Shown: one piece after another, positions 1 to 59,426 of the stretch
Layout: each line of letters opens with the position of its first letter
Position numbering within the stretch: position 1 is the first letter of the stretch
Origin: Promicromonosporaceae bacterium
GTDB lineage: Bacteria; Actinomycetota; Actinomycetes; Actinomycetales; Cellulomonadaceae
NCBI GenBank assembly: GCA_009783295.1
Contig: WRHK01000022.1
Location: 1 to 59,426 of the forward strand
Length of the DNA stretch: 59,426 bases
Direction: 5' to 3'
Made by a program: the position numbers and the translations under genes
The notes under the pieces: model-generated
Told to the model about the DNA's origin: nothing
The model's database searches: none
What the model saw: only the letters and a program-made list of their open reading frames with translations

Positions 1-377
1 GTCAGCACCTCGACCCGGTTGCCGGCGGCGTCGGCGGTGTGGAACCGCTCGTAGCCGTCGAACGTGAGGCGTTCGCTCCAGTCGACCTCGAAGCCCAGGC
101 GGGCCAGCCGCTCGCCGGTGGCTTCGAGGTCGGCGACGTCGTCCACCGCGAACGCCGGGTGGCCGCGCCGCGTCGGCACGGGCGGGTCGGCGACCCCCAC
201 GTGCAGCTCGGCGATCACCGTCCCGACGGCGTCGAACGCGCGGAACCAGCAGCCGCCGCGGCCCGCGAGCGCGGGCGGCTGGGGCACCTCGGTGAGACCG
301 AGGCCCTCCGCGTAGAAGCGCCGGGCGGCGTCCTCGCCGTACGGCGCGCAGGTCACCTGGACGTGGTGGAGGCGCAT
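1..377 (-). CDS. VOC (glyoxalase/bleomycin-resistance fold) protein, C-terminus beyond window
   Basis: The minus strand reads from an ATG at 377 to the window edge without a stop (125 codons seen). The protein begins MRLHHVQV, with a paired His at residues 4-5 where VOC metalloenzymes place their first metal ligand, followed by FYAEGLGL near residue 21 and a second half beginning HPAFAVDDV, the usual two beta-alpha-beta-beta-beta modules. The family includes glyoxalases, dioxygenases and antibiotic-binding proteins; the substrate cannot be told. The start is supported by a TACGCT hexamer exactly 7 nt upstream and no Shine-Dalgarno sequence, implying a leaderless mRNA. Confidence 0.85.
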   Translation of the reverse strand, partial: MRLHHVQVTCAPYGEDAARRFYAEGLGLTEVPQPPALAGRGGCWFRAFDAVGTVIAELHVGVADPPVPTRRGHPAFAVDDVADLEATGERLARLGFEVDWSERLTFDGYERFHTADAAGNRVEVL

Positions 378-713
378 GGTCGCGAGCGTACTGCGGCGAT
401 GAGACCGCCGGCCGGGCGTCGTCGCACGGGCACGAACCCGCTGGACGCCACCGCCGCCGCCCCGGCTGCACGAGCTGTTCGGCGACCTGGACGAGCTCGT
501 CGTCCACGAGCACATGGCCCACATCGGCCAGGGGATCGCCGACCAGTGCCCGCGGCCGGATCGGGCATCGTCGGCTCCTTCGCTGGTCACGATCCTGGGT
601 GCACCCGGTGGGCATCTTGCGCCATCGTGCCCGCCCGGATTGCCGCAAGCGCAGGTCACGGTTACTTTCGACGCAGCAGTACCCCCATCGGCTCGACTGA
701 GTAGGTGACTTGA
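378..713. other. Intergenic region with a possible decayed gene fragment
   Basis: This 336 nt gap between the divergent VOC gene and mihF holds no complete gene. The plus strand from about 463 to 552 reads in one frame RLHELFGDLDELVVHEHMA and then HIGQGIADQCP, which looks like genuine protein in composition, but it has no start upstream and the following residues lose coding character. It may be a leftover of a degraded gene or chance. The last 60 nt are less GC-rich and should hold the mihF promoter, but I cannot pick one with confidence. Confidence 0.35.
385..390 (-). promoter_or_regulatory. -10 element of leaderless promoter for the VOC gene
   Basis: TACGCT on the minus strand lies 7 nt before the ATG at 377, so transcription would start at or next to the start codon. 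Confidence 0.55.
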
Positions 714-1025
714 GTGGCCCTTCCTCCTCTCACTCCGGAGCAGCGTGCGGCAGCCCTTGAGAAGGCCGCCGAGGCGCGCCGTGTGCGCGCGGAGATCAAG
801 AACCGTCTGAAGTACTCCCAGGGCTCCCTCAAGGAGGTCATCGAGCAGGGTCAGTCGGACGACGTCGTCGGCAAGCTCAAGGTCGTCGCCCTGCTCGAGT
901 CACTCCCGGGGGTCGGTAAGGTGAAGGCCAAGCAGATCATGGACGAGGTCGGCATCGCCGAGACTCGTCGTGTCCGCGGCCTCGGACCTCACCAGGCGGC
1001 CGCACTCATCGAGAGGTTTGGCTGA
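714..1025 (+). CDS. mihF: Actinobacterial integration host factor (mIHF), nucleoid-associated protein
   Basis: The 103 aa product starts [18 protein letters not shown] and ends in a helix-two turns-helix DNA-binding region ([18 protein letters not shown], then [10 protein letters not shown]). This is the conserved actinobacterial mIHF, a small basic protein that bends DNA and compacts the nucleoid; it is unrelated in fold to the enteric IHF alpha/beta pair. The GTG at 714 gives the canonical family N-terminus. It lies directly upstream of gmk, whose likely start overlaps its stop codon, followed by rpoZ and coaBC, the same order as in mycobacteria and streptomycetes. Confidence 0.97.
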
Positions 1026-1635
1026 CATTTCCGCAACGCCTGCGCCCGCCGCGCCGCCCGCCCGTCTGACCGTCCTTGCCGGGCCCACGGCCGTCGGCAA
1101 GGGCACCGTCTCCGCGGACGTCCGCGACCGGTACCCGCAGGTGTGGCTCTCGGTGTCGGCCACGACCCGTGCCCCTCGCCCCGGCGAGGTCCACGGCGTG
1201 CACTACCTGTTCGTCTCGCCCGAGGAGTTCGACCGCATGGTCGCCGGCGGGCAGATGCTCGAGTGGGCGGTGGTGCACGGCCGCAACAGGTACGGCACGC
1301 CTCGCGGCCCGGTGGATGAGCACCTGGCCGCGGGCGTCCCGACCCTGCTCGAGATCGACCTGCAGGGCGCTCGGCAGGTCCGCGAGTCCATGCCCGAGGC
1401 GCAGTTCGTGTTCCTCGCCCCGCCGTCGTTCGAGGAGCTCGAGCGTCGGCTGGTGGGGCGCGGCACCGAGGACGCCGAGGAGCGCGAGCGCCGCCTGGCC
1501 ACCGCCCGGGTCGAGCTCGCGGCCGAGGCGGAGTTCGACGTGACCATCGTCAACGACGACGTGCGCCGCGCCACCGACGAGCTGGTGGGCTTCATGGGCC
1601 TGGCGGTGGGAAGGAACGCGCAGGTCGGCGGTTAG
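1018..1635 (+). CDS. gmk: Guanylate kinase
   Basis: Phosphorylates GMP to GDP with ATP, the step between IMP-derived GMP and GTP/dGTP. The P-loop reads [14 protein letters not shown]; the GMP-binding region has [13 protein letters not shown] and GVHYLF, and the lid [17 protein letters not shown] chose the TTG at 1018, which overlaps the mihF stop by 8 nt and gives 205 aa. A GTG at 970 would extend the protein by 16 residues deep into mihF, which is less likely. The S/G-x-T-A/x-V-GKG P-loop (here GPTAVGKG) is usual in actinobacteria. The gene is probably translationally coupled to mihF. Confidence 0.96.
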
Positions 1636-1681
1636 ACTGTTCGGCAGTCCCTGACCCTCCTCCCTTCCTGGAGCGTGAACC

Positions 1682-1978
1682 ATGGCCGGAACCGTGGCCC
1701 AGCCCATCGGCATCACCGACCCGCCGATCGACGAGCTGCTCGCCAAGACCGACTCGAAGTACGGCCTGGTGCTCTACGCCGCCAAGCGTGCCCGCCAGAT
1801 CAACGCGTACTACTCGCAGCTCAACGAGGGCCTGCTCGAGAACGTCGGCCCGCTCGTGGACGCGCGTGCGCAGGAGAAGCCGCTGTCGATCGCGATGCGC
1901 GAGATCAACCGCGGCCTGCTGACCTCGACCCCGATCGAGGCTGCTGAGGGCGAGCAGGACGTGCCCGAGGGCTTCTGA
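1682..1978 (+). CDS. rpoZ: RNA polymerase omega subunit
   Basis: A 98 aa protein with the omega motifs [23 protein letters not shown] (residues about 17-39), PLSIAMREI and a short acidic tail. Omega wraps the C-terminal tail of beta-prime and helps assemble core polymerase. It lies 46 nt after gmk and 4 nt before coaBC, the usual actinobacterial order gmk-rpoZ-coaBC. The start follows GGAGCGTGAACC, a modest Shine-Dalgarno sequence. Confidence 0.97.
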
Positions 1979-1982
1979 TCCC

Positions 1983-3194
1983 ATGCGGATCGTCCTGGGT
2001 GTCAGCGGGGGCATCGCCGCGTACAAGGCGGTGCTCCTGCTGCGTCTGCTGCGCGAGGCCGGTCACGCCGTGCGCGTGATCCCCACGCAGGCAGCGCTGC
2101 GGTTCGTGGGCGCACCCACCTGGGAGGCGCTGTCGGGCGAACCCGTCAGCACCGAGGTGTTCGACGACGTCGAGCACGTGCAGCACGTGGCGCTCGGCCA
2201 GAGCGCCGACCTGGTCATCGTGGCCCCTGCCACGGCCGACCTGCTGGCCCGCGCGGCCTCTGGCCGTGCCGACGACCTGCTGACCTCCACGCTGCTGGCG
2301 GCCCACGGCCCGGTGGTGATGGCGCCGGCGATGCACACGGAGATGTGGGAGCACGCCGCCACGCGGGCGAACGTGGCGACGCTGCGCGCCCGCGGCGTGC
2401 ACGTCATCGAGCCGGCGTCGGGCCGCCTGACCGGCAAGGACTCGGGCGCCGGGCGCCTGCCGGACCCCGAGGACATCGCCCGCGAGGCGCTGGCGGTGCT
2501 CGCCGCGTCGCGCTCGCCGCAGGACCTCGCCGGGCGCCGCGTGGTGGTCTCGGCCGGCGGCACGCGCGAGCCCCTGGACCCGGTGCGCTGGATCGGCAAC
2601 CGCTCGACGGGGCGGCAGGGCGTGGCCCTGGCCGAGGCGGCGCGCGCCCGCGGCGCGCAGGTGACGCTGGTGGCCGCGAACCTCGAGGGCGTCGGCGCGG
2701 ACGCCGTGGCCGACGTGCTGGTGCGCGTCGAGTCGACGGCCGAGCTGCGCGAGGCGGTCCGCTCGGCCGCGCTGGACGCCGACGTCGTGGTCATGGCGGC
2801 TGCCGTGGCCGACTTCCGGCCGGCGGCGCGGACCGAGGCCAAGATCAAGAAGGTGCCGGGCCAGGGCCCGGCGCCGATCGAGCTGGTGGAGAACCCGGAC
2901 GTGCTGGCCGAGCTGGTGCGCGACCGGCTGCGCCCCGGCCAAGTGGTGGTGGGCTTCGCGGCCGAGACCGGCGACGCCGCCGGCAGCGTGCTGGACCACG
3001 GCCGCGCGAAGGCCGTGCGCAAGGGCGCCGACCTGCTCGCGGTGAACGCGGTGGGCGCGGGGCGTGGCTTCGGGACGCCCGACAACGAGGTGTGGGTGCT
3101 GGACGCCACAGGCGAGCAGGTGGCCCACGCGAGCGGCACGAAGCGGCAGGTCGCGGACGGCCTGTGGGACGCCGTCGTGAAGGCGCTCGGCTGA
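1983..3194 (+). CDS. coaBC: Bifunctional phosphopantothenoylcysteine decarboxylase / phosphopantothenate-cysteine ligase
   Basis: Performs two consecutive coenzyme A steps: CoaB joins cysteine to 4'-phosphopantothenate, and the FMN-dependent CoaC decarboxylates the product to 4'-phosphopantetheine. The 403 aa protein has CoaC at about 1-175 ([10 protein letters not shown]; catalytic-type His in VQHVALG near residue 68; VAPAT) and CoaB at about 185-403 ([32 protein letters not shown]). Compared with the E. coli enzyme as I recall it, PAMNxxMW reads PAMHTEMW (His 118 for Asn), and the region that carries the active-site cysteine reads [13 protein letters not shown] with no Cys. I believe both are actinobacterial variants, not signs of loss. 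Confidence 0.96.
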
Positions 3195-3250
3195 CCGTCC
3201 CGTATCGCGGGCGCCGGCTGTCCGGCATGCGGGATTCACCCCGAGCGTGG

Positions 3251-3281
3251 TTGGGTCCGGGACGCCGTGGCGCCATAGGGT
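3251..3281 (+). promoter_or_regulatory. metK promoter, leaderless type
   Basis: TTGGGT (3251-3256) and TAGGGT (3276-3281) are separated by 19 nt, and the -10 ends 7 nt before the metK ATG at 3289. No Shine-Dalgarno sequence is present and there is no room for a SAM riboswitch. The preceding 50 nt after coaBC contain a weak hairpin (GCCGG/CCGGC). Confidence 0.55.
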
Positions 3282-3288
3282 GACCGTC

Positions 3289-4488
3289 ATGACCGATGCG
3301 CTGCGCCTCTTCACGTCCGAGTCCGTGACCGAAGGACATCCGGACAAGGTGTGCGACCAGATCTCCGACGCCGTGCTCGACGCGATCCTCGACCAGGACC
3401 CGCGGGCACGTGTCGCCGTCGAGACCATGGTCACCACCGGCCTCGTGCACTTGGCGGGCGAGGTCTCCACCAGCGCGTACGTCGAGATCCCCCAGATCGT
3501 GCGGGATGTCGTCAAGCGCATCGGATACACGTCGTCGGCGGTCGGGTTCGACGGCGCCTCGTGCGGCGTGTCCGTGTCGATCGGGCAGCAGTCCCCGGAC
3601 ATCGCCCAGGGCGTCGACAAGTCCGCCGAGCAGCGCGACGACACCGCCGACCACGACCCGCTGGACGCGCAGGGCGCCGGCGACCAGGGCCTGATGTTCG
3701 GCTACGCGTGCGACGACACGCCCCAGCTCATGCCGCTGCCCATCTGGCTGTCGCACCGCCTCGCGGAGCGGCTGTCCGAGGTGCGCCGCACCGGCGAGGT
3801 CCCGGGGCTGCGCCCCGACGGCAAGACGCAGGTCACCATCGCCTACGACGGCGACCGCCCGGTGCGCGTGGACGCCGTCGTCGTGTCCACGCAGCACGAC
3901 GAGGACGTGCTGCAGGAGACCCTGTACAAGGAGATCGCCACCAAGGTCGTGGCGCCCGTGCTCGAGACGGTCGACATCGACACCGCCGACCACAAGCTGT
4001 ACGTGAACCCGACGGGCAAGTTCGTGGTGGGCGGCCCGCAGGGCGACGCCGGCCTGACGGGCCGCAAGATCATCGTCGACACCTACGGCGGCATGGCCCG
4101 CCACGGCGGCGGCGCGTTCTCGGGCAAGGACCCGTCGAAGGTGGACCGCTCGGCCGCGTACGCGATGCGCTGGGTGGCCAAGAACGTGGTGGCGGCGGGC
4201 CTGGCGCGCCGCTGCGAGGTGCAGGTCGCCTACGCGATCGGCCGCGCGCGCCCCGTGGGCCTGTACGTGGAGACGTTCGGCACGGAGACGGTGCCGGTGT
4301 CCCGCATCCAGGCGGCCATCGAGACGGTGTTCGACCTGCGCCCGGCGGCGATCATCGCCGACCTGGACCTGCTGCGCCCCATCTACGCCAAGACGGCCGC
4401 CTACGGGCACTTCGGGCGCGAGCTGCCGGAGTTCACGTGGGAGCGCACCGACCGGGTCGAGGCGCTGAAGGCCGCCGTCGCCGGCTGA
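3289..4488 (+). CDS. metK: S-adenosylmethionine synthetase
   Basis: Forms S-adenosylmethionine from methionine and ATP. The 399 aa protein shows the family blocks [15 protein letters not shown] near the N-terminus, GFDGASCGV, the substrate loop [16 protein letters not shown], and the phosphate-binding [16 protein letters not shown] about residue 275. The ATG at 3289 gives [16 protein letters not shown], the standard start; upstream in-frame GTGs at 3247 and 3280 are rejected because they fall in the promoter. In many actinobacteria metK lies between coaBC and priA, as here. Confidence 0.97.
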
Positions 4489-4540
4489 GCCCGTGTGTCT
4501 CCTGGCCACCGCTGTCCCCGGCGTGTGGTGAGGTTCTGGC

Positions 4541-6670
4541 ATGAGTTCCGTCGACGACGCCGCTGGTGAGCAGGGGGCACTGCTCGCGCTCGACGACGTG
4601 AAGCCCCCGGCGCCCCGGGGCCGGCGCAAGGCCGCGCTCGGGGCGCAGGAGATGGCCTCCGAGCTCCCCGTCGCGCGCGTGCTGCTGGATCTGCAGCCGG
4701 CGCACCTGGACCGCGAGTACGACTACCTGGTGCCGGCGTCGATGGCGGACGGCGCGCAGCCGGGCACCCGGGTGCGCGCCCGGTTCGGCGCGCAGGAGGT
4801 CGACGGGTTCGTCGTCGCGCGCCTCGCCTCGTCGGAGCACGACGGGCGGCTGGTGCCGCTGCGGCGCCTGGTGTCAGCCGAGGTGGTGCTGACACCGCCG
4901 GTGCTGCGGCTGGTGCGCGCCGTCGCCGAGCGCTGGGCGGGGACGACGGCGGACGTGCTGCGCCTGGCCGTGCCGCCGCGGCACGCACGCACGGAGAAGG
5001 AGCCGGCCCCTGACGCGGACGACGCCCCCGCGACGCCCGCACCGGCGTCGTGGGCGGGCCTGTGGGCGCCGTACCGGGGCGGGGAGGCATTCCTGGGCCA
5101 CGTGGCCCGCGGCGGCGCTCCCAAGGCCGTCTGGACGCCCCTGCCGGGCCTCGCGCCGGCACTCGAGGACGGCGGCGTGCCGACGGTGACGCACTGGGCC
5201 GCGGCGGTGGCGCTGGCGGCCCGCGCGGCGGTGACCGCGGGCCGGGGCGTGCTGGTGGTGGTGCCCGACGCGCGCGACGCAGGGCGCGTGGCGGCGGCCG
5301 TCGAGGCGGCAGGCGTGCCGGACGTGGTGCGGCTTCTGGCGGAGGACGGGCCCGCTCCGCGGTACCGGGCGTTCCTGGCGGCCGCCCGGGGGCGCGCCCG
5401 CGTGGTAGTGGGCACGCGCGCGGCGATGTTCGCGCCGGTCGCCGACCTGGGACTGGTGGCCGTCTGGGGCGACGGCGAGGACACCCTGGCGGAGCCGCAC
5501 GCCCCCTACCCTCATGCGCGCGACGTGCTGGCGCTGCGCTCGGACCTGGAGCAGGCCGCCTACCTGCTGGGCTCGCCCGGCCGCACGGCGGCCGCGCAGG
5601 CCCTGCTGGCGGGCTGGGCGCACGAGGTCGTCGCGCCGCGCGAGGTGGTGCGCGCCCGCGCGCCGCGCGTGCGCGCGCTGACGTCGACGGAGCTGGCCGC
5701 CGAGGGCCCCGGCGCGGCGGCCCGCATCCCCACGGCCGCGTGGCGGGCAGCGCGGGACGCCCTGGCGCACGGCCCGGTGCTGGTGCAGGTGCCGCGCACC
5801 GGCTACCTGCCGGTCGTGGCGTGCGTGCGCTGCCGCACGCCCGCCACGTGCGACGCCTGCCACGGCCCGCTGGCCCTGGGGTCGGGCACGGCCGCCCCGC
5901 AGTGCCGGTGGTGCGGGCGGCTGGCCGCCGGGTGGCGGTGCGGGGAGTGCGGGTCGAGCGGGCTGCGCGCGGTCCGCGTGGGCTCCGAGCGCACCGCCGA
6001 GGAGCTGGGCCGCGCGTTCCCGGGCGTGCCCGTGCGGGTCTCGACGTCGACGGCGCCCGGCGGGGTCATGGACCGGGTGCCGGGCCGGCCCGCCGTCGTC
6101 GTGGCGACGCCCGGTGCCGAGCCGGTGGCCGACGGCGGGTACGCCGCGGCCCTGCTGCTGGACGCGGCCGTCGCGACAGCGGCCCCCGGGCTGGACGGCG
6201 CGACGCGCGCCCTGCACCGCTGGCTGGCGGCCGCGCACCTGGTGCGCCCGGCCACGGCGGGCGGGCAGGTGCTGCTGGTCGGGGACGCGGCGCCGGGGCC
6301 CACGGGCGCGCTGGTGCGGTTCGACCCGGGCGGGTTCGCGGACCGGGAGCTGGCCGAGCGCATCGAGCTGGCACTGCCCCCCGCGGTGCGGGTGGCGGCC
6401 GTGACCGGGGACCGGGCGTCGGTGGCGGCCCTGGTGGGGCGGGTGCCGCTGGCGACCCCGGAGGCGACACTCGGCCCGGTGGACGTCGAGCAGGACGCAC
6501 CGGGGGACGGCAGCCTGTTCGACGGCGCGCCCGTGCGCGTCGTGGTGCGCGTACCGTCGCAGCACGGCCTGGAGCTGGCCCGGCAGCTGCGGGCGTCGCA
6601 GGCGGTGCGCTCGGCGCACCGGGAACCCGGCACCCTGCGGGTGCGTCTCGACCCTGAGGAGCTCTTGTGA
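4541..6670 (+). CDS. priA: Actinobacterial PriA (primosomal N' protein) lacking helicase motifs
   Basis: In most bacteria PriA reloads the replisome at stalled forks using a 3'-5' helicase. The 709 aa product has the N-terminal 3'BD-like domain (ARVLLDLQPAHLDREYDYLVP from about residue 45), and about residue 425 an eight-Cys zinc region with CVRC, CDAC, CRWC and CGEC. The ATPase motifs are not there: the Walker A position reads RGGAPKAVW and the DEEH position GDGEDTL. Actinobacterial PriA is known for this loss, so it is presumably a structural fork-binding or assembly factor. The downstream HAD gene overlaps its stop (GTGA), implying coupling. Confidence 0.9.
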   Translation: MSSVDDAAGEQGALLALDDVKPPAPRGRRKAALGAQEMASELPVARVLLDLQPAHLDREYDYLVPASMADGAQPGTRVRARFGAQEVDGFVVARLASSEHDGRLVPLRRLVSAEVVLTPPVLRLVRAVAERWAGTTADVLRLAVPPRHARTEKEPAPDADDAPATPAPASWAGLWAPYRGGEAFLGHVARGGAPKAVWTPLPGLAPALEDGGVPTVTHWAAAVALAARAAVTAGRGVLVVVPDARDAGRVAAAVEAAGVPDVVRLLAEDGPAPRYRAFLAAARGRARVVVGTRAAMFAPVADLGLVAVWGDGEDTLAEPHAPYPHARDVLALRSDLEQAAYLLGSPGRTAAAQALLAGWAHEVVAPREVVRARAPRVRALTSTELAAEGPGAAARIPTAAWRAARDALAHGPVLVQVPRTGYLPVVACVRCRTPATCDACHGPLALGSGTAAPQCRWCGRLAAGWRCGECGSSGLRAVRVGSERTAEELGRAFPGVPVRVSTSTAPGGVMDRVPGRPAVVVATPGAEPVADGGYAAALLLDAAVATAAPGLDGATRALHRWLAAAHLVRPATAGGQVLLVGDAAPGPTGALVRFDPGGFADRELAERIELALPPAVRVAAVTGDRASVAALVGRVPLATPEATLGPVDVEQDAPGDGSLFDGAPVRVVVRVPSQHGLELARQLRASQAVRSAHREPGTLRVRLDPEELL

Positions 6671-7284
6671 CGACGGCGATCGACACGGTCGTGTACGACT
6701 TCGGCAACGTGCTGGTGCGCTGGGACCCGCGGGGCGCGTTCGCGGACGTGGACCCGGCGGAGGTGGACGCGTTCTTCGCCGAGTTCGACTTCGTGGCGTT
6801 CAACCACCAGCAGGACGCGGGGGCGGTGACGTTCGCGCAGGCACGCGCCGAGGTGGCCGCCGCGACGCCCCGCTGGGTGCCGTTCCTGGACGCGTACGTC
6901 GCCCGGCAGCGCGACACCCTGGTGGGCCCCGTGGAGGGCTCCCAGGATCTCGTCGAGGAGCTGCGCGGGCTGGGCCTGCGGCTGTACGGGCTGACGAACT
7001 GGTGGGCGGACACGTTCCACCACGCGCAGGACGCGGCGCCGGCGATCGGGCTGATGGACGGCGTGGTGGTGTCGGGGCGGGTGCGGGCCGCCAAGCCGGA
7101 CCCCGAGATCTTCCAGCACCTGATCGACACCTACGACGTCGACCCGGCGCGGTCGGTGTTCGTGGACGACCTGCCCGCGAACGTCGCGGCGGCCCGCGCC
7201 CTGGGGTTCCGCACCGTGCAGTTCACGGGCACGCCCGCACTGCGGGCTTCCCTGCGCGAGCTCGGCGTCCCGGTCGGGCCGTAG
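6667..7284 (+). CDS. HAD-superfamily hydrolase, subfamily IA (YihX-like phosphatase)
   Basis: A 205 aa haloacid dehalogenase-type hydrolase. Motif I is VVYDFGNVLVRWDP (Asp nucleophile about residue 10), motif II LYGLTNWW (Thr), motif III the Lys in AAKPDPEIF, and motif IV FVDDLPANV. The FGNVLVRWD form of motif I is typical of the YihX/glucose-1-phosphate phosphatase branch, but the substrate is not determined by sequence. The GTG start overlaps the priA stop by 4 nt. Its TAG stop is only 3 nt from the end of the convergent carboxypeptidase gene, leaving no room for a conventional terminator. Confidence 0.9.
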   Translation: MTTAIDTVVYDFGNVLVRWDPRGAFADVDPAEVDAFFAEFDFVAFNHQQDAGAVTFAQARAEVAAATPRWVPFLDAYVARQRDTLVGPVEGSQDLVEELRGLGLRLYGLTNWWADTFHHAQDAAPAIGLMDGVVVSGRVRAAKPDPEIFQHLIDTYDVDPARSVFVDDLPANVAAARALGFRTVQFTGTPALRASLRELGVPVGP

Positions 7285-7287
7285 GGC

Positions 7288-8028
7288 TCAGTAGCCGGGC
7301 GCGGCGGGCAGGCCGAGGTACTCCTCGAGGCTGAGCGCCCCCGCGGCGGCGACGTCGCGGGCGGCCTGCACGCCGACGTACCGCAGGTGCCACGGCTCGG
7401 CCGTGTACCCGGTGACGGCCTGCTGCCCGGCCTGGTAGCGCACCACGAACCCGTAGTCGGCGGCGTGCGCGGCCAGCCACCCGGCCTGCACGGTGGTGCC
7501 GAAGCACTCGAAGGCCTGGCACGTGCCGGTGGCGGGCAGCACGTCGACGGCCAGGCCCGTCTGGTGCTCGGAGAACCCGGGCCGGGCGGACTGCTGGTCG
7601 GCGGTGGCCGCCCCGAGCACCCGGACCCAGTGACGGTAGGTGGTCACCTGGTCGGCGTAGGACCGGAACCCGCTGACGGCGCGCACGGGGGCATCGTCGA
7701 CGGCGGCCCCGGCGGCGAGACGGGCGAACGCCTGGGCGGCCTCGGCCCGCAGCAGCACCGCGCCGGCCGGCTGCAGGTCCGACGGCGCGTACGTCACCGG
7801 GTCCAGGGGGCGCTTCTTGGCGACCACGACCAGCAGGCTCGCGGCGTCGTCGGCGGCCTGCTCCCAGGCCGCGCGGCGGGCCTGCTGGGCGGCGGGCAGC
7901 ACCTGCCGGACGGCCGGGGAGGCGCTGCCGGGGCCGTACGGCCCGTCGACGGGCCCGAACGCGTCGGGCAAGCGCAGCGTGCCGACGGCGGCCAGCACCA
8001 GCACGGGCACGACCACCAGCCGGACCAT
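7288..8028 (-). CDS. M15-family D-alanyl-D-alanine carboxypeptidase (VanY-like), exported
   Basis: A 246 aa zinc peptidase that should trim the terminal D-Ala from peptidoglycan stem peptides outside the membrane. An N-terminal hydrophobic segment (VRLVVVPVLVLAAVG) acts as signal or anchor. The M15 signatures are SGFRSYADQ, the zinc site SEHQTGLAVDV (His and Asp ligands) and EPWHLRYVG (catalytic Glu and third zinc His). I start at the ATG at 8028, giving a short cytosolic N-terminus before the hydrophobic segment; the longer open frame to 8112 has an implausible Arg/Trp-rich leader. It is divergent from fmt. Confidence 0.9.
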   Translation of the reverse strand: MVRLVVVPVLVLAAVGTLRLPDAFGPVDGPYGPGSASPAVRQVLPAAQQARRAAWEQAADDAASLLVVVAKKRPLDPVTYAPSDLQPAGAVLLRAEAAQAFARLAAGAAVDDAPVRAVSGFRSYADQVTTYRHWVRVLGAATADQQSARPGFSEHQTGLAVDVLPATGTCQAFECFGTTVQAGWLAAHAADYGFVVRYQAGQQAVTGYTAEPWHLRYVGVQAARDVAAAGALSLEEYLGLPAAPGY

Positions 8029-8103
8029 CTGCGCACCTGACACGGGATACGACGGTACCGCGCGGCCGGGCGACGCCCAAGGCACCCGCCACCTCGCGGA
8101 ACG

Positions 8104-8109
8104 TAGGAT
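8104..8109 (+). promoter_or_regulatory. -10 element of leaderless fmt promoter
   Basis: TAGGAT ends 6 nt before the GTG start of fmt at 8116, with no Shine-Dalgarno sequence between. Confidence 0.55.
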
Positions 8110-8115
8110 CACCGG

Positions 8116-9075
8116 GTGCGTCTGCTCTTCGCTGGTACCCCTGAGGCCGCCGTGCCCTCCCTCCAGGCCCTGATCGCCTCACGGCACGACGTCGTCGCCG
8201 TGCTCACCCGGGCGGACGCCCCGGCGGGCCGCGGCCGCCGGCTGGTGCCCTCGCCCGTGCGCGTCGCGGCCGAGGCCGCCGGCATCCCGGTGATCACCGA
8301 CGTGCCCCGCGGCGAGGAGTTCCTGGCCCGCCTGCGCGACCTCGACGTCGACGCGGCCCCCGTCGTCGCCTACGGGCACCTGCTGCGCCCCGAGGTGCTC
8401 GCCGTCCCACGCCACGGGTGGGTCAACCTGCACTTCTCCCTGCTGCCCGCCTGGCGCGGCGCCGCGCCCGTGCAGCGCGCCGTCATGGCCGGCGACGAGA
8501 TCACCGGCGCCACCACGTTCGTGCTCGACGAGGGCATGGACACCGGGCCCGTGCTCGGCACCATGACCGAGACCATCCGCCCCCGCGACACCGCCGGCGA
8601 CCTGCTCGGCCGCCTCGCCGACGCCGGCGCCGGCCTGCTGGTCGCCACCCTGGACGCCCTCGAGGACGGCGGGCTCGACCCGCAGCCCCAGCCGACCGAC
8701 GGCGTCTCCCTCGCCGCGAAGCTCACCACCGCCGACGCGCACGTCGACTTCCGCGACCCGGCGCTCGCGGTCGACCGCCGCATCCGCGGCTGCACCCCGG
8801 CCCCCGGCGCCTGGACCACCGTCCCCGGCCCCGACGGCGACACCGCCCGCCTCGGCCTGGGCCCCGTCACCCCGCGCCCCGACGTCACCGACCTGCCCCC
8901 CGGGCAGCTGCGGGCCGGCAAGCGGGAGGTGCTCGTCGGCACCGCCACCCACGCCGTCCAGCTCGATCTCGTCCAGCCCGTCGGCAAGAAGCCCATGGCC
9001 GCCGCCGACTGGGCCCGCGGCGCCCGCCTCGACGACGGCACCGTGCTCGGCACCCCCGCGGAGGTGGCCCCGTGA
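8116..9075 (+). CDS. fmt: Methionyl-tRNA formyltransferase
   Basis: Formylates initiator Met-tRNA using 10-formyltetrahydrofolate. The 319 aa protein begins [16 protein letters not shown] and carries the catalytic segment [19 protein letters not shown] (about residues 106-124), then [16 protein letters not shown] with the conserved Asp, and a C-terminal tRNA-binding domain with GCTPAPGAW. The usual Ala in NxHASLLP is Phe here. The stop codon overlaps the GTG of rsmB, so the two are coupled, as in many bacteria. Confidence 0.96.
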
Positions 9076-10580
9076 CCGACGACCGCCGCGACTCGCGCGG
9101 ACGCCAGCGCTCCGCCGCCCGCTCCCGCGGCGACCGCTCCCGCACCGCCGCCGCCCCCTCCCAGCGCCGCCGCTGGACCGACCCCGCCCGCACCGCCGCG
9201 TTCGACGTGCTGCGCGAGGTCGACGGGTCCGACGCCTACGCCAACCTGGTGCTGCCGCCCCTGCTGCGCGACCGGCGCATCACCGGCCGCGACGCCGCCT
9301 TCGCCACCGAGCTCGCCTACGGCACCCTGCGCCTGCGCGGCCGCTACGACGCCGTCCTCGCGCACTGCATCGACCGGCCCCTCGACCGCGTCGACCCGCC
9401 CCTGCTCGACGTGCTGCGCCTGGGCACCCACCAGCTGCTCGGCATGCGCGTGCCCACCCACGCCGCCGTCTCCGAGACCGTCGCCCTGGCCCGCGACCGC
9501 GTCGGCGCCGGCCCCGCCCAGATGGTCAACGCCGTGCTGCGCCGCGTCGCCGACACCCCCCTGGACGAGTGGCTCGACCGGCTGCGCGACGACGCCCCCG
9601 ATCCCGTCACCGCGTCCGCCGTCGTCGGCTCCCACCCCGTCTGGATCGCCCGCGCCCTGCGCGAGGCGCTCGCCGGCGACGGCCGCGACCCCGCAGAGCT
9701 CGACGACCTGCTCGACGCCGACAACGCCGCCCCCCGCGTCACCCTCGTCGCCCGCCCCGGCCTCGTCACCCCCGACGACGTGCGCGCCGACGCGCCCGAC
9801 ACCCTCACCCTCGACCCCGGCCGATGGCTGCCCACCGCCCTCGTGCTGCGCGGCCAGGACCCCCTGTCCGTCCCCGCCGTCGCCGACGGCCGCGCCGGAG
9901 TCCAGGACGAGGGCTCCCAGGCCGTCGCCCTGGCGCTCGCGGCCGCCCCGCTGGACGGGCGCGACGAGCGTTGGCTCGACCTGTGCGCCGGCCCCGGCGG
10001 CAAGGCGTCCCTGCTGGGCGCGCTGGCCGCGCAGCGCGGCGCCACGCTGCTGGCCAACGAGGTGGCCCCGCACCGCGCCAACCTGGTCCGCAAGGCCCTG
10101 CGCGCGCTGCCGGAGGGCGTCGCCGCGGTCCGCACGGGCGACGGCCGCGAGGTGGGGGAGCAGGAGCCCGGCGCGTACGACCGGGTGCTCGTCGACGCCC
10201 CGTGCACGGGCCTGGGCGCCCTGCGCCGCCGCCCGGAGTCCCGCTGGCGCCGCACCCCCGCCGACCTGACCGTGCTGACGGGCCTGCAGCGCGAGCTGCT
10301 CGCCTCCGCCCTGGACGCCGTCCGCGTCGGGGGAGTGGTCGCCTACGTGACCTGCTCCCCCCACCTGGCCGAGACGCGCGTCGTGGTCGACGACGTGCTG
10401 CGCCGCCGCACCGTCGACGGGCAGCCGGGCGCCGAGCGCCTCGACGCGCCCGCCGCGCTGCGCGCCGTCGTCACCCCCGGCACGGACCTGCCCCTCGGGG
10501 AACGTCTCGACGCCCAGCTGTGGCCGCACGTCCACGGGACGGACGCCATGCACCTGACGCTGCTGCGCCGCGTGCGCTGA
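9072..10580 (+). CDS. rsmB: 16S rRNA (cytosine-967-C5) methyltransferase RsmB
   Basis: Methylates C967 of 16S rRNA. The 502 aa protein has a basic, disordered first 35 residues, a NusB-like RNA-binding domain (about 38-165, [33 protein letters not shown]) and a Rossmann methyltransferase: [14 protein letters not shown] for [19 protein letters not shown] with one active Cys, and [11 protein letters not shown] with the second. The two-Cys arrangement is that of RsmB/RsmF enzymes. It starts at GTG 9072, overlapping the fmt stop as GTGA. Confidence 0.95.
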
Positions 10581-10597
10581 CCTGGGGCGGCGTGGGC

Positions 10598-11539
10598 TCA
10601 GCGCGCGGGCGTCCGCCCACGCCGCCTCGTCTCGCGTGCCGCGGTGGCGAGCCCCCAGATGGTCAGAGCCGCCGACACCGCGGCCGCGAGCAGCCGCCGC
10701 CACGTGCGGAACCCGATGTCCGGCTGACCCGCCTGCGTGACGACCCGGGGCTGGCTCGGGACGAGCACCACAGGCATCGTCTCGTCCAGGCTCGGCGTGC
10801 CGGACCACTCGTGCACGGGTACGGCGCTCGACGCACCGGCGACGCGCACCGTCAGCTCCGTCACCCCGTACCGTGCCCACCGCACGTGCTCGACGACGGC
10901 GGTGCCTGCCACGCCGTCGTGCCGCAGCGCGAGGCCCTCGCGGACGGCAGAGGTGGCGAGGGCACCGAAGGTCACGGTCGCGGCGAGCGGCACGACGACG
11001 AGACCGAGCCACATCCTCGGCGCCGACAGGCCGGCGGCCAGTGGCTGCCCGGAGGCCGCAACCTGCGGGCGCGGCTGCCTCAGCACCCACCGCCGCCACA
11101 GCTCGACGAGCGCGCGCAGGGCCGCCCAGAACACGACCGCTGCTGCGGCGTCCAGCAGCGCGAAGACGACGACGAGCCCGTCGACCACGGGCTCGTCGGC
11201 CGCGATGGCGCGCGAGGGGGACCGCGGGTCGTACAGCAGGTCGACGGACTCGCCGGTGTGCGGGTTCGAGTGGTAGAGCGTCGTCTCGAACGACCCCGCC
11301 ATCTCCGGCTCGACCACGAGCTCGTCCGGCGTGCGCGTGTGGTGCACGCGCTCGACCACCAGGGCATAGACGTGCACGCCATGAGCCCGCAGCGCGACCC
11401 GGGTGGCCACGTGGTCGACCGTGATCCAGCCGAGCGGCACGGCGAGGGCGAGCCCGGCGAGCACGGCCGTCAGGAGCGTCCGGTTGCTGAGCGTCGTGAT
11501 CGTCCGCCGCGCGCGGCGGACCCTGGGGCGAGGGGTCAC
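10598..11539 (-). CDS. Membrane protein with DUF3592-like region, function unknown
   Basis: A 313 aa protein with hydrophobic segments at about 17-36 ([20 protein letters not shown]), about 125-150 ([20 protein letters not shown]), about 180-205 and near the C-terminus. Between the first two is an extracytoplasmic-looking stretch with [23 protein letters not shown], the pattern of DUF3592 proteins (a small beta domain between membrane helices). The GTG start at 11539 is preceded by CAAGAT-N6, a leaderless-type signal, and the gene is divergent from rpe. It ends 18 nt from the convergent rsmB stop. I infer no biochemical function. Confidence 0.75.
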
Positions 11540-11578
11540 GCGCGCATCTTGCCGCACGCCGCGGGCGGACCGACACCC

Positions 11579-11584
11579 TAGGCT
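11579..11584 (+). promoter_or_regulatory. -10 element of leaderless rpe promoter
   Basis: TAGGCT lies 7 nt upstream of the GTG at 11592; no Shine-Dalgarno sequence is visible. Confidence 0.55.
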
Positions 11585-11591
11585 GGGCACC

Positions 11592-12254
11592 GTGACAGCG
11601 CTGATCAACCCGAGCATCCTCTCCGCCGACTTCGCCAACCTCGAGCGGGACCTGCACGCCATCAAGTCCGCCGACTACGCGCACGTCGACGTGATGGACA
11701 ACCACTTCGTGCCCAACCTGACGCTCGGGCTGCCCATCTTCGACCGGCTCGCCGCGATCTCCCCGGTGCCGCTCGACGCGCACCTCATGATCGACGACCC
11801 CGACCGGTGGGCGCCCGCGTTCGCCGAGGCGGGCGCCGCGTCCGTCACGTTCCACGCCGAGGCCGCCCAGGCACCCGTGCGCCTCGCCCGCGAGATCCGG
11901 CGCCTCGGCGCCCGGGCCGGTGTCGCGCTGCGCCCCGCCACCCCCGTGGAGCCGTTCCTCGACCTGCTCGCCGAGATCGACATGATCCTGGTCATGACCG
12001 TCGAGCCGGGGTTCGGCGGCCAGTCGTTCATCGACGGCACCCTGCCCAAGATCCGCCGCGCCCGGCAGGCCATCAGCGAGTCCGGCCTCGACGTGTGGGT
12101 GCAGGTCGACGGCGGCGTCTCGCGCGCCACCATCGAGCGCGCCGCCGACGCCGGCGCCAACGTGTTCGTCGCCGGCTCCGCCGTCTACGGCGCCGAGGAC
12201 ATCCCCGCCGAGATCGAGGCCCTGCGCGCGCTCGCGAGCACGCACGCCCACTGA
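11592..12254 (+). CDS. rpe: Ribulose-phosphate 3-epimerase
   Basis: Interconverts ribulose-5-phosphate and xylulose-5-phosphate in the pentose phosphate pathway; its substrate also feeds RibB in the nearby riboflavin operon. The 220 aa TIM barrel shows [27 protein letters not shown] (metal ligands), [20 protein letters not shown] and [12 protein letters not shown], with VAGSAVYG for phosphate binding. The GTG at 11592 gives the canonical start; the longer open frame to 11403 runs through the divergent membrane-protein gene and is rejected. Confidence 0.96.
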
Positions 12255-12268
12255 GCCCGCCGGGCTCA
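12252..12268. terminator. Palindrome holding the stop codons of both convergent genes
   Basis: TGAGCCC-GCC-GGGCTCA is a perfect 7 bp inverted repeat. Its left TGA is the rpe stop and, read on the minus strand, its right TGA is the stop of the DUF4352-like gene. The short stem may end transcription from both sides. Confidence 0.6.
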
Positions 12269-12850
12269 GCTCACCGCGACGAACGCCGGGTCGCCGCCCG
12301 GGGACACCGCAAGCACGCCGTCCTGCCAGTCGGCGGGCACCTCGAGGATCGTGTCGCCCGTCAGTGACGCGCCCATCGAGACCCTGTCGCGCGCACGGAA
12401 CACGTCCACCGGGACGAACACGCTCGAGCCGCCGCCCACGCCGACCGTGCCGCCGTCCGGGGACACGAACGCCAGGGACGCCCAGGGACCCAAGCCCGGC
12501 ACCTCGACACCCAGGGCGACGGCCGTCAGCCGCACCTGCAGCAGCACCTTGCCGGGCGCGGCGCCCTGCCCGCGCGAGTCCGCCTCGACCGGCGCGACCG
12601 AGTGCACCACCACCCGCCAGTCCGTGCCGTCGACCCGGGAGCCCAGCGGCACCGGGTCCTCACGCGTCGCGCCCGCCGCGGTCACCGTCGCCGCACGGAC
12701 CGCGTCGTCCGACGCGAAGACGACCACCGCGCCCCCGACCAGCGCCAGCCCCAGCACGACGCCCGCCGCCGCCCCAACCCGGCCCGCCCTCCGCGGCGCA
12801 GGGACAGGAGCAGGAGCCACCACCGGAGGGGCCGAAGGATCGATCGCCAC
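12266..12850 (-). CDS. Membrane-anchored DUF4352-like protein
   Basis: A 194 aa protein: Pro/Ala-rich cytosolic N-terminus, one transmembrane segment (VGAAAGVVLGLALVGGAVVVFA, about residues 25-46), then an extracellular beta-rich domain (WRVVVHSVAPVEAD, KVLLQVRLTAVALG, ASLAFVSPDGGTVG, FRARDRVSMGASLTGD). This matches the DUF4352/immunoglobulin-like exported domain common in actinobacteria; partner unknown. I prefer the GTG at 12850, placed 8 nt after GAAAGG; a TTG two codons earlier is possible. No lipobox is seen. Confidence 0.75.
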   Translation of the reverse strand: MAIDPSAPPVVAPAPVPAPRRAGRVGAAAGVVLGLALVGGAVVVFASDDAVRAATVTAAGATREDPVPLGSRVDGTDWRVVVHSVAPVEADSRGQGAAPGKVLLQVRLTAVALGVEVPGLGPWASLAFVSPDGGTVGVGGGSSVFVPVDVFRARDRVSMGASLTGDTILEVPADWQDGVLAVSPGGDPAFVAVS

Positions 12851-12879
12851 GAGCAAGGCCTTTCACGAGGTCCGGCAAG

Positions 12880-13010
12880 ACTGCGCACCCCTCCGGCACC
12901 CGCCACCAGCCGACGGCCCGCGCCCAGAAGCCCGCACCGCCACTCCACACGCCCACCAGCCCGCACCCCCGCACCGCCACGGCCCCACCCCCGCACCCGG
13001 CGCCCCCTGA
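12880..13010. other. Intergenic stretch with extreme C/A over T/G bias
   Basis: Upstream of the FMN riboswitch, about 130 nt of the plus strand are built almost wholly of C, A and G with very few T, dominated by runs such as CACCCCCGCACC. I see no believable ORF on either strand. It may be the non-coding upstream region of the divergent membrane-protein gene or a remnant; the complementary strand is G-rich. Confidence 0.5.
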
Positions 13011-13093
13011 CCATCCTCCAGGCGCCGAACCACGCCCGCGCTCATATGGCGGACGTCACGCGACAGCCCTCCCGCACCCCCCGCCCCACGTGG

Positions 13094-13099
13094 CAAGAT
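13094..13099 (+). promoter_or_regulatory. Possible -10 element of the riboflavin operon
   Basis: CAAGAT sits 9 nt before the riboswitch core, so transcription would begin at about 13106, just ahead of the aptamer. No clear -35 is seen. Confidence 0.4.
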
Positions 13100-13107
13100 C
13101 GGCACGA

Positions 13108-13250
13108 ACATGCTCCGGGGGCGGTGAAAGTCCGCACCGGCGGTGACAGGCCGAAGAGCCTGAAGCCCGCGAACCGCACCCGACCCGTCGGGAGCGGCCG
13201 ACCTGGTGAGACTCCAGGGCCGACGGTAAGAGTCCGGATGAGAGGTGCAT
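13108..13250 (+). promoter_or_regulatory. FMN riboswitch (RFN element) upstream of ribD
   Basis: The conserved blocks appear in order: GGCGGTGAAAGTCCGCACC at the 5' side, GGTGACAG, AGCCCGCGAACCGC, CCGACCTGGTGAGACTCCAG, GGGCCGACGGT and the 3' closing block CCGGATGAGAGGTGC ending near 13248. This aptamer binds flavin mononucleotide and turns off riboflavin synthesis genes when FMN is plentiful. It lies about 100 nt before the ribD start, leaving space for an expression platform. Confidence 0.96.
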
Positions 13251-13320
13251 GTGCGGCGCACGCCATCGCGCGCCGCGACGGACCGGTACGCCCCACGGCG
13301 CCCCGGACCCGTCGTGCACC

Positions 13321-13344
13321 CCGGAGCACCGACGCTCCGGAGGG
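13321..13344 (+). promoter_or_regulatory. Hairpin overlapping the ribD ribosome binding site
   Basis: CCGGAGC-ACCGAC-GCTCCGG is a perfect 7 bp stem. Its 3' arm runs into GGAGGGA (13339-13344), the Shine-Dalgarno sequence of ribD, with ATG at 13348. There is no U-tract, so the riboswitch probably controls translation initiation by hiding this site. Confidence 0.6.
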
Positions 13345-13347
13345 ACG

Positions 13348-14388
13348 ATGGGAACCACCCAGGCCGCCGTCGACGACGCCATGCGACGCGCCCTCGACCT
13401 CGCACGCCGCGGACCCGCCCACGGACCCAACCCCCGCGTCGGCTGCGTCATCCTCGCCCCCGACCACACCACCGTCCTCGGCGAAGGCTGGCACCGCGGC
13501 GCCGGCACCCCCCACGCCGAGATCGCCGCCCTCGCCGACGCCACCGCCCGCGGCCACGACACCCACGGCGCCACCGCCGTCGTCACCCTCGAACCCTGCA
13601 ACCACACCGGCCGCACCGGCCCCTGCGCCCAGGCCCTCCTCGACGCCGGCATCACCCACGTCGTCCACGCCATCCCCGACCCCGGCGCCACCTCCGGCGG
13701 AGGAGCCGACGCCCTCCGCGCCGCCGGCGTCACCGTCACCAGCGGCACCCGCGCCGACGAAGCCCTCCAGCTCGTCCACCACTGGCACCACGCCCTCACC
13801 ACCGGCCGCCCCTGGGTCACCCTCAAGACCGCCACCACCCTCGACGGCCGCGTCGCCGCCGCCGACGGCACCAGCCGCTGGATCACCGGACCCCAGGCCC
13901 GCGCCCATGCCCACACCGTCCGCGCCGACGTCGACGCCATCGCCGTCACCACCGGCACGGCGCTCGCAGACGACCCGGCCCTTACGGCCCGTGCGGCCGA
14001 CGGGTCGCTCGCCGCCCACCAGCCCGTGCGCGTCGTGGTGGGGCACCGCAACCTGCCCGCCGGCGCCCGGCTGCACGGGCCCGGGGGAGAGCTGCTGCAC
14101 CTGCGCACGCACGACGTCACCGCGGTGCTGGCCGAGCTCCAGGCGCGCGAGGTGCGCCCCCTGCTCGTCGAGGGCGGCCCCGCCCTGGCCGCCGCGTTCC
14201 TCGCGGCCGGCGTCGTCGACGAGGTGCACGCCTACGTCGCCCCCGTGATCCTGGGCGAGGGCCCCGCCGCCGTCGCCCCGTTCGGCGTCTCCACGATCGC
14301 CGCCGCACCCCGCTGGCGCACGGTCGCCACCCACCGCCTCGGCGACGACGTCCTCGTCGTCGCCGGCCCCACGAGTCAGGAGCACTGA
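13348..14388 (+). CDS. ribD: Bifunctional riboflavin deaminase/reductase RibD
   Basis: Deaminates and then reduces the GTP-derived pyrimidine in riboflavin synthesis. The 346 aa protein has the deaminase at about 1-145 with zinc site HAEIAAL, and LEPCNHTGRTGPC containing both Cys ligands; the NADPH-dependent reductase from about 150 has VTLKTATTLDGRVAAADGTS and LLVEGGPALAAAFL. The ATG at 13348 follows GGAGGGA; an in-frame GTG at 13249 lies inside the riboswitch and is rejected. It is the first gene of a four-gene operon with 1-4 nt overlaps. Confidence 0.96.
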   Translation: MGTTQAAVDDAMRRALDLARRGPAHGPNPRVGCVILAPDHTTVLGEGWHRGAGTPHAEIAALADATARGHDTHGATAVVTLEPCNHTGRTGPCAQALLDAGITHVVHAIPDPGATSGGGADALRAAGVTVTSGTRADEALQLVHHWHHALTTGRPWVTLKTATTLDGRVAAADGTSRWITGPQARAHAHTVRADVDAIAVTTGTALADDPALTARAADGSLAAHQPVRVVVGHRNLPAGARLHGPGGELLHLRTHDVTAVLAELQAREVRPLLVEGGPALAAAFLAAGVVDEVHAYVAPVILGEGPAAVAPFGVSTIAAAPRWRTVATHRLGDDVLVVAGPTSQEH

Positions 14389-14984
14389 TGTTCACCGGCA
14401 TCGTCGAAGAGCTCGGCCGCGTCCGGTCCCTCGAGCACGGCTCGGACGGCCGCGACGCCGTCCTCGTCATCGAGGCCGCGCTCGTCACCAGCGACACCCG
14501 GCACGGCGCGTCCATCGCCGTCGACGGCGTGTGCCTCACCGTCACCGCGCACGACGACGGCGCCTTCACGGCCGACGTCATGCCGCAGACGCTCCGCATG
14601 ACCACCCTCGGCGCCCTGCGCCCCGGCTCGCCCGTGAACCTGGAGCGGGCCATGCCCGCGGCTGGCCGCCTCGACGGGCACGTCGTGCAGGGCCACGTCG
14701 ACGGCTCCGCCACGCTCGTGAGCCGCACACCCGGCCCGCGCTGGGACGAGCTGACCTTCACCCTCCCCGAGCACCTGCGCAAGTACGTCGCCCCGCAGGG
14801 CGCCGTCGCGCTGTCCGGGGTGTCGCTCACCGTCACGCACGTGACCGACGACGGGTTCGGCGTCGCACTCATCCCCACCACCCTCGCCGCCACCACCCTC
14901 GGCGGGCTCGCGCCGGGCGACCAGGTCAACGTGGAGGTCGACGTCCTGGCGAAGTACGTCGAGCGGATGCTGGGGCAGCGATGA
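14388..14984 (+). CDS. ribE: Riboflavin synthase, alpha chain
   Basis: Dismutates two 6,7-dimethyl-8-ribityllumazine molecules to riboflavin. The 198 aa protein has the internal duplication expected of the family: barrel 1 [12 protein letters not shown] ... GVCLTVTA, and barrel 2 beginning [11 protein letters not shown] with [10 protein letters not shown]. The ATG overlaps the ribD stop by one base and the stop overlaps ribBA, so all four genes should be translated together. Confidence 0.96.
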
Positions 14985-16243
14985 GCACCCTGGAGCAGGC
15001 CCTGGAGGCCATGCGCGAGGGCCGCCCCGTCCTGGTGGCCGACGCCGACGACCGCGAGGCCGAGGTCGACGTCATCCTCGCCGCCCGCGGCGTCACCCCG
15101 GAGTGGGTCGCCTGGACCGTGCGGCACACGTCCGGGTACGTGTGCGCGCCCATGCCCGCCGCCCGCGCCGACGCGCTCGGACTGCCGCTCATGGTCCCCG
15201 ACTCCCAGGACGCCCGCCGCACCGCCTACACGATCTCGGTCGACGCCGCGCTCGGCGTCACCACCGGCATCTCCGCCGCCGACCGCGCCCGCACCCTCCG
15301 CGTGCTCGCCGCCGACGAGTCCCTCCCCGAGGACCTCATCCGCCCCGGCCACGTGCTGCCCCTGCGCGCCGTGCCCGGCGGCGTGCTCGAGCGCCCCGGC
15401 CACACCGAGGCCGCGGTCGACCTGGTCCGCCTCGCCGGCCTGGGCGACGTCGGCGTCATCGCCGAGCTCGTCCACGACGACGGCCGCATGCTCCGGCACG
15501 ACGACGCCCGCGGCTTCGCCGCCGAGCACGGCCTCGTGCTCGTCACGATCGCCGAGCTCGCCGACCACCTGCGCTCGCAGACCGCCGACGTCGCACCGGC
15601 CGGAGCAACCGGCCCCCGGCCGCGCGTCGAGCACGTCGCCGAGTCCCGCCTGCCCACCGAGCACGGCACGTTCCGCATGCACGCCTTCCGCGACCTGCGC
15701 ACGGGCGCGGAGCACGTCGCACTCGTCGCCGACGGCACCGACGGGGCCCACGACGACGCGCCCTGGGTGCGCGTCCACTCCGAGTGCCTCACCGGCGACG
15801 CCTTCGGCTCGCTGCGCTGCGACTGCGGCCCCCAGCTGCACGCCGCCATGCGCGCCGTCGCCGAGCACGGCGGCGTCGTCGTCTACCTGGGCGGGCACGA
15901 GGGGCGCGGCATCGGCCTCGCGGCCAAGGTCGCGGCGTACGCGCTGCAGGACCACGGCCGCGACACCGTCGAGGCGAACGTCGCCCTGGGCCTGCCCGTC
16001 GACGCCCGCGAGTACGGTGCTGCCGCCGCGATCCTGGACCACCTGGGCCTCGACCGCGTGCGCCTGCTGACCAACAACCCCCTCAAGGCCACCGGCCTGC
16101 GCGACGCCGGCATCGACGTCGTGGCGCTCGAACCCCTCGAGGTGGGCGTCGGGCCGGAGAACGAGCACTACCTGACCACCAAGAAGATCTCCATGGGGCA
16201 CCTGCTGACCCTGGGGGAGACCGTCATCAAGGAGAACGCATGA
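14981..16243 (+). CDS. ribBA: RibBA: 3,4-dihydroxy-2-butanone-4-phosphate synthase / GTP cyclohydrolase II
   Basis: One 420 aa protein makes both riboflavin precursors. RibB (about 1-200) turns ribulose-5-phosphate into the four-carbon unit: [30 protein letters not shown] and [17 protein letters not shown] fit the family. Its acidic loop reads DREAEVD where most enzymes have DRENEGD. RibA (about 210-420) opens GTP: the zinc cysteines are in [18 protein letters not shown], followed by [25 protein letters not shown] and [16 protein letters not shown] overlaps join it to ribE and ribH. Confidence 0.95.
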
Positions 16244-16707
16244 GCGGCGCCGGAGCACCCACCCTCACCGTCGACGGGCGCGGCCTGCGCGTCGTCGTCG
16301 TCGCTGCCAGCTGGCACACCCAGGTCATGGACGGCCTGCTCGACGGCGCCCGGCGGGCGCTCGACGAGGCCGGGGTAGGGGAGGTGTCGGTGATGCGCGT
16401 GCCGGGCTCCTTCGAGCTGCCCGTCGCGGCGAAGCATGCCGCCGACAAGGGCGCCGACGCCGTCGTCGCGCTCGGCGTCGTCATCCGGGGCGGTACGCCG
16501 CACTTCGACTACGTGTGCCAGGCCGCGACGATGGGCCTCACCGACGTCTCGCTGAGGACGGGCGTCCCCGTGGGCTTCGGGGTGCTGACCTGCGACGACG
16601 AGGCCCAGGCCCTGGACCGGGCGGGCCTGGAGGGCTCCCACGAGGACAAGGGCTACGAGGCCGCCCAGGCGGCCGTCGCGACCGTGGTGGCTCTGCGCGC
16701 GCTGTGA
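16240..16707 (+). CDS. ribH: 6,7-dimethyl-8-ribityllumazine synthase
   Basis: Condenses the RibD and RibB products to lumazine, the substrate of RibE. The 155 aa protein has [46 protein letters not shown] with the catalytic His, and [20 protein letters not shown]. It is the last gene of the operon; a strong hairpin follows the stop. Confidence 0.96.
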
Positions 16708-16713
16708 CGTTCG

Positions 16714-16754
16714 TCCCCGTGGGGCAGGGATCAGCCAGCCCGGCCCCACGGGGA
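16714..16754 (+). terminator. Hairpin after the riboflavin operon
   Basis: TCCCCGTGGGG (16714-16724) pairs exactly with CCCCACGGGGA (16744-16754) across a 19 nt loop. No long T-tract follows, as is common for terminators in high-GC actinobacteria. Confidence 0.7.
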
Positions 16755-16854
16755 ACTTCTCGTATCGTTGAAAATAGTGTGCCAAGCACCCAAACCAGCA
16801 CCATGGCCCGGTCCGCGGGCCGGGACGAGCCCCGAGGGGAGGGGGTCCGTCGCC

Positions 16855-16860
16855 TACGCT
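16855..16860 (+). promoter_or_regulatory. -10 element of leaderless hisE promoter
   Basis: TACGCT ends 7 nt before the GTG of hisE at 16868. Upstream, 16755-16854 holds a less GC-rich stretch around GTTGAAAATAGTG and a CCCGG hairpin, but no gene. Confidence 0.55.
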
Positions 16861-16867
16861 GGCCCCC

Positions 16868-17131
16868 GTGAAGACCTTCGACGCCCTGTTCGCCGAGCTG
16901 ACCGAGAAGTCCCTGACCCGCCCGGAGGGGTCGGGCACCGTCAAGGAGCTCGACGCCGGCGTCCATGCGATCGGCAAGAAGATCGTGGAGGAGGCCGCGG
17001 AGGTGTGGATGGCCGCCGAGCACGAGGGCGACGCCCGCACCGCCGAGGAGATCTCCCAGCTGCTCTACCACCTGCAGGTGCTGATGGTGGCCAAGGGCCT
17101 GACCCTCGAGGACGTGTACACGCATCTGTGA
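16868..17131 (+). CDS. hisE: Phosphoribosyl-ATP pyrophosphatase
   Basis: Second step of histidine synthesis, releasing pyrophosphate from phosphoribosyl-ATP. The 87 aa protein has the MazG-like helical motif [17 protein letters not shown] with its metal-binding acidic residues and [14 protein letters not shown]. hisG, the first-step enzyme, follows after 59 nt, as in mycobacteria. Confidence 0.96.
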
Positions 17132-17190
17132 GCGGCCTTGCCGCGCAGCCGTCCTCCAGCCGTCCCTGACCCACCCGAGCGAGGTCCCAG

Positions 17191-18039
17191 ATGCTCCGCA
17201 TCGCCGTGCCCAACAAGGGCTCCCTGTCCGAGCCCGCCGTCGCCATGCTGCGCGAGGCGGGGTACAAGCAGCGCCGTGACACCCGCGAGCTCGTGCTCGC
17301 GGACCCCGACAACGACGCCGAGTTCTTCTTCCTGCGCCCCCGCGACGTCGCCGTGTACGTCGGCGAGGGCACCGTCGACGCCGGCATCACCGGCCGCGAC
17401 CTGCTGCTGGACTCCGGTGCCGACGCCATCGAGCACCTGCCCCTCGGGTTCGCGCGCTCGACGTTCCGGTTCGCCGCCCCGGCGGGCACGATGACGGACG
17501 CCGCGCAGATCGCCGGCAAGCGCGTCGCGTCGTCGTACACGACGCTCGTGGCGCGCCACCTGGCCGACCTGGGCGTGGCCCCGGCGAGCATCGTCCACCT
17601 GGACGGCGCCGTGGAGAGCTCGGTGCAGCTGGGCGTCGCGGACGTGATCGCCGACGTCGTCGAGACGGGCACCACGCTGCGCGCCGCCGGGCTCGAGGTG
17701 TTCGGCGACCCGATCCTCAGGTCCGAGGCCGTGCTGATCCGCCGCGTGGACGCCGACCTGAGCAACGGCATCAGCGTGCTGACCCGCCGCCTGCAGGGCG
17801 TGCTCACGGCCCGCCAGTGGGTGCTCATGGACTACGTGGTGCCGAACGACCTGCTCGAGCAGGCGGTCGGGATCACGCCCGGGTTCGAGTCGCCCACGGT
17901 GTCGCCGCTGCACGAGTCCGGCTGGTCGGCCGTCCGCGTCATGGTCGAGCGGGCCACGATGAACCGCACCATGGACGCCCTGTACGACGTCGGCGCCCGC
18001 GGCGTGCTCGTGACGTCGATCCTCGCCAGCCGGCTCTGA
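17191..18039 (+). CDS. hisG: ATP phosphoribosyltransferase, long (HisG-L) form
   Basis: Commits PRPP and ATP to histidine. The 282 aa protein has the catalytic domains ([49 protein letters not shown] for PRPP binding) plus a C-terminal ACT-like domain from about residue 210 ([32 protein letters not shown]), the site where histidine inhibits the long form. No HisZ partner is therefore needed. It follows hisE and precedes a PH-domain gene by 13 nt. Confidence 0.96.
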
Positions 18040-18052
18040 CGGGCACGGCCCC

Positions 18053-18499
18053 GTGGCCAGCGCGGACTTCCGCGTGTTCCGCCCGCTCTGGGCGCTCGTG
18101 GTGGCGTGGGTCGTGGCGGTGCTGGCCGTGGGCGGGTCGCTGTTCGTCGGGCTGACGGGCGACGCCGCGCTCACGAGCACGCCGGCGAACGTGTGGAGCT
18201 TCGTGGTCTTCGCGGTGCTCGTCGCGCTGCTGCTGTGGCGGCTGGGCGGCGTGCACGCGCGACCGTCGGCCTCGGGGCTGGTGGTCCGCAACCTGTTCGT
18301 CACGCGGCGCCTGGCGTGGCCGCAGATCCTGGCCGTGCGCATGACGGTCGACGACCCGTGGGTGGTGCTCGACCTCGCCGACGGCACGACGCTGCCGGTC
18401 ATGGCGATCCAGCGCGCCGACGGCGAGCGCGGCATGCGGGAGGCCCGCCGGCTGCTCGGCCTGGTCCGGTCGCTGGGCGAGGCGCACGACCCGAGCTGA
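18053..18499 (+). CDS. Membrane protein with bacterial PH-like domain
   Basis: A 148 aa protein starting at a GTG 13 nt after hisG. Two transmembrane helices (LWALVVAWVVAVLAVGGSLFV, about 12-32; VWSFVVFAVLVALLLWRLGG, about 47-66) are followed by a PH-like segment (ASGLVVRNLFVTRRLAWPQILAVRM ... VVLDLADGTTLPVMAIQ). Genes of this type often follow hisG in actinobacteria; the role is unknown. A very stable hairpin closes the transcript. Confidence 0.82.
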   Translation: MASADFRVFRPLWALVVAWVVAVLAVGGSLFVGLTGDAALTSTPANVWSFVVFAVLVALLLWRLGGVHARPSASGLVVRNLFVTRRLAWPQILAVRMTVDDPWVVLDLADGTTLPVMAIQRADGERGMREARRLLGLVRSLGEAHDPS

Positions 18500-18513
18500 C
18501 GGCACAGACGAGA

Positions 18514-18547
18514 GTGGCCCGGCTCCCCTCCAGGGGAGCCGGGCCAC
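18514..18547. terminator. Perfect 16 bp bidirectional hairpin
   Basis: GTGGCCCGGCTCCCCT and its exact reverse complement are separated by 2 nt, between the convergent PH-domain gene and the DEAD-box helicase gene. Confidence 0.85.
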
Positions 18548-18562
18548 CGTCATGTCCGGGGC

Positions 18563-20542
18563 TTACCAGCGCGGCTTGCGCTCCGCGAAGGAGGCGCGCT
18601 CCGTGCGCGGCTTGCGGTCGCCGCGGTCGCCGCGCTCGTCACGGTCGAACCGGGGGCGGTCGTGGCGCGGGCGGTCGTCACGCTCGTAGCGCGAGGTGCG
18701 CTCCGGGCGGTCCGAGCGCGAGAAGCGGGCGCCGGCCTCGGGTGCGCCGCGGTCCTCGGTGATGCGCAGGGCGCGGCCGGCGACGCGGGCACGCGACAGG
18801 CGGTCCAGCTGCGTGTCGCTCAGCGGCGCGGTGATGTCCACCAGCGAGAACGAGCCGAAGATGTCGATCTTGCCGATGTCGGAGCCGGTCAGGCCGCCCT
18901 CGCCGGTGATCGCGCCGACCAGGCCGCCCGGGTTTACGCCGTCCTTGTGCCCGACGGCGACGCGGTACCGCGTGCCGGCGGCCGGGCGACGGATGCCCGT
19001 GCCCCGGGCGAACGGGCGCTCGTCGCCGTCGCGCGCCGGACGGCGGTCACCACGGTCGCCGAACCGGTCGCCGCGAGCGCCGCGGCCCTCGAAGGTCTCG
19101 GCCTTGCGGGTCTCGCGGGCCTGGCGGGCGGCGCGGCCTTCGGCCTGCTCTCGCTCGTACTCCTCCTGCTCGGCGCGGGCGCGGGGGCCGTCGTCGCCGA
19201 CGGCGAGGGCGAGGAGGGTGGCGGCGAGGTCGACGGCCTTGGTGGGGTCGACGGTGCCGGGGGTCTCGCCGTCGCCCTCGGTGACGAGGTTGCGGACGAG
19301 CTGCTTGTACATGTCGAGGCGGCCGGCCTCGGTGCGAGCGGGGACGCTCTCGAGGAGGCGGGCGGCGCGGTGTGCGGAGACGTCGCGGGGGGAGGGGATG
19401 TCGGCCTCTTCGAGGGTGGCCTTGATGGTGGCCTCGATGTGCTTGAGCTTGCCGCGCTCGTGGGGGGTGATGAAGGAGACGGCGCGGCCGGTGCGTCCGG
19501 CGCGGCCGGTGCGGCCGATGCGGTGGACGTAGGCCTCGGGCTCGCGGGGGATGTCGAAGTTGACGACGAGGCCGATGCGGTCGACGTCGAGGCCGCGGGC
19601 GGCGACGTCGGTGGCGACGAGGACGTCGAGGGCGCCGCTGCGGAGGCGCTCGACGATCTTCTCGCGCTCCTTCTGGGCGACGTCGCCGGAGATGGTGGCG
19701 GCGGAGATGCCCTTCTCGATGAGGGCGGCGCCGACCTCTTCGGCGGCGGAGCGGGTGCGGGTGAAGACGATGGTGGCGTCCGCGTCGGAGGTGGCGAGGA
19801 TGCGGGTGAGCGCGCCGACCTTGTGGCGGAAGGGGACGACGGCGTAGGTCTGGTGCACCGAGGAGACGGTGGAGGACTGGCGGGCGACGGCGACCTCGAC
19901 GGGGTCGGTGAGGTGGTCGTCGGCGATGGCGCGGATGGCGGGCGGCATGGTGGCCGAGAAGAGGGCGACCTGTCGCTTGGTGGGGGCGTGGGAGAAGATC
20001 TGGTCGACGTCTTCGGCGAAGCCCATGCGGAGCATCTCGTCGGCCTCGTCGAGGACGAGGAACTTGGCGCCGTCGAGGGTGAGGGCGCCGCGCTCCATGT
20101 GGTCGATGACGCGGCCGGGGGTGCCGACGACGACGTGGACGCCGTCGCGCATGGCGCGCTGCTGGGGCACGTAGGGGGAGCCGCCGTAGACGGCGAGGAC
20201 GCGGACGCCGGGCAGGTGGGTGGCGAAGGACTCGATGGCTTCGGACACCTGGATGGCGAGCTCGCGGGTGGGGGTGAGGACGAGGGCCTGGACGCGTCGG
20301 TCGTCGGCGTCGACGGCGGCGAGCAGGGGGAGGCCGAAGGCGGCGGTCTTGCCGGTGCCGGTCTGGGCGACGCCGGTGATGTCGCGGCCGGCGAGGAGGG
20401 CGGGGATGGCCTGGGCCTGGATGGCGGAGGGGGTGGTGAAGCCGAGGTCGGCGACGGCGGCCTCGAGGGAGGCGGGCAGGCCGAGGGTGTCGAAGCCGGG
20501 GAGGACCTCGGTGGGCATGTCGATGTCAGGGCTGGTGGGCAT
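18563..20542 (-). CDS. deaD: DEAD-box ATP-dependent RNA helicase, DeaD/CsdA type
   Basis: A 659 aa helicase for ribosome assembly or cold-adapted RNA remodelling. Motifs in order: Q motif PSAIQAQAIP, I AQTGTGKT, Ia PTRELAIQV, Ib TPGRVIDH, II DEAD (VLDEADEMLRMGF), III SATMPP, IV IVFTRTRS, V ATDVAARGLDVDR, VI HRIGRTGRAGRTG. About residues 470-570 are charged linker; about 570-640 resemble the DbpA RNA-binding domain (YRVAVGHKDGVNPGGLVGAI); the tail is Arg/Asp-rich (ERDDRPRHDRPRFDRDERGD). I start at the ATG at 20542; the longer open frame to 20695 is a translated leader. Confidence 0.95.
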   Translation of the reverse strand: MPTSPDIDMPTEVLPGFDTLGLPASLEAAVADLGFTTPSAIQAQAIPALLAGRDITGVAQTGTGKTAAFGLPLLAAVDADDRRVQALVLTPTRELAIQVSEAIESFATHLPGVRVLAVYGGSPYVPQQRAMRDGVHVVVGTPGRVIDHMERGALTLDGAKFLVLDEADEMLRMGFAEDVDQIFSHAPTKRQVALFSATMPPAIRAIADDHLTDPVEVAVARQSSTVSSVHQTYAVVPFRHKVGALTRILATSDADATIVFTRTRSAAEEVGAALIEKGISAATISGDVAQKEREKIVERLRSGALDVLVATDVAARGLDVDRIGLVVNFDIPREPEAYVHRIGRTGRAGRTGRAVSFITPHERGKLKHIEATIKATLEEADIPSPRDVSAHRAARLLESVPARTEAGRLDMYKQLVRNLVTEGDGETPGTVDPTKAVDLAATLLALAVGDDGPRARAEQEEYEREQAEGRAARQARETRKAETFEGRGARGDRFGDRGDRRPARDGDERPFARGTGIRRPAAGTRYRVAVGHKDGVNPGGLVGAITGEGGLTGSDIGKIDIFGSFSLVDITAPLSDTQLDRLSRARVAGRALRITEDRGAPEAGARFSRSDRPERTSRYERDDRPRHDRPRFDRDERGDRGDRKPRTERASFAERKPRW

Positions 20543-20693
20543 GTGTGGTGCACCGTTCCGTTCGGGGAAGCGGGAGTCCTGCCCGCCGGATGGGGCGGGC
20601 GGTCGCTGCTCCCGGGACACAGAACACACACAAAGGCCCGCAGTGGGGCGCGACGATGCGGGAAGGCGACGAACTCCGAAATGGGGTCGGTCC

Positions 20694-20699
20694 ATCTTA
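20694..20699 (-). promoter_or_regulatory. Probable -10 of deaD, implying a leader of about 145 nt
   Basis: TAAGAT on the minus strand is the best -10 match upstream of deaD. A start near 20687 would leave an untranslated leader of about 145 nt, unlike the leaderless genes around it and typical of cold-shock helicase mRNAs. Confidence 0.45.
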
Positions 20700-20760
20700 C
20701 GTTCAGGTTGCGCCAGCGGATGTCCGGGTGGCGGTGAGGTCGGTCACCGTGGCGGGTGCA

Positions 20761-20766
20761 TAGGAT
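20761..20766 (+). promoter_or_regulatory. Probable -10 of the pgsA cluster
   Basis: TAGGAT stands 66 nt before the chosen pgsA start and back to back with the deaD promoter. Confidence 0.4.
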
Positions 20767-20832
20767 GGCGCCGTCCGGGAGGGCGCTGTTTTCGATGGCT
20801 CGGTGGTAGGGACGGACGACGGGACGGTGGGC

Positions 20833-21426
20833 GTGACGCAGGATCAGGAGATCGGCTCCTCGGTCTGGACCGTGCCCAACGTCATCAGCTTCGTGCGCCT
20901 GGCGATGGTGCCGGTGTTCGCGGTGCTGATCGTGGAGCACCACGACGTGTGGGCTCTGGCGGTGCTGGCGTTCTCGGGCTTCACGGACTGGCTGGACGGT
21001 GTGCTGGCGCGCCGCCTGAACCAGGTGAGCCGGCTGGGCCAGATGCTGGACCCTGCGGCGGACCGCCTGTTCATCTTCGTGACCCTGGTGGGTCTGGCGT
21101 GGCGTGACGTGGTGCCGTTGTGGCTGGTCGTGGTGATCGTCGCGCGTGACCTGATGATGGCGGCGCTGCTGCCGCTGCTGGCCCGGCGCGGGTACGGGCC
21201 GCTCGAGGTGAGCATCGTCGGCAAGGCCGGCACGTTCGCGCTGCTGTACGCGTTCCCGCTGCTGCTCCTGGCCGAGGCGTCGGGTGCCGTCGGCACGGTG
21301 GCTCACGTGGCGGGGTGGGCGTTCACCTGGTGGGGCGTCGGCCTGTACTGGCTGGCCGGGCTGCTGTACGTGCGGCAGGCGCGCAGCCTGCTCTCCGAGC
21401 CGCGCGTGTCGCCGGAGAACGCGTGA
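20833..21426 (+). CDS. pgsA: CDP-alcohol phosphatidyltransferase (PgsA-like)
   Basis: A membrane enzyme that swaps CMP for an alcohol on CDP-diacylglycerol, probably a phosphatidylglycerophosphate synthase. The 197 aa protein carries the signature DG-x2-AR-x8-G-x3-D-x3-D as DGVLARRLNQVSRLGQMLDP followed by AAD, within about five membrane helices. The start is uncertain: GTG at 20833 gives VTQDQEIGSSVWTVPN; a GTG at 20803 would add ten residues. The stop overlaps the next gene (GTGA). Confidence 0.9.
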   Translation: MTQDQEIGSSVWTVPNVISFVRLAMVPVFAVLIVEHHDVWALAVLAFSGFTDWLDGVLARRLNQVSRLGQMLDPAADRLFIFVTLVGLAWRDVVPLWLVVVIVARDLMMAALLPLLARRGYGPLEVSIVGKAGTFALLYAFPLLLLAEASGAVGTVAHVAGWAFTWWGVGLYWLAGLLYVRQARSLLSEPRVSPENA

Positions 21427-22280
21427 CCACGCCCCCCACCCGGCGGCTCGACGCCTCCATGACCCTGCTGACCGAGGTCATGGAGAAGCCCCTCGACCCG
21501 GGGTACGCGGAGGCCGCCGCCCGGCGCCGGGCCGCCCAGGAGGCGGGTACATGGCGCGCCCGCCGGCCCGGCACCTGGGTGGGCGTCGTCGTCCTGGCCA
21601 CCGTCCTGGGTGTCGGCGTCGCCGCCGCGACGCACCAGCTGCGCGTTCCGCAGCCCGGCGTGACCGAGGCCCGCACTGTGCTCGAACGGCAGATCACCGA
21701 CCGCAACCACCAGGTCGCCACCCTCACCGCGAGCGCCGAGCAGCTGTCGCGGCAGATCGACGACCTGCAGCGGTCGGCGCTGTCGACGCAGGACCCGGGT
21801 CTGCTGGACACGATCCGGCGGGACAGCCTGCACAACGGGACGGCGGCGGTGCACGGGCCGGGTCTGGTGGTGTCGCTGACGGACGGCGGTGGTGGCCTGG
21901 TGGGGACGTCGCCGGACGAGAACTCGCTGGTGCGGGACGCGGACCTGCAGACGGTGGTGAACGCGCTGTGGGACGCGGGGGCGGAGGCGATCAGCGTGGA
22001 CGACCAGCGGCTGACGGCGAAGACGTCGATCCGTAACGCGGGGCTGGCGGTGCTGGTGAACCTGGTGCCGCTGCCGGGCCCCACGTATGTGGTGCGGGCG
22101 ATCGGGGACTCGGACGCGATGCAGACGCAGCTGGCGCGGGGTGCGCTGCCGGCGTACCTGCAGGTGCTGGGGTCGCAGTACGGGATCCGGTCGAGCGTGG
22201 TGGCGCAGTCGTCGCTGAAGCTGCCGGGTGCGGGGGTCCAGCCGCTGCAGTACGCGGGGCCGGTAGGCTCCGGCCAGTGA
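21423..22280 (+). CDS. DUF881 membrane protein (first copy)
   Basis: A 285 aa single-pass protein: cytosolic N-terminus, transmembrane helix about 50-70 (TWVGVVVLATVLGVGVAAAT), a coiled-coil stretch about 85-125 (RNHQVATLTASAEQLSRQID), then the DUF881 fold (GTAAVHGPGLVVSLTDGG, VNALWDAGAEAISVDDQRL). This family is found in actinobacteria and Firmicutes beside sbp and cell division genes; the function is not established. It overlaps pgsA by 4 nt. Confidence 0.9.
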   Translation: MTTPPTRRLDASMTLLTEVMEKPLDPGYAEAAARRRAAQEAGTWRARRPGTWVGVVVLATVLGVGVAAATHQLRVPQPGVTEARTVLERQITDRNHQVATLTASAEQLSRQIDDLQRSALSTQDPGLLDTIRRDSLHNGTAAVHGPGLVVSLTDGGGGLVGTSPDENSLVRDADLQTVVNALWDAGAEAISVDDQRLTAKTSIRNAGLAVLVNLVPLPGPTYVVRAIGDSDAMQTQLARGALPAYLQVLGSQYGIRSSVVAQSSLKLPGAGVQPLQYAGPVGSGQ

Positions 22281-22324
22281 CCGGGGCAGGGTGAAGGCAT
22301 GAGGACTGGAAGGACGCTCGTCGG

Positions 22325-22657
22325 ATGATCGCCGTGGTGGGGCTCGTGGTGGGTGTGGTGGCTGGGCTGGTGCTCCAGCCGACGGTGCCGGTGGTGCTGC
22401 AGCCGTACCTGCCGATCGCGGTGGTGGCGGCCCTGGACGCGTTGTTCGGCGGGTTCCGGGCGATGCTCGACGGGCTGTTCGACGACCGGGTGTTCCTCAC
22501 GTCGTTCTTGTCGAACGTGCTGGTCGCGGCGTTCATCGTGTTCCTGGGCGACCAGCTGGGCGTGGGGTCGCAGCTCGCGACCGCCGTCGTCGTCGTGCTG
22601 GGCATCCGCATCTTCTCCAACGCGGCGGCGATCCGCCGGCACCTGTTCAAGGCGTGA
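22325..22657 (+). CDS. sbp: Small basic protein Sbp (DUF1290)
   Basis: A 110 aa membrane protein with three or four helices (AVVGLVVGVVAGLVLQP, FLTSFLSNVLVAAFIVFLGD, ATAVVVVLGIRIFSNAAAIR) and the conserved LPIAVVAALDALFGGFRAML. Homologues sit between two DUF881 genes in actinobacteria and near division genes in Firmicutes; the role is unknown. It overlaps the following DUF881 gene by 4 nt. Confidence 0.92.
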   Translation: MIAVVGLVVGVVAGLVLQPTVPVVLQPYLPIAVVAALDALFGGFRAMLDGLFDDRVFLTSFLSNVLVAAFIVFLGDQLGVGSQLATAVVVVLGIRIFSNAAAIRRHLFKA

Positions 22658-23553
22658 GCGTGACGGACGAGAAGCAGCCGGTCGAGGAGCCGCAGGAGCG
22701 GCAGGACGACGCCGCCCCCGTCGAGCCCGAGGGCGAGCGCGTCCCGGAGGCTTCGCCCGCCGCGGAGCCGGAACAGGCCGAGGAACCGACGCCGGACCCC
22801 GAGCCCGAGAAGGCCGAGAAGGCCGCGTCCCCGACCGCCTACCAGCGGCTGGGCCACGCCCTGCGCCCCTCGGTGAGCCGGTCCCAGCTCCTGGCGGGCG
22901 TGCTGTGCGCCCTGCTGGGGTTCGCGCTGGTGGTGCAGGTGCGCCAGTCGGGGCAGGACGACCTGTCGTCGCTGCGGCAGGACGACCTGGTGCGCCTGCT
23001 CGACGAGGTCACCAACCGCGCCGACCAGCTCGACGCCGAGGTCAGCCGCCTGCGCTCCAGCCGCGACGAGCTGCAGTCCGGCACCGGGCAGGCGCAGGCC
23101 GCGCTCGACCTGGCCCGCCAGCGCGCCACGTCCGAGGGGATCCTGTCGGGCCGCCTGCCCGCCCAGGGCCCCGGCGTGACCATCGACGTGCAGGACCCCC
23201 AGGGCAACCTGCGCGCCGCGCAGATGTTCAACCTGCTCGAGGAGCTCCGCAACGCGGGCGCCGAGGTGGTGCAGGTCAACGACGTGCGCCTGGTGACGTC
23301 GTCGTCGTTCGTGGACGCCGGCGGCGCCATCCAGGTGGACGGCACGCGGCTGACCGCCCCGTACCGGTTCACCGTCATCGGCGACCCCGCCACGCTGGAC
23401 CGCGCCCTGGAGATCCCCGGCGGCGCGCTGCCCACCATCCGCAACAAGGGCGCGACGGCCACCACGGTCCAGCAGCAGAAGGTGACGGTCGACGCGACCG
23501 TCCGCCTGACCGACCCGCGGTACGCCAAGGCGACCGACCCGAACGGCGACTGA
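22654..23553 (+). CDS. DUF881 membrane protein (second copy)
   Basis: A 299 aa paralogue of the 21423-22280 gene. It has an unusually acidic, Pro/Glu-rich cytosolic region of about 50 residues (EPEQAEEPTPDPEPEKAEKA), a transmembrane helix about 75-95 (LLAGVLCALLGFALVVQV), a coiled coil, and the DUF881 fold (AQGPGVTIDVQDPQGNLRA, LEELRNAGAEVVQVNDVRL). The GTG at 22654 overlaps the sbp stop. Confidence 0.9.
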   Translation: MSVTDEKQPVEEPQERQDDAAPVEPEGERVPEASPAAEPEQAEEPTPDPEPEKAEKAASPTAYQRLGHALRPSVSRSQLLAGVLCALLGFALVVQVRQSGQDDLSSLRQDDLVRLLDEVTNRADQLDAEVSRLRSSRDELQSGTGQAQAALDLARQRATSEGILSGRLPAQGPGVTIDVQDPQGNLRAAQMFNLLEELRNAGAEVVQVNDVRLVTSSSFVDAGGAIQVDGTRLTAPYRFTVIGDPATLDRALEIPGGALPTIRNKGATATTVQQQKVTVDATVRLTDPRYAKATDPNGD

Positions 23554-23632
23554 TCGCCCCGCAGGGGACATCACCTGCCACGATGCGCGCTCTCGCCCGC
23601 CGCACGGGTTCCCGGACCTCGCGTCCTCGGGG

Positions 23633-23638
23633 TAGGTT
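23633..23638 (+). promoter_or_regulatory. Probable -10 of the garA-ftsR transcript
   Basis: TAGGTT would start transcription near 23645, giving a leader of about 38 nt with the Shine-Dalgarno AGGAGG (23673-23678). This separates garA-ftsR from the DUF881 cluster. Confidence 0.45.
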
Positions 23639-23682
23639 TGACGGACGACACCGCAGCCGCGCGGCGACCTCCAGGAGGACTG

Positions 23683-24162
23683 ATGACGGACCCCCGCTCT
23701 CTGCCGCAGCCCCACCCTGCGGACGTGACGGCGACGCTCGGCCGGATCGTCGTGCCGCCCGCGGAGGACCTCGTCCCCCGGCTGCCCCTGACTTCCGAGG
23801 ACGCCGCAGCCGTCGGCGCCCTGCCCCGCCACTCCGCGCTCCTCGTGGTGCAGCGCGGTGCCGGGGTGGGGGAGCGGTTCCTGCTCGACTCCGACCGCGC
23901 CGTCGCCGGCCGGTCCGAGAAGGCCGACATCTTCCTCGACGACGTCACCGTGTCCCGCAAGCACGCCGAGTTCGTGCGCGAGGGCGACCACTTCGTGGTC
24001 CGCGACGTCGGCTCCCTCAACGGCACCTACGTCAACCGGCAGCGCATCGACGTCGCCGTGCTGACCACGGGCGACGAGGTGCAGATCGGCAAGTTCCGCA
24101 TGTCGTTCCAGGCCAGCCCGCAGGCACCGGCGCCGCGGGAGACGACGGCGCCCGGCTCGTGA
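23683..24162 (+). CDS. garA: FHA-domain signalling protein, GarA/OdhI type
   Basis: In mycobacteria and corynebacteria GarA/OdhI binds and inhibits 2-oxoglutarate dehydrogenase under control of Ser/Thr kinases. The 159 aa protein has the FHA domain from about residue 65: AGRSEKADIFLDDVTVSRKH (phosphothreonine-binding Arg, Ser, His) then DVGSLNGTYVNR. The N-terminal 60 residues show no ETTS motif, the kinase target in GarA; the only nearby candidate is DVTATLG. The ATG at 23683 follows GGAGGA. Confidence 0.88.
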   Translation: MTDPRSLPQPHPADVTATLGRIVVPPAEDLVPRLPLTSEDAAAVGALPRHSALLVVQRGAGVGERFLLDSDRAVAGRSEKADIFLDDVTVSRKHAEFVREGDHFVVRDVGSLNGTYVNRQRIDVAVLTTGDEVQIGKFRMSFQASPQAPAPRETTAPGS

Positions 24163-24902
24163 CCCGTCCGGCGGCGAACGTCGCCGCGCACGACGTCACC
24201 CCCGAACGCTGGCCGCGCGGCATCTCCCGCCAGGCGACCATGCGCATCTCCGACGTGCTCGCCGCCCTCGGCCCCGAGTTCGGCGGCATCAGCCACTCCA
24301 AGCTGCGCTTCCTCGAGGAGCAGGGGCTCATCCACCCCGTGCGCACCCCCGCCGGGTACCGGCAGTACAGCCCCGCCGACGTCGAGCGCCTGCGGTTCGT
24401 GCTCACCGAGCAGCGTGACTCCTACCTGCCGCTCAAGGTCATCAAGGAGCGCCTCGCCGAGATGGACGCCGGCGAGCCCGCCCCCGGCCCCTCGCCGCGC
24501 CTGGCAGGCGGCACCGCCGTGCCGCCCGACCCGTCGCGCCGCGTGTGGACCACCGCCACCGTCACCGAGGCCACCGGCGTCGACGGCGCGCTCGTCGACG
24601 CTCTCGTGCACGCCGGACTGCTGCAGCCCGGCCCCGGCGGGCGCCTCGAGCCCGGCGACGTCGACGTCGTGCGCCTGGCCGCCCAGCTCGCCGAGCACGG
24701 CATCGAACCGCGCCACCTGCGCGCCCTGCGCGCCTCCGCCGACCGGCAGGTCGCCCTCGTCGACCAGCTCGTCGCACCCCGCCGCCGCCAGCAGACCGCC
24801 TCCGCGCAGGCCCACGCCGCGACCCTCGCCGCCGAGGTCGGCGAGCTGCTCGCCCGGCTCCACTCCACCTGGGTCCGGCACGGCGTCGAAGGCCTCACCT
24901 GA
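24159..24902 (+). CDS. ftsR: MerR-family regulator, FtsR/Rv1828 type
   Basis: A 247 aa DNA-binding protein, likely the orthologue of corynebacterial FtsR (activator of ftsZ) and mycobacterial Rv1828. Winged helix-turn-helix about 25-95: MRISDVLAALGPEFGGIS, SKLRFLEEQGLIHPVRTPAG and YRQYSPADVERLRFVL; then a linker and a second domain (TVTEATGVDGALVDALVHAG) typical of this branch, which lacks a ligand pocket. It overlaps garA by 4 nt. Confidence 0.88.
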   Translation: MTRPAANVAAHDVTPERWPRGISRQATMRISDVLAALGPEFGGISHSKLRFLEEQGLIHPVRTPAGYRQYSPADVERLRFVLTEQRDSYLPLKVIKERLAEMDAGEPAPGPSPRLAGGTAVPPDPSRRVWTTATVTEATGVDGALVDALVHAGLLQPGPGGRLEPGDVDVVRLAAQLAEHGIEPRHLRALRASADRQVALVDQLVAPRRRQQTASAQAHAATLAAEVGELLARLHSTWVRHGVEGLT

Positions 24903-24917
24903 ACGGCCCTCGCGGCG

Positions 24918-24923
24918 TAGCGT
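24918..24923 (+). promoter_or_regulatory. -10 element of leaderless promoter for the bifunctional nuclease gene
   Basis: TAGCGT ends 7 nt before the ATG at 24931; no Shine-Dalgarno sequence. Confidence 0.55.
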
Positions 24924-24930
24924 GAACCCC

Positions 24931-25461
24931 ATGGCGCACGGTCCGTTCGACGACCCGGACATCCCCGGCGAGGTCCCCATGGTCCCCGTGGACGTCCTCG
25001 GCGTGCGCCAGCAGCAGCCCGGCGACGGCCCCGGCGAGCCCGAGATCGTCGTCCTGCTCCTCGACGCCGCCGCCGAGCTCGCCGTCCCCATCGTCATCGG
25101 CCCCCGCGAGGCGTCCGCCATCGCCATGGCGCAGGCCGGGCTCGTCACCCCCCGTCCCATGACGCACGACCTCATGCGCGACCTGCTCGGCGCCGTCGGC
25201 GTCGAGCTCGAGCGCGCCGAGATCGTCGCGCTCGACGGCGGCATCTTCTTCGCCGAGCTCGTGCTGTCCAACGGCGCCCGCGTCGACTCGCGCGCCTCCG
25301 ACGCCATCGCGCTGGCCGTGCGCACCGCCTCACCCGTGCTCTGCTCCGCCGAGGTGGTCGCCGCCGCGGGCATCGAGGTGGTCGACCTGGCCCAGCAGCG
25401 CGAGGTCGAGAAGTTCCGCGACTTCCTCGACCACGTCGAGCCCGAAGACTTCACCACCTGA
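24931..25461 (+). CDS. Bifunctional nuclease family protein (DUF151)
   Basis: A 176 aa protein of the BFN/DUF151 family: VPVDVLGVR, PIVIGPREASAIAMAQ, RPMTHDLMRDLLGAVGVELERAEI, FFAELVL, VDSRASDAIALAVR. Members have been reported to act as nucleases; the physiological role in actinobacteria is not settled. It sits between two MerR genes exactly like mycobacterial Rv1829. The C-terminus carries a short acidic extension (FLDHVEPEDFTT). Confidence 0.9.
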   Translation: MAHGPFDDPDIPGEVPMVPVDVLGVRQQQPGDGPGEPEIVVLLLDAAAELAVPIVIGPREASAIAMAQAGLVTPRPMTHDLMRDLLGAVGVELERAEIVALDGGIFFAELVLSNGARVDSRASDAIALAVRTASPVLCSAEVVAAAGIEVVDLAQQREVEKFRDFLDHVEPEDFTT

Positions 25462-25516
25462 CCCTCGACCAGAGGGTGAGAGTTGCGACACGCGGGGCCC
25501 GTAGACCGTGTTGTCG

Positions 25517-25545
25517 TTGTCTGGACCCCCGACCGGGCCTAGCGT
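25517..25545 (+). promoter_or_regulatory. Promoter of the second MerR gene
   Basis: TTGTCT (25517-25522) and TAGCGT (25540-25545) are spaced by exactly 17 nt. The leader of about 23 nt contains AGGAGG (25564-25569). CCCTCGACCAGAGGG just after the previous stop may be a weak hairpin. Confidence 0.65.
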
Positions 25546-25574
25546 GGTCCCTGAACGAACCACAGGAGGCACCA

Positions 25575-26180
25575 GTGAACAGCAGCGGCGAGGCCAACGC
25601 CACGACCGGGATCCCGGTCGGAACCGCGCTGCGCGGCGCCCAGGGGCTGCTCTTCGGCGACGACCTCACCGAGCAGGACACCGCCACCGGGTACCGCGGC
25701 CCCACCGCCTGCCGCGTCGCGGGCATCACCTACCGCCAGCTCGACTACTGGGCCCGCACCGGCCTGGTCGAGCCGTCGATCCGACCCGCCACCGGCTCCG
25801 GCACCCACCGGCTGTACAGCTTTCGCGACATCCTGGTGCTGAAGGTCGTCAAGCGGCTCCTCGACACGGGCGTCTCCCTGCAGCAGATCCGCACCGCCGT
25901 CACCCACCTGCGCGAGCGCGGCGTGGACGACCTCGCCCAGATCACCCTCATGAGCGACGGCGCGTCGGTCTACGAGTGCACCTCCGCCGACGAGGTCGTC
26001 GACCTGGTCCAGGGCGGCCAGGGCGTCTTCGGCATCGCCGTCGGGCGCGTGTGGCGCGAGATCGAGGGCACCCTCGCCGCCATGCCCACCGAGTCGCTCG
26101 AGGACGACGAGACCGAGACGGTCACCCCGCCCGCCGGCGACGAGCTCGCCGCACGCCGCGCCAAGCGCCACGCCGTCTGA
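25575..26180 (+). CDS. MerR-family transcriptional regulator, Rv1830 type
   Basis: A 201 aa regulator with a winged helix-turn-helix about 38-110: YRGPTACRVAGITYRQLDYW, ARTGLVEPSIRPATGSGTHR, LYSFRDILVLKVVKRLLD and SLQQIRTAVTHLRE. The C-terminal part has no Cys cluster, so a metal sensor is unlikely. The cluster position (after ftsR and the nuclease) matches Rv1830. GTG start after a perfect AGGAGG. Targets are unknown; the acidic tail (LEDDETETV) is a family feature. Confidence 0.9.
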   Translation: MNSSGEANATTGIPVGTALRGAQGLLFGDDLTEQDTATGYRGPTACRVAGITYRQLDYWARTGLVEPSIRPATGSGTHRLYSFRDILVLKVVKRLLDTGVSLQQIRTAVTHLRERGVDDLAQITLMSDGASVYECTSADEVVDLVQGGQGVFGIAVGRVWREIEGTLAAMPTESLEDDETETVTPPAGDELAARRAKRHAV

Positions 26181-26189
26181 GCGGCGGAC

Positions 26190-26195
26190 TACCCT
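26190..26195 (+). promoter_or_regulatory. -10 element of leaderless promoter for the MBL hydrolase
   Basis: TACCCT ends 7 nt before the GTG at 26203. Confidence 0.5.
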
Positions 26196-26202
26196 TCGAG
26201 TC

Positions 26203-26862
26203 GTGAGACTCACCTTCCTCGGGCACGCATGCGTCCGCCTCGACGCCGACGGCGCCGCCCTCGCCATCGACCCAGGCTCCTACTCCCAGACCGCGAGCGC
26301 CCTCGACGGCGCCACCGCGGTGCTGGTCACGCACGACCACGGTGACCACGTGGACGTCCCCGCCGTCGTGGCGGCCATGGATGCGAACCCGGCGCTGCCG
26401 GTGTACGCGAGCGGGCCGGCCGCGCAGGCGCTGGTCGACGGCGGCGCGCCGGCCGACCGGGTGCACGCGGTGACGCCGGGCCAGGAGCTGACCGTGGGGG
26501 CGGCGCGCGTCGTCGTCGGCGGCGGTGACCACGCCCTGGTGCACCGCAAGATCCCGCAGGCCGTGAACGTGACGTTCCTGGTGGAGGTGGGCGGGCACAC
26601 GGCGTTCCACCCGGGCGACTCGTTCGACGCGCCCGGCGCGTCGGTGGACGTGCTGCTGATCCCCGTATCGGGGCCGTGGATGAAGATCTCCGAGGCGGTC
26701 GACTACGCCGCGTCGGTCGAGGCGGCGTACCTGGTGCCGATCCACGACGCGATCAACTCCGAGGCGGGCAACATGATCGCGCAGCGTCAGCTGTCGACGC
26801 CGGCGCTGGCGGGGGAGCACACCTACGCGCGCCTGGCTGTCGGGGAGTCCCTGACCCTCTGA
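26203..26862 (+). CDS. Metallo-beta-lactamase-fold hydrolase (UPF0173-like)
   Basis: A 219 aa MBL-fold enzyme with LTFLGHACVRLD at the N-terminus, the metal motif THDHGDHVD (about residues 44-52), GDHALVHRKIP, FHPGDSF and PIHDAI for the remaining ligands. It resembles the YtkL/UPF0173 branch of soluble hydrolases, whose substrates are mostly unknown. Single-gene unit, convergent with the phospholipase D gene. Confidence 0.88.
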   Translation: MRLTFLGHACVRLDADGAALAIDPGSYSQTASALDGATAVLVTHDHGDHVDVPAVVAAMDANPALPVYASGPAAQALVDGGAPADRVHAVTPGQELTVGAARVVVGGGDHALVHRKIPQAVNVTFLVEVGGHTAFHPGDSFDAPGASVDVLLIPVSGPWMKISEAVDYAASVEAAYLVPIHDAINSEAGNMIAQRQLSTPALAGEHTYARLAVGESLTL

Positions 26863-26884
26863 CCCCGCGGTCCTGAGGTTGTCG

Positions 26885-26918
26885 CCGCTGGGGTCGCTCA
26901 GAGCAGCGGCCCCAGCGG
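26885..26918. terminator. Hairpin between MBL and phospholipase D genes
   Basis: CCGCTGGGG (26885-26893) pairs with CCCCAGCGG (26910-26918). The right arm covers the last codons of the minus-strand phospholipase D gene. Confidence 0.55.
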
Positions 26919-28187
26919 GGACACCAGCCGTTCGCCCACCTTGTTGAGCGTGGGGCGGGCCTCCCAGTCGTCGCGCGTGAGCTCGCGGGCGTTGGTCAGG
27001 TCCATGGCGAACACCCGCTCGAGGGTGGCGGCGACGTTCTCGTCGACGATGTCGAGGTTGATCTCGTAGTTGCCCGTCAGGGACAGCCGGTCGATGTTCG
27101 CGGTGCCGATGGTGGACCAGCGGCCGTCGACCGTCGCGGTCTTCGCGTGGATCATCGCGTCCGTGTACAGGAAGATGCGCACGCCGCCGCGCAGCAGCGC
27201 CCCGTAGTGGCCGCGGGCCAGCCAGTCGGCCACGACGTGGTTGGAGCGCTCCGGCACCAGGACGCGCACGTCCACCCCGCGCCCGGCCGCGGCGAGCAGG
27301 GCGGCGAGGATCTCCCGGTCGGGGATGAAGTAGGCCTGCGTGATCTGCACGTGGCTGGTGGCGCGGTCGATGGCGTCCAGGTAGACGTTCCGGATCGGGA
27401 ACACCAGGTCGCTGGGGGAGTTGCGGGCGGCGCGCAGCTGCGGCAGCCACGCGGTGGAGCCGACGTCCTTGAGCACGGGCAGGTCCGGGGTGCGCCACCG
27501 GTTCCAGAAGTCGACGAACGCGTTGCGCAGCTCCCACACGCCGGGGCCGGCCAGGCGCAGGTGGGTGTCGCGCCAGTGCCGCGCGTACAGGGAGCCGATG
27601 TTGAACCCGCCGACGAACCCGACCTCGTCGTCGACCACGAGCAGCTTGCGGTGGTCACGGCCCGACGCGCGCAGCGGGGACACGAGGATCCCCGCACGCA
27701 CCCACGGGAAGCGCAGCACGTGGATGCGCAGGCTCAGGCGGAAGAACGAGCGGGGCACCACCAGGTTCGCGAACGCGTCGTACACCACGTACACCTCGAC
27801 GCCGCGCGCCGCCGCCTCCTCGAGCGCGTCCCGGAACTGGCGGCCGACGTCGTCGCCCTTCCAGATGTACGTCTCGAAGTAGATGCGGCGCTGGGCGCCG
27901 GCGATCGCGGCGAGCATGTCCGCGTACACGTCGTCGCCGAACGTGTAGACGGTGGTGGTGGTGTCGCCGACGACGTTGTCCGCCGGCGGGGCCGTGGGGA
28001 AGGGCGCGTTCAGCGGGTGGGCGTGCCGGCGCAGCCGCTCGGCGACCATGAGGGCCAGGCCCGTGGCGACGGGGACGGCCGCCGCGACCAGACCCGCGCG
28101 GGCCGCCGCCCTGCGCACGTCGGCCCAGCCGACGCCCGCGGGCGGCGTGACGGAGAGGCGGGGGAGCCGGGACGTCAGGCGGGGCAC
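26898..28187 (-). CDS. Phospholipase D-like protein (cardiolipin synthase type)
   Basis: A 429 aa membrane-anchored enzyme of the PLD superfamily. After an N-terminal hydrophobic helix (LVAAAVPVATGLALMVAE, about 33-50) come two HKD motifs: HRKLLVVDDEVGFVGG about residue 178 and IHAKTATVDGRWSTIGTAN about residue 355. Two HKD motifs with a single N-terminal anchor fit cardiolipin synthase or a related phosphatidyltransferase; substrate not proven. The GTG start lies 4 nt after the recombinase stop, but a separate -10 suggests it can be expressed alone. Confidence 0.88.
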   Translation of the reverse strand: MPRLTSRLPRLSVTPPAGVGWADVRRAAARAGLVAAAVPVATGLALMVAERLRRHAHPLNAPFPTAPPADNVVGDTTTTVYTFGDDVYADMLAAIAGAQRRIYFETYIWKGDDVGRQFRDALEEAAARGVEVYVVYDAFANLVVPRSFFRLSLRIHVLRFPWVRAGILVSPLRASGRDHRKLLVVDDEVGFVGGFNIGSLYARHWRDTHLRLAGPGVWELRNAFVDFWNRWRTPDLPVLKDVGSTAWLPQLRAARNSPSDLVFPIRNVYLDAIDRATSHVQITQAYFIPDREILAALLAAAGRGVDVRVLVPERSNHVVADWLARGHYGALLRGGVRIFLYTDAMIHAKTATVDGRWSTIGTANIDRLSLTGNYEINLDIVDENVAATLERVFAMDLTNARELTRDDWEARPTLNKVGERLVSPLGPLL

Positions 28188-28191
28188 GGGG

Positions 28192-29280
28192 TCACGCTAG
28201 CCCGCGCTCGCCGCCCGCGCCGCCGCGGCTCGCGTCGAGCGCCGCGGTCAAGGGGTGGGCGCGGATCGCGGCGGCCAGCTCGCCCTCGATCCGGTCCAGG
28301 TACACGCCGGTGGTCGCGATGGAGGCGTGGCCCAGCAGCTCGGCCACGACCTTGACGTCCCAGCCCTGCGCCACCAGCAGCGTCGCGGTGGTGTGACGCA
28401 GCGCGTGCGGGGTGGCCGGGCGACGGTAGGCGTCCGGCATGCGTGCGACGGCGCGCGCGAGCAGGGCCCGGATGGCCTGCGGGTCCACGCGCCTACCGCG
28501 CCAGGTGAGCAGCAGGGCGCCGCGGGCGTCGTCGTCGTCCGGGCGCAGCGCCGAAAGCCGCCGGCGCAGGCCGGTGAGGTACTCCTCGAGGAGCGCCGCC
28601 AGTGGCGGGCTCAGGGCCACCGTGCGGGTGGTGCCGCCCTTGCCGACGATGCGCCAGCGGGTCTGGTCGGGCTCTCGGGCGAAGTCGTCGACGTCGGCGC
28701 CGGAGAGCTCCGAGACGCGCGGGCCGAGCACCAGCAGCAGCGCGACGACGAGGCGGTCGCGCACGGCGAGGTCCTGGTCGCGGCGTGCCGGCTCCGGTGC
28801 CGGGCCCGCGGACGGGGCCGCCGTCGTCGACAGCAGCGCCTGGGCCGCGGCCGCCGACAGAGCCGTACGGGCCACGCGCAGGCCGCCGCGCACGCGGGCG
28901 GGCGGGGCGGCCCACAGCATCGGGTCGGCCTGGACCCAGCACTCGCGTGCCGCGTGGGCGAAGAACCGGGTGGCCGACTGCCGGAACCGGTTCACGGTCG
29001 CGGTCGAGCGGCCCGGCCCGCGCTTGCGGCCCGGGTCGGAGAAGCGGCCGTCGGGACTCGCCTGGTAGCGCACCAGGGCGTCGTCGACGTCGTCACCCGT
29101 GACGTCGTCGAGGATGCGGTCGTGGCCCAGCAGGGAGGCCAGCTCGGTGACGTCGCGGACGTAGCTGCGCGCGGTGGTGGGGGAGAGGGCGCCCCGCACG
29201 GCGTCCTTGCGCACGGAGGCGAGGTAACGGTCGGCGGCCTCGGCGACGGACAGCAGATCGAGCCGGGGCGGGGCGACCAT
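28192..29280 (-). CDS. Tyrosine recombinase/integrase, XerC/D-like
   Basis: A 362 aa site-specific recombinase. The N-terminal SAM-like core-binding domain spans about 10-135 (LSVAEAADRYLASVRKDAV, SPTTARSYVRDVTELASLLG, TATVNRFRQSATRFFAHAAR). The catalytic domain shows all active residues: Arg in LLVLGPRVSELSGADVDD, Lys in VGKGGTTR, HALRHTTATLL, LLGHASIATT and the nucleophile Tyr in TGVYLDR. The ATG at 29280 follows GGAGGT. It is not next to phage or conjugation genes. It lies 0.8 kb from the candidate dif site, so a Xer-type role is possible, although the principal actinobacterial xerC and xerD usually map elsewhere. Confidence 0.9.
   Translation of the reverse strand: MVAPPRLDLLSVAEAADRYLASVRKDAVRGALSPTTARSYVRDVTELASLLGHDRILDDVTGDDVDDALVRYQASPDGRFSDPGRKRGPGRSTATVNRFRQSATRFFAHAARECWVQADPMLWAAPPARVRGGLRVARTALSAAAAQALLSTTAAPSAGPAPEPARRDQDLAVRDRLVVALLLVLGPRVSELSGADVDDFAREPDQTRWRIVGKGGTTRTVALSPPLAALLEEYLTGLRRRLSALRPDDDDARGALLLTWRGRRVDPQAIRALLARAVARMPDAYRRPATPHALRHTTATLLVAQGWDVKVVAELLGHASIATTGVYLDRIEGELAAAIRAHPLTAALDASRGGAGGERGLA
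28194..28199 (-). promoter_or_regulatory. -10 element of leaderless promoter for the phospholipase D gene
   Basis: TAGCGT on the minus strand overlaps the recombinase stop codon and ends 6 nt before the GTG at 28187. Confidence 0.5.
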
Positions 29281-29374
29281 CGGGGGACCTCCATGGCGGG
29301 ATGCGCGGTGACCTGCGGTGACGGGTGCCAGGCTAGGGCGCGGGTCCGACACGACCGCGCTTCGTTATGTCAGA

Positions 29375-29432
29375 CCAAGGTGTTGTGCCATACACAATGG
29401 TTTGACCTCATTGTCCGGTTTGCACACCTTGG
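29375..29432. repeat. Two concentric inverted repeats upstream of the recombinase
   Basis: Outer arms CCAAGGTGT (29375-29383) and ACACCTTGG (29424-29432) and inner arms ACAATG (29394-29399) and CATTGT (29409-29414) share one centre at about 29404. The block is much richer in A/T than its surroundings and lies 95 nt upstream of the recombinase start. It could be an operator, a recombination core or a terminator-like hairpin. The rest of 29281-29554 holds no gene. Confidence 0.7.
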
Positions 29433-29499
29433 GGCGTCGTCCGGCGGCGTGTGGCTGGGCACGGCGCGCAACCCGCAGCGGGGGCGTGCCGTGCCCCCG

Positions 29500-29505
29500 T
29501 ATCGT
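29500..29505 (+). promoter_or_regulatory. Possible -10 of the META-domain gene
   Basis: TATCGT would start transcription near 29512, leaving a leader with GAGGAGA before the ATG at 29555. Confidence 0.35.
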
Positions 29506-29554
29506 CGTGTGACCCGGCCTGACGCCGACGGCGACGCCGACGAGGAGACCACCG

Positions 29555-30034
29555 ATGCCCAGCAGCACCTTCGAGCGAACCTTCCACCTGGAGGCCGGCC
29601 ACAGCCGGCGCGTGGTGGCGGGGCTGGTGGTGCTCGGGACCGCCGCGACGCTGCTGGTCGGCATGCTTCCCGGGCCTGCCGAGGCCGAGGAGCCCGCCCA
29701 TGCCGACCCGCTGACCAACCGCGGCTTCACCGTCACGGCCACGCAGGGCGCCGTGCCCGACGCTGTGCACGGCGCGCAGATCTCGTTCACTGACCAGCTC
29801 GTGGCGATCTACGCGGGCTGCAACAGCATCACGGCGCCGGCGGTGTGGTCGCACGGCAACCTGGAGCTCACCGCGCCGGCCAGGACGACGCGCATGGCGT
29901 GCGACGGCCCGTCCGGCGACGCCGAGCGCTGGCTCACGGCGTTCGTCACGGCGACGCCGGCGTGGGTGGCTGCAGGCGACGGCGTCGTGCTGCGGGCTGG
30001 TGACGCAGCGCTGACGCTGACGCGGCGGCGCTGA
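29555..30034 (+). CDS. Exported META-domain (HslJ-like) protein
   Basis: A 159 aa protein with a positively charged N-terminus and a hydrophobic helix (VVAGLVVLGTAATLLVGMLP, about 20-39) followed by PAEAEEPAHA, compatible with signal peptidase cleavage. The exported part has the META-domain signature YAGCNSITAPAVWSHGNLEL and then TRMACDGPSGDAERWL. Such domains occur in HslJ and other heat-shock or lipoprotein-like envelope proteins; the function is not known. It is the last plus-strand gene before the dif candidate. Confidence 0.82.
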   Translation: MPSSTFERTFHLEAGHSRRVVAGLVVLGTAATLLVGMLPGPAEAEEPAHADPLTNRGFTVTATQGAVPDAVHGAQISFTDQLVAIYAGCNSITAPAVWSHGNLELTAPARTTRMACDGPSGDAERWLTAFVTATPAWVAAGDGVVLRAGDAALTLTRRR

Positions 30035-30075
30035 GTCCGGTCGGGGGGACCCGGTGGGAGGGCTCAGCTCCTTCG

Positions 30076-30103
30076 GGTTGACATAATGTGCATTATCGGT
30101 TGT
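30076..30103 (-). other. dif: Candidate chromosomal dif site (XerC/XerD recombination site)
   Basis: On the minus strand a 28 bp site reads, 5' to 3', left arm ACAACCGATAA, 6 bp centre TGCACA, right arm TTATGTCAACC. The right arm matches the highly conserved XerD arm (TTATGTTAAAT in E. coli) at 8 of 11 positions, the left arm ends in the conserved ATAA, and the whole fits the actinobacterial pattern CCGATAAT-N2-ACATTATGTCAA as I remember it. It lies between convergent units and at the point where gene orientation switches. Chromosome dimers are resolved here by XerC/XerD with FtsK. Confidence 0.85.
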
Positions 30104-30479
30104 TTGTCCGGACCCCCCGGACAGCCAGCCGCCGCATCAGCGTCCCCGTGCCGATGCCGTGATGGGCCCGCCCCAGCCACGATCCGGTCGTCACGACCCG
30201 CCTCTGGGCGAAGTCCGTGGCGCCCAGGTCCTGCATGCCGGCGAGCACGCCGTCACGACGCACCACGAGCGCGAGTCGTCAGTCCTTCGGGCCAAAGGTC
30301 GCCCGTTGCGTCCACCACCACGCGAGGGACGCCGTCGGAAAGCCGTGCGGAGCGCCGGGTGCGAACGGCTCGGCGTGCCAGTCCCGCAGGAACGGCATGG
30401 GCAGGCCAGGTTCCTCGATCCCGGCCCGGCCCAGCTCGACGAGCTCGGGCAACATCCCAGGGAAGGCCAGACGGGGCAA
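30104..30479 (-). pseudogene. GNAT acetyltransferase pseudogene: nonsense mutation and loss of the 3' end at dif
   Basis: From 30479 the minus strand encodes LAFPGMLPELVELGRAGIEE, LPMPFLRDWHAEPF and LAWWWTQRATFGPKD, then a TGA at 30281-30279, and continues in the same frame with RLALVVRRDGVLAGMQDLGA, DFAQRRVVTTGSWLGRAHHG and IGTGTLMRRLAVRG. This is a RimJ/RimL-type GNAT; related proteins read KDW at the stop, so TGG became TGA. Just after the acetyl-CoA motif (GRAHHGIGTGT) similarity stops and the frame ends at a TAA inside dif (30095-30093). The C-terminal 50-70 residues are missing. The true 5' end is unclear. Confidence 0.85.
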
Positions 30480-30498
30480 CTCGCCCCGCTCCCCCGCT

Positions 30499-30557
30499 GC
30501 GAACGTAGGGTTCGGTGCCGGTTCCGGGGCCTTTCCGGAGCAAGTCCCTACGTTCGC
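30499..30557 (-). terminator. 12 bp inverted repeat ending the exported-protein gene
   Basis: GCGAACGTAGGG (30499-30510) and CCCTACGTTCGC (30546-30557) pair perfectly across a 35 nt loop. The right arm contains the TAG stop of the gene at 30548-31246. Confidence 0.6.
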
Positions 30558-31246
30558 GGCCGCGCTGACGCCGGGCCCGCCGCCGCCACGTCGGCGACCG
30601 TCATCCCGTGGGCGTCGGCCGCGAGCGCCGGCAGAAGGGTTCCGGGTGGGGCTTGGTCGAGGACGCCGAGGGTGATGGTGTGGTCGGGTGCGACGGTTCC
30701 GAGGAGGGCACCGTCGAGGGCGATGGTCCAGCCGTCGGGGGTGCGGGAGAGGAAGACGATGACCTCTCCCCCGGCGGTGAGTGCGCCGGCGACGGCTTCG
30801 GGGCTGCTGTTGCCGGGGAGCGTGAGGGTGACGTCGAGGTGGGTTCCGGGGTCGGTGGTGGTGGGTGCGACGACGGTGTCGACGGTGAGGGTGAGCGTGA
30901 TGGTGCGGGTCTCGGCGCGGGGGTCGTCCCAGGGGACGTGGCGTCCGTGGATGCCCGTCTGGCCCGACCAGGTCGTGGCCTGGCCGGGTTGCCAGCCGGT
31001 GAAGCGTCCGGTGACGACGAGGTCGGAGAAGGTGACGTGCTGGCCGGTGGCGGCGGAAACGTAGTGGCCGGTGGGGAGTGCGTCGGCGACGGAGCCGGGT
31101 ACGTCGGCGTAGTCGCTGAGCTGGTGCTGGTTTGCGATGAGGCGTTCGACGTCGGTGAAGGTGGTGCGGGGTGCGGCGCCGGCGGCGAGCGCGGCGACCA
31201 GCACGGCGGCGCTGCCGGCGAGTGCTCGCGCGACCCTAGGGGTCAT
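30548..31246 (-). CDS. Exported protein of unknown function
   Basis: A 232 aa protein with a signal peptide (VARALAGSAAVLVAALAAGA, cleavage probable near residue 25). The mature part is rich in Thr/Asp and beta-prone, with alternating stretches such as TRTITLTLTVDTVVAPTT, THLDVTLTLPGNSS and GEVIVFLSRTPDGWTIALDG. I do not recognise a family. It lies 17 nt downstream of the esterase gene in the same direction, so the two are likely co-transcribed. Confidence 0.75.
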   Translation of the reverse strand: MTPRVARALAGSAAVLVAALAAGAAPRTTFTDVERLIANQHQLSDYADVPGSVADALPTGHYVSAATGQHVTFSDLVVTGRFTGWQPGQATTWSGQTGIHGRHVPWDDPRAETRTITLTLTVDTVVAPTTTDPGTHLDVTLTLPGNSSPEAVAGALTAGGEVIVFLSRTPDGWTIALDGALLGTVAPDHTITLGVLDQAPPGTLLPALAADAHGMTVADVAAAGPASARPRT

Positions 31247-31263
31247 GGGTGCTCCTTGGCGGG

Positions 31264-32850
31264 TCAGAGGTGGTAGAGCTCGTGCATGTTGGGCGCCCGC
31301 CGCTCCCCGTAGGCGACGCGGGTCGCGAGGCGGGCGAGCCGCTCCCCCACGGTGCGCTTGTCCTGCGGGTGCAGGTCGTTGAACTCGCCGACGTCGTACC
31401 CCGCGGCCAGGCCTGTGCGCGGCAGGGTGAGCACGGCGCGCTGCTCGTCGCGCAGCGCCTCCCAGCGGGCGAGGTGGTCGGGGTCCGGTGACCTGCCGCT
31501 GCTGGGGTCCCAGTGCGGGAGCTGCTGGATCAGCACGGGCAGCCGGTCGTCTCCGAACAGTGAGCGCCACGTGCCGATGAGTGCGGTGAGGCGGTGGGCG
31601 TAGCCGTCGGGGTGGGAGGTGTCGGCTTCGCCCTGGTACCAGCAGACGCCGGTGAGGGCGGTGCCGGTGAGGGGTGCGGTCATGCCGTTGAACAGGGCGC
31701 CGGGCAGGTTGCGCAGGAAGGTGGTGGGGGGTGCGTCGGGGGTGGTGGTGCCGGTGCGGCGCTTCCAGGGGCCGGTGAGGTCCCAGGTGTGGGTGTCGGT
31801 GGCGAGGAAGCGGTTGCGGAAGGGGGTCCATCCGCCGTTGCCGCCGAAGGTGAGGAGGCGGAGGGCGATGGTGATGGTCTCGGCGTCGGGGAGGGTGAGG
31901 TCGTAGCTGCGGGGCGGGAACTGGTAGTAGGTGACGCCGACCTGCTCGCCGTCGACGTAGACCTGGTCCATGTCGGTGGCGGTGCCGAGGAAGATCGTGG
32001 CGGGTTTGCCGCGTTCGGCGGCGGGGACGTGGAGGGTGGTGCGGAACCAGGTGGCCCCGCTCCCCGGCACGGGGTCGGTGAGGGGGGCGTGGTCCCAGGT
32101 GGTGTCGTCGTACGACGGCGATGCCCAGCCTTCGGCGAGTCCGGCGTCGGTGGCGTCGAGGGTGGTCTGGTGGGCGGCGCCGTCGGCCTGTTCGCGTGCT
32201 TGGAGGCCGGCGGCGGCGGCTGGGTCGGCGAGGGCGTCGGCGGGTGCGAGGTCGATGCCGAGCCGCTCGAGGTCGGCGCGGGGCAGCCAGGAGCTGATGG
32301 GGGTGCCGCCGACGCCGGTGGCGATGATGCCGACGGGTACGCCATACCGCTCGCGCAGGGTGCGGGCGAAGGAGTACCCGACGGCGGAGAAGTCGGGTGC
32401 GGTGGCGGGGCTGAAGGTCTGCCACGTCATGGGGGCCTGCTCGAGCGGGGTGAGCGGGCCGGCCAGGGCGACGGTCTGCGGGACGGCGACCTGGCGCAGC
32501 AGCGGGTCGGTGGCCTCGAGCGCCTCGGGGTAGGCGTGCTTGGTGCGCGAGAGCCACAGCTCCATGTTCGACTGCCCGGCCATGAGCCAGACGTCGCCGA
32601 CGACGACGTCGTGCAGGTCGATGCGCTCGGTGCCGGAGGTGATGGTGAGGGTGCCGGGCTCGCTGTGGGCCTCGAGGGGGCCGAGGGCAGCGGTCCAGGT
32701 GCCGTCGGGGGCGACCGTCGTCGTCGACGTCGAGGTCGCGTACGTGACGGTGACGGGTTGGCCGGGCTCACCGCGGCCCGTGAGGGTGAGGGGACGCTCC
32801 CGCTGGAGCACCATCGAGTCGCCGAACAGGGCGGGGATCTGCAGCTGCAC
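31264..32850 (-). CDS. SGNH-type carbohydrate esterase (sialate O-acetylesterase-like)
   Basis: A 528 aa cytosolic-looking enzyme. It begins VQLQIPALFGDSMVLQRERP, typical of 9-O-acetylesterase/SASA proteins. Block I is MAGQSNMELWLSR with the Ser nucleophile (about residue 105); a later block is GVCWYQGEADTSHPDGY; and the C-terminal DLHPQDKRTVGERLARLA holds the Asp-x-x-His pair. A galactose-binding-like insert lies at about 240-370 (TWFRTTLHVPAAERGKPATI, DQVYVDGEQVG). In xylan degraders such proteins deacetylate plant or bacterial glycans. The GTG start is preceded by CACTCT-N7. Confidence 0.85.
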   Translation of the reverse strand: MQLQIPALFGDSMVLQRERPLTLTGRGEPGQPVTVTYATSTSTTTVAPDGTWTAALGPLEAHSEPGTLTITSGTERIDLHDVVVGDVWLMAGQSNMELWLSRTKHAYPEALEATDPLLRQVAVPQTVALAGPLTPLEQAPMTWQTFSPATAPDFSAVGYSFARTLRERYGVPVGIIATGVGGTPISSWLPRADLERLGIDLAPADALADPAAAAGLQAREQADGAAHQTTLDATDAGLAEGWASPSYDDTTWDHAPLTDPVPGSGATWFRTTLHVPAAERGKPATIFLGTATDMDQVYVDGEQVGVTYYQFPPRSYDLTLPDAETITIALRLLTFGGNGGWTPFRNRFLATDTHTWDLTGPWKRRTGTTTPDAPPTTFLRNLPGALFNGMTAPLTGTALTGVCWYQGEADTSHPDGYAHRLTALIGTWRSLFGDDRLPVLIQQLPHWDPSSGRSPDPDHLARWEALRDEQRAVLTLPRTGLAAGYDVGEFNDLHPQDKRTVGERLARLATRVAYGERRAPNMHELYHL

Positions 32851-32857
32851 GGGGGCA

Positions 32858-32863
32858 AGAGTG
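32858..32863 (-). promoter_or_regulatory. -10-like element of the esterase gene
   Basis: CACTCT on the minus strand ends 7 nt before the GTG at 32850, a leaderless-type arrangement with a weaker hexamer. Confidence 0.35.
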
Positions 32864-32967
32864 CCCTGGGCGCCCCGCCGGGCGCCAGCAGTGCTGTCAC
32901 GTCGGGGGCGGCTGCGCGGTCGACAGGGATGACGGGCGCCGTGCCCGCCACGTCGAGAGGGAGCATC

Positions 32968-33402
32968 GTGACCCACCTGTACCTGAACACCACCCAGCCC
33001 GCCGCCTACAAGGCTCTGGAGGGGCTCAGCGGGGAGGCCCACGCGGCCTGCGCCGCAGCCGGGCTGGACCCGCTGCTCGTCGAGCTGGTGAACATCCGCG
33101 TGTCGCAGCTCAACGGGTGCGCGTTCTGCCTGCGCATGCACACGCGCGACGCGCTCGCCCACGGCGAGACGACGGACCGGCTGGCGGTCGTGGCCGCCTG
33201 GTGGGAGTCGCAGTACTTCACGCCGGTCGAGCGGGCCGCGCTCGCGCTGGCCGAGCAGATCACCACGATGGCGGTGCCGGAGCGGCCGCAGCCCGACCGG
33301 GACGCCCTCACGGACGAGCAGGCCGGCGCGGTGAGCTGGCTGGCCGTGACGATCAACGCGTGGAACCGCGTGGCAATCACGTCGCACTACCCGGTGCACT
33401 GA
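32968..33402 (+). CDS. Carboxymuconolactone decarboxylase/AhpD-family protein
   Basis: A 144 aa all-helical protein with the AhpD-like redox motif NGCAFCLRMHTRDA (Cys-x-x-Cys and His, about residues 48-61) and TPVERAALALAEQ. Such proteins act as alkylhydroperoxidases or thiol-disulfide partners. The GTG start follows GAGAGGGAG. It is divergent from the esterase gene and ends 6 nt from the lipoprotein remnant. Confidence 0.88.
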   Translation: MTHLYLNTTQPAAYKALEGLSGEAHAACAAAGLDPLLVELVNIRVSQLNGCAFCLRMHTRDALAHGETTDRLAVVAAWWESQYFTPVERAALALAEQITTMAVPERPQPDRDALTDEQAGAVSWLAVTINAWNRVAITSHYPVH

Positions 33403-33408
33403 GGTGCG

Positions 33409-33809
33409 CTAGCGCACGCGGAGCACGATCGCGTAGCCGACGCAGGACGCGTTCGGCGGGCAGTACGACGGCGCGCCGCCGACCTGGATCATCGCTCCCC
33501 CGGTCACCACGCCGGCCGGCACGGTGACCGCCACCGAGAACCGTCCGTCCCGCTCGGGGCGGACGGTCCCCACCGGCCAGTCGCCGGCCGGGTTGGTGAA
33601 CGTCAGGCGGTAGGTGGCGCCCGGCCCGAGGTCGAGCCGGCATGCGGCGGCCGGGGCGCTGAGCGTGACGACGTCGCCCGCCGCGACGGCGCCGCTCGAC
33701 AGGTGCAGCGGCGCCGGTTGCAGCCCTGGGCAGACGACGGCGAGCAGCCCGCCGCGCCCAGCACCGCGAGCGCCAGCACGACCCTGGGCGAGAACGCGGC
33801 CCTGCGCAT
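33409..33809 (-). pseudogene. Frameshifted lipoprotein gene
   Basis: The minus strand from an ATG at 33809 encodes MRRAAFSPRVVLALAVLGAA and then GCSPSSAQGC, a clear lipoprotein signal with lipobox LGAAGC after a Shine-Dalgarno GGAGG. That frame then becomes Arg/Cys-rich and non-protein-like. In the neighbouring frame the coding continues as PAPLHLSSGAVAAGDVVTLS, CRLDLGPGATYRLTFTNPAG and SVAVTVPAGVVTGGAMIQVG to a stop at 33409. A single-base change near 33715-33735 would rejoin them. Either a real frameshift or a sequencing error. The mature part is beta-rich with two Cys pairs; family not recognised. Confidence 0.75.
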
Positions 33810-33911
33810 CGTCGACCACCTCCACCTGCAAGGATGCCCGCTGTTGGCGTGCCGCACGAGGGCCTCTTTCCGCGGGTCGGCCGCCCGGGGCGTGCCGTGG
33901 TTGCCGGCCGC

Positions 33912-33917
33912 TACGGT
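33912..33917 (+). promoter_or_regulatory. -10 element of leaderless GH43 promoter
   Basis: TACGGT ends 7 nt before the ATG at 33925. Confidence 0.5.
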
Positions 33918-33924
33918 GTGCGGC

Positions 33925-35454
33925 ATGGCAGCGTCGCTCGACCCCGCGTGGGTCGGTTCCACCAACCCCGTCCTTCCGGGTTTCTACCCGGACCCGTCCG
34001 TGTGCCGCGTCGACGGTGAGGACGGCACCTGGTTCTACCTGGCGAGCTCGACGTTCGAGTACCTGCCGGGCATCCCGGTGCACCGCTCGCGTGACCTGGT
34101 GTCGTGGGAGCTGGTGGGCCACGCGGTCGAGCGGCCCGGGCAGGTGGATCTGGGCACGGTGGGCGACTCGGGTGGCATGTTCGCCCCGACGATCCGTCAC
34201 GACGGGGCCCGGTTCCTGGTGGTGTGCACGCTGGTGGGCGGGGTGGAGGGTGCGAGCGGGAACTTCGTGGTGACCGCGACCGACGCGGCGGGCCCGTGGT
34301 CGGACCCGGTGTGGTGGCACGACGACGGGATCGACCCGTCGCTGCTGGTCGACGACGACGGCCGCCTGTGGGGGCACGGCACCCGCCTGGCCCGCGAGCC
34401 GGAGTGGGACCAGCAGACCGAGGTGTGGGTGCGGGAGGTCGACCCGGTGACGCTCACCCTCCAGGGGCCCGAGCACGTCGTGTGGACGGGGGCCGTGCGG
34501 GGCGCCGTCTGGGCGGAGGGCCCGCACCTGTACCGCCGCGGCGACACCTGCTACCTGCTGGCCGCCGAGGGCGGCACCGGGGCGCACCACGCCATCAGCG
34601 TCGCGCGGGGGGCCGGGCCGGCCGGCCCCTTCACGGGGAACCCGTGCAACCCGGTGCTCACGCACCGCCACCTGGGCGGCCGCTACCCCGTCACGAACGT
34701 CGGGCACGCCGACCTCGTCGACGCCCCCGACGGCAGCACCTGGGCGCTGTGCCTGGCCACCCGGCCCGTCGACGGGTTCGACCCCCTGGGCCGGGAGACG
34801 TTCCTGGTGCCCGTCGAGTGGGAGCAGGGGTGGCCCGTGTTCGCTCCGGGCGTCGGCACGCTCGTGCCCGAGCCGCCGCGCCCTGCCCCGGCGCCCGTGG
34901 CCGGGGCTCGCGAGGAGGAGCTCATCAGCCCGCGGCGCTTCCCCGGGGAGGTCGCGGACGTCACTCCCGATGGCGGGCTCGAGGTGCGGCCCGGGGCCGG
35001 GCTCGGTTCCCCCGCGCCCGCGTTCGTGGGGCGCCGCCTCACGGCGCACCGGGCGACGGCCTCGGTCGAGGTGCTCGACGTGCCCGACGGCGCCGAGGCC
35101 GGCGTGGCGCTCCGGTACCGGGCCTCGGCGTGGGTGTCGCTCACTGTCACCCCGCACGCCGGAGGCGCCCTGCTGCGCGCGGTGCGCCGTGCCGGGGACG
35201 CTGAGGAGGTGGTCGCGGAGCTGACGGTCGCGGGACCCGCCGCGGGCACCGCCGTCATCGAGGTCGACGGCGCTCGCGGCCACGCCCGCTGGCTCGCCGC
35301 GGACGGCACGGTGGTCGACGTCGCGGACCTGGACCTGTCGCACCTCGGTGCGGCCGCCTCGGGTGGCTTCGTGGGCGTGGTGGTGGGCGTGGTGGCGGTC
35401 GGCACGGGCGCCGATCGGGTGCGCGCCCGTGCGCTGGCGGCAACCCCGGCCTGA
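33925..35454 (+). CDS. Glycoside hydrolase family 43 (beta-xylosidase/arabinofuranosidase type)
   Basis: A 509 aa enzyme without signal peptide. The five-bladed propeller (about 1-310) shows the GH43 catalytic triad: Asp in NPVLPGFYPDPSVCR, Asp in DDGIDPSLLVDDDGRLWGHG, and the acid Glu in WAEGPHLYRRGD. From about 330 a beta-sandwich follows (ISPRRFPGEVADVTPDGGLE, VALRYRASAWVSLTVTP). The layout resembles XynB-type beta-xylosidases acting on short xylo-oligosaccharides in the cytosol. The upstream 220 nt of open frame overlaps the lipoprotein gene and is not coding. Confidence 0.9.
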   Translation: MAASLDPAWVGSTNPVLPGFYPDPSVCRVDGEDGTWFYLASSTFEYLPGIPVHRSRDLVSWELVGHAVERPGQVDLGTVGDSGGMFAPTIRHDGARFLVVCTLVGGVEGASGNFVVTATDAAGPWSDPVWWHDDGIDPSLLVDDDGRLWGHGTRLAREPEWDQQTEVWVREVDPVTLTLQGPEHVVWTGAVRGAVWAEGPHLYRRGDTCYLLAAEGGTGAHHAISVARGAGPAGPFTGNPCNPVLTHRHLGGRYPVTNVGHADLVDAPDGSTWALCLATRPVDGFDPLGRETFLVPVEWEQGWPVFAPGVGTLVPEPPRPAPAPVAGAREEELISPRRFPGEVADVTPDGGLEVRPGAGLGSPAPAFVGRRLTAHRATASVEVLDVPDGAEAGVALRYRASAWVSLTVTPHAGGALLRAVRRAGDAEEVVAELTVAGPAAGTAVIEVDGARGHARWLAADGTVVDVADLDLSHLGAAASGGFVGVVVGVVAVGTGADRVRARALAATPA

Positions 35455-35480
35455 CGGCCCGCTGCCAGGACAGACGTCCC

Positions 35481-35664
35481 GCGAGTTAGCGCTCATGTCC
35501 GCGAGATAGCAGGCCCGGGTGTGAGATAGCACCCCTGAGCGCGAGATAGAGCCCGCTGCCGCGAGATAGAGGCTCTATCTCGCGGCCCGGCGCTCTATCT
35601 CGCGGAACCCGGCTCTATCTCGCGGGCGGGCGCTCTATCTCGCCGGCACGGGCGCTATCTCGCG
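35481..35664. repeat. Mirrored tandem array: five direct and five inverted units, exact 20 nt period
   Basis: GCGAGATAGA-like units begin at 35481, 35501, 35521, 35541 and 35561; the reverse complement (core CTATCTCGCG) begins at 35575, 35595, 35615, 35635 and 35655. Every step is 20 nt. The middle CCGCGAGATAGAG-G-CTCTATCTCGCGG is a perfect 13 bp palindrome with one central base. The 10 nt between cores vary. It fills the whole gap between the convergent GH43 and uvrA2 genes, and the last unit includes the uvrA2 stop codon. It is not a CRISPR: no cas genes, 10 nt gaps and mirrored orientation. Probably a bidirectional terminator. Confidence 0.95.
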
Positions 35665-38015
35665 ACGTAGGCAGCCAGGTGCTGGGCCGTCAGGGTGTTG
35701 CCGTCGGCGATCAAGCTCTCCGGGGTGCCCTCGAACACGATCCGGCCGCCGTCGTGGCCCGCGCCCGGGCCCAGGTCGATGATCCAGTCTGCGTGAGCCA
35801 TGACGGCCTGGTGGTGCTCGATGACGATCACCGACCGGCCGGCGTCCACGAGTCGGTCGAGCAGTGCGAGCAGGTTCTCGACGTCGGCCAGGTGCAGGCC
35901 CGTCGTCGGCTCGTCGAGGACGTACGTGCCGCCCTTCTCGGCCATCTGCGCGGCGAGCTTGATGCGCTGCCGCTCCCCTCCCGACAGGGTGGTGAGCGGC
36001 TGGCCCAGGTTGACATAACCGAGCCCGACGTCGACGAGCCGGTCGAGGATCGCGTGCGCGGCCGGCAGCGGTGCGGGCCCGCCCTTGGCGAAGAACGCCT
36101 CGGCCTCGGCGACGGGCATCGACAGCACCTGCGAGATGTCCTTGCCGCCCAGGTGGTACTCGAGCACGGAGGCCATGAACCGCTTGCCGCCGCAGTCCTC
36201 GCAGGGCGTGGTGACGGTGTCCATGAAGCCCAGCTCGGTGTAGATGACGCCGTTGCCCTTGCAGGTGGGGCAGGCGCCCTCGGAGTTCGCGGAGAACAGC
36301 GCCGGCTTGACGCCGTTCTCCTTCGCGAACGCCTTGCGGATCGGCTCGAGCAGGCCCGTGTAGGTGGCGGGGTTGGAGCGCCGCGACCCGCGGATCGCGC
36401 CCTGGTCGATGACGACGACGCCGTCGCGCTTGGCCAGCGACCCGTGGATCAGGGAGCTCTTCCCGGAGCCCGCCACGCCTGTGACCACGGTGAGCACGCC
36501 GACGGGGATGTCGACGTCGACGTCGCGCAGGTTGTGCGTGGACGCCCCCCGGATCTCGATCGCGCCCTGCGGGGCGCGCACCGAGCCCTTGACGCGCGCC
36601 CGGTCGTCCAGGTGCTTGCCCGTGAGGGTGCCGGACCCGCGCAGGCCCGCGACCGTGCCCTCGAACACGATCTGCCCGCCGCCCGTCCCGGCGCCGGGGC
36701 CCATGTCGACCACGTGGTCGCCGATCGCAATCGTCTCGGGCTTGTGCTCGACGACGAGCACCGTGTTGCCCTTGTCTCGCAGCTGCAGCAGCAGGGAGTT
36801 CATGCGCTGGATGTCGTGCGGGTGCAGGCCGATGGTCGGCTCGTCGAACACGTACGTGACGTCCGTCAGGGCGGAGCCGAGGTGGCGCAGCAGCTTGATG
36901 CGCTGCGCCTCTCCCCCGCTCAGCGACCCCGACGCCCGGTCCAGGGACAGGTACCCGAGCCCGAGCTCGACGAACGACGCCAGGGTGGCCCGGATGGCGT
37001 CCAGCAGCGGCCCCGCGGCGGGCAGGTCCAGCCCCTCCAGCCAGGCCAGCAGGTCGCTGACCTGCATCGTCGCGACGTCGGCGATCGACTTGCCGTCGAT
37101 CTTGCACTCCCGCGGCCCGGCCGTCAGGCGGGTGCCCTCGCACTCGGGGCACGTGCCGAAGGTGGCCGCGCGCTCCGCGAACGCCCGGATGTGCGGCTGC
37201 ATCGCGTCTGGGTCCTTGGAGAAGATCGACTTCTGCAGCTTGGGGATCAGGCCCTCGTAGGACATGTTGATCCCGGCGACCTTGACCTTGGTGGGCTTGC
37301 GGTACAGCAGGTCGTCGCGCTCGCGGGCCGAGAAGTCCTTGACCGGCTTGTCCGGGTCGAAGAACCCGGACTCCGCGATGCCGCGCACCATCCACCCGTC
37401 GGCCGTGTAGCCGGGCACCTGGATGGCGCCGCCGTGCAGCGACCTCGAGTCGTCCAGGATCACCGACAGGTCGAGGTCGGACACCTCTCCCCTGCCCTCG
37501 CAGCGCGGGCACATGCCGCCCAGGTAGACCTTCTTGCGCACGGCCTGCTTCTCGACGTGGTCGGCGCGCTGCGTCTCGAACATGCCCGACGCCACCGACG
37601 TCGGCACGTTGAACGAGAACGCGGTGGGCGGCCCCACGTACGGCTCGCCCACCTTGGAGTACAGCAGGCGCAGCATGGCGTGCGCGTCCGTCACCGTGCC
37701 GACGGTGGAGCGCGGGTTGGCGCCCAGCCGCTCCTGGTCGACGACGATCGCCGTCGTCAGCCCCTCCAGCACGTCGACGTCCGGGCGGCCCGTGGACGGC
37801 ATGTACGTCTGCAGGAACGTCGAGTAGGTCTCGTTGATGAGGCGGCGCGACTCGGCGGCGATCGTGTCGAACACCAGCGAGCTCTTGCCCGACCCGGACA
37901 CGCCCGTGAACACCGTCAGGCGCCGCTTGGGCAGGTCGACGGTGACGTCCCGCAGGTTGTTCTCGCGGGCGCCCTGCACGCGGATGACGTCGTGGCGGTC
38001 GGCGGCGCTGGTCAT
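35655..38015 (-). CDS. UvrA2-type ABC ATPase (excinuclease UvrA paralogue)
   Basis: A 786 aa protein with two ABC modules: Walker A GVSGSGKSSLVFD (about residue 34) and GVAGSGKSSLIHG (about 515), signatures SLSGGEAQRIK and TLSGGERQRIK, and Walker B VFDEPTIG and VLDEPTTG. Zinc-type Cys pairs CPRCEGRGEVSD, CPECEGTR, CPTCKGNG and CEDCGGKR are present. At 786 aa it is much shorter than UvrA (about 950) and lacks the UvrB-binding insert, as in UvrA2/DrrC proteins linked to tolerance of DNA-binding drugs. The ATG at 38015 follows GGAGGAG. Its TAG stop lies in the repeat array. Confidence 0.93.
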   Translation of the reverse strand: MTSAADRHDVIRVQGARENNLRDVTVDLPKRRLTVFTGVSGSGKSSLVFDTIAAESRRLINETYSTFLQTYMPSTGRPDVDVLEGLTTAIVVDQERLGANPRSTVGTVTDAHAMLRLLYSKVGEPYVGPPTAFSFNVPTSVASGMFETQRADHVEKQAVRKKVYLGGMCPRCEGRGEVSDLDLSVILDDSRSLHGGAIQVPGYTADGWMVRGIAESGFFDPDKPVKDFSARERDDLLYRKPTKVKVAGINMSYEGLIPKLQKSIFSKDPDAMQPHIRAFAERAATFGTCPECEGTRLTAGPRECKIDGKSIADVATMQVSDLLAWLEGLDLPAAGPLLDAIRATLASFVELGLGYLSLDRASGSLSGGEAQRIKLLRHLGSALTDVTYVFDEPTIGLHPHDIQRMNSLLLQLRDKGNTVLVVEHKPETIAIGDHVVDMGPGAGTGGGQIVFEGTVAGLRGSGTLTGKHLDDRARVKGSVRAPQGAIEIRGASTHNLRDVDVDIPVGVLTVVTGVAGSGKSSLIHGSLAKRDGVVVIDQGAIRGSRRSNPATYTGLLEPIRKAFAKENGVKPALFSANSEGACPTCKGNGVIYTELGFMDTVTTPCEDCGGKRFMASVLEYHLGGKDISQVLSMPVAEAEAFFAKGGPAPLPAAHAILDRLVDVGLGYVNLGQPLTTLSGGERQRIKLAAQMAEKGGTYVLDEPTTGLHLADVENLLALLDRLVDAGRSVIVIEHHQAVMAHADWIIDLGPGAGHDGGRIVFEGTPESLIADGNTLTAQHLAAYVAR

Positions 38016-38126
38016 CGATCTCCTCCGGGCTGCTGGTATCGGGTCGGTGGCCACGCTAGCCAGGACCGCAGGCGGGCGCCTATCAGCGCGCGGTCCGGGC
38101 ACCGTCGCGCGGCACGGCGCGCCGTT

Positions 38127-38158
38127 CGGGCTCGGCCCCGCCGGCGGGGCCGAGCCCG
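38127..38158 (-). terminator. Perfect 32 bp palindrome after the VOC gene
   Basis: CGGGCTCGGCCCCGCC is directly followed by its exact reverse complement. It lies 12 nt after the stop of the minus-strand VOC gene and ahead of uvrA2. Confidence 0.8.
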
Positions 38159-38170
38159 GCAGAGCGGTGG

Positions 38171-38572
38171 TCAGGCGGCCTGGTTGAGGCGCACCTGGTT
38201 GCCCGCCGGGTCGCGGAACGCGGCGTCGCGCAGTCCGTACGGCTGGTCGGTGGGCTCCTGGACCACCTCGGCGCCGGCCGCGGCGATGCGGTCGAAGTCG
38301 GCGTCGAGCGTCGGGGTGGACAGCACGATCGTGGCGTACGTGCCCTTGGCCATCATCTCGGTGATGGTGCGCCGCTCGTCGTCGGTGATGCCCGGGTCGA
38401 TGGCCGGCGGGTGGAGCACGATGCCCGTCGCCGAGCCCTTGGGGGCCACGGTGATCCAGCGCATGGTGCCCTGGCCGACGTCCAGGCGGACCTCGAAGCC
38501 GAGGATGTCGCGGTAGAACGCGAGGGACTGCTCGGGGTCGGTGTGCGGGAGGAAGGTGTTGTAGATGTCCAT
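38171..38572 (-). CDS. VOC-family protein
   Basis: A 133 aa glyoxalase-fold protein: MDIYNTFLPHTDPEQSLAFY, RDILGFEVRLDVGQGTMRW, and a second module ending DAAFRDPAGNQVRLNQ. The first metal His position is occupied by Tyr-Asn, so it may bind ligand without a metal, as in stress or antibiotic-binding relatives. It starts 5 nt after the AraC stop, although TAGGTT-N7-ATG suggests an additional leaderless promoter. Confidence 0.88.
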   Translation of the reverse strand: MDIYNTFLPHTDPEQSLAFYRDILGFEVRLDVGQGTMRWITVAPKGSATGIVLHPPAIDPGITDDERRTITEMMAKGTYATIVLSTPTLDADFDRIAAAGAEVVQEPTDQPYGLRDAAFRDPAGNQVRLNQAA

Positions 38573-38577
38573 GCCGT

Positions 38578-39045
38578 TCAACCTACGGCGGGGTCCTTCG
38601 GCGTGGCTTCTTCGATCCTGACCGGTTCCCCGCCGGGCCGGCGCAGGGGCCGCGTGGCCGCCTTGACCACGCACGTCGGCAGCCCGCGCGCGTCCGTCGC
38701 GGCCCGGTCCCGGTACGCCGACGGCGACATCCCCACCAGCTCGGAGAACCGCGTCGAGAACGTGCCCAGCGAGTGGAACCCGACGGCGAAGCACACCTCC
38801 GTGACGGTCAGGTCCCCGCGGCGGATCAGGGCCATCGCCCGCTCCACCCGCCGGGTCATGAGGTACTCGTACGGCGACTCCCCGTAGGCGGCCTTGAACT
38901 GGCGGCTCAGGTGCCCCGCCGACACGTGCACCCCGCGGGCCAGCGCCTCGACGTCGAGCGGGAGGGCGTACTCGCGGTCCATGCGGTCGCGCACCCGGCG
39001 CAGCATGGCGAGCTCGCGCAGCCGCTGGGCGTGGGCGTCGTCCAT
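38578..39045 (-). CDS. AraC-family regulator
   Basis: A 155 aa regulator consisting almost only of the double helix-turn-helix: MDREYALPLDVEALARGVHV and SAGHLSRQFKAAYGESPYEY (about 20-60), then LTVTEVCFAVGFHSLGTFST and RFSELVGMSPSAYRDR (about 78-113). No ligand domain is present. It sits between the hydrolase and the VOC gene in one direction; AraC-VOC pairs of this kind are common in actinobacteria, so it likely controls the VOC gene. Confidence 0.9.
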   Translation of the reverse strand: MDDAHAQRLRELAMLRRVRDRMDREYALPLDVEALARGVHVSAGHLSRQFKAAYGESPYEYLMTRRVERAMALIRRGDLTVTEVCFAVGFHSLGTFSTRFSELVGMSPSAYRDRAATDARGLPTCVVKAATRPLRRPGGEPVRIEEATPKDPAVG

Positions 39046-39057
39046 GGGCTGATCGTG

Positions 39058-39768
39058 TCACCGTCCGGCGGCCGCGTCGCCGCCCGGGGCGAGGAACGCG
39101 GCGACCGCGTCGAGCCAGGCCTGCGGGGCGTCGTCGTGCACCATGTGGCCCACCGGGATCTCGACGAGGCGCGCGTCGGGCATGCCCGCCACCAGGGCCG
39201 CCAGGTCGTCCTGCGGCATGGTGCTTCCGGGGCCGCCGGCGATCACCAGCGTGGGCGCGGCGATGCGCAGCGCGTCCGGGAACCACGACGGGTCGGGGTC
39301 GCTGCGCTGGGCGCGCACCGCGTTGACCACAGGCCAGTCGAACGGGAGCTCCGCGTCGGGCGGGTCCAGCGGCGGGTACAGGCGCCCGCCGCGCTCGGGC
39401 CCGGCGTCCTCCAGCACGAGCCGCCGCACGCGCCCTGGCGCCGCGATCGCCACCAGCACCGCCGTCAGCGCGCCCATGGAGTGCCCGACGACGTCGGCCG
39501 CCTCGATCCCGAGCGCGTCGAGCAGGCCGAGGGCGTCGTCGCGCAGCGCCTCGAACGTGTACCGGCCGCGGCCGCTGCCGCCGTGCCCGCGCGCGTCGGG
39601 GGCGAGCACGCGGAAGCCGAGCCCGGCCAGGGGCTCGAGCAACGGCTCCCACGAGGCGGAGCCCTCCCCCAGGGCGTGCAGGAGCAGCAGGGGTGGGGCG
39701 GCGGGGTCGCCGGCCTCGCGGTAGGCGACGGTCAGCCCGGCGACGTCGACGGTGCGGGAGGTGGCCAT
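39058..39768 (-). CDS. Alpha/beta hydrolase
   Basis: A 236 aa alpha/beta-fold hydrolase: oxyanion segment LLLLHALGEGSASWEPLL, LAPDARGHGGSG, nucleophile elbow VVGHSMGAL (Ser about residue 96), and catalytic His in VEIPVGHMVHDDAP. Substrate unknown. It starts with ATG at 39768 preceded by CAGCGT-N6 and leads a three-gene minus-strand unit with the AraC and VOC genes. Confidence 0.88.
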   Translation of the reverse strand: MATSRTVDVAGLTVAYREAGDPAAPPLLLLHALGEGSASWEPLLEPLAGLGFRVLAPDARGHGGSGRGRYTFEALRDDALGLLDALGIEAADVVGHSMGALTAVLVAIAAPGRVRRLVLEDAGPERGGRLYPPLDPPDAELPFDWPVVNAVRAQRSDPDPSWFPDALRIAAPTLVIAGGPGSTMPQDDLAALVAGMPDARLVEIPVGHMVHDDAPQAWLDAVAAFLAPGGDAAAGR

Positions 39769-39794
39769 GGGCCCACGCTGCCAGACGCGCCCCG

Positions 39795-40682
39795 CTACCG
39801 CCCCGCCAGCCGGGCCGCCACCGGCGCGAACGCCTCCGCGAGCTCGCCGGCGACCAGCACGTACGACGCCCCCAGGCGCTCGCGCCGCTCCAGCAGCTGC
39901 TCGGCCGCCCGCGCCGGGTCGCCCGCCACGGCGGCCACCGACCCGTCCAGCGCGGCGGCGTCGAGGCGTCCGGCCAGGTAGCGCGGCACGACGTCGCCCA
40001 CCGCCATGAGGTTGACGTTCACCTCGACGTCGCGCCCGGCGGCCTGGGCCTGGGCGGCGAGCGCGGCGGCGTCGTCGAGGCCGGTCTGCGGCGGCACGCC
40101 CAGCGCGACGACGTCGGCCTCCCGCGCGGCCAGGCGCAGCATGCGCGGCCCGGCCGCGGCGACCAGCAGCGGCACGGGCGGCACCTCCACGCCGGGCGAG
40201 ACCACGCGCGCCTCGCGTGCGGCGTAGTGCGGGCCGTCCACGGTGACGGTCTCGCCGGCCAGCAGGGCCCGCACCATCGCGACGGACTGCTCGAGGCGCG
40301 CGACCCGCACCCCCGGGGCGTCCCAGGCCCGGCCGAGCATGGCGAGGTCCGCCTCGGCGGCGGGCCGGCCGGCGCCGAGCCCCAGCTCGAAGCGCCCGCC
40401 CGTCAGGACGGACAGGGTGGCGGCCTCCTTGGCGACCGCGACCGGGTGGCGCAGGTCGTTGGCCAGCACGTACGTGCCCACCCGCAGCCGCGGCGCGGCC
40501 AGCGCGGCGTGCGCCAGGGCGGGGAACACGGCCAGGCCGTGGGCCACGGTGTCGGGCATGACGAGCGTGTCGAAGCCGAGCGACTCCACGCGGCGGGCGA
40601 GGTCCGTCCAGGCGGACCCCGTGGGCGCCTGCGCGGCGACGACGCCGAACCGGAACGGGCGGATGTGCGGTGTGGTGGTCAT
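39795..40682 (-). CDS. LLM-class (luciferase-like) F420-dependent oxidoreductase
   Basis: A 295 aa TIM-barrel flavin/F420 enzyme: FRFGVVAAQAPTGSAWTDLA, RRVESLGFDTLVMPD, VGTYVLANDLRHPVAVAKEA, and LSVLTGGRFELGLGAG followed by RPAAEADLAMLG. The spacing is that of the F420-dependent TIGR03621-like branch in actinobacteria, but F420 versus FMN cannot be decided. It is divergent from the dienelactone hydrolase-like gene. Confidence 0.88.
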   Translation of the reverse strand: MTTTPHIRPFRFGVVAAQAPTGSAWTDLARRVESLGFDTLVMPDTVAHGLAVFPALAHAALAAPRLRVGTYVLANDLRHPVAVAKEAATLSVLTGGRFELGLGAGRPAAEADLAMLGRAWDAPGVRVARLEQSVAMVRALLAGETVTVDGPHYAAREARVVSPGVEVPPVPLLVAAAGPRMLRLAAREADVVALGVPPQTGLDDAAALAAQAQAAGRDVEVNVNLMAVGDVVPRYLAGRLDAAALDGSVAAVAGDPARAAEQLLERRERLGASYVLVAGELAEAFAPVAARLAGR

Positions 40683-40762
40683 GCCCCCAGGCTCCGCCCG
40701 GGCTCCGCGGCCCGCGTCCCCCTGCGGTGCCGACCCGTGTGGTATCCCGGTCGCGGTCCCCC

Positions 40763-40768
40763 TAGCCT
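40763..40768 (+). promoter_or_regulatory. -10 element of leaderless promoter (dienelactone hydrolase-like gene)
   Basis: TAGCCT ends 6 nt before the ATG at 40775. Confidence 0.5.
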
Positions 40769-40774
40769 GGGCCG

Positions 40775-41335
40775 ATGGCGCAGATCGTGCTCTTCCACCA
40801 CGTCGGCGGCCTCACCAGCGGGGTCCTGGCGTTCGCCCGGACGCTCCGCGACGCCGGGCACACCGTCCACGCCCCGGACCTGTTCGCGGGGCGCACCTTC
40901 GCCGACGTCCACGACGGCATGGCCTGGGCCGACTCCGTCGGCGAGGAGGTCTTCGCCGCCCGGGCGGCCGACGCCGTCGCCGGCCTGCCCGCCGACGTCG
41001 TCTACGGCGGGATGTCCATGGGCTGCGCCCGCGCCGCCGAGCAGGTGCTCGCCCGGCCCGGCGCCCGCGGGGCTTTCTTCCTCTACGGCGCCGTGGCGCC
41101 GTCCTGGTGGGACGCGACCTGGCCGGACGGCGTGCCCACCCAGGCGCACACGATGTCCGACGACGAGCTCCGCGAGCCGGACGCCGAGGCCGAGTACGCC
41201 AAGATCCCTGGGGCGGAGCTCTTCGTCTACGAGGGGTCCGGGCACCTGTTCGCCGAGGCGGGGCACCCGGACCACCGCCCGGACGCCGCCGCGACGGCGA
41301 CCGGGCGCGTCCTCGCGTTCCTGCGCGACCTGTGA
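40775..41335 (+). CDS. Dienelactone hydrolase-family protein
   Basis: A 186 aa alpha/beta hydrolase: VLFHHVGGLTSGVLAFARTL, VHAPDLFAGRTF, nucleophile region VYGGMSMGCARAAE and the catalytic His in YEGSGHLFAEAG. True dienelactone hydrolases use Cys in G-x-C-x-G; here the elbow is GMSMG with Ser, so it is probably an esterase of the same fold. Its stop is one base from the end of the convergent LLM gene. Confidence 0.85.
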   Translation: MAQIVLFHHVGGLTSGVLAFARTLRDAGHTVHAPDLFAGRTFADVHDGMAWADSVGEEVFAARAADAVAGLPADVVYGGMSMGCARAAEQVLARPGARGAFFLYGAVAPSWWDATWPDGVPTQAHTMSDDELREPDAEAEYAKIPGAELFVYEGSGHLFAEAGHPDHRPDAAATATGRVLAFLRDL

Positions 41336-41336
41336 C

Positions 41337-42359
41337 CTAGCGCCAGCCGAGCGCCGGGGCCACGTGGGTGAGGATCGCCTCCAGGACGTGCACGTTGTAG
41401 TCCACGCCGAGCTGGTTGGGCACCGTCAGCAGCAGCGTGTCGGCGGCGGCCACCGCCTCGTCGCCCGCGAGCTCCTCGACCAGCCTGTCCGGCTCGGCGG
41501 CGTAGGAGCGGCCGAAGATCGCCCGCGTCGTCTCGTCGATCATGCCGACCTGGTCGGAGTCCTGGTTGCGGACGCCGAAGTAGGCGCGGTCCTGGTCGTT
41601 CACCAGCGCGAAGATGGACCGGCTCACCGACACGCGCGGGGCGCGCTCGTACCCCGCGTCCTTCCACGCCTGCTGGTACGCCTCGATCTGCTTGCGCTGC
41701 TGGACGTGGAACGGCTCGCCCGTCTCGTCGTCCTTGAGCGTGGAGCTCATGAGGTTCATGCCGAGCTCGCCGGCCCAGCGGGCGGTAGCGTCCGAGCCGG
41801 CGCCCCACCAGATGCGCTCGCGCAGCCCCTCGGAGTACGGCTCGATGCGCAGCAGCCCCGGCGGGTTCGGAAACATCGGCCGAGGGCTCGGCTGGGCGAA
41901 CCCGCGCCCCTCGATGACCTGCAGGAACGTCTCGGCGCGCTTGCGGGCCATGTCGGCCGGGGTGTCGCGCTCGGCGGGCTCGTACCCGAAGTAGCGCCAG
42001 CCGTCGACCACCTGCTCGGGTGACCCGCGCGAGATGCCCAGCTGCAGGCGGCCGCCCGAGATGAGGTCGGCGGCGCCGGCGTCCTCCGCCATGTACAGCG
42101 GGTTCTCGTAGCGCATGTCGATGACGCCGGTGCCGATCTCGATGCGGCTCGTGCGGGCGCCCACGGCGGCGAGCAGCGGGAACGGCGACCCGAGCTGCCT
42201 CGCGAAGTGGTGCACCCGGAAGTAGGCGCCGTCGGCGCCCAGCTCCTCGGCCGCGACGGCCAGGTCGATGGACTGCAGCAGCGTGTCCGCGGCGGACTGC
42301 GTGCGCGAGGTGGGGTGGGGCGTCCAGTGACCGAAGGACAGGAAGCCGATCTTCTTCAC
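41337..42359 (-). CDS. LLM-class flavin-dependent oxidoreductase
   Basis: A 340 aa luciferase-like monooxygenase: VKKIGFLSFGHWTPHPTSRT, LGADGAYFRVHHFARQLGSP, IEIGTGVIDMRYENPLYMAE, and SGGRLQLGISRGSPEQVVDG followed by WRYFGYEP. The GTG at 42359 gives the natural N-terminus. It is divergent from the GNAT gene; the cofactor and substrate are not evident. Confidence 0.88.
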   Translation of the reverse strand: MKKIGFLSFGHWTPHPTSRTQSAADTLLQSIDLAVAAEELGADGAYFRVHHFARQLGSPFPLLAAVGARTSRIEIGTGVIDMRYENPLYMAEDAGAADLISGGRLQLGISRGSPEQVVDGWRYFGYEPAERDTPADMARKRAETFLQVIEGRGFAQPSPRPMFPNPPGLLRIEPYSEGLRERIWWGAGSDATARWAGELGMNLMSSTLKDDETGEPFHVQQRKQIEAYQQAWKDAGYERAPRVSVSRSIFALVNDQDRAYFGVRNQDSDQVGMIDETTRAIFGRSYAAEPDRLVEELAGDEAVAAADTLLLTVPNQLGVDYNVHVLEAILTHVAPALGWR

Positions 42360-42439
42360 GTCAGCGGCCAACGCCCACGGCCGCGGCACGATTCCCGCGT
42401 GACCAGCGGCCGGGCAACAGGGCCGAAACACGGCGGCGC

Positions 42440-42445
42440 TAGCGT
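42440..42445 (+). promoter_or_regulatory. -10 element of leaderless GNAT promoter
   Basis: TAGCGT ends 7 nt before the GTG at 42453. Confidence 0.55.
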
Positions 42446-42452
42446 GCCGGGC

Positions 42453-42935
42453 GTGAGCGAGCGAACCCTGGTCGTGGCCGTCGACGACCCCGTGCGGGCC
42501 GACGTCGTCGCGTTGCTGACGCAGCACCTGGCGGACATGCACGCGACCTCCCCGGCCGAGTCCGTGCACGCCCTCGACCCCGCGGCGCTCGCCCGCCCCC
42601 ACGTCACGTTCCTCACCGCCCGCGACGCCGACGGCGTGCTGCTCGGCTGCGGCGCCCTCCAGGAGCTGGCCCCCGACCACGGCGAGCTCAAGTCCATGCG
42701 CACCGCCGCCCACGCGCGCGGCCGCGGCGTCGCCACCGCCGTGCTCGGCCGCCTGCTGGCGCTCGCGGCCGAGCGGCGGTTCGCGCGCGTCAGCCTCGAG
42801 ACCGGCCCGCAGGACTACTTCGCCGCGGCCCGCCGCCTGTACGCCCGGCACGGCTTCGTCGAGTGCCCGCCGTTCGGCCCCTACGTGCCCGACCCGTTCA
42901 GCGTGTTCATGACCAGGGCGCTCGCTTCCACGTGA
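42453..42935 (+). CDS. GNAT-family N-acetyltransferase
   Basis: A 160 aa acetyltransferase. The acetyl-CoA site is ELKSMRTAAHARGRGVATAV (R-x-x-G-x-A pattern, about residues 80-100), then FARVSLETGPQDYFAAARRL and YARHGFVECPPFG, close to PhnO/YjgM-type small-molecule acetylases. The GTG at 42453 is set by the leaderless promoter; the longer open frame is antisense to the LLM gene. Confidence 0.9.
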   Translation: MSERTLVVAVDDPVRADVVALLTQHLADMHATSPAESVHALDPAALARPHVTFLTARDADGVLLGCGALQELAPDHGELKSMRTAAHARGRGVATAVLGRLLALAAERRFARVSLETGPQDYFAAARRLYARHGFVECPPFGPYVPDPFSVFMTRALAST

Positions 42936-42955
42936 CGGAGGTCACGTGCGGGCCC

Positions 42956-42961
42956 TAGCGT
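42956..42961 (+). promoter_or_regulatory. -10 element of leaderless hydrolase promoter
   Basis: TAGCGT ends 7 nt before the ATG at 42969, only 20 nt after the GNAT stop. Confidence 0.5.
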
Positions 42962-42968
42962 GGTCACC

Positions 42969-43760
42969 ATGCTGCTCGCACACGACGACGCCGCCCCCGG
43001 CGGCCGCGCGACGACCACGGTCGTCCTCCTCCACGCCGGGGTCGCCGACCGGCGCATGTGGGACCGCGTCGCGGGACCGCTCACCCACGCCTTCCGCGTG
43101 GTCCGCCCCGACCTGCGCGGCTACGGCGCCACCCCGCTGCCGCCCGGCGAGTACGCCGACGCCGACGACGTCGCCGCCCTCCTCGACCAGCTCGGCATCA
43201 CCGACGCCGCCGTCGTCGGCGCGTCCCTGGGTGGGCGCGTCGCCCTCGAGCTCGCCACCCGGCACCCCGAGCGCGTGCGCCAGCTCGTGCTGCTGTGCCC
43301 CGGCCTGCGCGGCGTCGCGCCCACGGAGGAGGCGCAGCGGTTCGACGACGCCGAGGAGGCCCTCCTCGAAGCCGGCGACATCGAGGGCGCCGTGCGCCTC
43401 AACGTCGCCACCTGGCTGGGCCCCGAGGCGGACCTGTCCGCCCGGGAGGCGCTCGCGGCCATGCAGCGCACGGTGTTCGAGGTGCAGCTCGCGGCCGACG
43501 CCCTGGACGACGACGGCCCGCGTGCCGAGCGGGTCGAGGTGAACCTCGCGGCCGTCACCGTGCCGACGCTGGTGGTCTCGGGCGGCAAGGACATGGACCA
43601 CTTCCAGCGCGTGGCCGCCCAGGTGGCCACGTCCGTCCCAGGCGCGGAGCACGTGGAGCTGCCGTGGGCGGCGCACCTGCCGGCGCTGGAACGCCCGGAC
43701 GCCGTCGTCACGCTGCTGCTGGACGCGCTGCGCGACGACCCGGACGTCCACGCCCCGTGA
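42969..43760 (+). CDS. Alpha/beta hydrolase
   Basis: A 263 aa hydrolase: VVLLHAGVADRRMWDRVAGP, VRPDLRGYGATPLPPG, nucleophile elbow VVGASLGGRVALELA (Ser about residue 89), Asp in VSGGKDMDHF and His in LPWAAHLPALERP. The AHLPALE ending resembles 3-oxoadipate enol-lactonase-type enzymes, without proof of substrate. I choose the ATG at 42969; a GTG three codons earlier overlaps the -10. Confidence 0.88.
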   Translation: MLLAHDDAAPGGRATTTVVLLHAGVADRRMWDRVAGPLTHAFRVVRPDLRGYGATPLPPGEYADADDVAALLDQLGITDAAVVGASLGGRVALELATRHPERVRQLVLLCPGLRGVAPTEEAQRFDDAEEALLEAGDIEGAVRLNVATWLGPEADLSAREALAAMQRTVFEVQLAADALDDDGPRAERVEVNLAAVTVPTLVVSGGKDMDHFQRVAAQVATSVPGAEHVELPWAAHLPALERPDAVVTLLLDALRDDPDVHAP

Positions 43761-43781
43761 CGACCCGCCCCACCACCACGA

Positions 43782-43851
43782 CCGCGAGATAGAGCCCGGG
43801 GCCGCGAGATAGAAGACGTTCTATCTCGCGGCCCCGGGCTCTATCTCGCGG
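43782..43851. repeat. Mirrored array, two direct and two inverted units, perfect 33 bp hairpin
   Basis: Units GCGAGATAGA start at 43784 and 43804; inverted CTATCTCGCG units start at 43821 and 43841, again 20 nt apart. Left arm 43782-43814 and right arm 43819-43851 are exact reverse complements around GACG. It shares its core with the array at 35481-35664 and lies between the convergent hydrolase and argG genes. Confidence 0.95.
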
Positions 43852-43864
43852 GGAGGCGTGCGCG

Positions 43865-45348
<1,484 letters not shown>

Positions 45349-45386
45349 ACCCGTTGCGCCGACGCGACGGGTCCCGCGACCGCCCG

Positions 45387-45392
45387 TACGCT
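45387..45392 (+). promoter_or_regulatory. -10 element of leaderless glycosyltransferase promoter
   Basis: TACGCT ends 7 nt before the GTG at 45400. Confidence 0.55.
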
Positions 45393-45399
45393 CGTTCCC

Positions 45400-46902
45400 G
45401 TGGCTTCCGCGACCGCCGGTCCGATCGCCTCCAGCCGGGCCCCCTGGGGTCTGCCGGCCTTCGCCTGGCGCCCCGTCGGCACCGCCGTCGTCGTCCTCGC
45501 CGTCGTGCTCAGCGTGCTCAGCACCCGCTACGGCTACCACCGCGACGAGCTCTACTTCCGCCTGCTGCGCCCCGCCTGGGGGTACATCGACCAGCCGCCG
45601 CTCACCCCCGCGCTCGCCCGGTGGATCTCCCACGTCTCCGGCGACTCCCTCTTCGCCCTGCGCATCCCCGCCACCCTCAGTCTCCTCGGCGCCGTCGTGC
45701 TCGTCGCGCTCCTCGCCCGCGAGCTCGGCGGCGGCTCCGGCGCCCAGGCGCTCGCCGCCTGGGGGTTCGGCACCGCCGCCACACCCCTGATCTTCGGCCA
45801 CACCCTGCTCACCGCCACCCTCGACATGGCCGTCTGGGCCGCCGTGCTCTGGCTCGTGGCCCGCGCGCTCCTGCACGACCCGCGCGCCTGGGTCGCCGCC
45901 GGCGCCGTCGCCGGGGTGGGGCTCTACAACAAGCTGCTCGTCGTGGCGCTGCTCGGCGCCGTCGTGCTCGGGCTCGCGCTCGCCGGGCCTCGGCACGTGC
46001 TGACCACCCGCTGGCCCTGGATCGGCGGCCTCGTCGCCGTCGTGGTCGGCGCCCCGAACCTCGTCTACCAGGCCACCCACGGGTGGCCCCAGCTGAGCAT
46101 GGGGTCGGCGCTCGCGGCGGACCACGCCTCCGACGTGCGCATCCAGATGTGGCCGTTCCAGCTGGTGGCGCTGGGGCCGCCGCTGGCGGTGCTCTGGATC
46201 GTGGGCCTGGTGGCGCTGTGGCGGCGCCCGGCGTGGCGGCCGCTGCGAGCCCTGGTGATCGCCTACCCCGTGGTGCTGGTGTTCACCTTCGCTGGCGGGG
46301 CGCAGGTGTACTACGCGTGGGGGCTGCTCGGCGCGTTCCTCGCCGCCGGCGCCGTGGTGGCGGCCGGGTGGGCGCGCACGCGCGGCCGGAAGGTCGCCGT
46401 CGTGGCGCTCGTCGCCCTCAACGCGGCCGGGTCGGCCGCCATCGGGCTGCCGCTGATCCCCGTCAGCGCGCTGGGGAGCACGCCGATCGGGTCCATCAAC
46501 CAGACGGCGCGCGACTCGGTCGGCTGGCCCACCTACGTGCACCAGGTGGAGGCGGTCGTCGACACGCTGCCCGCCGCCGACCGGGCCCACGCCGTCGTGC
46601 TGACCGGCAACTACGGCGAGGCGGGCGCCCTGTCGCGGTTCGGCTCCGGGCTGCCGCCGGTGTACAGCGGGCAGAACGCCCTGGGCGCCTACGGGCCGCC
46701 GCCCGAGAGCGCGACGGTCGCCGTCGTCGTCGAGGAGGACGCCGCCGCTCCCCCGACGTGGTTCGCGAGCTGCACGGTCGCCGCGCGGCTGGACGACGGC
46801 GTCGGCGTCGACAACGAGGAGCAGGGCGCCGCCGTGCAGGTGTGCCGCGACCCGCGCGGCGGGTGGGCCGCCGCGTGGCCGCACATGCGGCACCTGGACT
46901 GA
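45400..46902 (+). CDS. ArnT/PMT-like membrane glycosyltransferase (GT-C fold)
   Basis: A 500 aa integral membrane protein with about ten helices. After the first helix (GTAVVVLAVVLSVLSTRYGY) comes the conserved loop HRDELYFRLLRPAWGYIDQP with the catalytic-type Asp, typical of GT83/PMT_2 enzymes that transfer a sugar from a polyprenyl-phosphate donor. The C-terminal about 120 residues form an extracytoplasmic domain (GSINQTARDSVGWPTYVHQV, VLTGNYGEAGALSRFG). The acceptor is unknown. Confidence 0.88.
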   Translation: MASATAGPIASSRAPWGLPAFAWRPVGTAVVVLAVVLSVLSTRYGYHRDELYFRLLRPAWGYIDQPPLTPALARWISHVSGDSLFALRIPATLSLLGAVVLVALLARELGGGSGAQALAAWGFGTAATPLIFGHTLLTATLDMAVWAAVLWLVARALLHDPRAWVAAGAVAGVGLYNKLLVVALLGAVVLGLALAGPRHVLTTRWPWIGGLVAVVVGAPNLVYQATHGWPQLSMGSALAADHASDVRIQMWPFQLVALGPPLAVLWIVGLVALWRRPAWRPLRALVIAYPVVLVFTFAGGAQVYYAWGLLGAFLAAGAVVAAGWARTRGRKVAVVALVALNAAGSAAIGLPLIPVSALGSTPIGSINQTARDSVGWPTYVHQVEAVVDTLPAADRAHAVVLTGNYGEAGALSRFGSGLPPVYSGQNALGAYGPPPESATVAVVVEEDAAAPPTWFASCTVAARLDDGVGVDNEEQGAAVQVCRDPRGGWAAAWPHMRHLD

Positions 46903-46934
46903 CCCCGCGACGGGCGTGGCGCCCGGGTGCTGCG

Positions 46935-46940
46935 TACCGT
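46935..46940 (+). promoter_or_regulatory. -10 element of leaderless MmcQ/YjbR promoter
   Basis: TACCGT ends 6 nt before the ATG at 46947. Confidence 0.5.
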
Positions 46941-46946
46941 CGACGG

Positions 46947-47372
46947 ATGCCGAGGACGCGCAGGGCGACGGTCGAGGACGTGCACCGCGTGGCGCAGTCG
47001 ATGCCCCACGTCACCGTCCAGCGCGGGCGGCGGTACGGGAACGTCGTCTACCAGGTGGGCGGCAAGTCGTTCGTGTTCTTCCGCACGCCCCGCCCCGACG
47101 CCGTCGACCCCGCCACCAGCGAGAGGTACGACGACGTCATCGTGCTGTGGGTGGGCTCCGAGGCCGACAAGCAGGCGCTGCTGCAGGACCCCGCCAACCC
47201 CTTCTTCACGACGGCCCGCTTCGACGGGCACCCGTCGGTGCTGGTGCAGGCGTCGCGGCTGGGCGAGCTCGGCCGCGACGAGCTGGCGGAGATCGTCCGG
47301 GACGCCTGGCTGTCCCAGGCGTCGAACCGGCGGGCCGCCGCCTGGCTCGCGGAGCGCGGCGACACGACCTGA
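46947..47372 (+). CDS. MmcQ/YjbR-family protein
   Basis: A 141 aa protein with the YjbR double-wing fold: ATVEDVHRVAQSMPHVTVQR, VYQVGGKSFVFFRTP, ALLQDPANPFFTTARFDGHP and ELAEIVRDAWLSQASNR. Members may bind DNA or small ligands; the function is unproven. Single-gene unit. Confidence 0.85.
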   Translation: MPRTRRATVEDVHRVAQSMPHVTVQRGRRYGNVVYQVGGKSFVFFRTPRPDAVDPATSERYDDVIVLWVGSEADKQALLQDPANPFFTTARFDGHPSVLVQASRLGELGRDELAEIVRDAWLSQASNRRAAAWLAERGDTT

Positions 47373-47430
47373 TGTCACATTCGGCGCCCCTGCCCGGTCG
47401 AAGAGGTTGAGTCTTCAAGGAGGCACCGAG

Positions 47431-48804
47431 ATGCACGACATCCTCATCGTCGGCGGCGGGTACGCCGGGTTCTACGCGGCCTGGGGGCTGGAGAAGCTGC
47501 TGCGCCGCGGCGAGGCGACCGTCACGGTCGTCGACCCGCGCGGGTACATGACCTACCAGCCGTTCCTGCCCGAGGTCGCGGCGGGGTCCGTCGAGGCGCG
47601 GCACACGATCGTGCCGCTGCGCTCGCACCTGCGCCGCACCCGGGTGATGACCGGGCACGTGACCCGCATCGACCACGCCGCGCGCACCGCGCACGTGCGC
47701 ACCCCCGACGGGCGCGACCACGCTCTGGGTTACGACACCCTGGTGGTCACCGCCGGCGCGATCACCCGCACCTTCCCCGTGCCGGGCCTCGCGACGGAGG
47801 CCATCGGCCTCAAGACCGTCGAGGAGGCCGTGGCGGTGCGCGACCGCGTCGTGACGGCGTTCGCGCGCGCCGCCGAGCTGCCCGCGGGCCCCGAGCGGGC
47901 CAAGGCGCTCACGGTCACGGTGGTGGGCGGCGGGTTCACGGGCGTCGAGCTGTTCGGCGAGCTGATGGCGCTCGGCAAGGACCTGCTGCGCCGCTACCCG
48001 GAGATCGGCGCGGACGAGCCCACGTTCCACCTGGTCGAGGCCCGCGACCGCATCCTGCCGGAGGTCACCGACCGGCCCGGCGCGTGGGTGGTGCGCCACC
48101 TGGAGTCGCGCGGCGGGCACGTGCACCTGGGCACACAGCTGGCCTCGGCGGCCGGCGGGCACGTGACCCTGTCGACGGGCGAGGAGTTCGACTCGGGCCT
48201 GCTCGTGTGGGCGGCCGGCAACGGGTCGCACCCCGTGGTGGCCAACCGCACCGACCTGCCCGTGGACGCGCGCGGCCTGCTGCGCGTGCGCGCCGACCTG
48301 CGCGTCGGCACCGACGACGCCCCCGTCGAGGGGGCGTGGGCGGCCGGCGACAACGCCGCCGTCCCGGACCTCGCGGCCCACGACCCGCTGGCCCGCACGG
48401 TGCCCAACGCCCAGCACGCGGTGCGGCAGGGCCGGCTGCTGGCCCGCAACATCGTGGCCGACCTGCGCGGGCGCACCCCGCGCCCGTACCTGCACCACAG
48501 CCTGGGCACGGTGGCCACGCTCGGCTACGGGTACGGCATCTTCCAGTACCGCCGCCTGGTGGTGCGGGGCCGGCTCGGCTGGCTGATGCACCGCGGCTAC
48601 CACCTGCTCGCCGTCCCGACGTGGGAGCGCAAGGTGCGCGTGGCGTTCGGCTGGGTGTCGGAGGCCGTGTTCGGCCGCGACCTGGCGCCGCTGCCCGACA
48701 TCGGCAAGCCGCGCCAGGCGATCCTCGCCGGCGGCGACCCCGACCTGGTGCTGCCGCCCCTGGCCGACGACGAGCCGGCGCGCGACCTGGTCCCGGCGCG
48801 CTGA
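47431..48804 (+). CDS. NAD(P)/FAD-dependent oxidoreductase, type II NADH dehydrogenase-like
   Basis: A 457 aa flavoprotein with FAD site MHDILIVGGGYAGFYAAWG, TYQPFLPEVAAGSVEARH typical of NDH-2, NAD site VTVVGGGFTGVELFGELM, and VEGAWAAGDNAAVPDL before the C-terminal membrane-association region (YLHHSLGTVATLGYGYGIFQ). It should pass electrons from NADH to quinone without pumping protons. Shine-Dalgarno AAGGAGG precedes the ATG at 47431. Confidence 0.9.
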   Translation: MHDILIVGGGYAGFYAAWGLEKLLRRGEATVTVVDPRGYMTYQPFLPEVAAGSVEARHTIVPLRSHLRRTRVMTGHVTRIDHAARTAHVRTPDGRDHALGYDTLVVTAGAITRTFPVPGLATEAIGLKTVEEAVAVRDRVVTAFARAAELPAGPERAKALTVTVVGGGFTGVELFGELMALGKDLLRRYPEIGADEPTFHLVEARDRILPEVTDRPGAWVVRHLESRGGHVHLGTQLASAAGGHVTLSTGEEFDSGLLVWAAGNGSHPVVANRTDLPVDARGLLRVRADLRVGTDDAPVEGAWAAGDNAAVPDLAAHDPLARTVPNAQHAVRQGRLLARNIVADLRGRTPRPYLHHSLGTVATLGYGYGIFQYRRLVVRGRLGWLMHRGYHLLAVPTWERKVRVAFGWVSEAVFGRDLAPLPDIGKPRQAILAGGDPDLVLPPLADDEPARDLVPAR

Positions 48805-48850
48805 GCCGCCCGACCGCGGTGACGGGTTCCTCAGGCACCCGTCACCGCCC

Positions 48851-48856
48851 TAGGGT
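48851..48856 (+). promoter_or_regulatory. -10 element of leaderless sigma-factor promoter
   Basis: TAGGGT ends 7 nt before the ATG at 48864. Confidence 0.5.
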
Positions 48857-48863
48857 GAGGCGC

Positions 48864-49766
48864 ATGCCGTCAGCCCCTGTGCTCGACCCTGCCGTCCCGG
48901 ACGACGACGTGGCCGCGTTCCTCGCGGTGCGCCCTCGCCTGTTCGGCATCGCCTACCGGATGCTCGGATCGGCGGCCGAGGCCGACGACGTGGTGCAGGA
49001 CGCCTGGATCCGCTGGCAGGGCACCGACCGCTCCGTGGTGGCCAACCCGGCTGCGTTCCTCACCACCACCACGACGCGCCTGGCGATCAACGCCCTGACC
49101 AGCGCCCGCGCCCGCCGCGAGACGTACGAGGGGCCGTGGCTGCCCGAGCCCGTGGACACCAGCGCCGACCCGACGCTGGGCGCCGAGCGGGCCGAGGCGC
49201 TCGACCTGGCCGTGCTGACCCTCATGGAGAAGCTGACCCCGGCCGAGCGGGCCGCGTACGTGCTGCGCGAGGCGTTCGGGTACTCCCACCGGGAGGTGGC
49301 CGAGCTGCTCGAGACGTCGGAGGCGAACGCCCGCCAGCTCGCCCGCCGCGCCCGCCTGGACCTTGCCTCCGACCGGGTCGCGCCGGCGCCCCGGCAGCGG
49401 CAGCGCGAGCTGGTCCGCGCGTTCGTGGCCGCCGCCCGCGAGGGACGCATGGACGCCCTCGAGCAGCTGCTCGCCCGCGACGTCGTCATGGTCAACGACG
49501 GCGGCGGCAAGGTGCACGCCGCGCGCAAGCCCGTGGTGGGCTCCGGGCCCGTCATGGCGGTGCTGCGGCACGCGTTCGCCCGCTGGTGGCCGCCGGCCGA
49601 CGTCGACCTCGACGAGGTCGAGTGCAACGGCGCGCCCGCGGTGTGCGTGCGCACGCACGACGGCCAGGCGATCGGCGTGCTGTGGTTCGACGCGGACGAC
49701 GAGGGCGGCATGCGCATGATGCACACGGCGGTGAACCCGGAGCGGCTGGCCCACTGGCACCGCTGA
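48864..49766 (+). CDS. ECF sigma factor with C-terminal SnoaL-like domain (ECF41/SigJ type)
   Basis: A 300 aa sigma factor. Region 2 (about 15-85) has RLFGIAYRMLGSAAEADDVV and QDAWIRWQ; the linker carries YEGPWLPEPVDTS, the hallmark of ECF41; region 4 (about 115-165) has LTPAERAAYVLREAFGYSHR and EVAELLETSEANARQLARRA. The NTF2/SnoaL domain (about 180-300) ends in HTAVNPERLAHW, the form taken here by the ECF41 NPDKL motif. No anti-sigma gene is adjacent; ECF41 activity is tuned by its own C-terminal domain. Confidence 0.92.
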   Translation: MPSAPVLDPAVPDDDVAAFLAVRPRLFGIAYRMLGSAAEADDVVQDAWIRWQGTDRSVVANPAAFLTTTTTRLAINALTSARARRETYEGPWLPEPVDTSADPTLGAERAEALDLAVLTLMEKLTPAERAAYVLREAFGYSHREVAELLETSEANARQLARRARLDLASDRVAPAPRQRQRELVRAFVAAAREGRMDALEQLLARDVVMVNDGGGKVHAARKPVVGSGPVMAVLRHAFARWWPPADVDLDEVECNGAPAVCVRTHDGQAIGVLWFDADDEGGMRMMHTAVNPERLAHWHR

Positions 49767-49781
49767 GCGGGCGGGCGGCGG

Positions 49782-49850
49782 TCAGGTCGGCGGTCCCGGA
49801 TCAGGTCGGCCGTTTCGCACCACCGACCTGATCCCGGACCGCCGACCTGA
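49782..49850. repeat. Mirrored array with a different core, two direct and two inverted units
   Basis: TCAGGTCGG occurs at 49782 and 49801; its reverse complement CCGACCTGA at 49823 and 49842, each pair 19 nt apart. The 28 nt arms (49782-49809, 49823-49850) are complementary except for one position, around a 13 nt loop. It lies between the convergent sigma-factor and SRPBCC genes and likely ends transcription both ways. Confidence 0.93.
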
Positions 49851-49862
49851 GGCCCCGGCGCC

Positions 49863-50309
49863 TCAGCCCTCGGCGAGCGCGGCGAGCCGGTCCACCGACG
49901 CGAGCAGCTTGTCCGAGGTGGTCGAGCGGGCGCGCTCGAACCGCTTCGGGTCGGTCAGGGCGGACCAGTCGTAGGTGTGGGTGACCCGGGTGGTGCCGTC
50001 GTCGAGCGGCTCCAGCTCCCAGCGCCACAGGTGGCCGGGCTGGGCGCCGCCGACGGGGGCGGGCTTCCACGCGATGAGCCGGCCCTCCTCGAACTCGACC
50101 ACGTGGTTCTCGCGCACGTTGCCGCCCGTGTTGTGCATCACGAACGTGTCGCCGACGGCGTGGACCCGCTGGCCCTGGTCGGCGGAGGAGAGGTTGTCGT
50201 TGCCGTCCCACTCGGGCTGGCGGGAGGGGTCGGCGATCAGCTCGAAGATCTCCTGGGCCGGGGCGGCCACCACCCGGCTGGCGCACACCACACGTGTCTC
50301 GTCGCTCAT
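49863..50309 (-). CDS. SRPBCC-family (polyketide cyclase/START-like) protein
   Basis: A 148 aa ligand-binding fold: RVVAAPAQEIFELIADPSRQ, PEWDGNDNLSSAD, GGNVRENHVVEFEEGRLIAW, LWRWELEPLDDGTTRVTHTY. The family binds hydrophobic ligands; the role is unknown. ATG at 50309 (a GTG two codons earlier is possible). It starts 7 nt after the alkD-like gene and probably ends the alkD/rnz transcript. Confidence 0.86.
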   Translation of the reverse strand: MSDETRVVCASRVVAAPAQEIFELIADPSRQPEWDGNDNLSSADQGQRVHAVGDTFVMHNTGGNVRENHVVEFEEGRLIAWKPAPVGGAQPGHLWRWELEPLDDGTTRVTHTYDWSALTDPKRFERARSTTSDKLLASVDRLAALAEG

Positions 50310-50316
50310 GGTCACA

Positions 50317-51069
50317 TCAAACCATCGCTCGGAGCCGGGCTCTCTCGGTCGCGGGCAGGTGCTCGGTGGCGTAGCTGAGGGCGGTGCGCGGCATGCGCGC
50401 GGCGTGCGCCTCGAGGAACCCGCGCAGGGCGAGCGGGTCGGCCCGCTTGCCCACCTCGCGCAGCATCCACCCGACGGCCTTGTGCATGAGGTCCTCGGGG
50501 TCGGCGAGCAGCCGCTGCGCGTACGTGAGCGTGGGGCCGGGGTCGCCGGCCTTGGTGAACGCGAACGTCGCGAGCATGGCCACGCGCCGCTGCCACAGCG
50601 ACGGCGAGCCGGCCAGCGGGTCCAGCACGACGGCGACCCCGTGCCCGGGCGGGCCCAGCAGCCAGTCCCCCACGAGCCACTCGGCCGAGCAGTCCACCAG
50701 GTCCCAGCTGTTGACCCGGCCCGCCCGCACGGCGGCCAGGTAGCGGGCGTGCAGGGCGTCGCGCTCGGCGTCGTCGCGCGTGCGCGGGCGGGTGGCCCGC
50801 TGGTAGCGGTCCACGAGCACCAGCAGCGCGGCCAGGCGGTGCTCGTGCACGGGGCTGTCCAGCAGCACCGTGGCCTCGGCCGCAGGCATGCCGGCGGCGC
50901 GGCGCACCAGGGCGCGCGTCACGGGCACGCGCACGCCGGCGAACAGGTCGCCCTCCCCGTACTGCCCCGGGCCGGTCTTGAAGAACCGGGCCAGGCCCTC
51001 CGCGTCGGCGGGGCTGCCGGCCTCGTCGATCGCCGCCGCCAGGTCGGCGGCCGTCAGCAGCTCGAGCAT
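50317..51069 (-). CDS. DNA alkylation repair protein (AlkD-like HEAT-repeat glycosylase)
   Basis: A 250 aa protein of six or so HEAT-like repeats. Family blocks: ARFFKTGPGQYGEGDLFAGV, VNSWDLVDCSAEWLVGDWLL with the functional Asp of AlkD, and LMHKAVGWMLREVGKRADP. AlkD removes N3/N7-alkylated purines without flipping the base. It starts immediately after rnz (1 nt), so the two share an mRNA. Confidence 0.9.
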   Translation of the reverse strand: MLELLTAADLAAAIDEAGSPADAEGLARFFKTGPGQYGEGDLFAGVRVPVTRALVRRAAGMPAAEATVLLDSPVHEHRLAALLVLVDRYQRATRPRTRDDAERDALHARYLAAVRAGRVNSWDLVDCSAEWLVGDWLLGPPGHGVAVVLDPLAGSPSLWQRRVAMLATFAFTKAGDPGPTLTYAQRLLADPEDLMHKAVGWMLREVGKRADPLALRGFLEAHAARMPRTALSYATEHLPATERARLRAMV

Positions 51070-51070
51070 G

Positions 51071-52030
51071 TCAGGGCTCCCTCGCCACGGGCCGGCGGCG
51101 GTGCGGCAGCGGAACCCGGTCCAGGTCGTTCGCCACGGTCAGCGGGCCGTCGAACTCCAGGCGCGCCTCCCGCTCGAACTCGTCGGGGTCGGAGTAGCGC
51201 TGCGAGAAGTGCGTCAGCACCAGGTGCCCGGCCCCGGCGTCGGCGGCGACGCGCGCGGCCTGGCGGGCCGTCAGGTGGCCCCAGCGGGCCGCCTGGTCGG
51301 CGTCCCGGTCCAGGAACGTCGACTCGATGACCAGCAGGTCGACGCCGTCCGCGAGCTCGCCGACGGCGTCGCACAGCCGCGTGTCCATGACGAACGCCAC
51401 CGACTGCCCGGGCCGGCGCACCCCCACGTCCGCGACGCGCACCCGCCGCCCGTCCACGCGGATCTCCCCGTCGGCGAGCAGCCGCCCCACGTCCGGGCCG
51501 GACACCCCCGCGGCGGCCAGCGCCACCGGGTCCAGACTCATGCCGTCCGGCTCCGTCAGGCGGTACCCGAACGCCTCCGCCGTGTGGTCCAGGCGGCGCG
51601 CCACCAGGGTGGGGCCGTCGTCGGACCGGCCGACCTCCCCCCGCACCGGCGGCACCACGCCGTCCGTGGCGATGGGCTGCAGCACCACGTCGGCGTGCGT
51701 GCCCTGCACGCTCGCGTGCAGCAGGTGGTTGACCTGCTCCAGCCCCGACGCCGGGAAGCACACCGGCACCGGGTGCGGCACCGACTCCCCCGCCAGACGC
51801 AGCGCCACCCCCGCCAGGCCCAGCGAGTGGTCGCCGTGCAGGTGCGTGATCGCCACCCGCGTCAGGTCCGTGGCCGACACGCCCGCCAGCGTCATCTGCC
51901 GCTGCGTGCCCTCGCCCGGGTCGAACAGCACGCCCAGCTCGTCGAAGAACAGCACGTACCCGTTGTGGTTGCGGGTGCGGGTGGGCGCCATGCTCGCCGT
52001 CCCCAGCACCACCAGCTCGCGTCGCGACAC
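51071..52030 (-). CDS. rnz: Ribonuclease Z
   Basis: Matures tRNA 3' ends. The 319 aa MBL-fold protein shows LVVLGTASMAPTRTRNHNGY, FDPGEGTQRQM, the zinc motif VAITHLHGDHSLGLAG, FVMDTRLCD, LVIESTFLD and a late His in LVLTHFSQRYSD. The GTG start overlaps the TGA of the upstream small gene (TGAGTG). Confidence 0.92.
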   Translation of the reverse strand: MSRRELVVLGTASMAPTRTRNHNGYVLFFDELGVLFDPGEGTQRQMTLAGVSATDLTRVAITHLHGDHSLGLAGVALRLAGESVPHPVPVCFPASGLEQVNHLLHASVQGTHADVVLQPIATDGVVPPVRGEVGRSDDGPTLVARRLDHTAEAFGYRLTEPDGMSLDPVALAAAGVSGPDVGRLLADGEIRVDGRRVRVADVGVRRPGQSVAFVMDTRLCDAVGELADGVDLLVIESTFLDRDADQAARWGHLTARQAARVAADAGAGHLVLTHFSQRYSDPDEFEREARLEFDGPLTVANDLDRVPLPHRRRPVAREP

Positions 52031-52297
52031 TCAGCCCGCCAGCGCGTGCCCGACGGCGCGGCCCAGCCCCGTCGTGCGCAGGTCACCGCGGCGGTACCGC
52101 TCGACGGCGTCCGCCACCTGGGCCGCGGCGCGCGGGCTCAGCAGCGGCTCCCGCGGGTCCCACACGGCCCGGTCGAACACCGCCGCGCGGCGGGCCGGGC
52201 CGCGGAACAGGCGGCCCCGCAGGCGCGCCGGCTCGGGCGGCGTGCGGCGCCCCGCCAGGAGCGACGGACGGTACCGGGCACCCGGGTCCCACCGCAT
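52031..52297 (-). CDS. Small basic hypothetical protein upstream of rnz
   Basis: An 88 aa Arg/Pro/Ala-rich protein beginning MRWDPGARYRPSLLAGRRTP, with a helical end (SPRAAAQVADAVERYRRGDL). The ATG at 52297 follows a perfect AAGGAGGT, so it is translated. I do not recognise a family. It leads the rnz-alkD-SRPBCC unit. Confidence 0.7.
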   Translation of the reverse strand: MRWDPGARYRPSLLAGRRTPPEPARLRGRLFRGPARRAAVFDRAVWDPREPLLSPRAAAQVADAVERYRRGDLRTTGLGRAVGHALAG

Positions 52298-52473
52298 CGT
52301 CGGGACCTCCTTGCGGACCCCGCTCCTCGCGCGCTGGACGTCGTCGGCCATCGTCGCCCTCCTCGGTCGGCGCCCCCGCGGGCGTGTCGAGTGCATCGTG
52401 CCCCCTGCGCACCACCGGCGGCAACACACGTCGCCGTCGCGCCACTGCGGAAGCCAGCCACGCCGGACCGACC

Positions 52474-52479
52474 CACAAT
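52474..52479 (+). promoter_or_regulatory. -10-like element of leaderless ald promoter
   Basis: CACAAT ends 6 nt before the ATG at 52486. Confidence 0.4.
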
Positions 52480-52485
52480 CGACCT

Positions 52486-53604
52486 ATGCGCATCGCCGTG
52501 CCCCGCGAAGTCAAGAACCACGAGTACCGCGTCGCCGTGACCCCCGCCGGGGTCCACGAGCTGGTCCGGCACGGCCACAGCGTGCACGTCGAGACCCGCG
52601 CCGGCGAGGGCTCCAGCATCACCGACGACGACTTCGCTGCCGCGGGCGCCGTCATCGAGCCCGACGCCGACACCACCTGGGCCGCCGGCGAGCTCGTGCT
52701 CAAGGTCAAGGAACCCGTCCCCTCCGAGTACGGGCACCTGCGCGACGGGCAGGTGCTGTTCACCTACCTGCACCTCGCCGCCGACCGCGCCCTCACCCTC
52801 GAGCTGCTCGACCGCGGCGTCACCGGCATCGCCTACGAGACCGTCCAGACCGCCGCCGGCGCCCTGCCCCTCCTGGCCCCCATGTCCGAGGTCGCCGGCA
52901 GGCTCGCGCCCCAGGTCGGGTCCGCCGCCCTGCTCAAGGCCGCCGGCGGGCGCGGCCTGCTGCTCGGCGGCGTGCCCGGCGTCGCCGCCGGCCACGTCGT
53001 CATCCTCGGCGCCGGCGTCTCCGGCATGAACGCCGCCCGCGTCGCCACCGGCATGGGCGCGCGCGTCACCGTGATCGACCGGTCGGCGCGGGCGCTCGCG
53101 GCCGCCGACGACGCCTATGGCGGCCGCCTGGAGACGCTGGCGTCGAACGCGTGGGAGATCGAGCACGCGGTGCTGGACGCCGACCTGGTGATCGGCGCGG
53201 TGCTGGTGGCGGGCGCGAAGGCGCCGGTGCTGGTGAGCTCCGAGCTGGTGTCGCGGATGCGGCCGGGGTCGGTGCTGGTGGACATCTCGATCGACCAGGG
53301 CGGCTGCTTCGAGGACTCCCGCCCGACGACGCACGCCGACCCCACCTACCGGGTGCACGGCTCGACGTTCTACGCGGTGGCGAACATGCCCGGCGCGGTG
53401 CCGAACACGTCGACGCGCGCGCTGACGAACGTGACGATCCCGTATGCCGTCGAGCTGGCGAACCAGGGCTGGCGGGAGGCCATGCGCAGCGACGCGACCC
53501 TGGCGCGCGGCCTGAACGTGCACGCGGGCGAGGTCACGCACGCGGGCGTGGCGGAGGCCCACGACCTCCCGCTGAAGGACACGCGCACGCTGCTGCACGC
53601 GTGA
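52486..53604 (+). CDS. ald: Alanine dehydrogenase
   Basis: Interconverts L-alanine and pyruvate plus ammonia with NAD. The 372 aa protein has MRIAVPREVKNHEYRVAVTP (Arg that binds substrate), VLKVKEPVPSEY (catalytic Lys), FTYLHLAADRALT (catalytic His), the NAD fold VVILGAGVSGMNAARVATGM and ISIDQGGCFEDSRPTTH. Full family length. No linked regulator is present. Confidence 0.96.
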   Translation: MRIAVPREVKNHEYRVAVTPAGVHELVRHGHSVHVETRAGEGSSITDDDFAAAGAVIEPDADTTWAAGELVLKVKEPVPSEYGHLRDGQVLFTYLHLAADRALTLELLDRGVTGIAYETVQTAAGALPLLAPMSEVAGRLAPQVGSAALLKAAGGRGLLLGGVPGVAAGHVVILGAGVSGMNAARVATGMGARVTVIDRSARALAAADDAYGGRLETLASNAWEIEHAVLDADLVIGAVLVAGAKAPVLVSSELVSRMRPGSVLVDISIDQGGCFEDSRPTTHADPTYRVHGSTFYAVANMPGAVPNTSTRALTNVTIPYAVELANQGWREAMRSDATLARGLNVHAGEVTHAGVAEAHDLPLKDTRTLLHA

Positions 53605-53648
53605 CCCCCCAACGCGTTCGCCTGCAACGCGCCGGGCGGGCTCCGCTC

Positions 53649-54263
53649 CTACCCCCCGAGCAGGTCCGCGAACGACGGCGTCGCCGCGAACGGGTCGCGG
53701 GACGCGGCCCGCTGGCGCGCCGCCACCCGGGTGGCCAGGTCCTTGCCGGCGCGCTCGATGCGCTGCGGGAGAGGGTTGACCTGGTCGCCGGCGCCGGCCC
53801 AGTCGTCGGTGGCGGCGAACACGGCCGTGGGGACGACGTCGGCGCGCAGGTAGGTGAACAGCGGGCGCAGCGAGTAGTCGAGCGCCAGGGAGTGGCGGGA
53901 CGTGCCGCCCGTGGCGCCGAGCAGCACGGGCAGCCCGCCGAGGGCGTCCTTGTCGAGGATGTCGACGAAGGACTTGAACAGCCCTGAGTAGGTGGTGGTG
54001 AACAGCGGGGTGACGGCGATGACGCCGTCGGCCGCGTACAGCCGCTCGAGGGCGGTGGCGAGCTCCCCGGTGGGGAACCCGGTGAGCATGGCGTCGATGA
54101 CGGCGTGCGCGTGGTCGCGCAGCTCGATCGACTCCACGGTCACGGTGTGGCCCGCGGACTCGAGCTCGCGCACGGCGGCGTCGGTGAGGCGGTCGGCCAG
54201 GAGGCGCGTCGAGGACGGGTTGGACAGCCCGGCCGAGACGACCACGAGGGTGCGGTGGCTCAT
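53649..54263 (-). CDS. NAD(P)H-dependent FMN reductase, CE1759 family
   Basis: A 204 aa flavodoxin-like reductase: LVVVSAGLSNPSSTRLLADR, VIAVTPLFTTTYSGLFKSFV, GLPVLLGATGGTSRHSLALD. It follows the CE1758-type LLM monooxygenase in the same direction 11 nt away; such pairs form two-component systems in which this protein supplies reduced FMN. ATG at 54263 after TGAGGAG. Confidence 0.9.
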   Translation of the reverse strand: MSHRTLVVVSAGLSNPSSTRLLADRLTDAAVRELESAGHTVTVESIELRDHAHAVIDAMLTGFPTGELATALERLYAADGVIAVTPLFTTTYSGLFKSFVDILDKDALGGLPVLLGATGGTSRHSLALDYSLRPLFTYLRADVVPTAVFAATDDWAGAGDQVNPLPQRIERAGKDLATRVAARQRAASRDPFAATPSFADLLGG

Positions 54264-54274
54264 GCGTGTGCTCC

Positions 54275-55474
54275 TCAGAGTCCGAAGGCGCGGCCGGCGG
54301 TGGCCCGGTTGTGGTCCGGGTTGCCCTCCTCGGCGCGCAGGCCGGTCCAGCGGTCCTCGGTGCCGCCGACGTGGGTGTCGCCCGCGTTGCCGGCGGCCCG
54401 GGCGGCGACGACGCGCTCGGCGTGCGTGGGCGGGTTGAGCGGCACGTCGTCGGACGGGCGCTTGGCCTCCACGATCCGGCGCAGCTCGGGGACGACGTCC
54501 TCGGCCAGGATGTCGATCTGCTCCAGGACGGTCTTCAGGGGCAGGCCGGCGTGGTCGATGAGGAACATCTGCCGCTGGTAGTAGCCGACCTCCTCGACGA
54601 ACGCCCCGTACCGGTCGATGACCTCCTGCGGGGAGCCGACGGTCAGCGGCGTCTCGCGCGTGAAGTCCTCCATGGACGGGCCGTGCCCGTAGACGGGCGC
54701 CTCGTCGAAGTAGGGCCGGAACTCCTTGACGGCGTCCTGGCTGTTCTTGCGGACGAACACCTGCCCGCCGAGCCCGACGATGGCCTGGTCGGCGCGCCCG
54801 TGCTTGTAGTGCTCGTAGCGCTGCCGGTAGAAGGCGATCATCTGCTTGGTGTGGCCCATGGGCCAGAAGATGTTGTTGTGCAGGAACCCGTCGCCGTAGA
54901 AGGCGGCCTGCTCGGCGATCTCGGGGGTGCGGATCGAGCCGTGCCACACGAACGGGGGCACGCCGTCGAGCGGGCGGGGCGTGGACGTGAAGCCCTGGAG
55001 AGGGGTGCGGAACTTGCCCTCCCAGTCGACGACGTCCTCGGTCCACAGCCGGCGCAGCAGCGCGTAGTTCTCGATGGCGAGCTGGACGCCCTGGCGGATG
55101 TCCTTGCCGAACCACGGGTACACGGGGCCGGTGTTGCCGCGGCCCATCATGAGGTCCATGCGGCCGTCGGAGATGACCTGGAGCATCGCGTACTCCTCGG
55201 CCAGCCGCACCGGGTCGTTGGTGGTGATGAGCGTGGTGGCGGTCGACAGGGTGATGTTCTTGGTGACGCCGGCCAGGTAGCCGAGCATCGTCGTCGGGCT
55301 GGAGGCGACGAACGGCGGGTTGTGGTGCTCACCGGTGGCGAACACGTCCAGGCCCGCCTCGTCGGCGTGCTTGGCGATGGTGAGCATGTTGCGCACGCGC
55401 TCGGTGTCGTCGGGGGTGTGCCCCGTGGTGGGGTCGGTGGTGACGTCGCTGACCGAGAAGATTCCGAACTGCAC
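54275..55474 (-). CDS. LLM-class FMN-dependent monooxygenase, CE1758 family
   Basis: A 399 aa luciferase-like monooxygenase: VQFGIFSVSDVTTDPTTGHT, AGLDVFATGEHHNPPFVASS, LSTATTLITTNDPVRLAEEY, LMMGRGNTGPVYPWFGKDIR. The C-terminal RPSDDVPLNPPTHAERVVAA is a family feature. The partner reductase follows. I choose the GTG at 55474, giving the family N-terminus; an ATG at 55507 would add MDLRTIRELST. Confidence 0.9.
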   Translation of the reverse strand: MQFGIFSVSDVTTDPTTGHTPDDTERVRNMLTIAKHADEAGLDVFATGEHHNPPFVASSPTTMLGYLAGVTKNITLSTATTLITTNDPVRLAEEYAMLQVISDGRMDLMMGRGNTGPVYPWFGKDIRQGVQLAIENYALLRRLWTEDVVDWEGKFRTPLQGFTSTPRPLDGVPPFVWHGSIRTPEIAEQAAFYGDGFLHNNIFWPMGHTKQMIAFYRQRYEHYKHGRADQAIVGLGGQVFVRKNSQDAVKEFRPYFDEAPVYGHGPSMEDFTRETPLTVGSPQEVIDRYGAFVEEVGYYQRQMFLIDHAGLPLKTVLEQIDILAEDVVPELRRIVEAKRPSDDVPLNPPTHAERVVAARAAGNAGDTHVGGTEDRWTGLRAEEGNPDHNRATAGRAFGL

Positions 55475-55502
55475 CGTGCTCAGCTCCCTGATCGTCCTTA
55501 GG

Positions 55503-55520
55503 TCCATGCATCTGCATGGA
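55503..55520. promoter_or_regulatory. Palindromic operator upstream of the LLM/reductase pair
   Basis: TCCATGCA-TC-TGCATGGA is a perfect 8 bp inverted repeat, with a further TTGCATGG at 55542-55549. It probably binds a repressor of the 55474-53649 unit. Its TGCAT core resembles the elements at argG. Confidence 0.55.
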
Positions 55521-55732
55521 CTGGCCTGCACAACCCAGGCCTTGCATGGTTCATTCCCGGCGCCCAGTCTGGTCGTCGTCGCGCCCGGGGGCACGTCGCC
55601 CGACGCCGTGGCGTGGCCATCCTCTCGTGGGATCTGTCACGCTGTGAACCTTCCGATTGCGGAACGACGCGGGACCAGGGACCCTCGACACCGACTCTTC
55701 ACCGTGCTGTGGCGTGCCTGACACATTCCGCC

Positions 55733-55758
55733 GGAACACGGCACCGCGTCACGACGTT
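55733..55758 (+). promoter_or_regulatory. SigR-type promoter of rbpA
   Basis: GGAAC (55733-55737) and GTT (55756-55758) are separated by exactly 18 nt, close to the streptomycete sigma-R pattern GGAAT-N18-GTT. rbpA is a known sigma-R target in Streptomyces. The leader of about 80 nt includes the small hairpin GCCCAG-ATCG-CTGGGC. The rest of 55521-55842 holds no gene. Confidence 0.65.
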
Positions 55759-55842
55759 CAATACTGCGGCCCAGATCGCTGGGCCCGCCTTTTCACGGCC
55801 CCACCGGGCCGCACCCGGCACCCCGATTCCCAGGAGGACGAC

Positions 55843-56187
55843 ATGCCCGACCGGTCCCTGCGAGGTATGAGCATCGGTGCAAAGAGCATGGAGTCGGACG
55901 AGGGCGTCGACTTCGCCCCCCGCTTCCAGGCCTACTACGACTGCCCCAACGGGCACACCATCATCCTGCCGTTCGCGACCGACGCCGAGGTTCCCCCGGT
56001 GTGGGAGTGCCGCTGCGGCGAGGAGGCGCTGCTGCGCGACGCGGAGAAGCCCGAGCCCAAGGCGACCAAGCCCCAGCGCACCCACTGGGACATGCTGCTG
56101 GAGCGCCGCACGGTCGCCGAGCTGCAGGAGCTGCTCGACGAGCGGCTCGAGCTGCTGCGCGCCGGGAAGCTGCGCCGCGGCGCCTGA
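55843..56187 (+). CDS. rbpA: RNA polymerase-binding protein RbpA
   Basis: Stabilises the open complex formed by the principal sigma factor and is unique to actinobacteria. The 114 aa protein has a basic N-terminal tail (SLRGMSIGAKSMESDEGVDF), the core domain with YDCPNGHTIILPF and WECRCGEEAL (zinc Cys/His), a basic linker and the sigma-interaction helices RTHWDMLLERRTVAELQELL. ATG after CAGGAGGACGAC. Confidence 0.96.
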   Translation: MPDRSLRGMSIGAKSMESDEGVDFAPRFQAYYDCPNGHTIILPFATDAEVPPVWECRCGEEALLRDAEKPEPKATKPQRTHWDMLLERRTVAELQELLDERLELLRAGKLRRGA

Positions 56188-56227
56188 GCCCGTCTGCGGT
56201 GGTCCGCGTCGCGACCACCGACCACGT

Positions 56228-56259
56228 CGAAGGCCGGTCCCTGCTGGGACCGGCCTTCG
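56228..56259. terminator. 14 bp bidirectional hairpin between rbpA and lnt
   Basis: CGAAGGCCGGTCCC-TGCT-GGGACCGGCCTTCG, between convergent genes. Confidence 0.85.
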
Positions 56260-56270
56260 TGGCTTCCGGC

Positions 56271-57974
56271 TCAGACCGTCTGGCGGCGCCGCGCGATGCC
56301 GACGGCGAGCCCGGCCAGCGCGAGCAGGCCGCCGGAGGCGCTGAGCACCCACCCGGGCCAGTACCCGAGCGCGACCGCCGGGGTCCACGTGGTGCGCAGC
56401 GGCAGCGCAGCGGCGAGGTGGTCGGCGGTGAACAGCCCGGTGCGGGCCACGAGGGTGCCGTCGGGGGCGACGACGCCGCTGACGCCCACGGTGGAGACCT
56501 GCACGGCGGCGCGCCCGTTGGCGATGGCCTGCAGCTGCGTCATCTGCAGCTGCTGGGTCGACTCGGGCGTGACGCCGAAGGAGGCGTTGTTGGTGGGCAC
56601 CACGAGCACCTCCGCGCCGCGGCGCACGGAGTCGCGCAGGATCTCGTCGTAGGCCACCTCGAAGCAGATGGCGGTGCCGAGCCTCACGGTGCGGCCCAGG
56701 CGCGGCACGGGCAGCTCGATGATGGGCGGGTTGGTGGCCGCGATCATGTCGGTGGTGATGCGGTCCACCTGGTCGGTGAACAGCCGCACGAACGAGCGCA
56801 TGGGGATGTACTCCCCGAACGGGGCCGGGTGCTGCTTGGCGTACCGGGAGATGACGCCCTCGCCGGCCTGCCACAGCAGCAGCACGTTGTACCGCCCGCC
56901 GGTCTTCGGGAACTCCTGGGAGCCCACGAGGATCGGGGCGCCGACGCGCGCGGCGGCGGCGTCCAGCGCGGCGGACACGTCGGGGTTGGTCTGCGGGTCC
57001 AGGTCCGACCCGTTCTCGGGCCACAGCACGACGTCGACGCCGGGGGCCGTGTCGCCGCGGGCGGCGCGGGCGTCGTTGTCCTGCGCGACGGCGAGCGTGC
57101 CCTCCAGGTGGTTGTTCAGCACCTCGGCGCGGTGCTCGAACGACTGGTCGCCGGGCCGGCTGACGTTGCCCTGCACGGCGCCGGCCTGCAGCACGCCGGC
57201 CTGGGCGGTCGCGGTGCCCGCGTCGACGAGCTGCGACCGGTCCCCCGGGTCCACGGTGGCCGTCACGGGCGGCGACGCGACGGCCTTGAGCCCGCCGGCG
57301 TGCGGCAGCGGCAGCGCGAGCGGCCCGAACAGCGCCACGGCCCCGACGACGGCGCACGCCGCCGCCGCGCCGAGGTGACGGCGCCGCAGCACCGGGTCGC
57401 GCCACGCAGCGGCCACGCGGGCCACCAGCAGAGCGAGCAGCACCCCCGTGGCGGCCAGCACGAACGACACCAGCGGCGTACCGCCCAGCCACGCCGCACG
57501 CCCCGTGGGCGCCCCGGCCACCGACCAGGCCAGGCGCCCCCACGGGAACCCGCCGAACGGCACCTCCGAGCGCCACTGCTCCACCGCCGTCCACACGGTC
57601 GCGAACGCCAGCACCCGCACCCACGCCCGGTCGCGCACCCACGGCAGGCGGCGCGCCCACGTCCACGCCATGCCGAACGTCGCGAACCCGAACGCCGCCA
57701 GCGTCGCCAGGGCCAGCCACGGCACCAGCGCCGTCGCCTCGTACGCCCAGTACACGTGCGGCAGGAAGAACGTCAGCCCCGCCACCAGGCCCACCAGGAA
57801 GTTCCACCCGGCGTGGTCGCGGCGCAGCACCAGGTGCAGCAGCGCGACCGACACGATCGTCATCGGCCACCACGCGACGTCCGGGAACGCCGCCCACATG
57901 GCCGCACCCACCACCGGCGCGAGCAGCAGCGTGACGGGCCGGGACGCCCAGAAGTCGGTGGCAGGTCGAGACAC
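56271..57974 (-). CDS. lnt: Apolipoprotein N-acyltransferase
   Basis: Adds the third acyl chain to lipoproteins. The 567 aa protein has about seven membrane helices (about 12-30 to 225, and one at the C-terminus, VALGYWPGWVLSASGGLLAL) and a nitrilase domain with the catalytic triad Glu in VVLWPENGSD, Lys in YAKQHPAPFGEY and Cys in GTAICFEVAYDE. In mycobacteria lnt is fused or adjacent to the mannosyltransferase ppm1 next to rbpA; here rbpA is adjacent but ppm1 is absent. GTG start after TACGCT-N6. Confidence 0.94.
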   Translation of the reverse strand: MSRPATDFWASRPVTLLLAPVVGAAMWAAFPDVAWWPMTIVSVALLHLVLRRDHAGWNFLVGLVAGLTFFLPHVYWAYEATALVPWLALATLAAFGFATFGMAWTWARRLPWVRDRAWVRVLAFATVWTAVEQWRSEVPFGGFPWGRLAWSVAGAPTGRAAWLGGTPLVSFVLAATGVLLALLVARVAAAWRDPVLRRRHLGAAAACAVVGAVALFGPLALPLPHAGGLKAVASPPVTATVDPGDRSQLVDAGTATAQAGVLQAGAVQGNVSRPGDQSFEHRAEVLNNHLEGTLAVAQDNDARAARGDTAPGVDVVLWPENGSDLDPQTNPDVSAALDAAAARVGAPILVGSQEFPKTGGRYNVLLLWQAGEGVISRYAKQHPAPFGEYIPMRSFVRLFTDQVDRITTDMIAATNPPIIELPVPRLGRTVRLGTAICFEVAYDEILRDSVRRGAEVLVVPTNNASFGVTPESTQQLQMTQLQAIANGRAAVQVSTVGVSGVVAPDGTLVARTGLFTADHLAAALPLRTTWTPAVALGYWPGWVLSASGGLLALAGLAVGIARRRQTV

Positions 57975-57980
57975 GCGGGC

Positions 57981-57986
57981 AGCGTA
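57981..57986 (-). promoter_or_regulatory. -10 element of leaderless lnt promoter
   Basis: TACGCT on the minus strand ends 6 nt before the GTG at 57974. Confidence 0.5.
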
Positions 57987-58016
57987 CGCGAGCGACCTGC
58001 GCCGCGTCCGCGCCGG

Positions 58017-59426
58017 TCAGTCGAACGTGTCGTAGATCGGCACGCCCGCGCGCACCGTCTGCAGGCACACCGGCTCCGGGGCGTCCGCACCGAGGTCCGG
58101 CAGCACCGGCTGCCCCGCCCGCGCCTCCGCGCTCCACGACGACAGGCCACGGCCCGAGGACTGCACCCCGAACGCGTCCGCCTGCCACACCGCCAGGTGC
58201 GCCGGCGACCCCACCGCCAGCTCGCCCGCACCCGTGCCGTCCAGGCCCGCCAGCCGCCACCCGCCCCGCGTGTGCGCGCGGAACGCCGCCCGCCCCGACA
58301 GCCGCTGGTCGGGGTCCTCGTGCCCCACCGCCGCCCGCACCGCCTGCCACGGGTCCAGCGCCGTCACCGGCGAGTCCGACCCGAACGCCAACGGGATCCC
58401 CGCACCCTGCAGGTCCGCGAACGGCGACATGTTGCCCGCCCGCGCCACCCCCAGCCGGGCCGCCCACAGCCCGTCACGGCCACCCCACGTGGAGTCCCAC
58501 GCCGGCTGGATCGACAACGACACCCCGTACAGCAGCAGCGACGCCAGCGCCTGCGCGTCCACGAACAGCGCATGCTCGACCCGGTGCCGCGCCGCGCGCA
58601 GCGGGCCCGGCCCGCTCTCCTTCGCCGCGACCTCCAGGCCCAGCACCACCTGGTCCATCGCCCGGTCCCCCACCACGTGGAAACCGCCCTGCACCCCCAC
58701 CGCCGAGCACGCCAGCAGGTGCGCCCCGATCTCCTCCGCCGACAGGTACAGCAGCCCGTGCCCGTCGTCCCCCAGCAACGACGTGCCCGGCAACGCCCGA
58801 TGGTCCGTGTACGGCTGCCGCATCGCCGCCGTGCGCGACGCGATCGACCCGTCCACGTTCACGTCCCCGCCGATGCCCGTCAGGAACGGCAGCGCCGCCA
58901 GCAGCTCCCGCGCGTCGTCGGCCGACTCCACCAGCTCACCCCGGTACGCCACCACCTGCGGCAGCGCCTCGCTGCCCGCCAGGCCCACCAGCTCCCGCAG
59001 CCCATCGCGCGTGTCCGTGTGCGGGGCGCTCATCTCGTGCACCGCCACGATGCCCAACGACGCCGCCCGCGCCAGCGCCACCCGGTACGCCCGCGTCCGA
59101 CGCGCTGCCGGCAGCGCCTGCGCCACGTCCCGCGACACCCGCAACGCCTCCCCCACCACCACGCCCGAACCGTCCCACCCGTCCAGGCCCTCCAGGCCGG
59201 CGCTCGCGGCCAGGGCGGTGGACACGACGGCGTGGTGCACGTCGGCGTGGGTGGCGTAGACGGGGCGGCCGCCGGCGGCGGCGTCGAGCTCCTCGCGGGT
59301 CAGGGGGTGGCGCTCGGGCCAGGCCTGCTCGTCCCAGCCGAACGCGAGGAGCACCTCGCCGCCGGCGGGGGCGGCGGCGGCCCGGCCGCGGGCCCCGGCG
59401 GCGGTGGCCCCGGGGGGGGGGGGCGG
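58017..59426 (-). CDS. YtcJ-like amidohydrolase, N-terminus beyond window
   Basis: 470 codons are visible including the stop; the frame stays open through the window edge, so the start is missing. Motifs: AFGWDEQAWPERHPLTREEL, THADVHHAVVSTAL, AVHEMSAPHTDTRDGL, IGGDVNVDGSIASRTAAM, GGFHVVGDRAMDQVV, RHRVEHALFVD and LAFGSDSPVTALDPW (metal His and Asp). This is the YtcJ branch (amide or exoenzyme-type hydrolase); the substrate is unknown. The first metal motif lies outside the window. Confidence 0.88.
   Translation of the reverse strand, partial: PPPPPGATAAGARGRAAAAPAGGEVLLAFGWDEQAWPERHPLTREELDAAAGGRPVYATHADVHHAVVSTALAASAGLEGLDGWDGSGVVVGEALRVSRDVAQALPAARRTRAYRVALARAASLGIVAVHEMSAPHTDTRDGLRELVGLAGSEALPQVVAYRGELVESADDARELLAALPFLTGIGGDVNVDGSIASRTAAMRQPYTDHRALPGTSLLGDDGHGLLYLSAEEIGAHLLACSAVGVQGGFHVVGDRAMDQVVLGLEVAAKESGPGPLRAARHRVEHALFVDAQALASLLLYGVSLSIQPAWDSTWGGRDGLWAARLGVARAGNMSPFADLQGAGIPLAFGSDSPVTALDPWQAVRAAVGHEDPDQRLSGRAAFRAHTRGGWRLAGLDGTGAGELAVGSPAHLAVWQADAFGVQSSGRGLSSWSAEARAGQPVLPDLGADAPEPVCLQTVRAGVPIYDTFD
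59412..59423. other. Run of 12 G at the window edge
   Basis: Twelve consecutive G bases fall inside the partial amidohydrolase frame, where they would encode a run of Pro. Possibly a contig-end or homopolymer error. Confidence 0.5.

Follow-up and report, generated by a model that had tools for sequence, protein, structure and literature searches.

Chromosome dimers are resolved at the terminus by strand exchange that XerC and XerD carry out at dif under the control of FtsK. The usual account gives each chromosome one such site, served by a pair of recombinases or by a single one. The dif site suggested for Frankia alni is CACGCCGATAATGCACATTATGTCAAGT (PMC3025954). The accessible part of that account makes no mention of a neighbouring third recombinase or of a second site. 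In streptococci and lactococci, XerS/difSL replaces XerCD, with a single recombinase gene beside its own imperfect inverted-repeat site of 31 bp with an 11-bp centre (PMC5357621). XerH/difH and XerL/dif likewise associate a single recombinase with a terminus site and are the sole Xer system described for their hosts in the available portions of the sources (PMC5357621, PMC9765430). In addition, dif is a known target of Xer-using elements, according to the same partly available source (PMC5357621).

We analysed a stretch of 59,426 nucleotides (hereafter the window), which is one whole contig (C22 of 119) of its genome. With the XerCD/dif system of Actinobacteria as represented by the accessible Frankia alni account (PMC3025954), its site shares the 28-bp 11-6-11 organisation, the 22-bp core and the single copy at the terminus. 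Thus far, dif itself is ordinary; the neighbouring recombinase and second site are not. The gene for a third, Xer-like tyrosine recombinase (TR) and a 28-bp inverted repeat, which we call the companion, lie next to dif (Table 1). Neither was part of the original prediction, which concerned dif. Among the matches listed in a literature search of titles and abstract openings, with subscription papers and preprints outside its scope, none reported for Actinobacteria a further site beside dif or a third recombinase of the Xer type there.

Table 1. Features of the window and palindromic sites of the second family, with their positions.
Feature	Sequence	Position	Strand	Description
TR, Xer-like tyrosine recombinase	window	28192-29280	-	362 aa; ATG start, GGAGGT upstream; Pfam PF00589 and PF02899
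Companion, putative TR recombination site	window	29374..29401	-	28-bp 11-6-11 inverted repeat ACCATTGTGTA/TGGCAC/AACACCTTGGT
META-domain protein gene	window	29555..30034	+	between companion and dif
dif	window	30076..30103	-	XerC-type arm ACAACCGATAA, centre TGCACA, XerD-type arm TTATGTCAACC
Palindromic dif-like 11-6-11 site, G643	L288	4970-4997		directly upstream of another Xer-like recombinase gene
Palindromic dif-like 11-6-11 site, G742	L292	8364-8391		directly upstream of another Xer-like recombinase gene
Palindromic dif-like 11-6-11 site, G659	L308	13572-13599		directly upstream of another Xer-like recombinase gene
Palindromic dif-like 11-6-11 site, G715	L339	8515-8542		directly upstream of another Xer-like recombinase gene

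The minus-strand arms and centre of dif proposed in the original prediction were confirmed letter for letter. On the plus strand the 28 bp read GGTTGACATAATGTGCATTATCGGTTGT, with TAA and TTA at the inner ends of the 11-bp arms around the 6-bp centre; which arm is of the XerC and which of the XerD type is our assumption, by analogy with E. coli. A pattern of 26 of the 28 bases with up to three mismatches has one match in the window and none in 100 shuffles. The whole 28-mer, expected once per genome, has a single match with up to three mismatches in the 3,975,351 bases of its own genome, and the reversed-pattern control has none. In a set of 59 genomes (this one and relatives from the same genus, family and order), the 22-base core has exactly one match with up to three mismatches in 47 and none in 12. 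The arms are strongly conserved, with CATAA and TTATC around a variable centre in all 41 loci that were read (own and 40 others), and the 22-bp core is identical to that of the Frankia alni site as given in the accessible text (PMC3025954). As the own genome is in 119 contigs, position was assessed in the 15 relatives with dif and dnaA on one chromosome-length contig; dif lies opposite dnaA in all 15, the shorter arc spanning 0.46-0.50 of the circle. The own genome has XerC- and XerD-type genes on contigs C31 and C94. Models TIGR02224 and TIGR02225 match both genes below their curated cut-offs, which among the 59 genomes are passed by none for XerC and by 27 for XerD. The single copy, the conserved arms, the Frankia alni core, the position opposite dnaA and the XerC- and XerD-type genes together support, on sequence comparison, the identification of 30076-30103 as the chromosomal dif, as originally predicted.

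Some local arguments for that identification fared less well. An extremum of cumulative GC skew had been expected at 30.09 kb; within the window, the curve is lowest near 17 kb and highest near 39 kb, and it is rising at dif. The site had been placed between convergent transcription units. The layout at the site itself fits this: the META-domain gene ends at 30034 on the left and the nearest very long open reading frames on the right, 30548-32557 and 31264-33399, are both on the minus strand. Further left, however, the following two genes (TR and one of phospholipase-D type) are read from the minus strand too. The gene-direction counts (27 of about 34 on plus to the left, 18 of about 29 on minus to the right) could not be reproduced with a crude gene caller, which gave 13 plus and 13 minus on the left and 8 plus and 12 minus on the right, and which was unreliable in that it disagreed with conserved frames. 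Local GC skew and counts of gene direction were thus of little help here.

The reading frame of TR extends over 28192-29352 (minus), with a GTG start at 29352; the start at 29280 was set by comparison with relatives. TR scores far under the cut-offs for XerC, XerD, XerA and XerS, with 121.6 of 335 and 116.5 of 330 bits for the NCBIfam XerC and XerD equivalogs and 67.6 bits for XerS (cut-off 267). In the tree it forms a clade separate from those of XerC and XerD. The scores rule out that TR is XerC, XerD or XerS, as does the tree for the first two. Its closest solved relatives by sequence are 4a8e, whose chain is named XerC-like recombinase, and XerD (1a0p). The predicted structure is weak (mean pLDDT 68.8, pTM 0.44), and in Foldseek its best matches, XerH-difH at the top and XerD, reach TM-scores of only 0.32-0.45. 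We also discarded an origin in any known family of phages or plasmids, since the best matches among phages, plasmids and viral contigs are less than 60% identical and nearly all partial. The only near full-length match in the phage and plasmid sets is in the 11.85-Mb chromosome of Nonomuraea gerenzanensis, whose record is filed as a plasmid.

TR is present in 18 of the 59 genomes, all from the window's family (18 of 37 family genomes, own included), and the 17 other orthologues are 64-86% identical to that of the window. All 18 carriers retain XerC- and XerD-type genes and dif, and in all of them TR is beside dif, with 614-4184 bp from its start to the centre of dif in 17 and about 573 bp in G005. 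In the latter (L080), the TR frame is broken near the N terminus, with about 34 residues in another frame, which is either real or a sequencing error. The six catalytic residues, R188, K214, H292, R295, H318 and Y327, are invariant in 17 sequences. At the sequence level, TR is under purifying selection, with pN/pS values of 0.15-0.58 in the eight least diverged pairs and a median of 0.41 over all pairs.

A scan of 84,980 genomes, which required an exact match to one of two peptide patterns, yielded 60 TR loci, 12 of which are contigs already among the 18. The genera include Isoptericola, Promicromonospora, Cellulosimicrobium, Oerskovia, Myceligenerans, Luteimicrobium, Paraoerskovia, Xylanimonas and Krasilnikoviella. 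One locus, L129, is titled Sphaerisporangium cinnabarinum ATCC 31213 and is possibly mislabelled; its TR and dif region is much like that of Cellulosimicrobium funkei. dif lies inside the locus that was read in 57 of the 60; one more has it 6.5 kb away, and in L155 and L172 it is on a different contig. The distance between TR and dif is 0.6-6.5 kb in all 58 loci with both on one contig. Searches with a TR alignment matched 13 of 396 genomes in a sample of the order (E values up to 1e-40) and 21 of 394 in a sample of the class (up to 1e-45), own genome included in both.

The companion was first seen as an element common to the sequences upstream of TR. In the window it has a single match, with none in 100 shuffles, and lies 674 bp from dif. 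Its consensus, ACCATTGTGTW-TNNNNC-AACACNNTGGT, combines conserved 11-bp arms with a variable 6-bp centre. It is present in all 75 dif loci of TR carriers (63 distinct sequences), 289-1891 bp from dif (median 555), and its side and strand relative to dif are constant. No companion was found in the 27 dif loci of non-carriers (23 and four same-genus genomes) or in 1.55 Mb of other sequence. The four same-genus genomes, with dif and no detected TR (L369-L372), are 65-93% complete, and at most about 1.5 kb was available on each side. Outside the discovery set, it is present in the two carrier dif loci whose flanks are long enough (L207, L208); the contig of L206 stops 0.3 kb past dif, short of the usual place of the companion, and the TR contig of the same genome (L155) has it. 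Where TR is 2.4-4.8 kb away (G016, G027, G030 and Promicromonospora), the companion is still near dif, and where TR is across dif (three Myceligenerans and G023), the side of the companion relative to dif is unchanged. The companion thus follows dif, not the TR gene. Beside the distant TR homologues of G234 and G569, neither form of the companion, this one or that described below, was recognised.

As for the neighbouring genes, the META-domain gene is not among the open reading frames with homologues in at least 3 of the 40 other dif loci and is probably outside the TR/companion system. Gene order around dif (20-40 kb of the window) is kept in many of these 40 loci, with MerR-type and phospholipase-D-type genes on one side and a large gene (35658-38582) on the other; near dif in the other carriers, the phospholipase-D-type gene is found in 14 of 17 and the MerR-type gene in 13 of 17. 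Such synteny accounts for part of the linkage between TR and dif in the window's family. Of note, the TR-less G025 of the same family (L091:10070-10097 and 10764-12144) has a canonical dif; 0.5 kb from it is a palindrome, TACGGAGATAACGGACATTATCTACGTA, and a recombinase frame other than TR lies beside it.

TR homologues (285-318 bits) are also found in 18 genomes of another family of the same class (f35, hereafter the second family), and Nonomuraea gerenzanensis (Streptosporangiaceae) has a homologue too, and its dif variant and form of the companion are those of these genomes. The second family shares almost no open reading frame of the window locus except TR: TR matches 29 loci of the set, and one other frame matches a single TR locus (L286). 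As TR is nearly the sole common frame, general synteny is insufficient as the whole cause of its linkage to dif. A canonical dif (up to three mismatches) is present in 9 of the 18 genomes; it is on the same contig as TR in 8 of them, 1.6-22 kb away, and on another contig in G545. In N. gerenzanensis, dif is 6 kb from TR. The TR homologue of this species (L264:11922-12870) is shorter by about 50 residues in the core-binding domain; its XerD and XerC homologues are 67% and 57% identical to those of G040.

The companion of the second family, ACCRGACAGAA-N6-TTCTGTYYGGT, has arms unlike those of the window's family. It lies 393-1737 bp from dif or from a palindromic substitute in 12 of 12 cases: 393-736 bp from a canonical dif in all five genomes for which the surroundings of dif were available (the G762 site with five mismatches), 435-1170 bp from a palindromic TAA-N6-TTA substitute in six of six, and 1737 bp from dif in N. 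gerenzanensis. No match was found in controls of 0.40 and 0.75 Mb (1.15 Mb), or in seven stretches of the second family that have TR and neither kind of dif. At blastn sensitivity, the companion with its flanks occurs at one place in the 11.85-Mb N. gerenzanensis chromosome; G563 has a second companion-like site with three mismatches, 74 kb from the first.

The palindromic substitutes occur upstream of TR, 1.2-53 kb away, in six of the nine second-family genomes without canonical dif, and they take the same place relative to the companion as dif does. We considered them as sites of TR and reassigned them to the other recombinase genes beside them, which adjoin the palindrome in four of six genomes (Table 1) and are about 1 kb away in G620 and 3.7 kb in G563. 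The four adjoining modules are XerS/difSL-like, in a Streptosporangiaceae-like family. In G643, a further palindrome is found 55 kb from TR. The polarity of GGGNAGGG shifts near the site of G742, with 44 plus and 23 minus before it and 30 plus and 54 minus after it, a weak signal since the origin-side split was chosen afterwards; third-position skew in this genome is also compatible with an origin not far from the palindromic site.

What could be the role of a second site so close to dif? Its copy near dif, its Xer layout, its co-occurrence with TR, its clade-specific arms and its linkage to dif rather than to the TR gene all fit the companion as the recombination site of TR, which would bind and recombine it. 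The explanation that we favour, at a probability of roughly 55%, is that dif is adjoined by a second Xer-type module, TR and its own 28-bp palindromic site, working in parallel in dimer resolution, which we infer to be its purpose. Provided that each chromosome has only one companion, which holds for the surroundings of every dif examined, TR would recombine the sister copies with each other, in a dimer-resolution reaction parallel to that of XerCD at dif. FtsK would bring the sister termini together in the dif zone, and the companion would have to stay inside that zone. It is tempting to see in this the reason why the companion keeps close to dif and the position of the TR gene can vary. Such a module would resemble XerS/difSL in that a single recombinase gene adjoins its inverted-repeat site, although in some relatives the gene is kilobases off. 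It differs in that the companion is 28 bp long with a 6-bp centre, against 31 and 11 bp for difSL (in the accessible part of PMC5357621), and in that TR carriers keep XerC, XerD and dif. As with XerH/difH and XerL/dif, a single recombinase would act at a terminus site, here putatively, and in addition to XerCD rather than as the only system (PMC5357621, PMC9765430, as far as available).

The main rival is that only dif matters, TR being the domesticated integrase of an ancient mobile element once inserted at dif, and the companion the old attachment site of that integrase, maintained by local synteny. This history would agree with dif being a known target of Xer-using elements (PMC5357621, accessible part), with the conserved synteny around the terminus, with the other recombinase and palindrome modules that lie near dif or replace it (in G025 and several second-family genomes) and with the dif core found on four viral contigs. 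We nevertheless find it rather unlikely. No second dif-like copy is found around TR (98 of the 102 TAA-N6-TTA sites in 101 loci are dif), TR is under purifying selection, the companion holds its place near dif in both families, whose neighbouring genes are largely different, and no viral contig has an exact match to the companion patterns tried. Dif-integrating IMEX, which also place an extra Xer-type site near dif, differ (PMC5357621, accessible part) in that the TR region has no duplicated dif and has a conserved recombinase of its own; as TR is not flanked by two dif-like copies, we rejected an IMEX of this kind.

Alternatively, the companion might serve a protein other than TR that organises or regulates the terminus, or be an accessory sequence for XerCD at dif. 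Its constant side and rough distance to dif are as for accessory sites, and in the window it lies in the upstream region of TR. A simple operator of TR is at odds with sites that can be kilobases from the gene. More generally, the presence of the companion tracks that of TR (75 of 75 carrier loci against 0 of 27 others), its 11-6-11 layout is that of Xer sites, and its arms differ between the two TR clades, which makes a site for another protein improbable. A more basic doubt is whether the 28-mer is dif at all, and not a pdif-like or chance copy. The skew within the window, without an extremum at the site, would allow for it; but its being single, in the own genome as in 47 of the 59, and its place opposite dnaA in all 15 chromosome-length contigs leave this doubt hardly any credit.

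Extending the parallel-module explanation, we suggest tentatively, at somewhat less than even odds, that in two lineages of Actinobacteria the chromosome terminus hosts a pair of Xer systems independent of each other, XerCD-dif and TR-companion, with sites 0.3-1.9 kb apart, and that dif is replaceable. If true, this conserved site and the recombinase dedicated to it would allow direct experiments on whether dif systems are redundant, share the work or replace one another, and would illustrate how XerCD can give way to a single recombinase.

Two minor observations concern dif itself. The exact core TGACATAATGTNCATTATCGG is present on four viral contigs (L365, L366, L367 and L368), as part of host flanks or of dif-using elements, it may be. 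In TR carriers, the conservation of dif extends past the 28 bp on the side of the XerD arm (positions -4 to 0), with C at -4 in 59 of 63 sequences and A at -1 and at 0 in 58 of 63; the corresponding numbers in non-carriers are 13, 12 and 10 of 23. This extended conservation may reflect the relatedness of the carriers.
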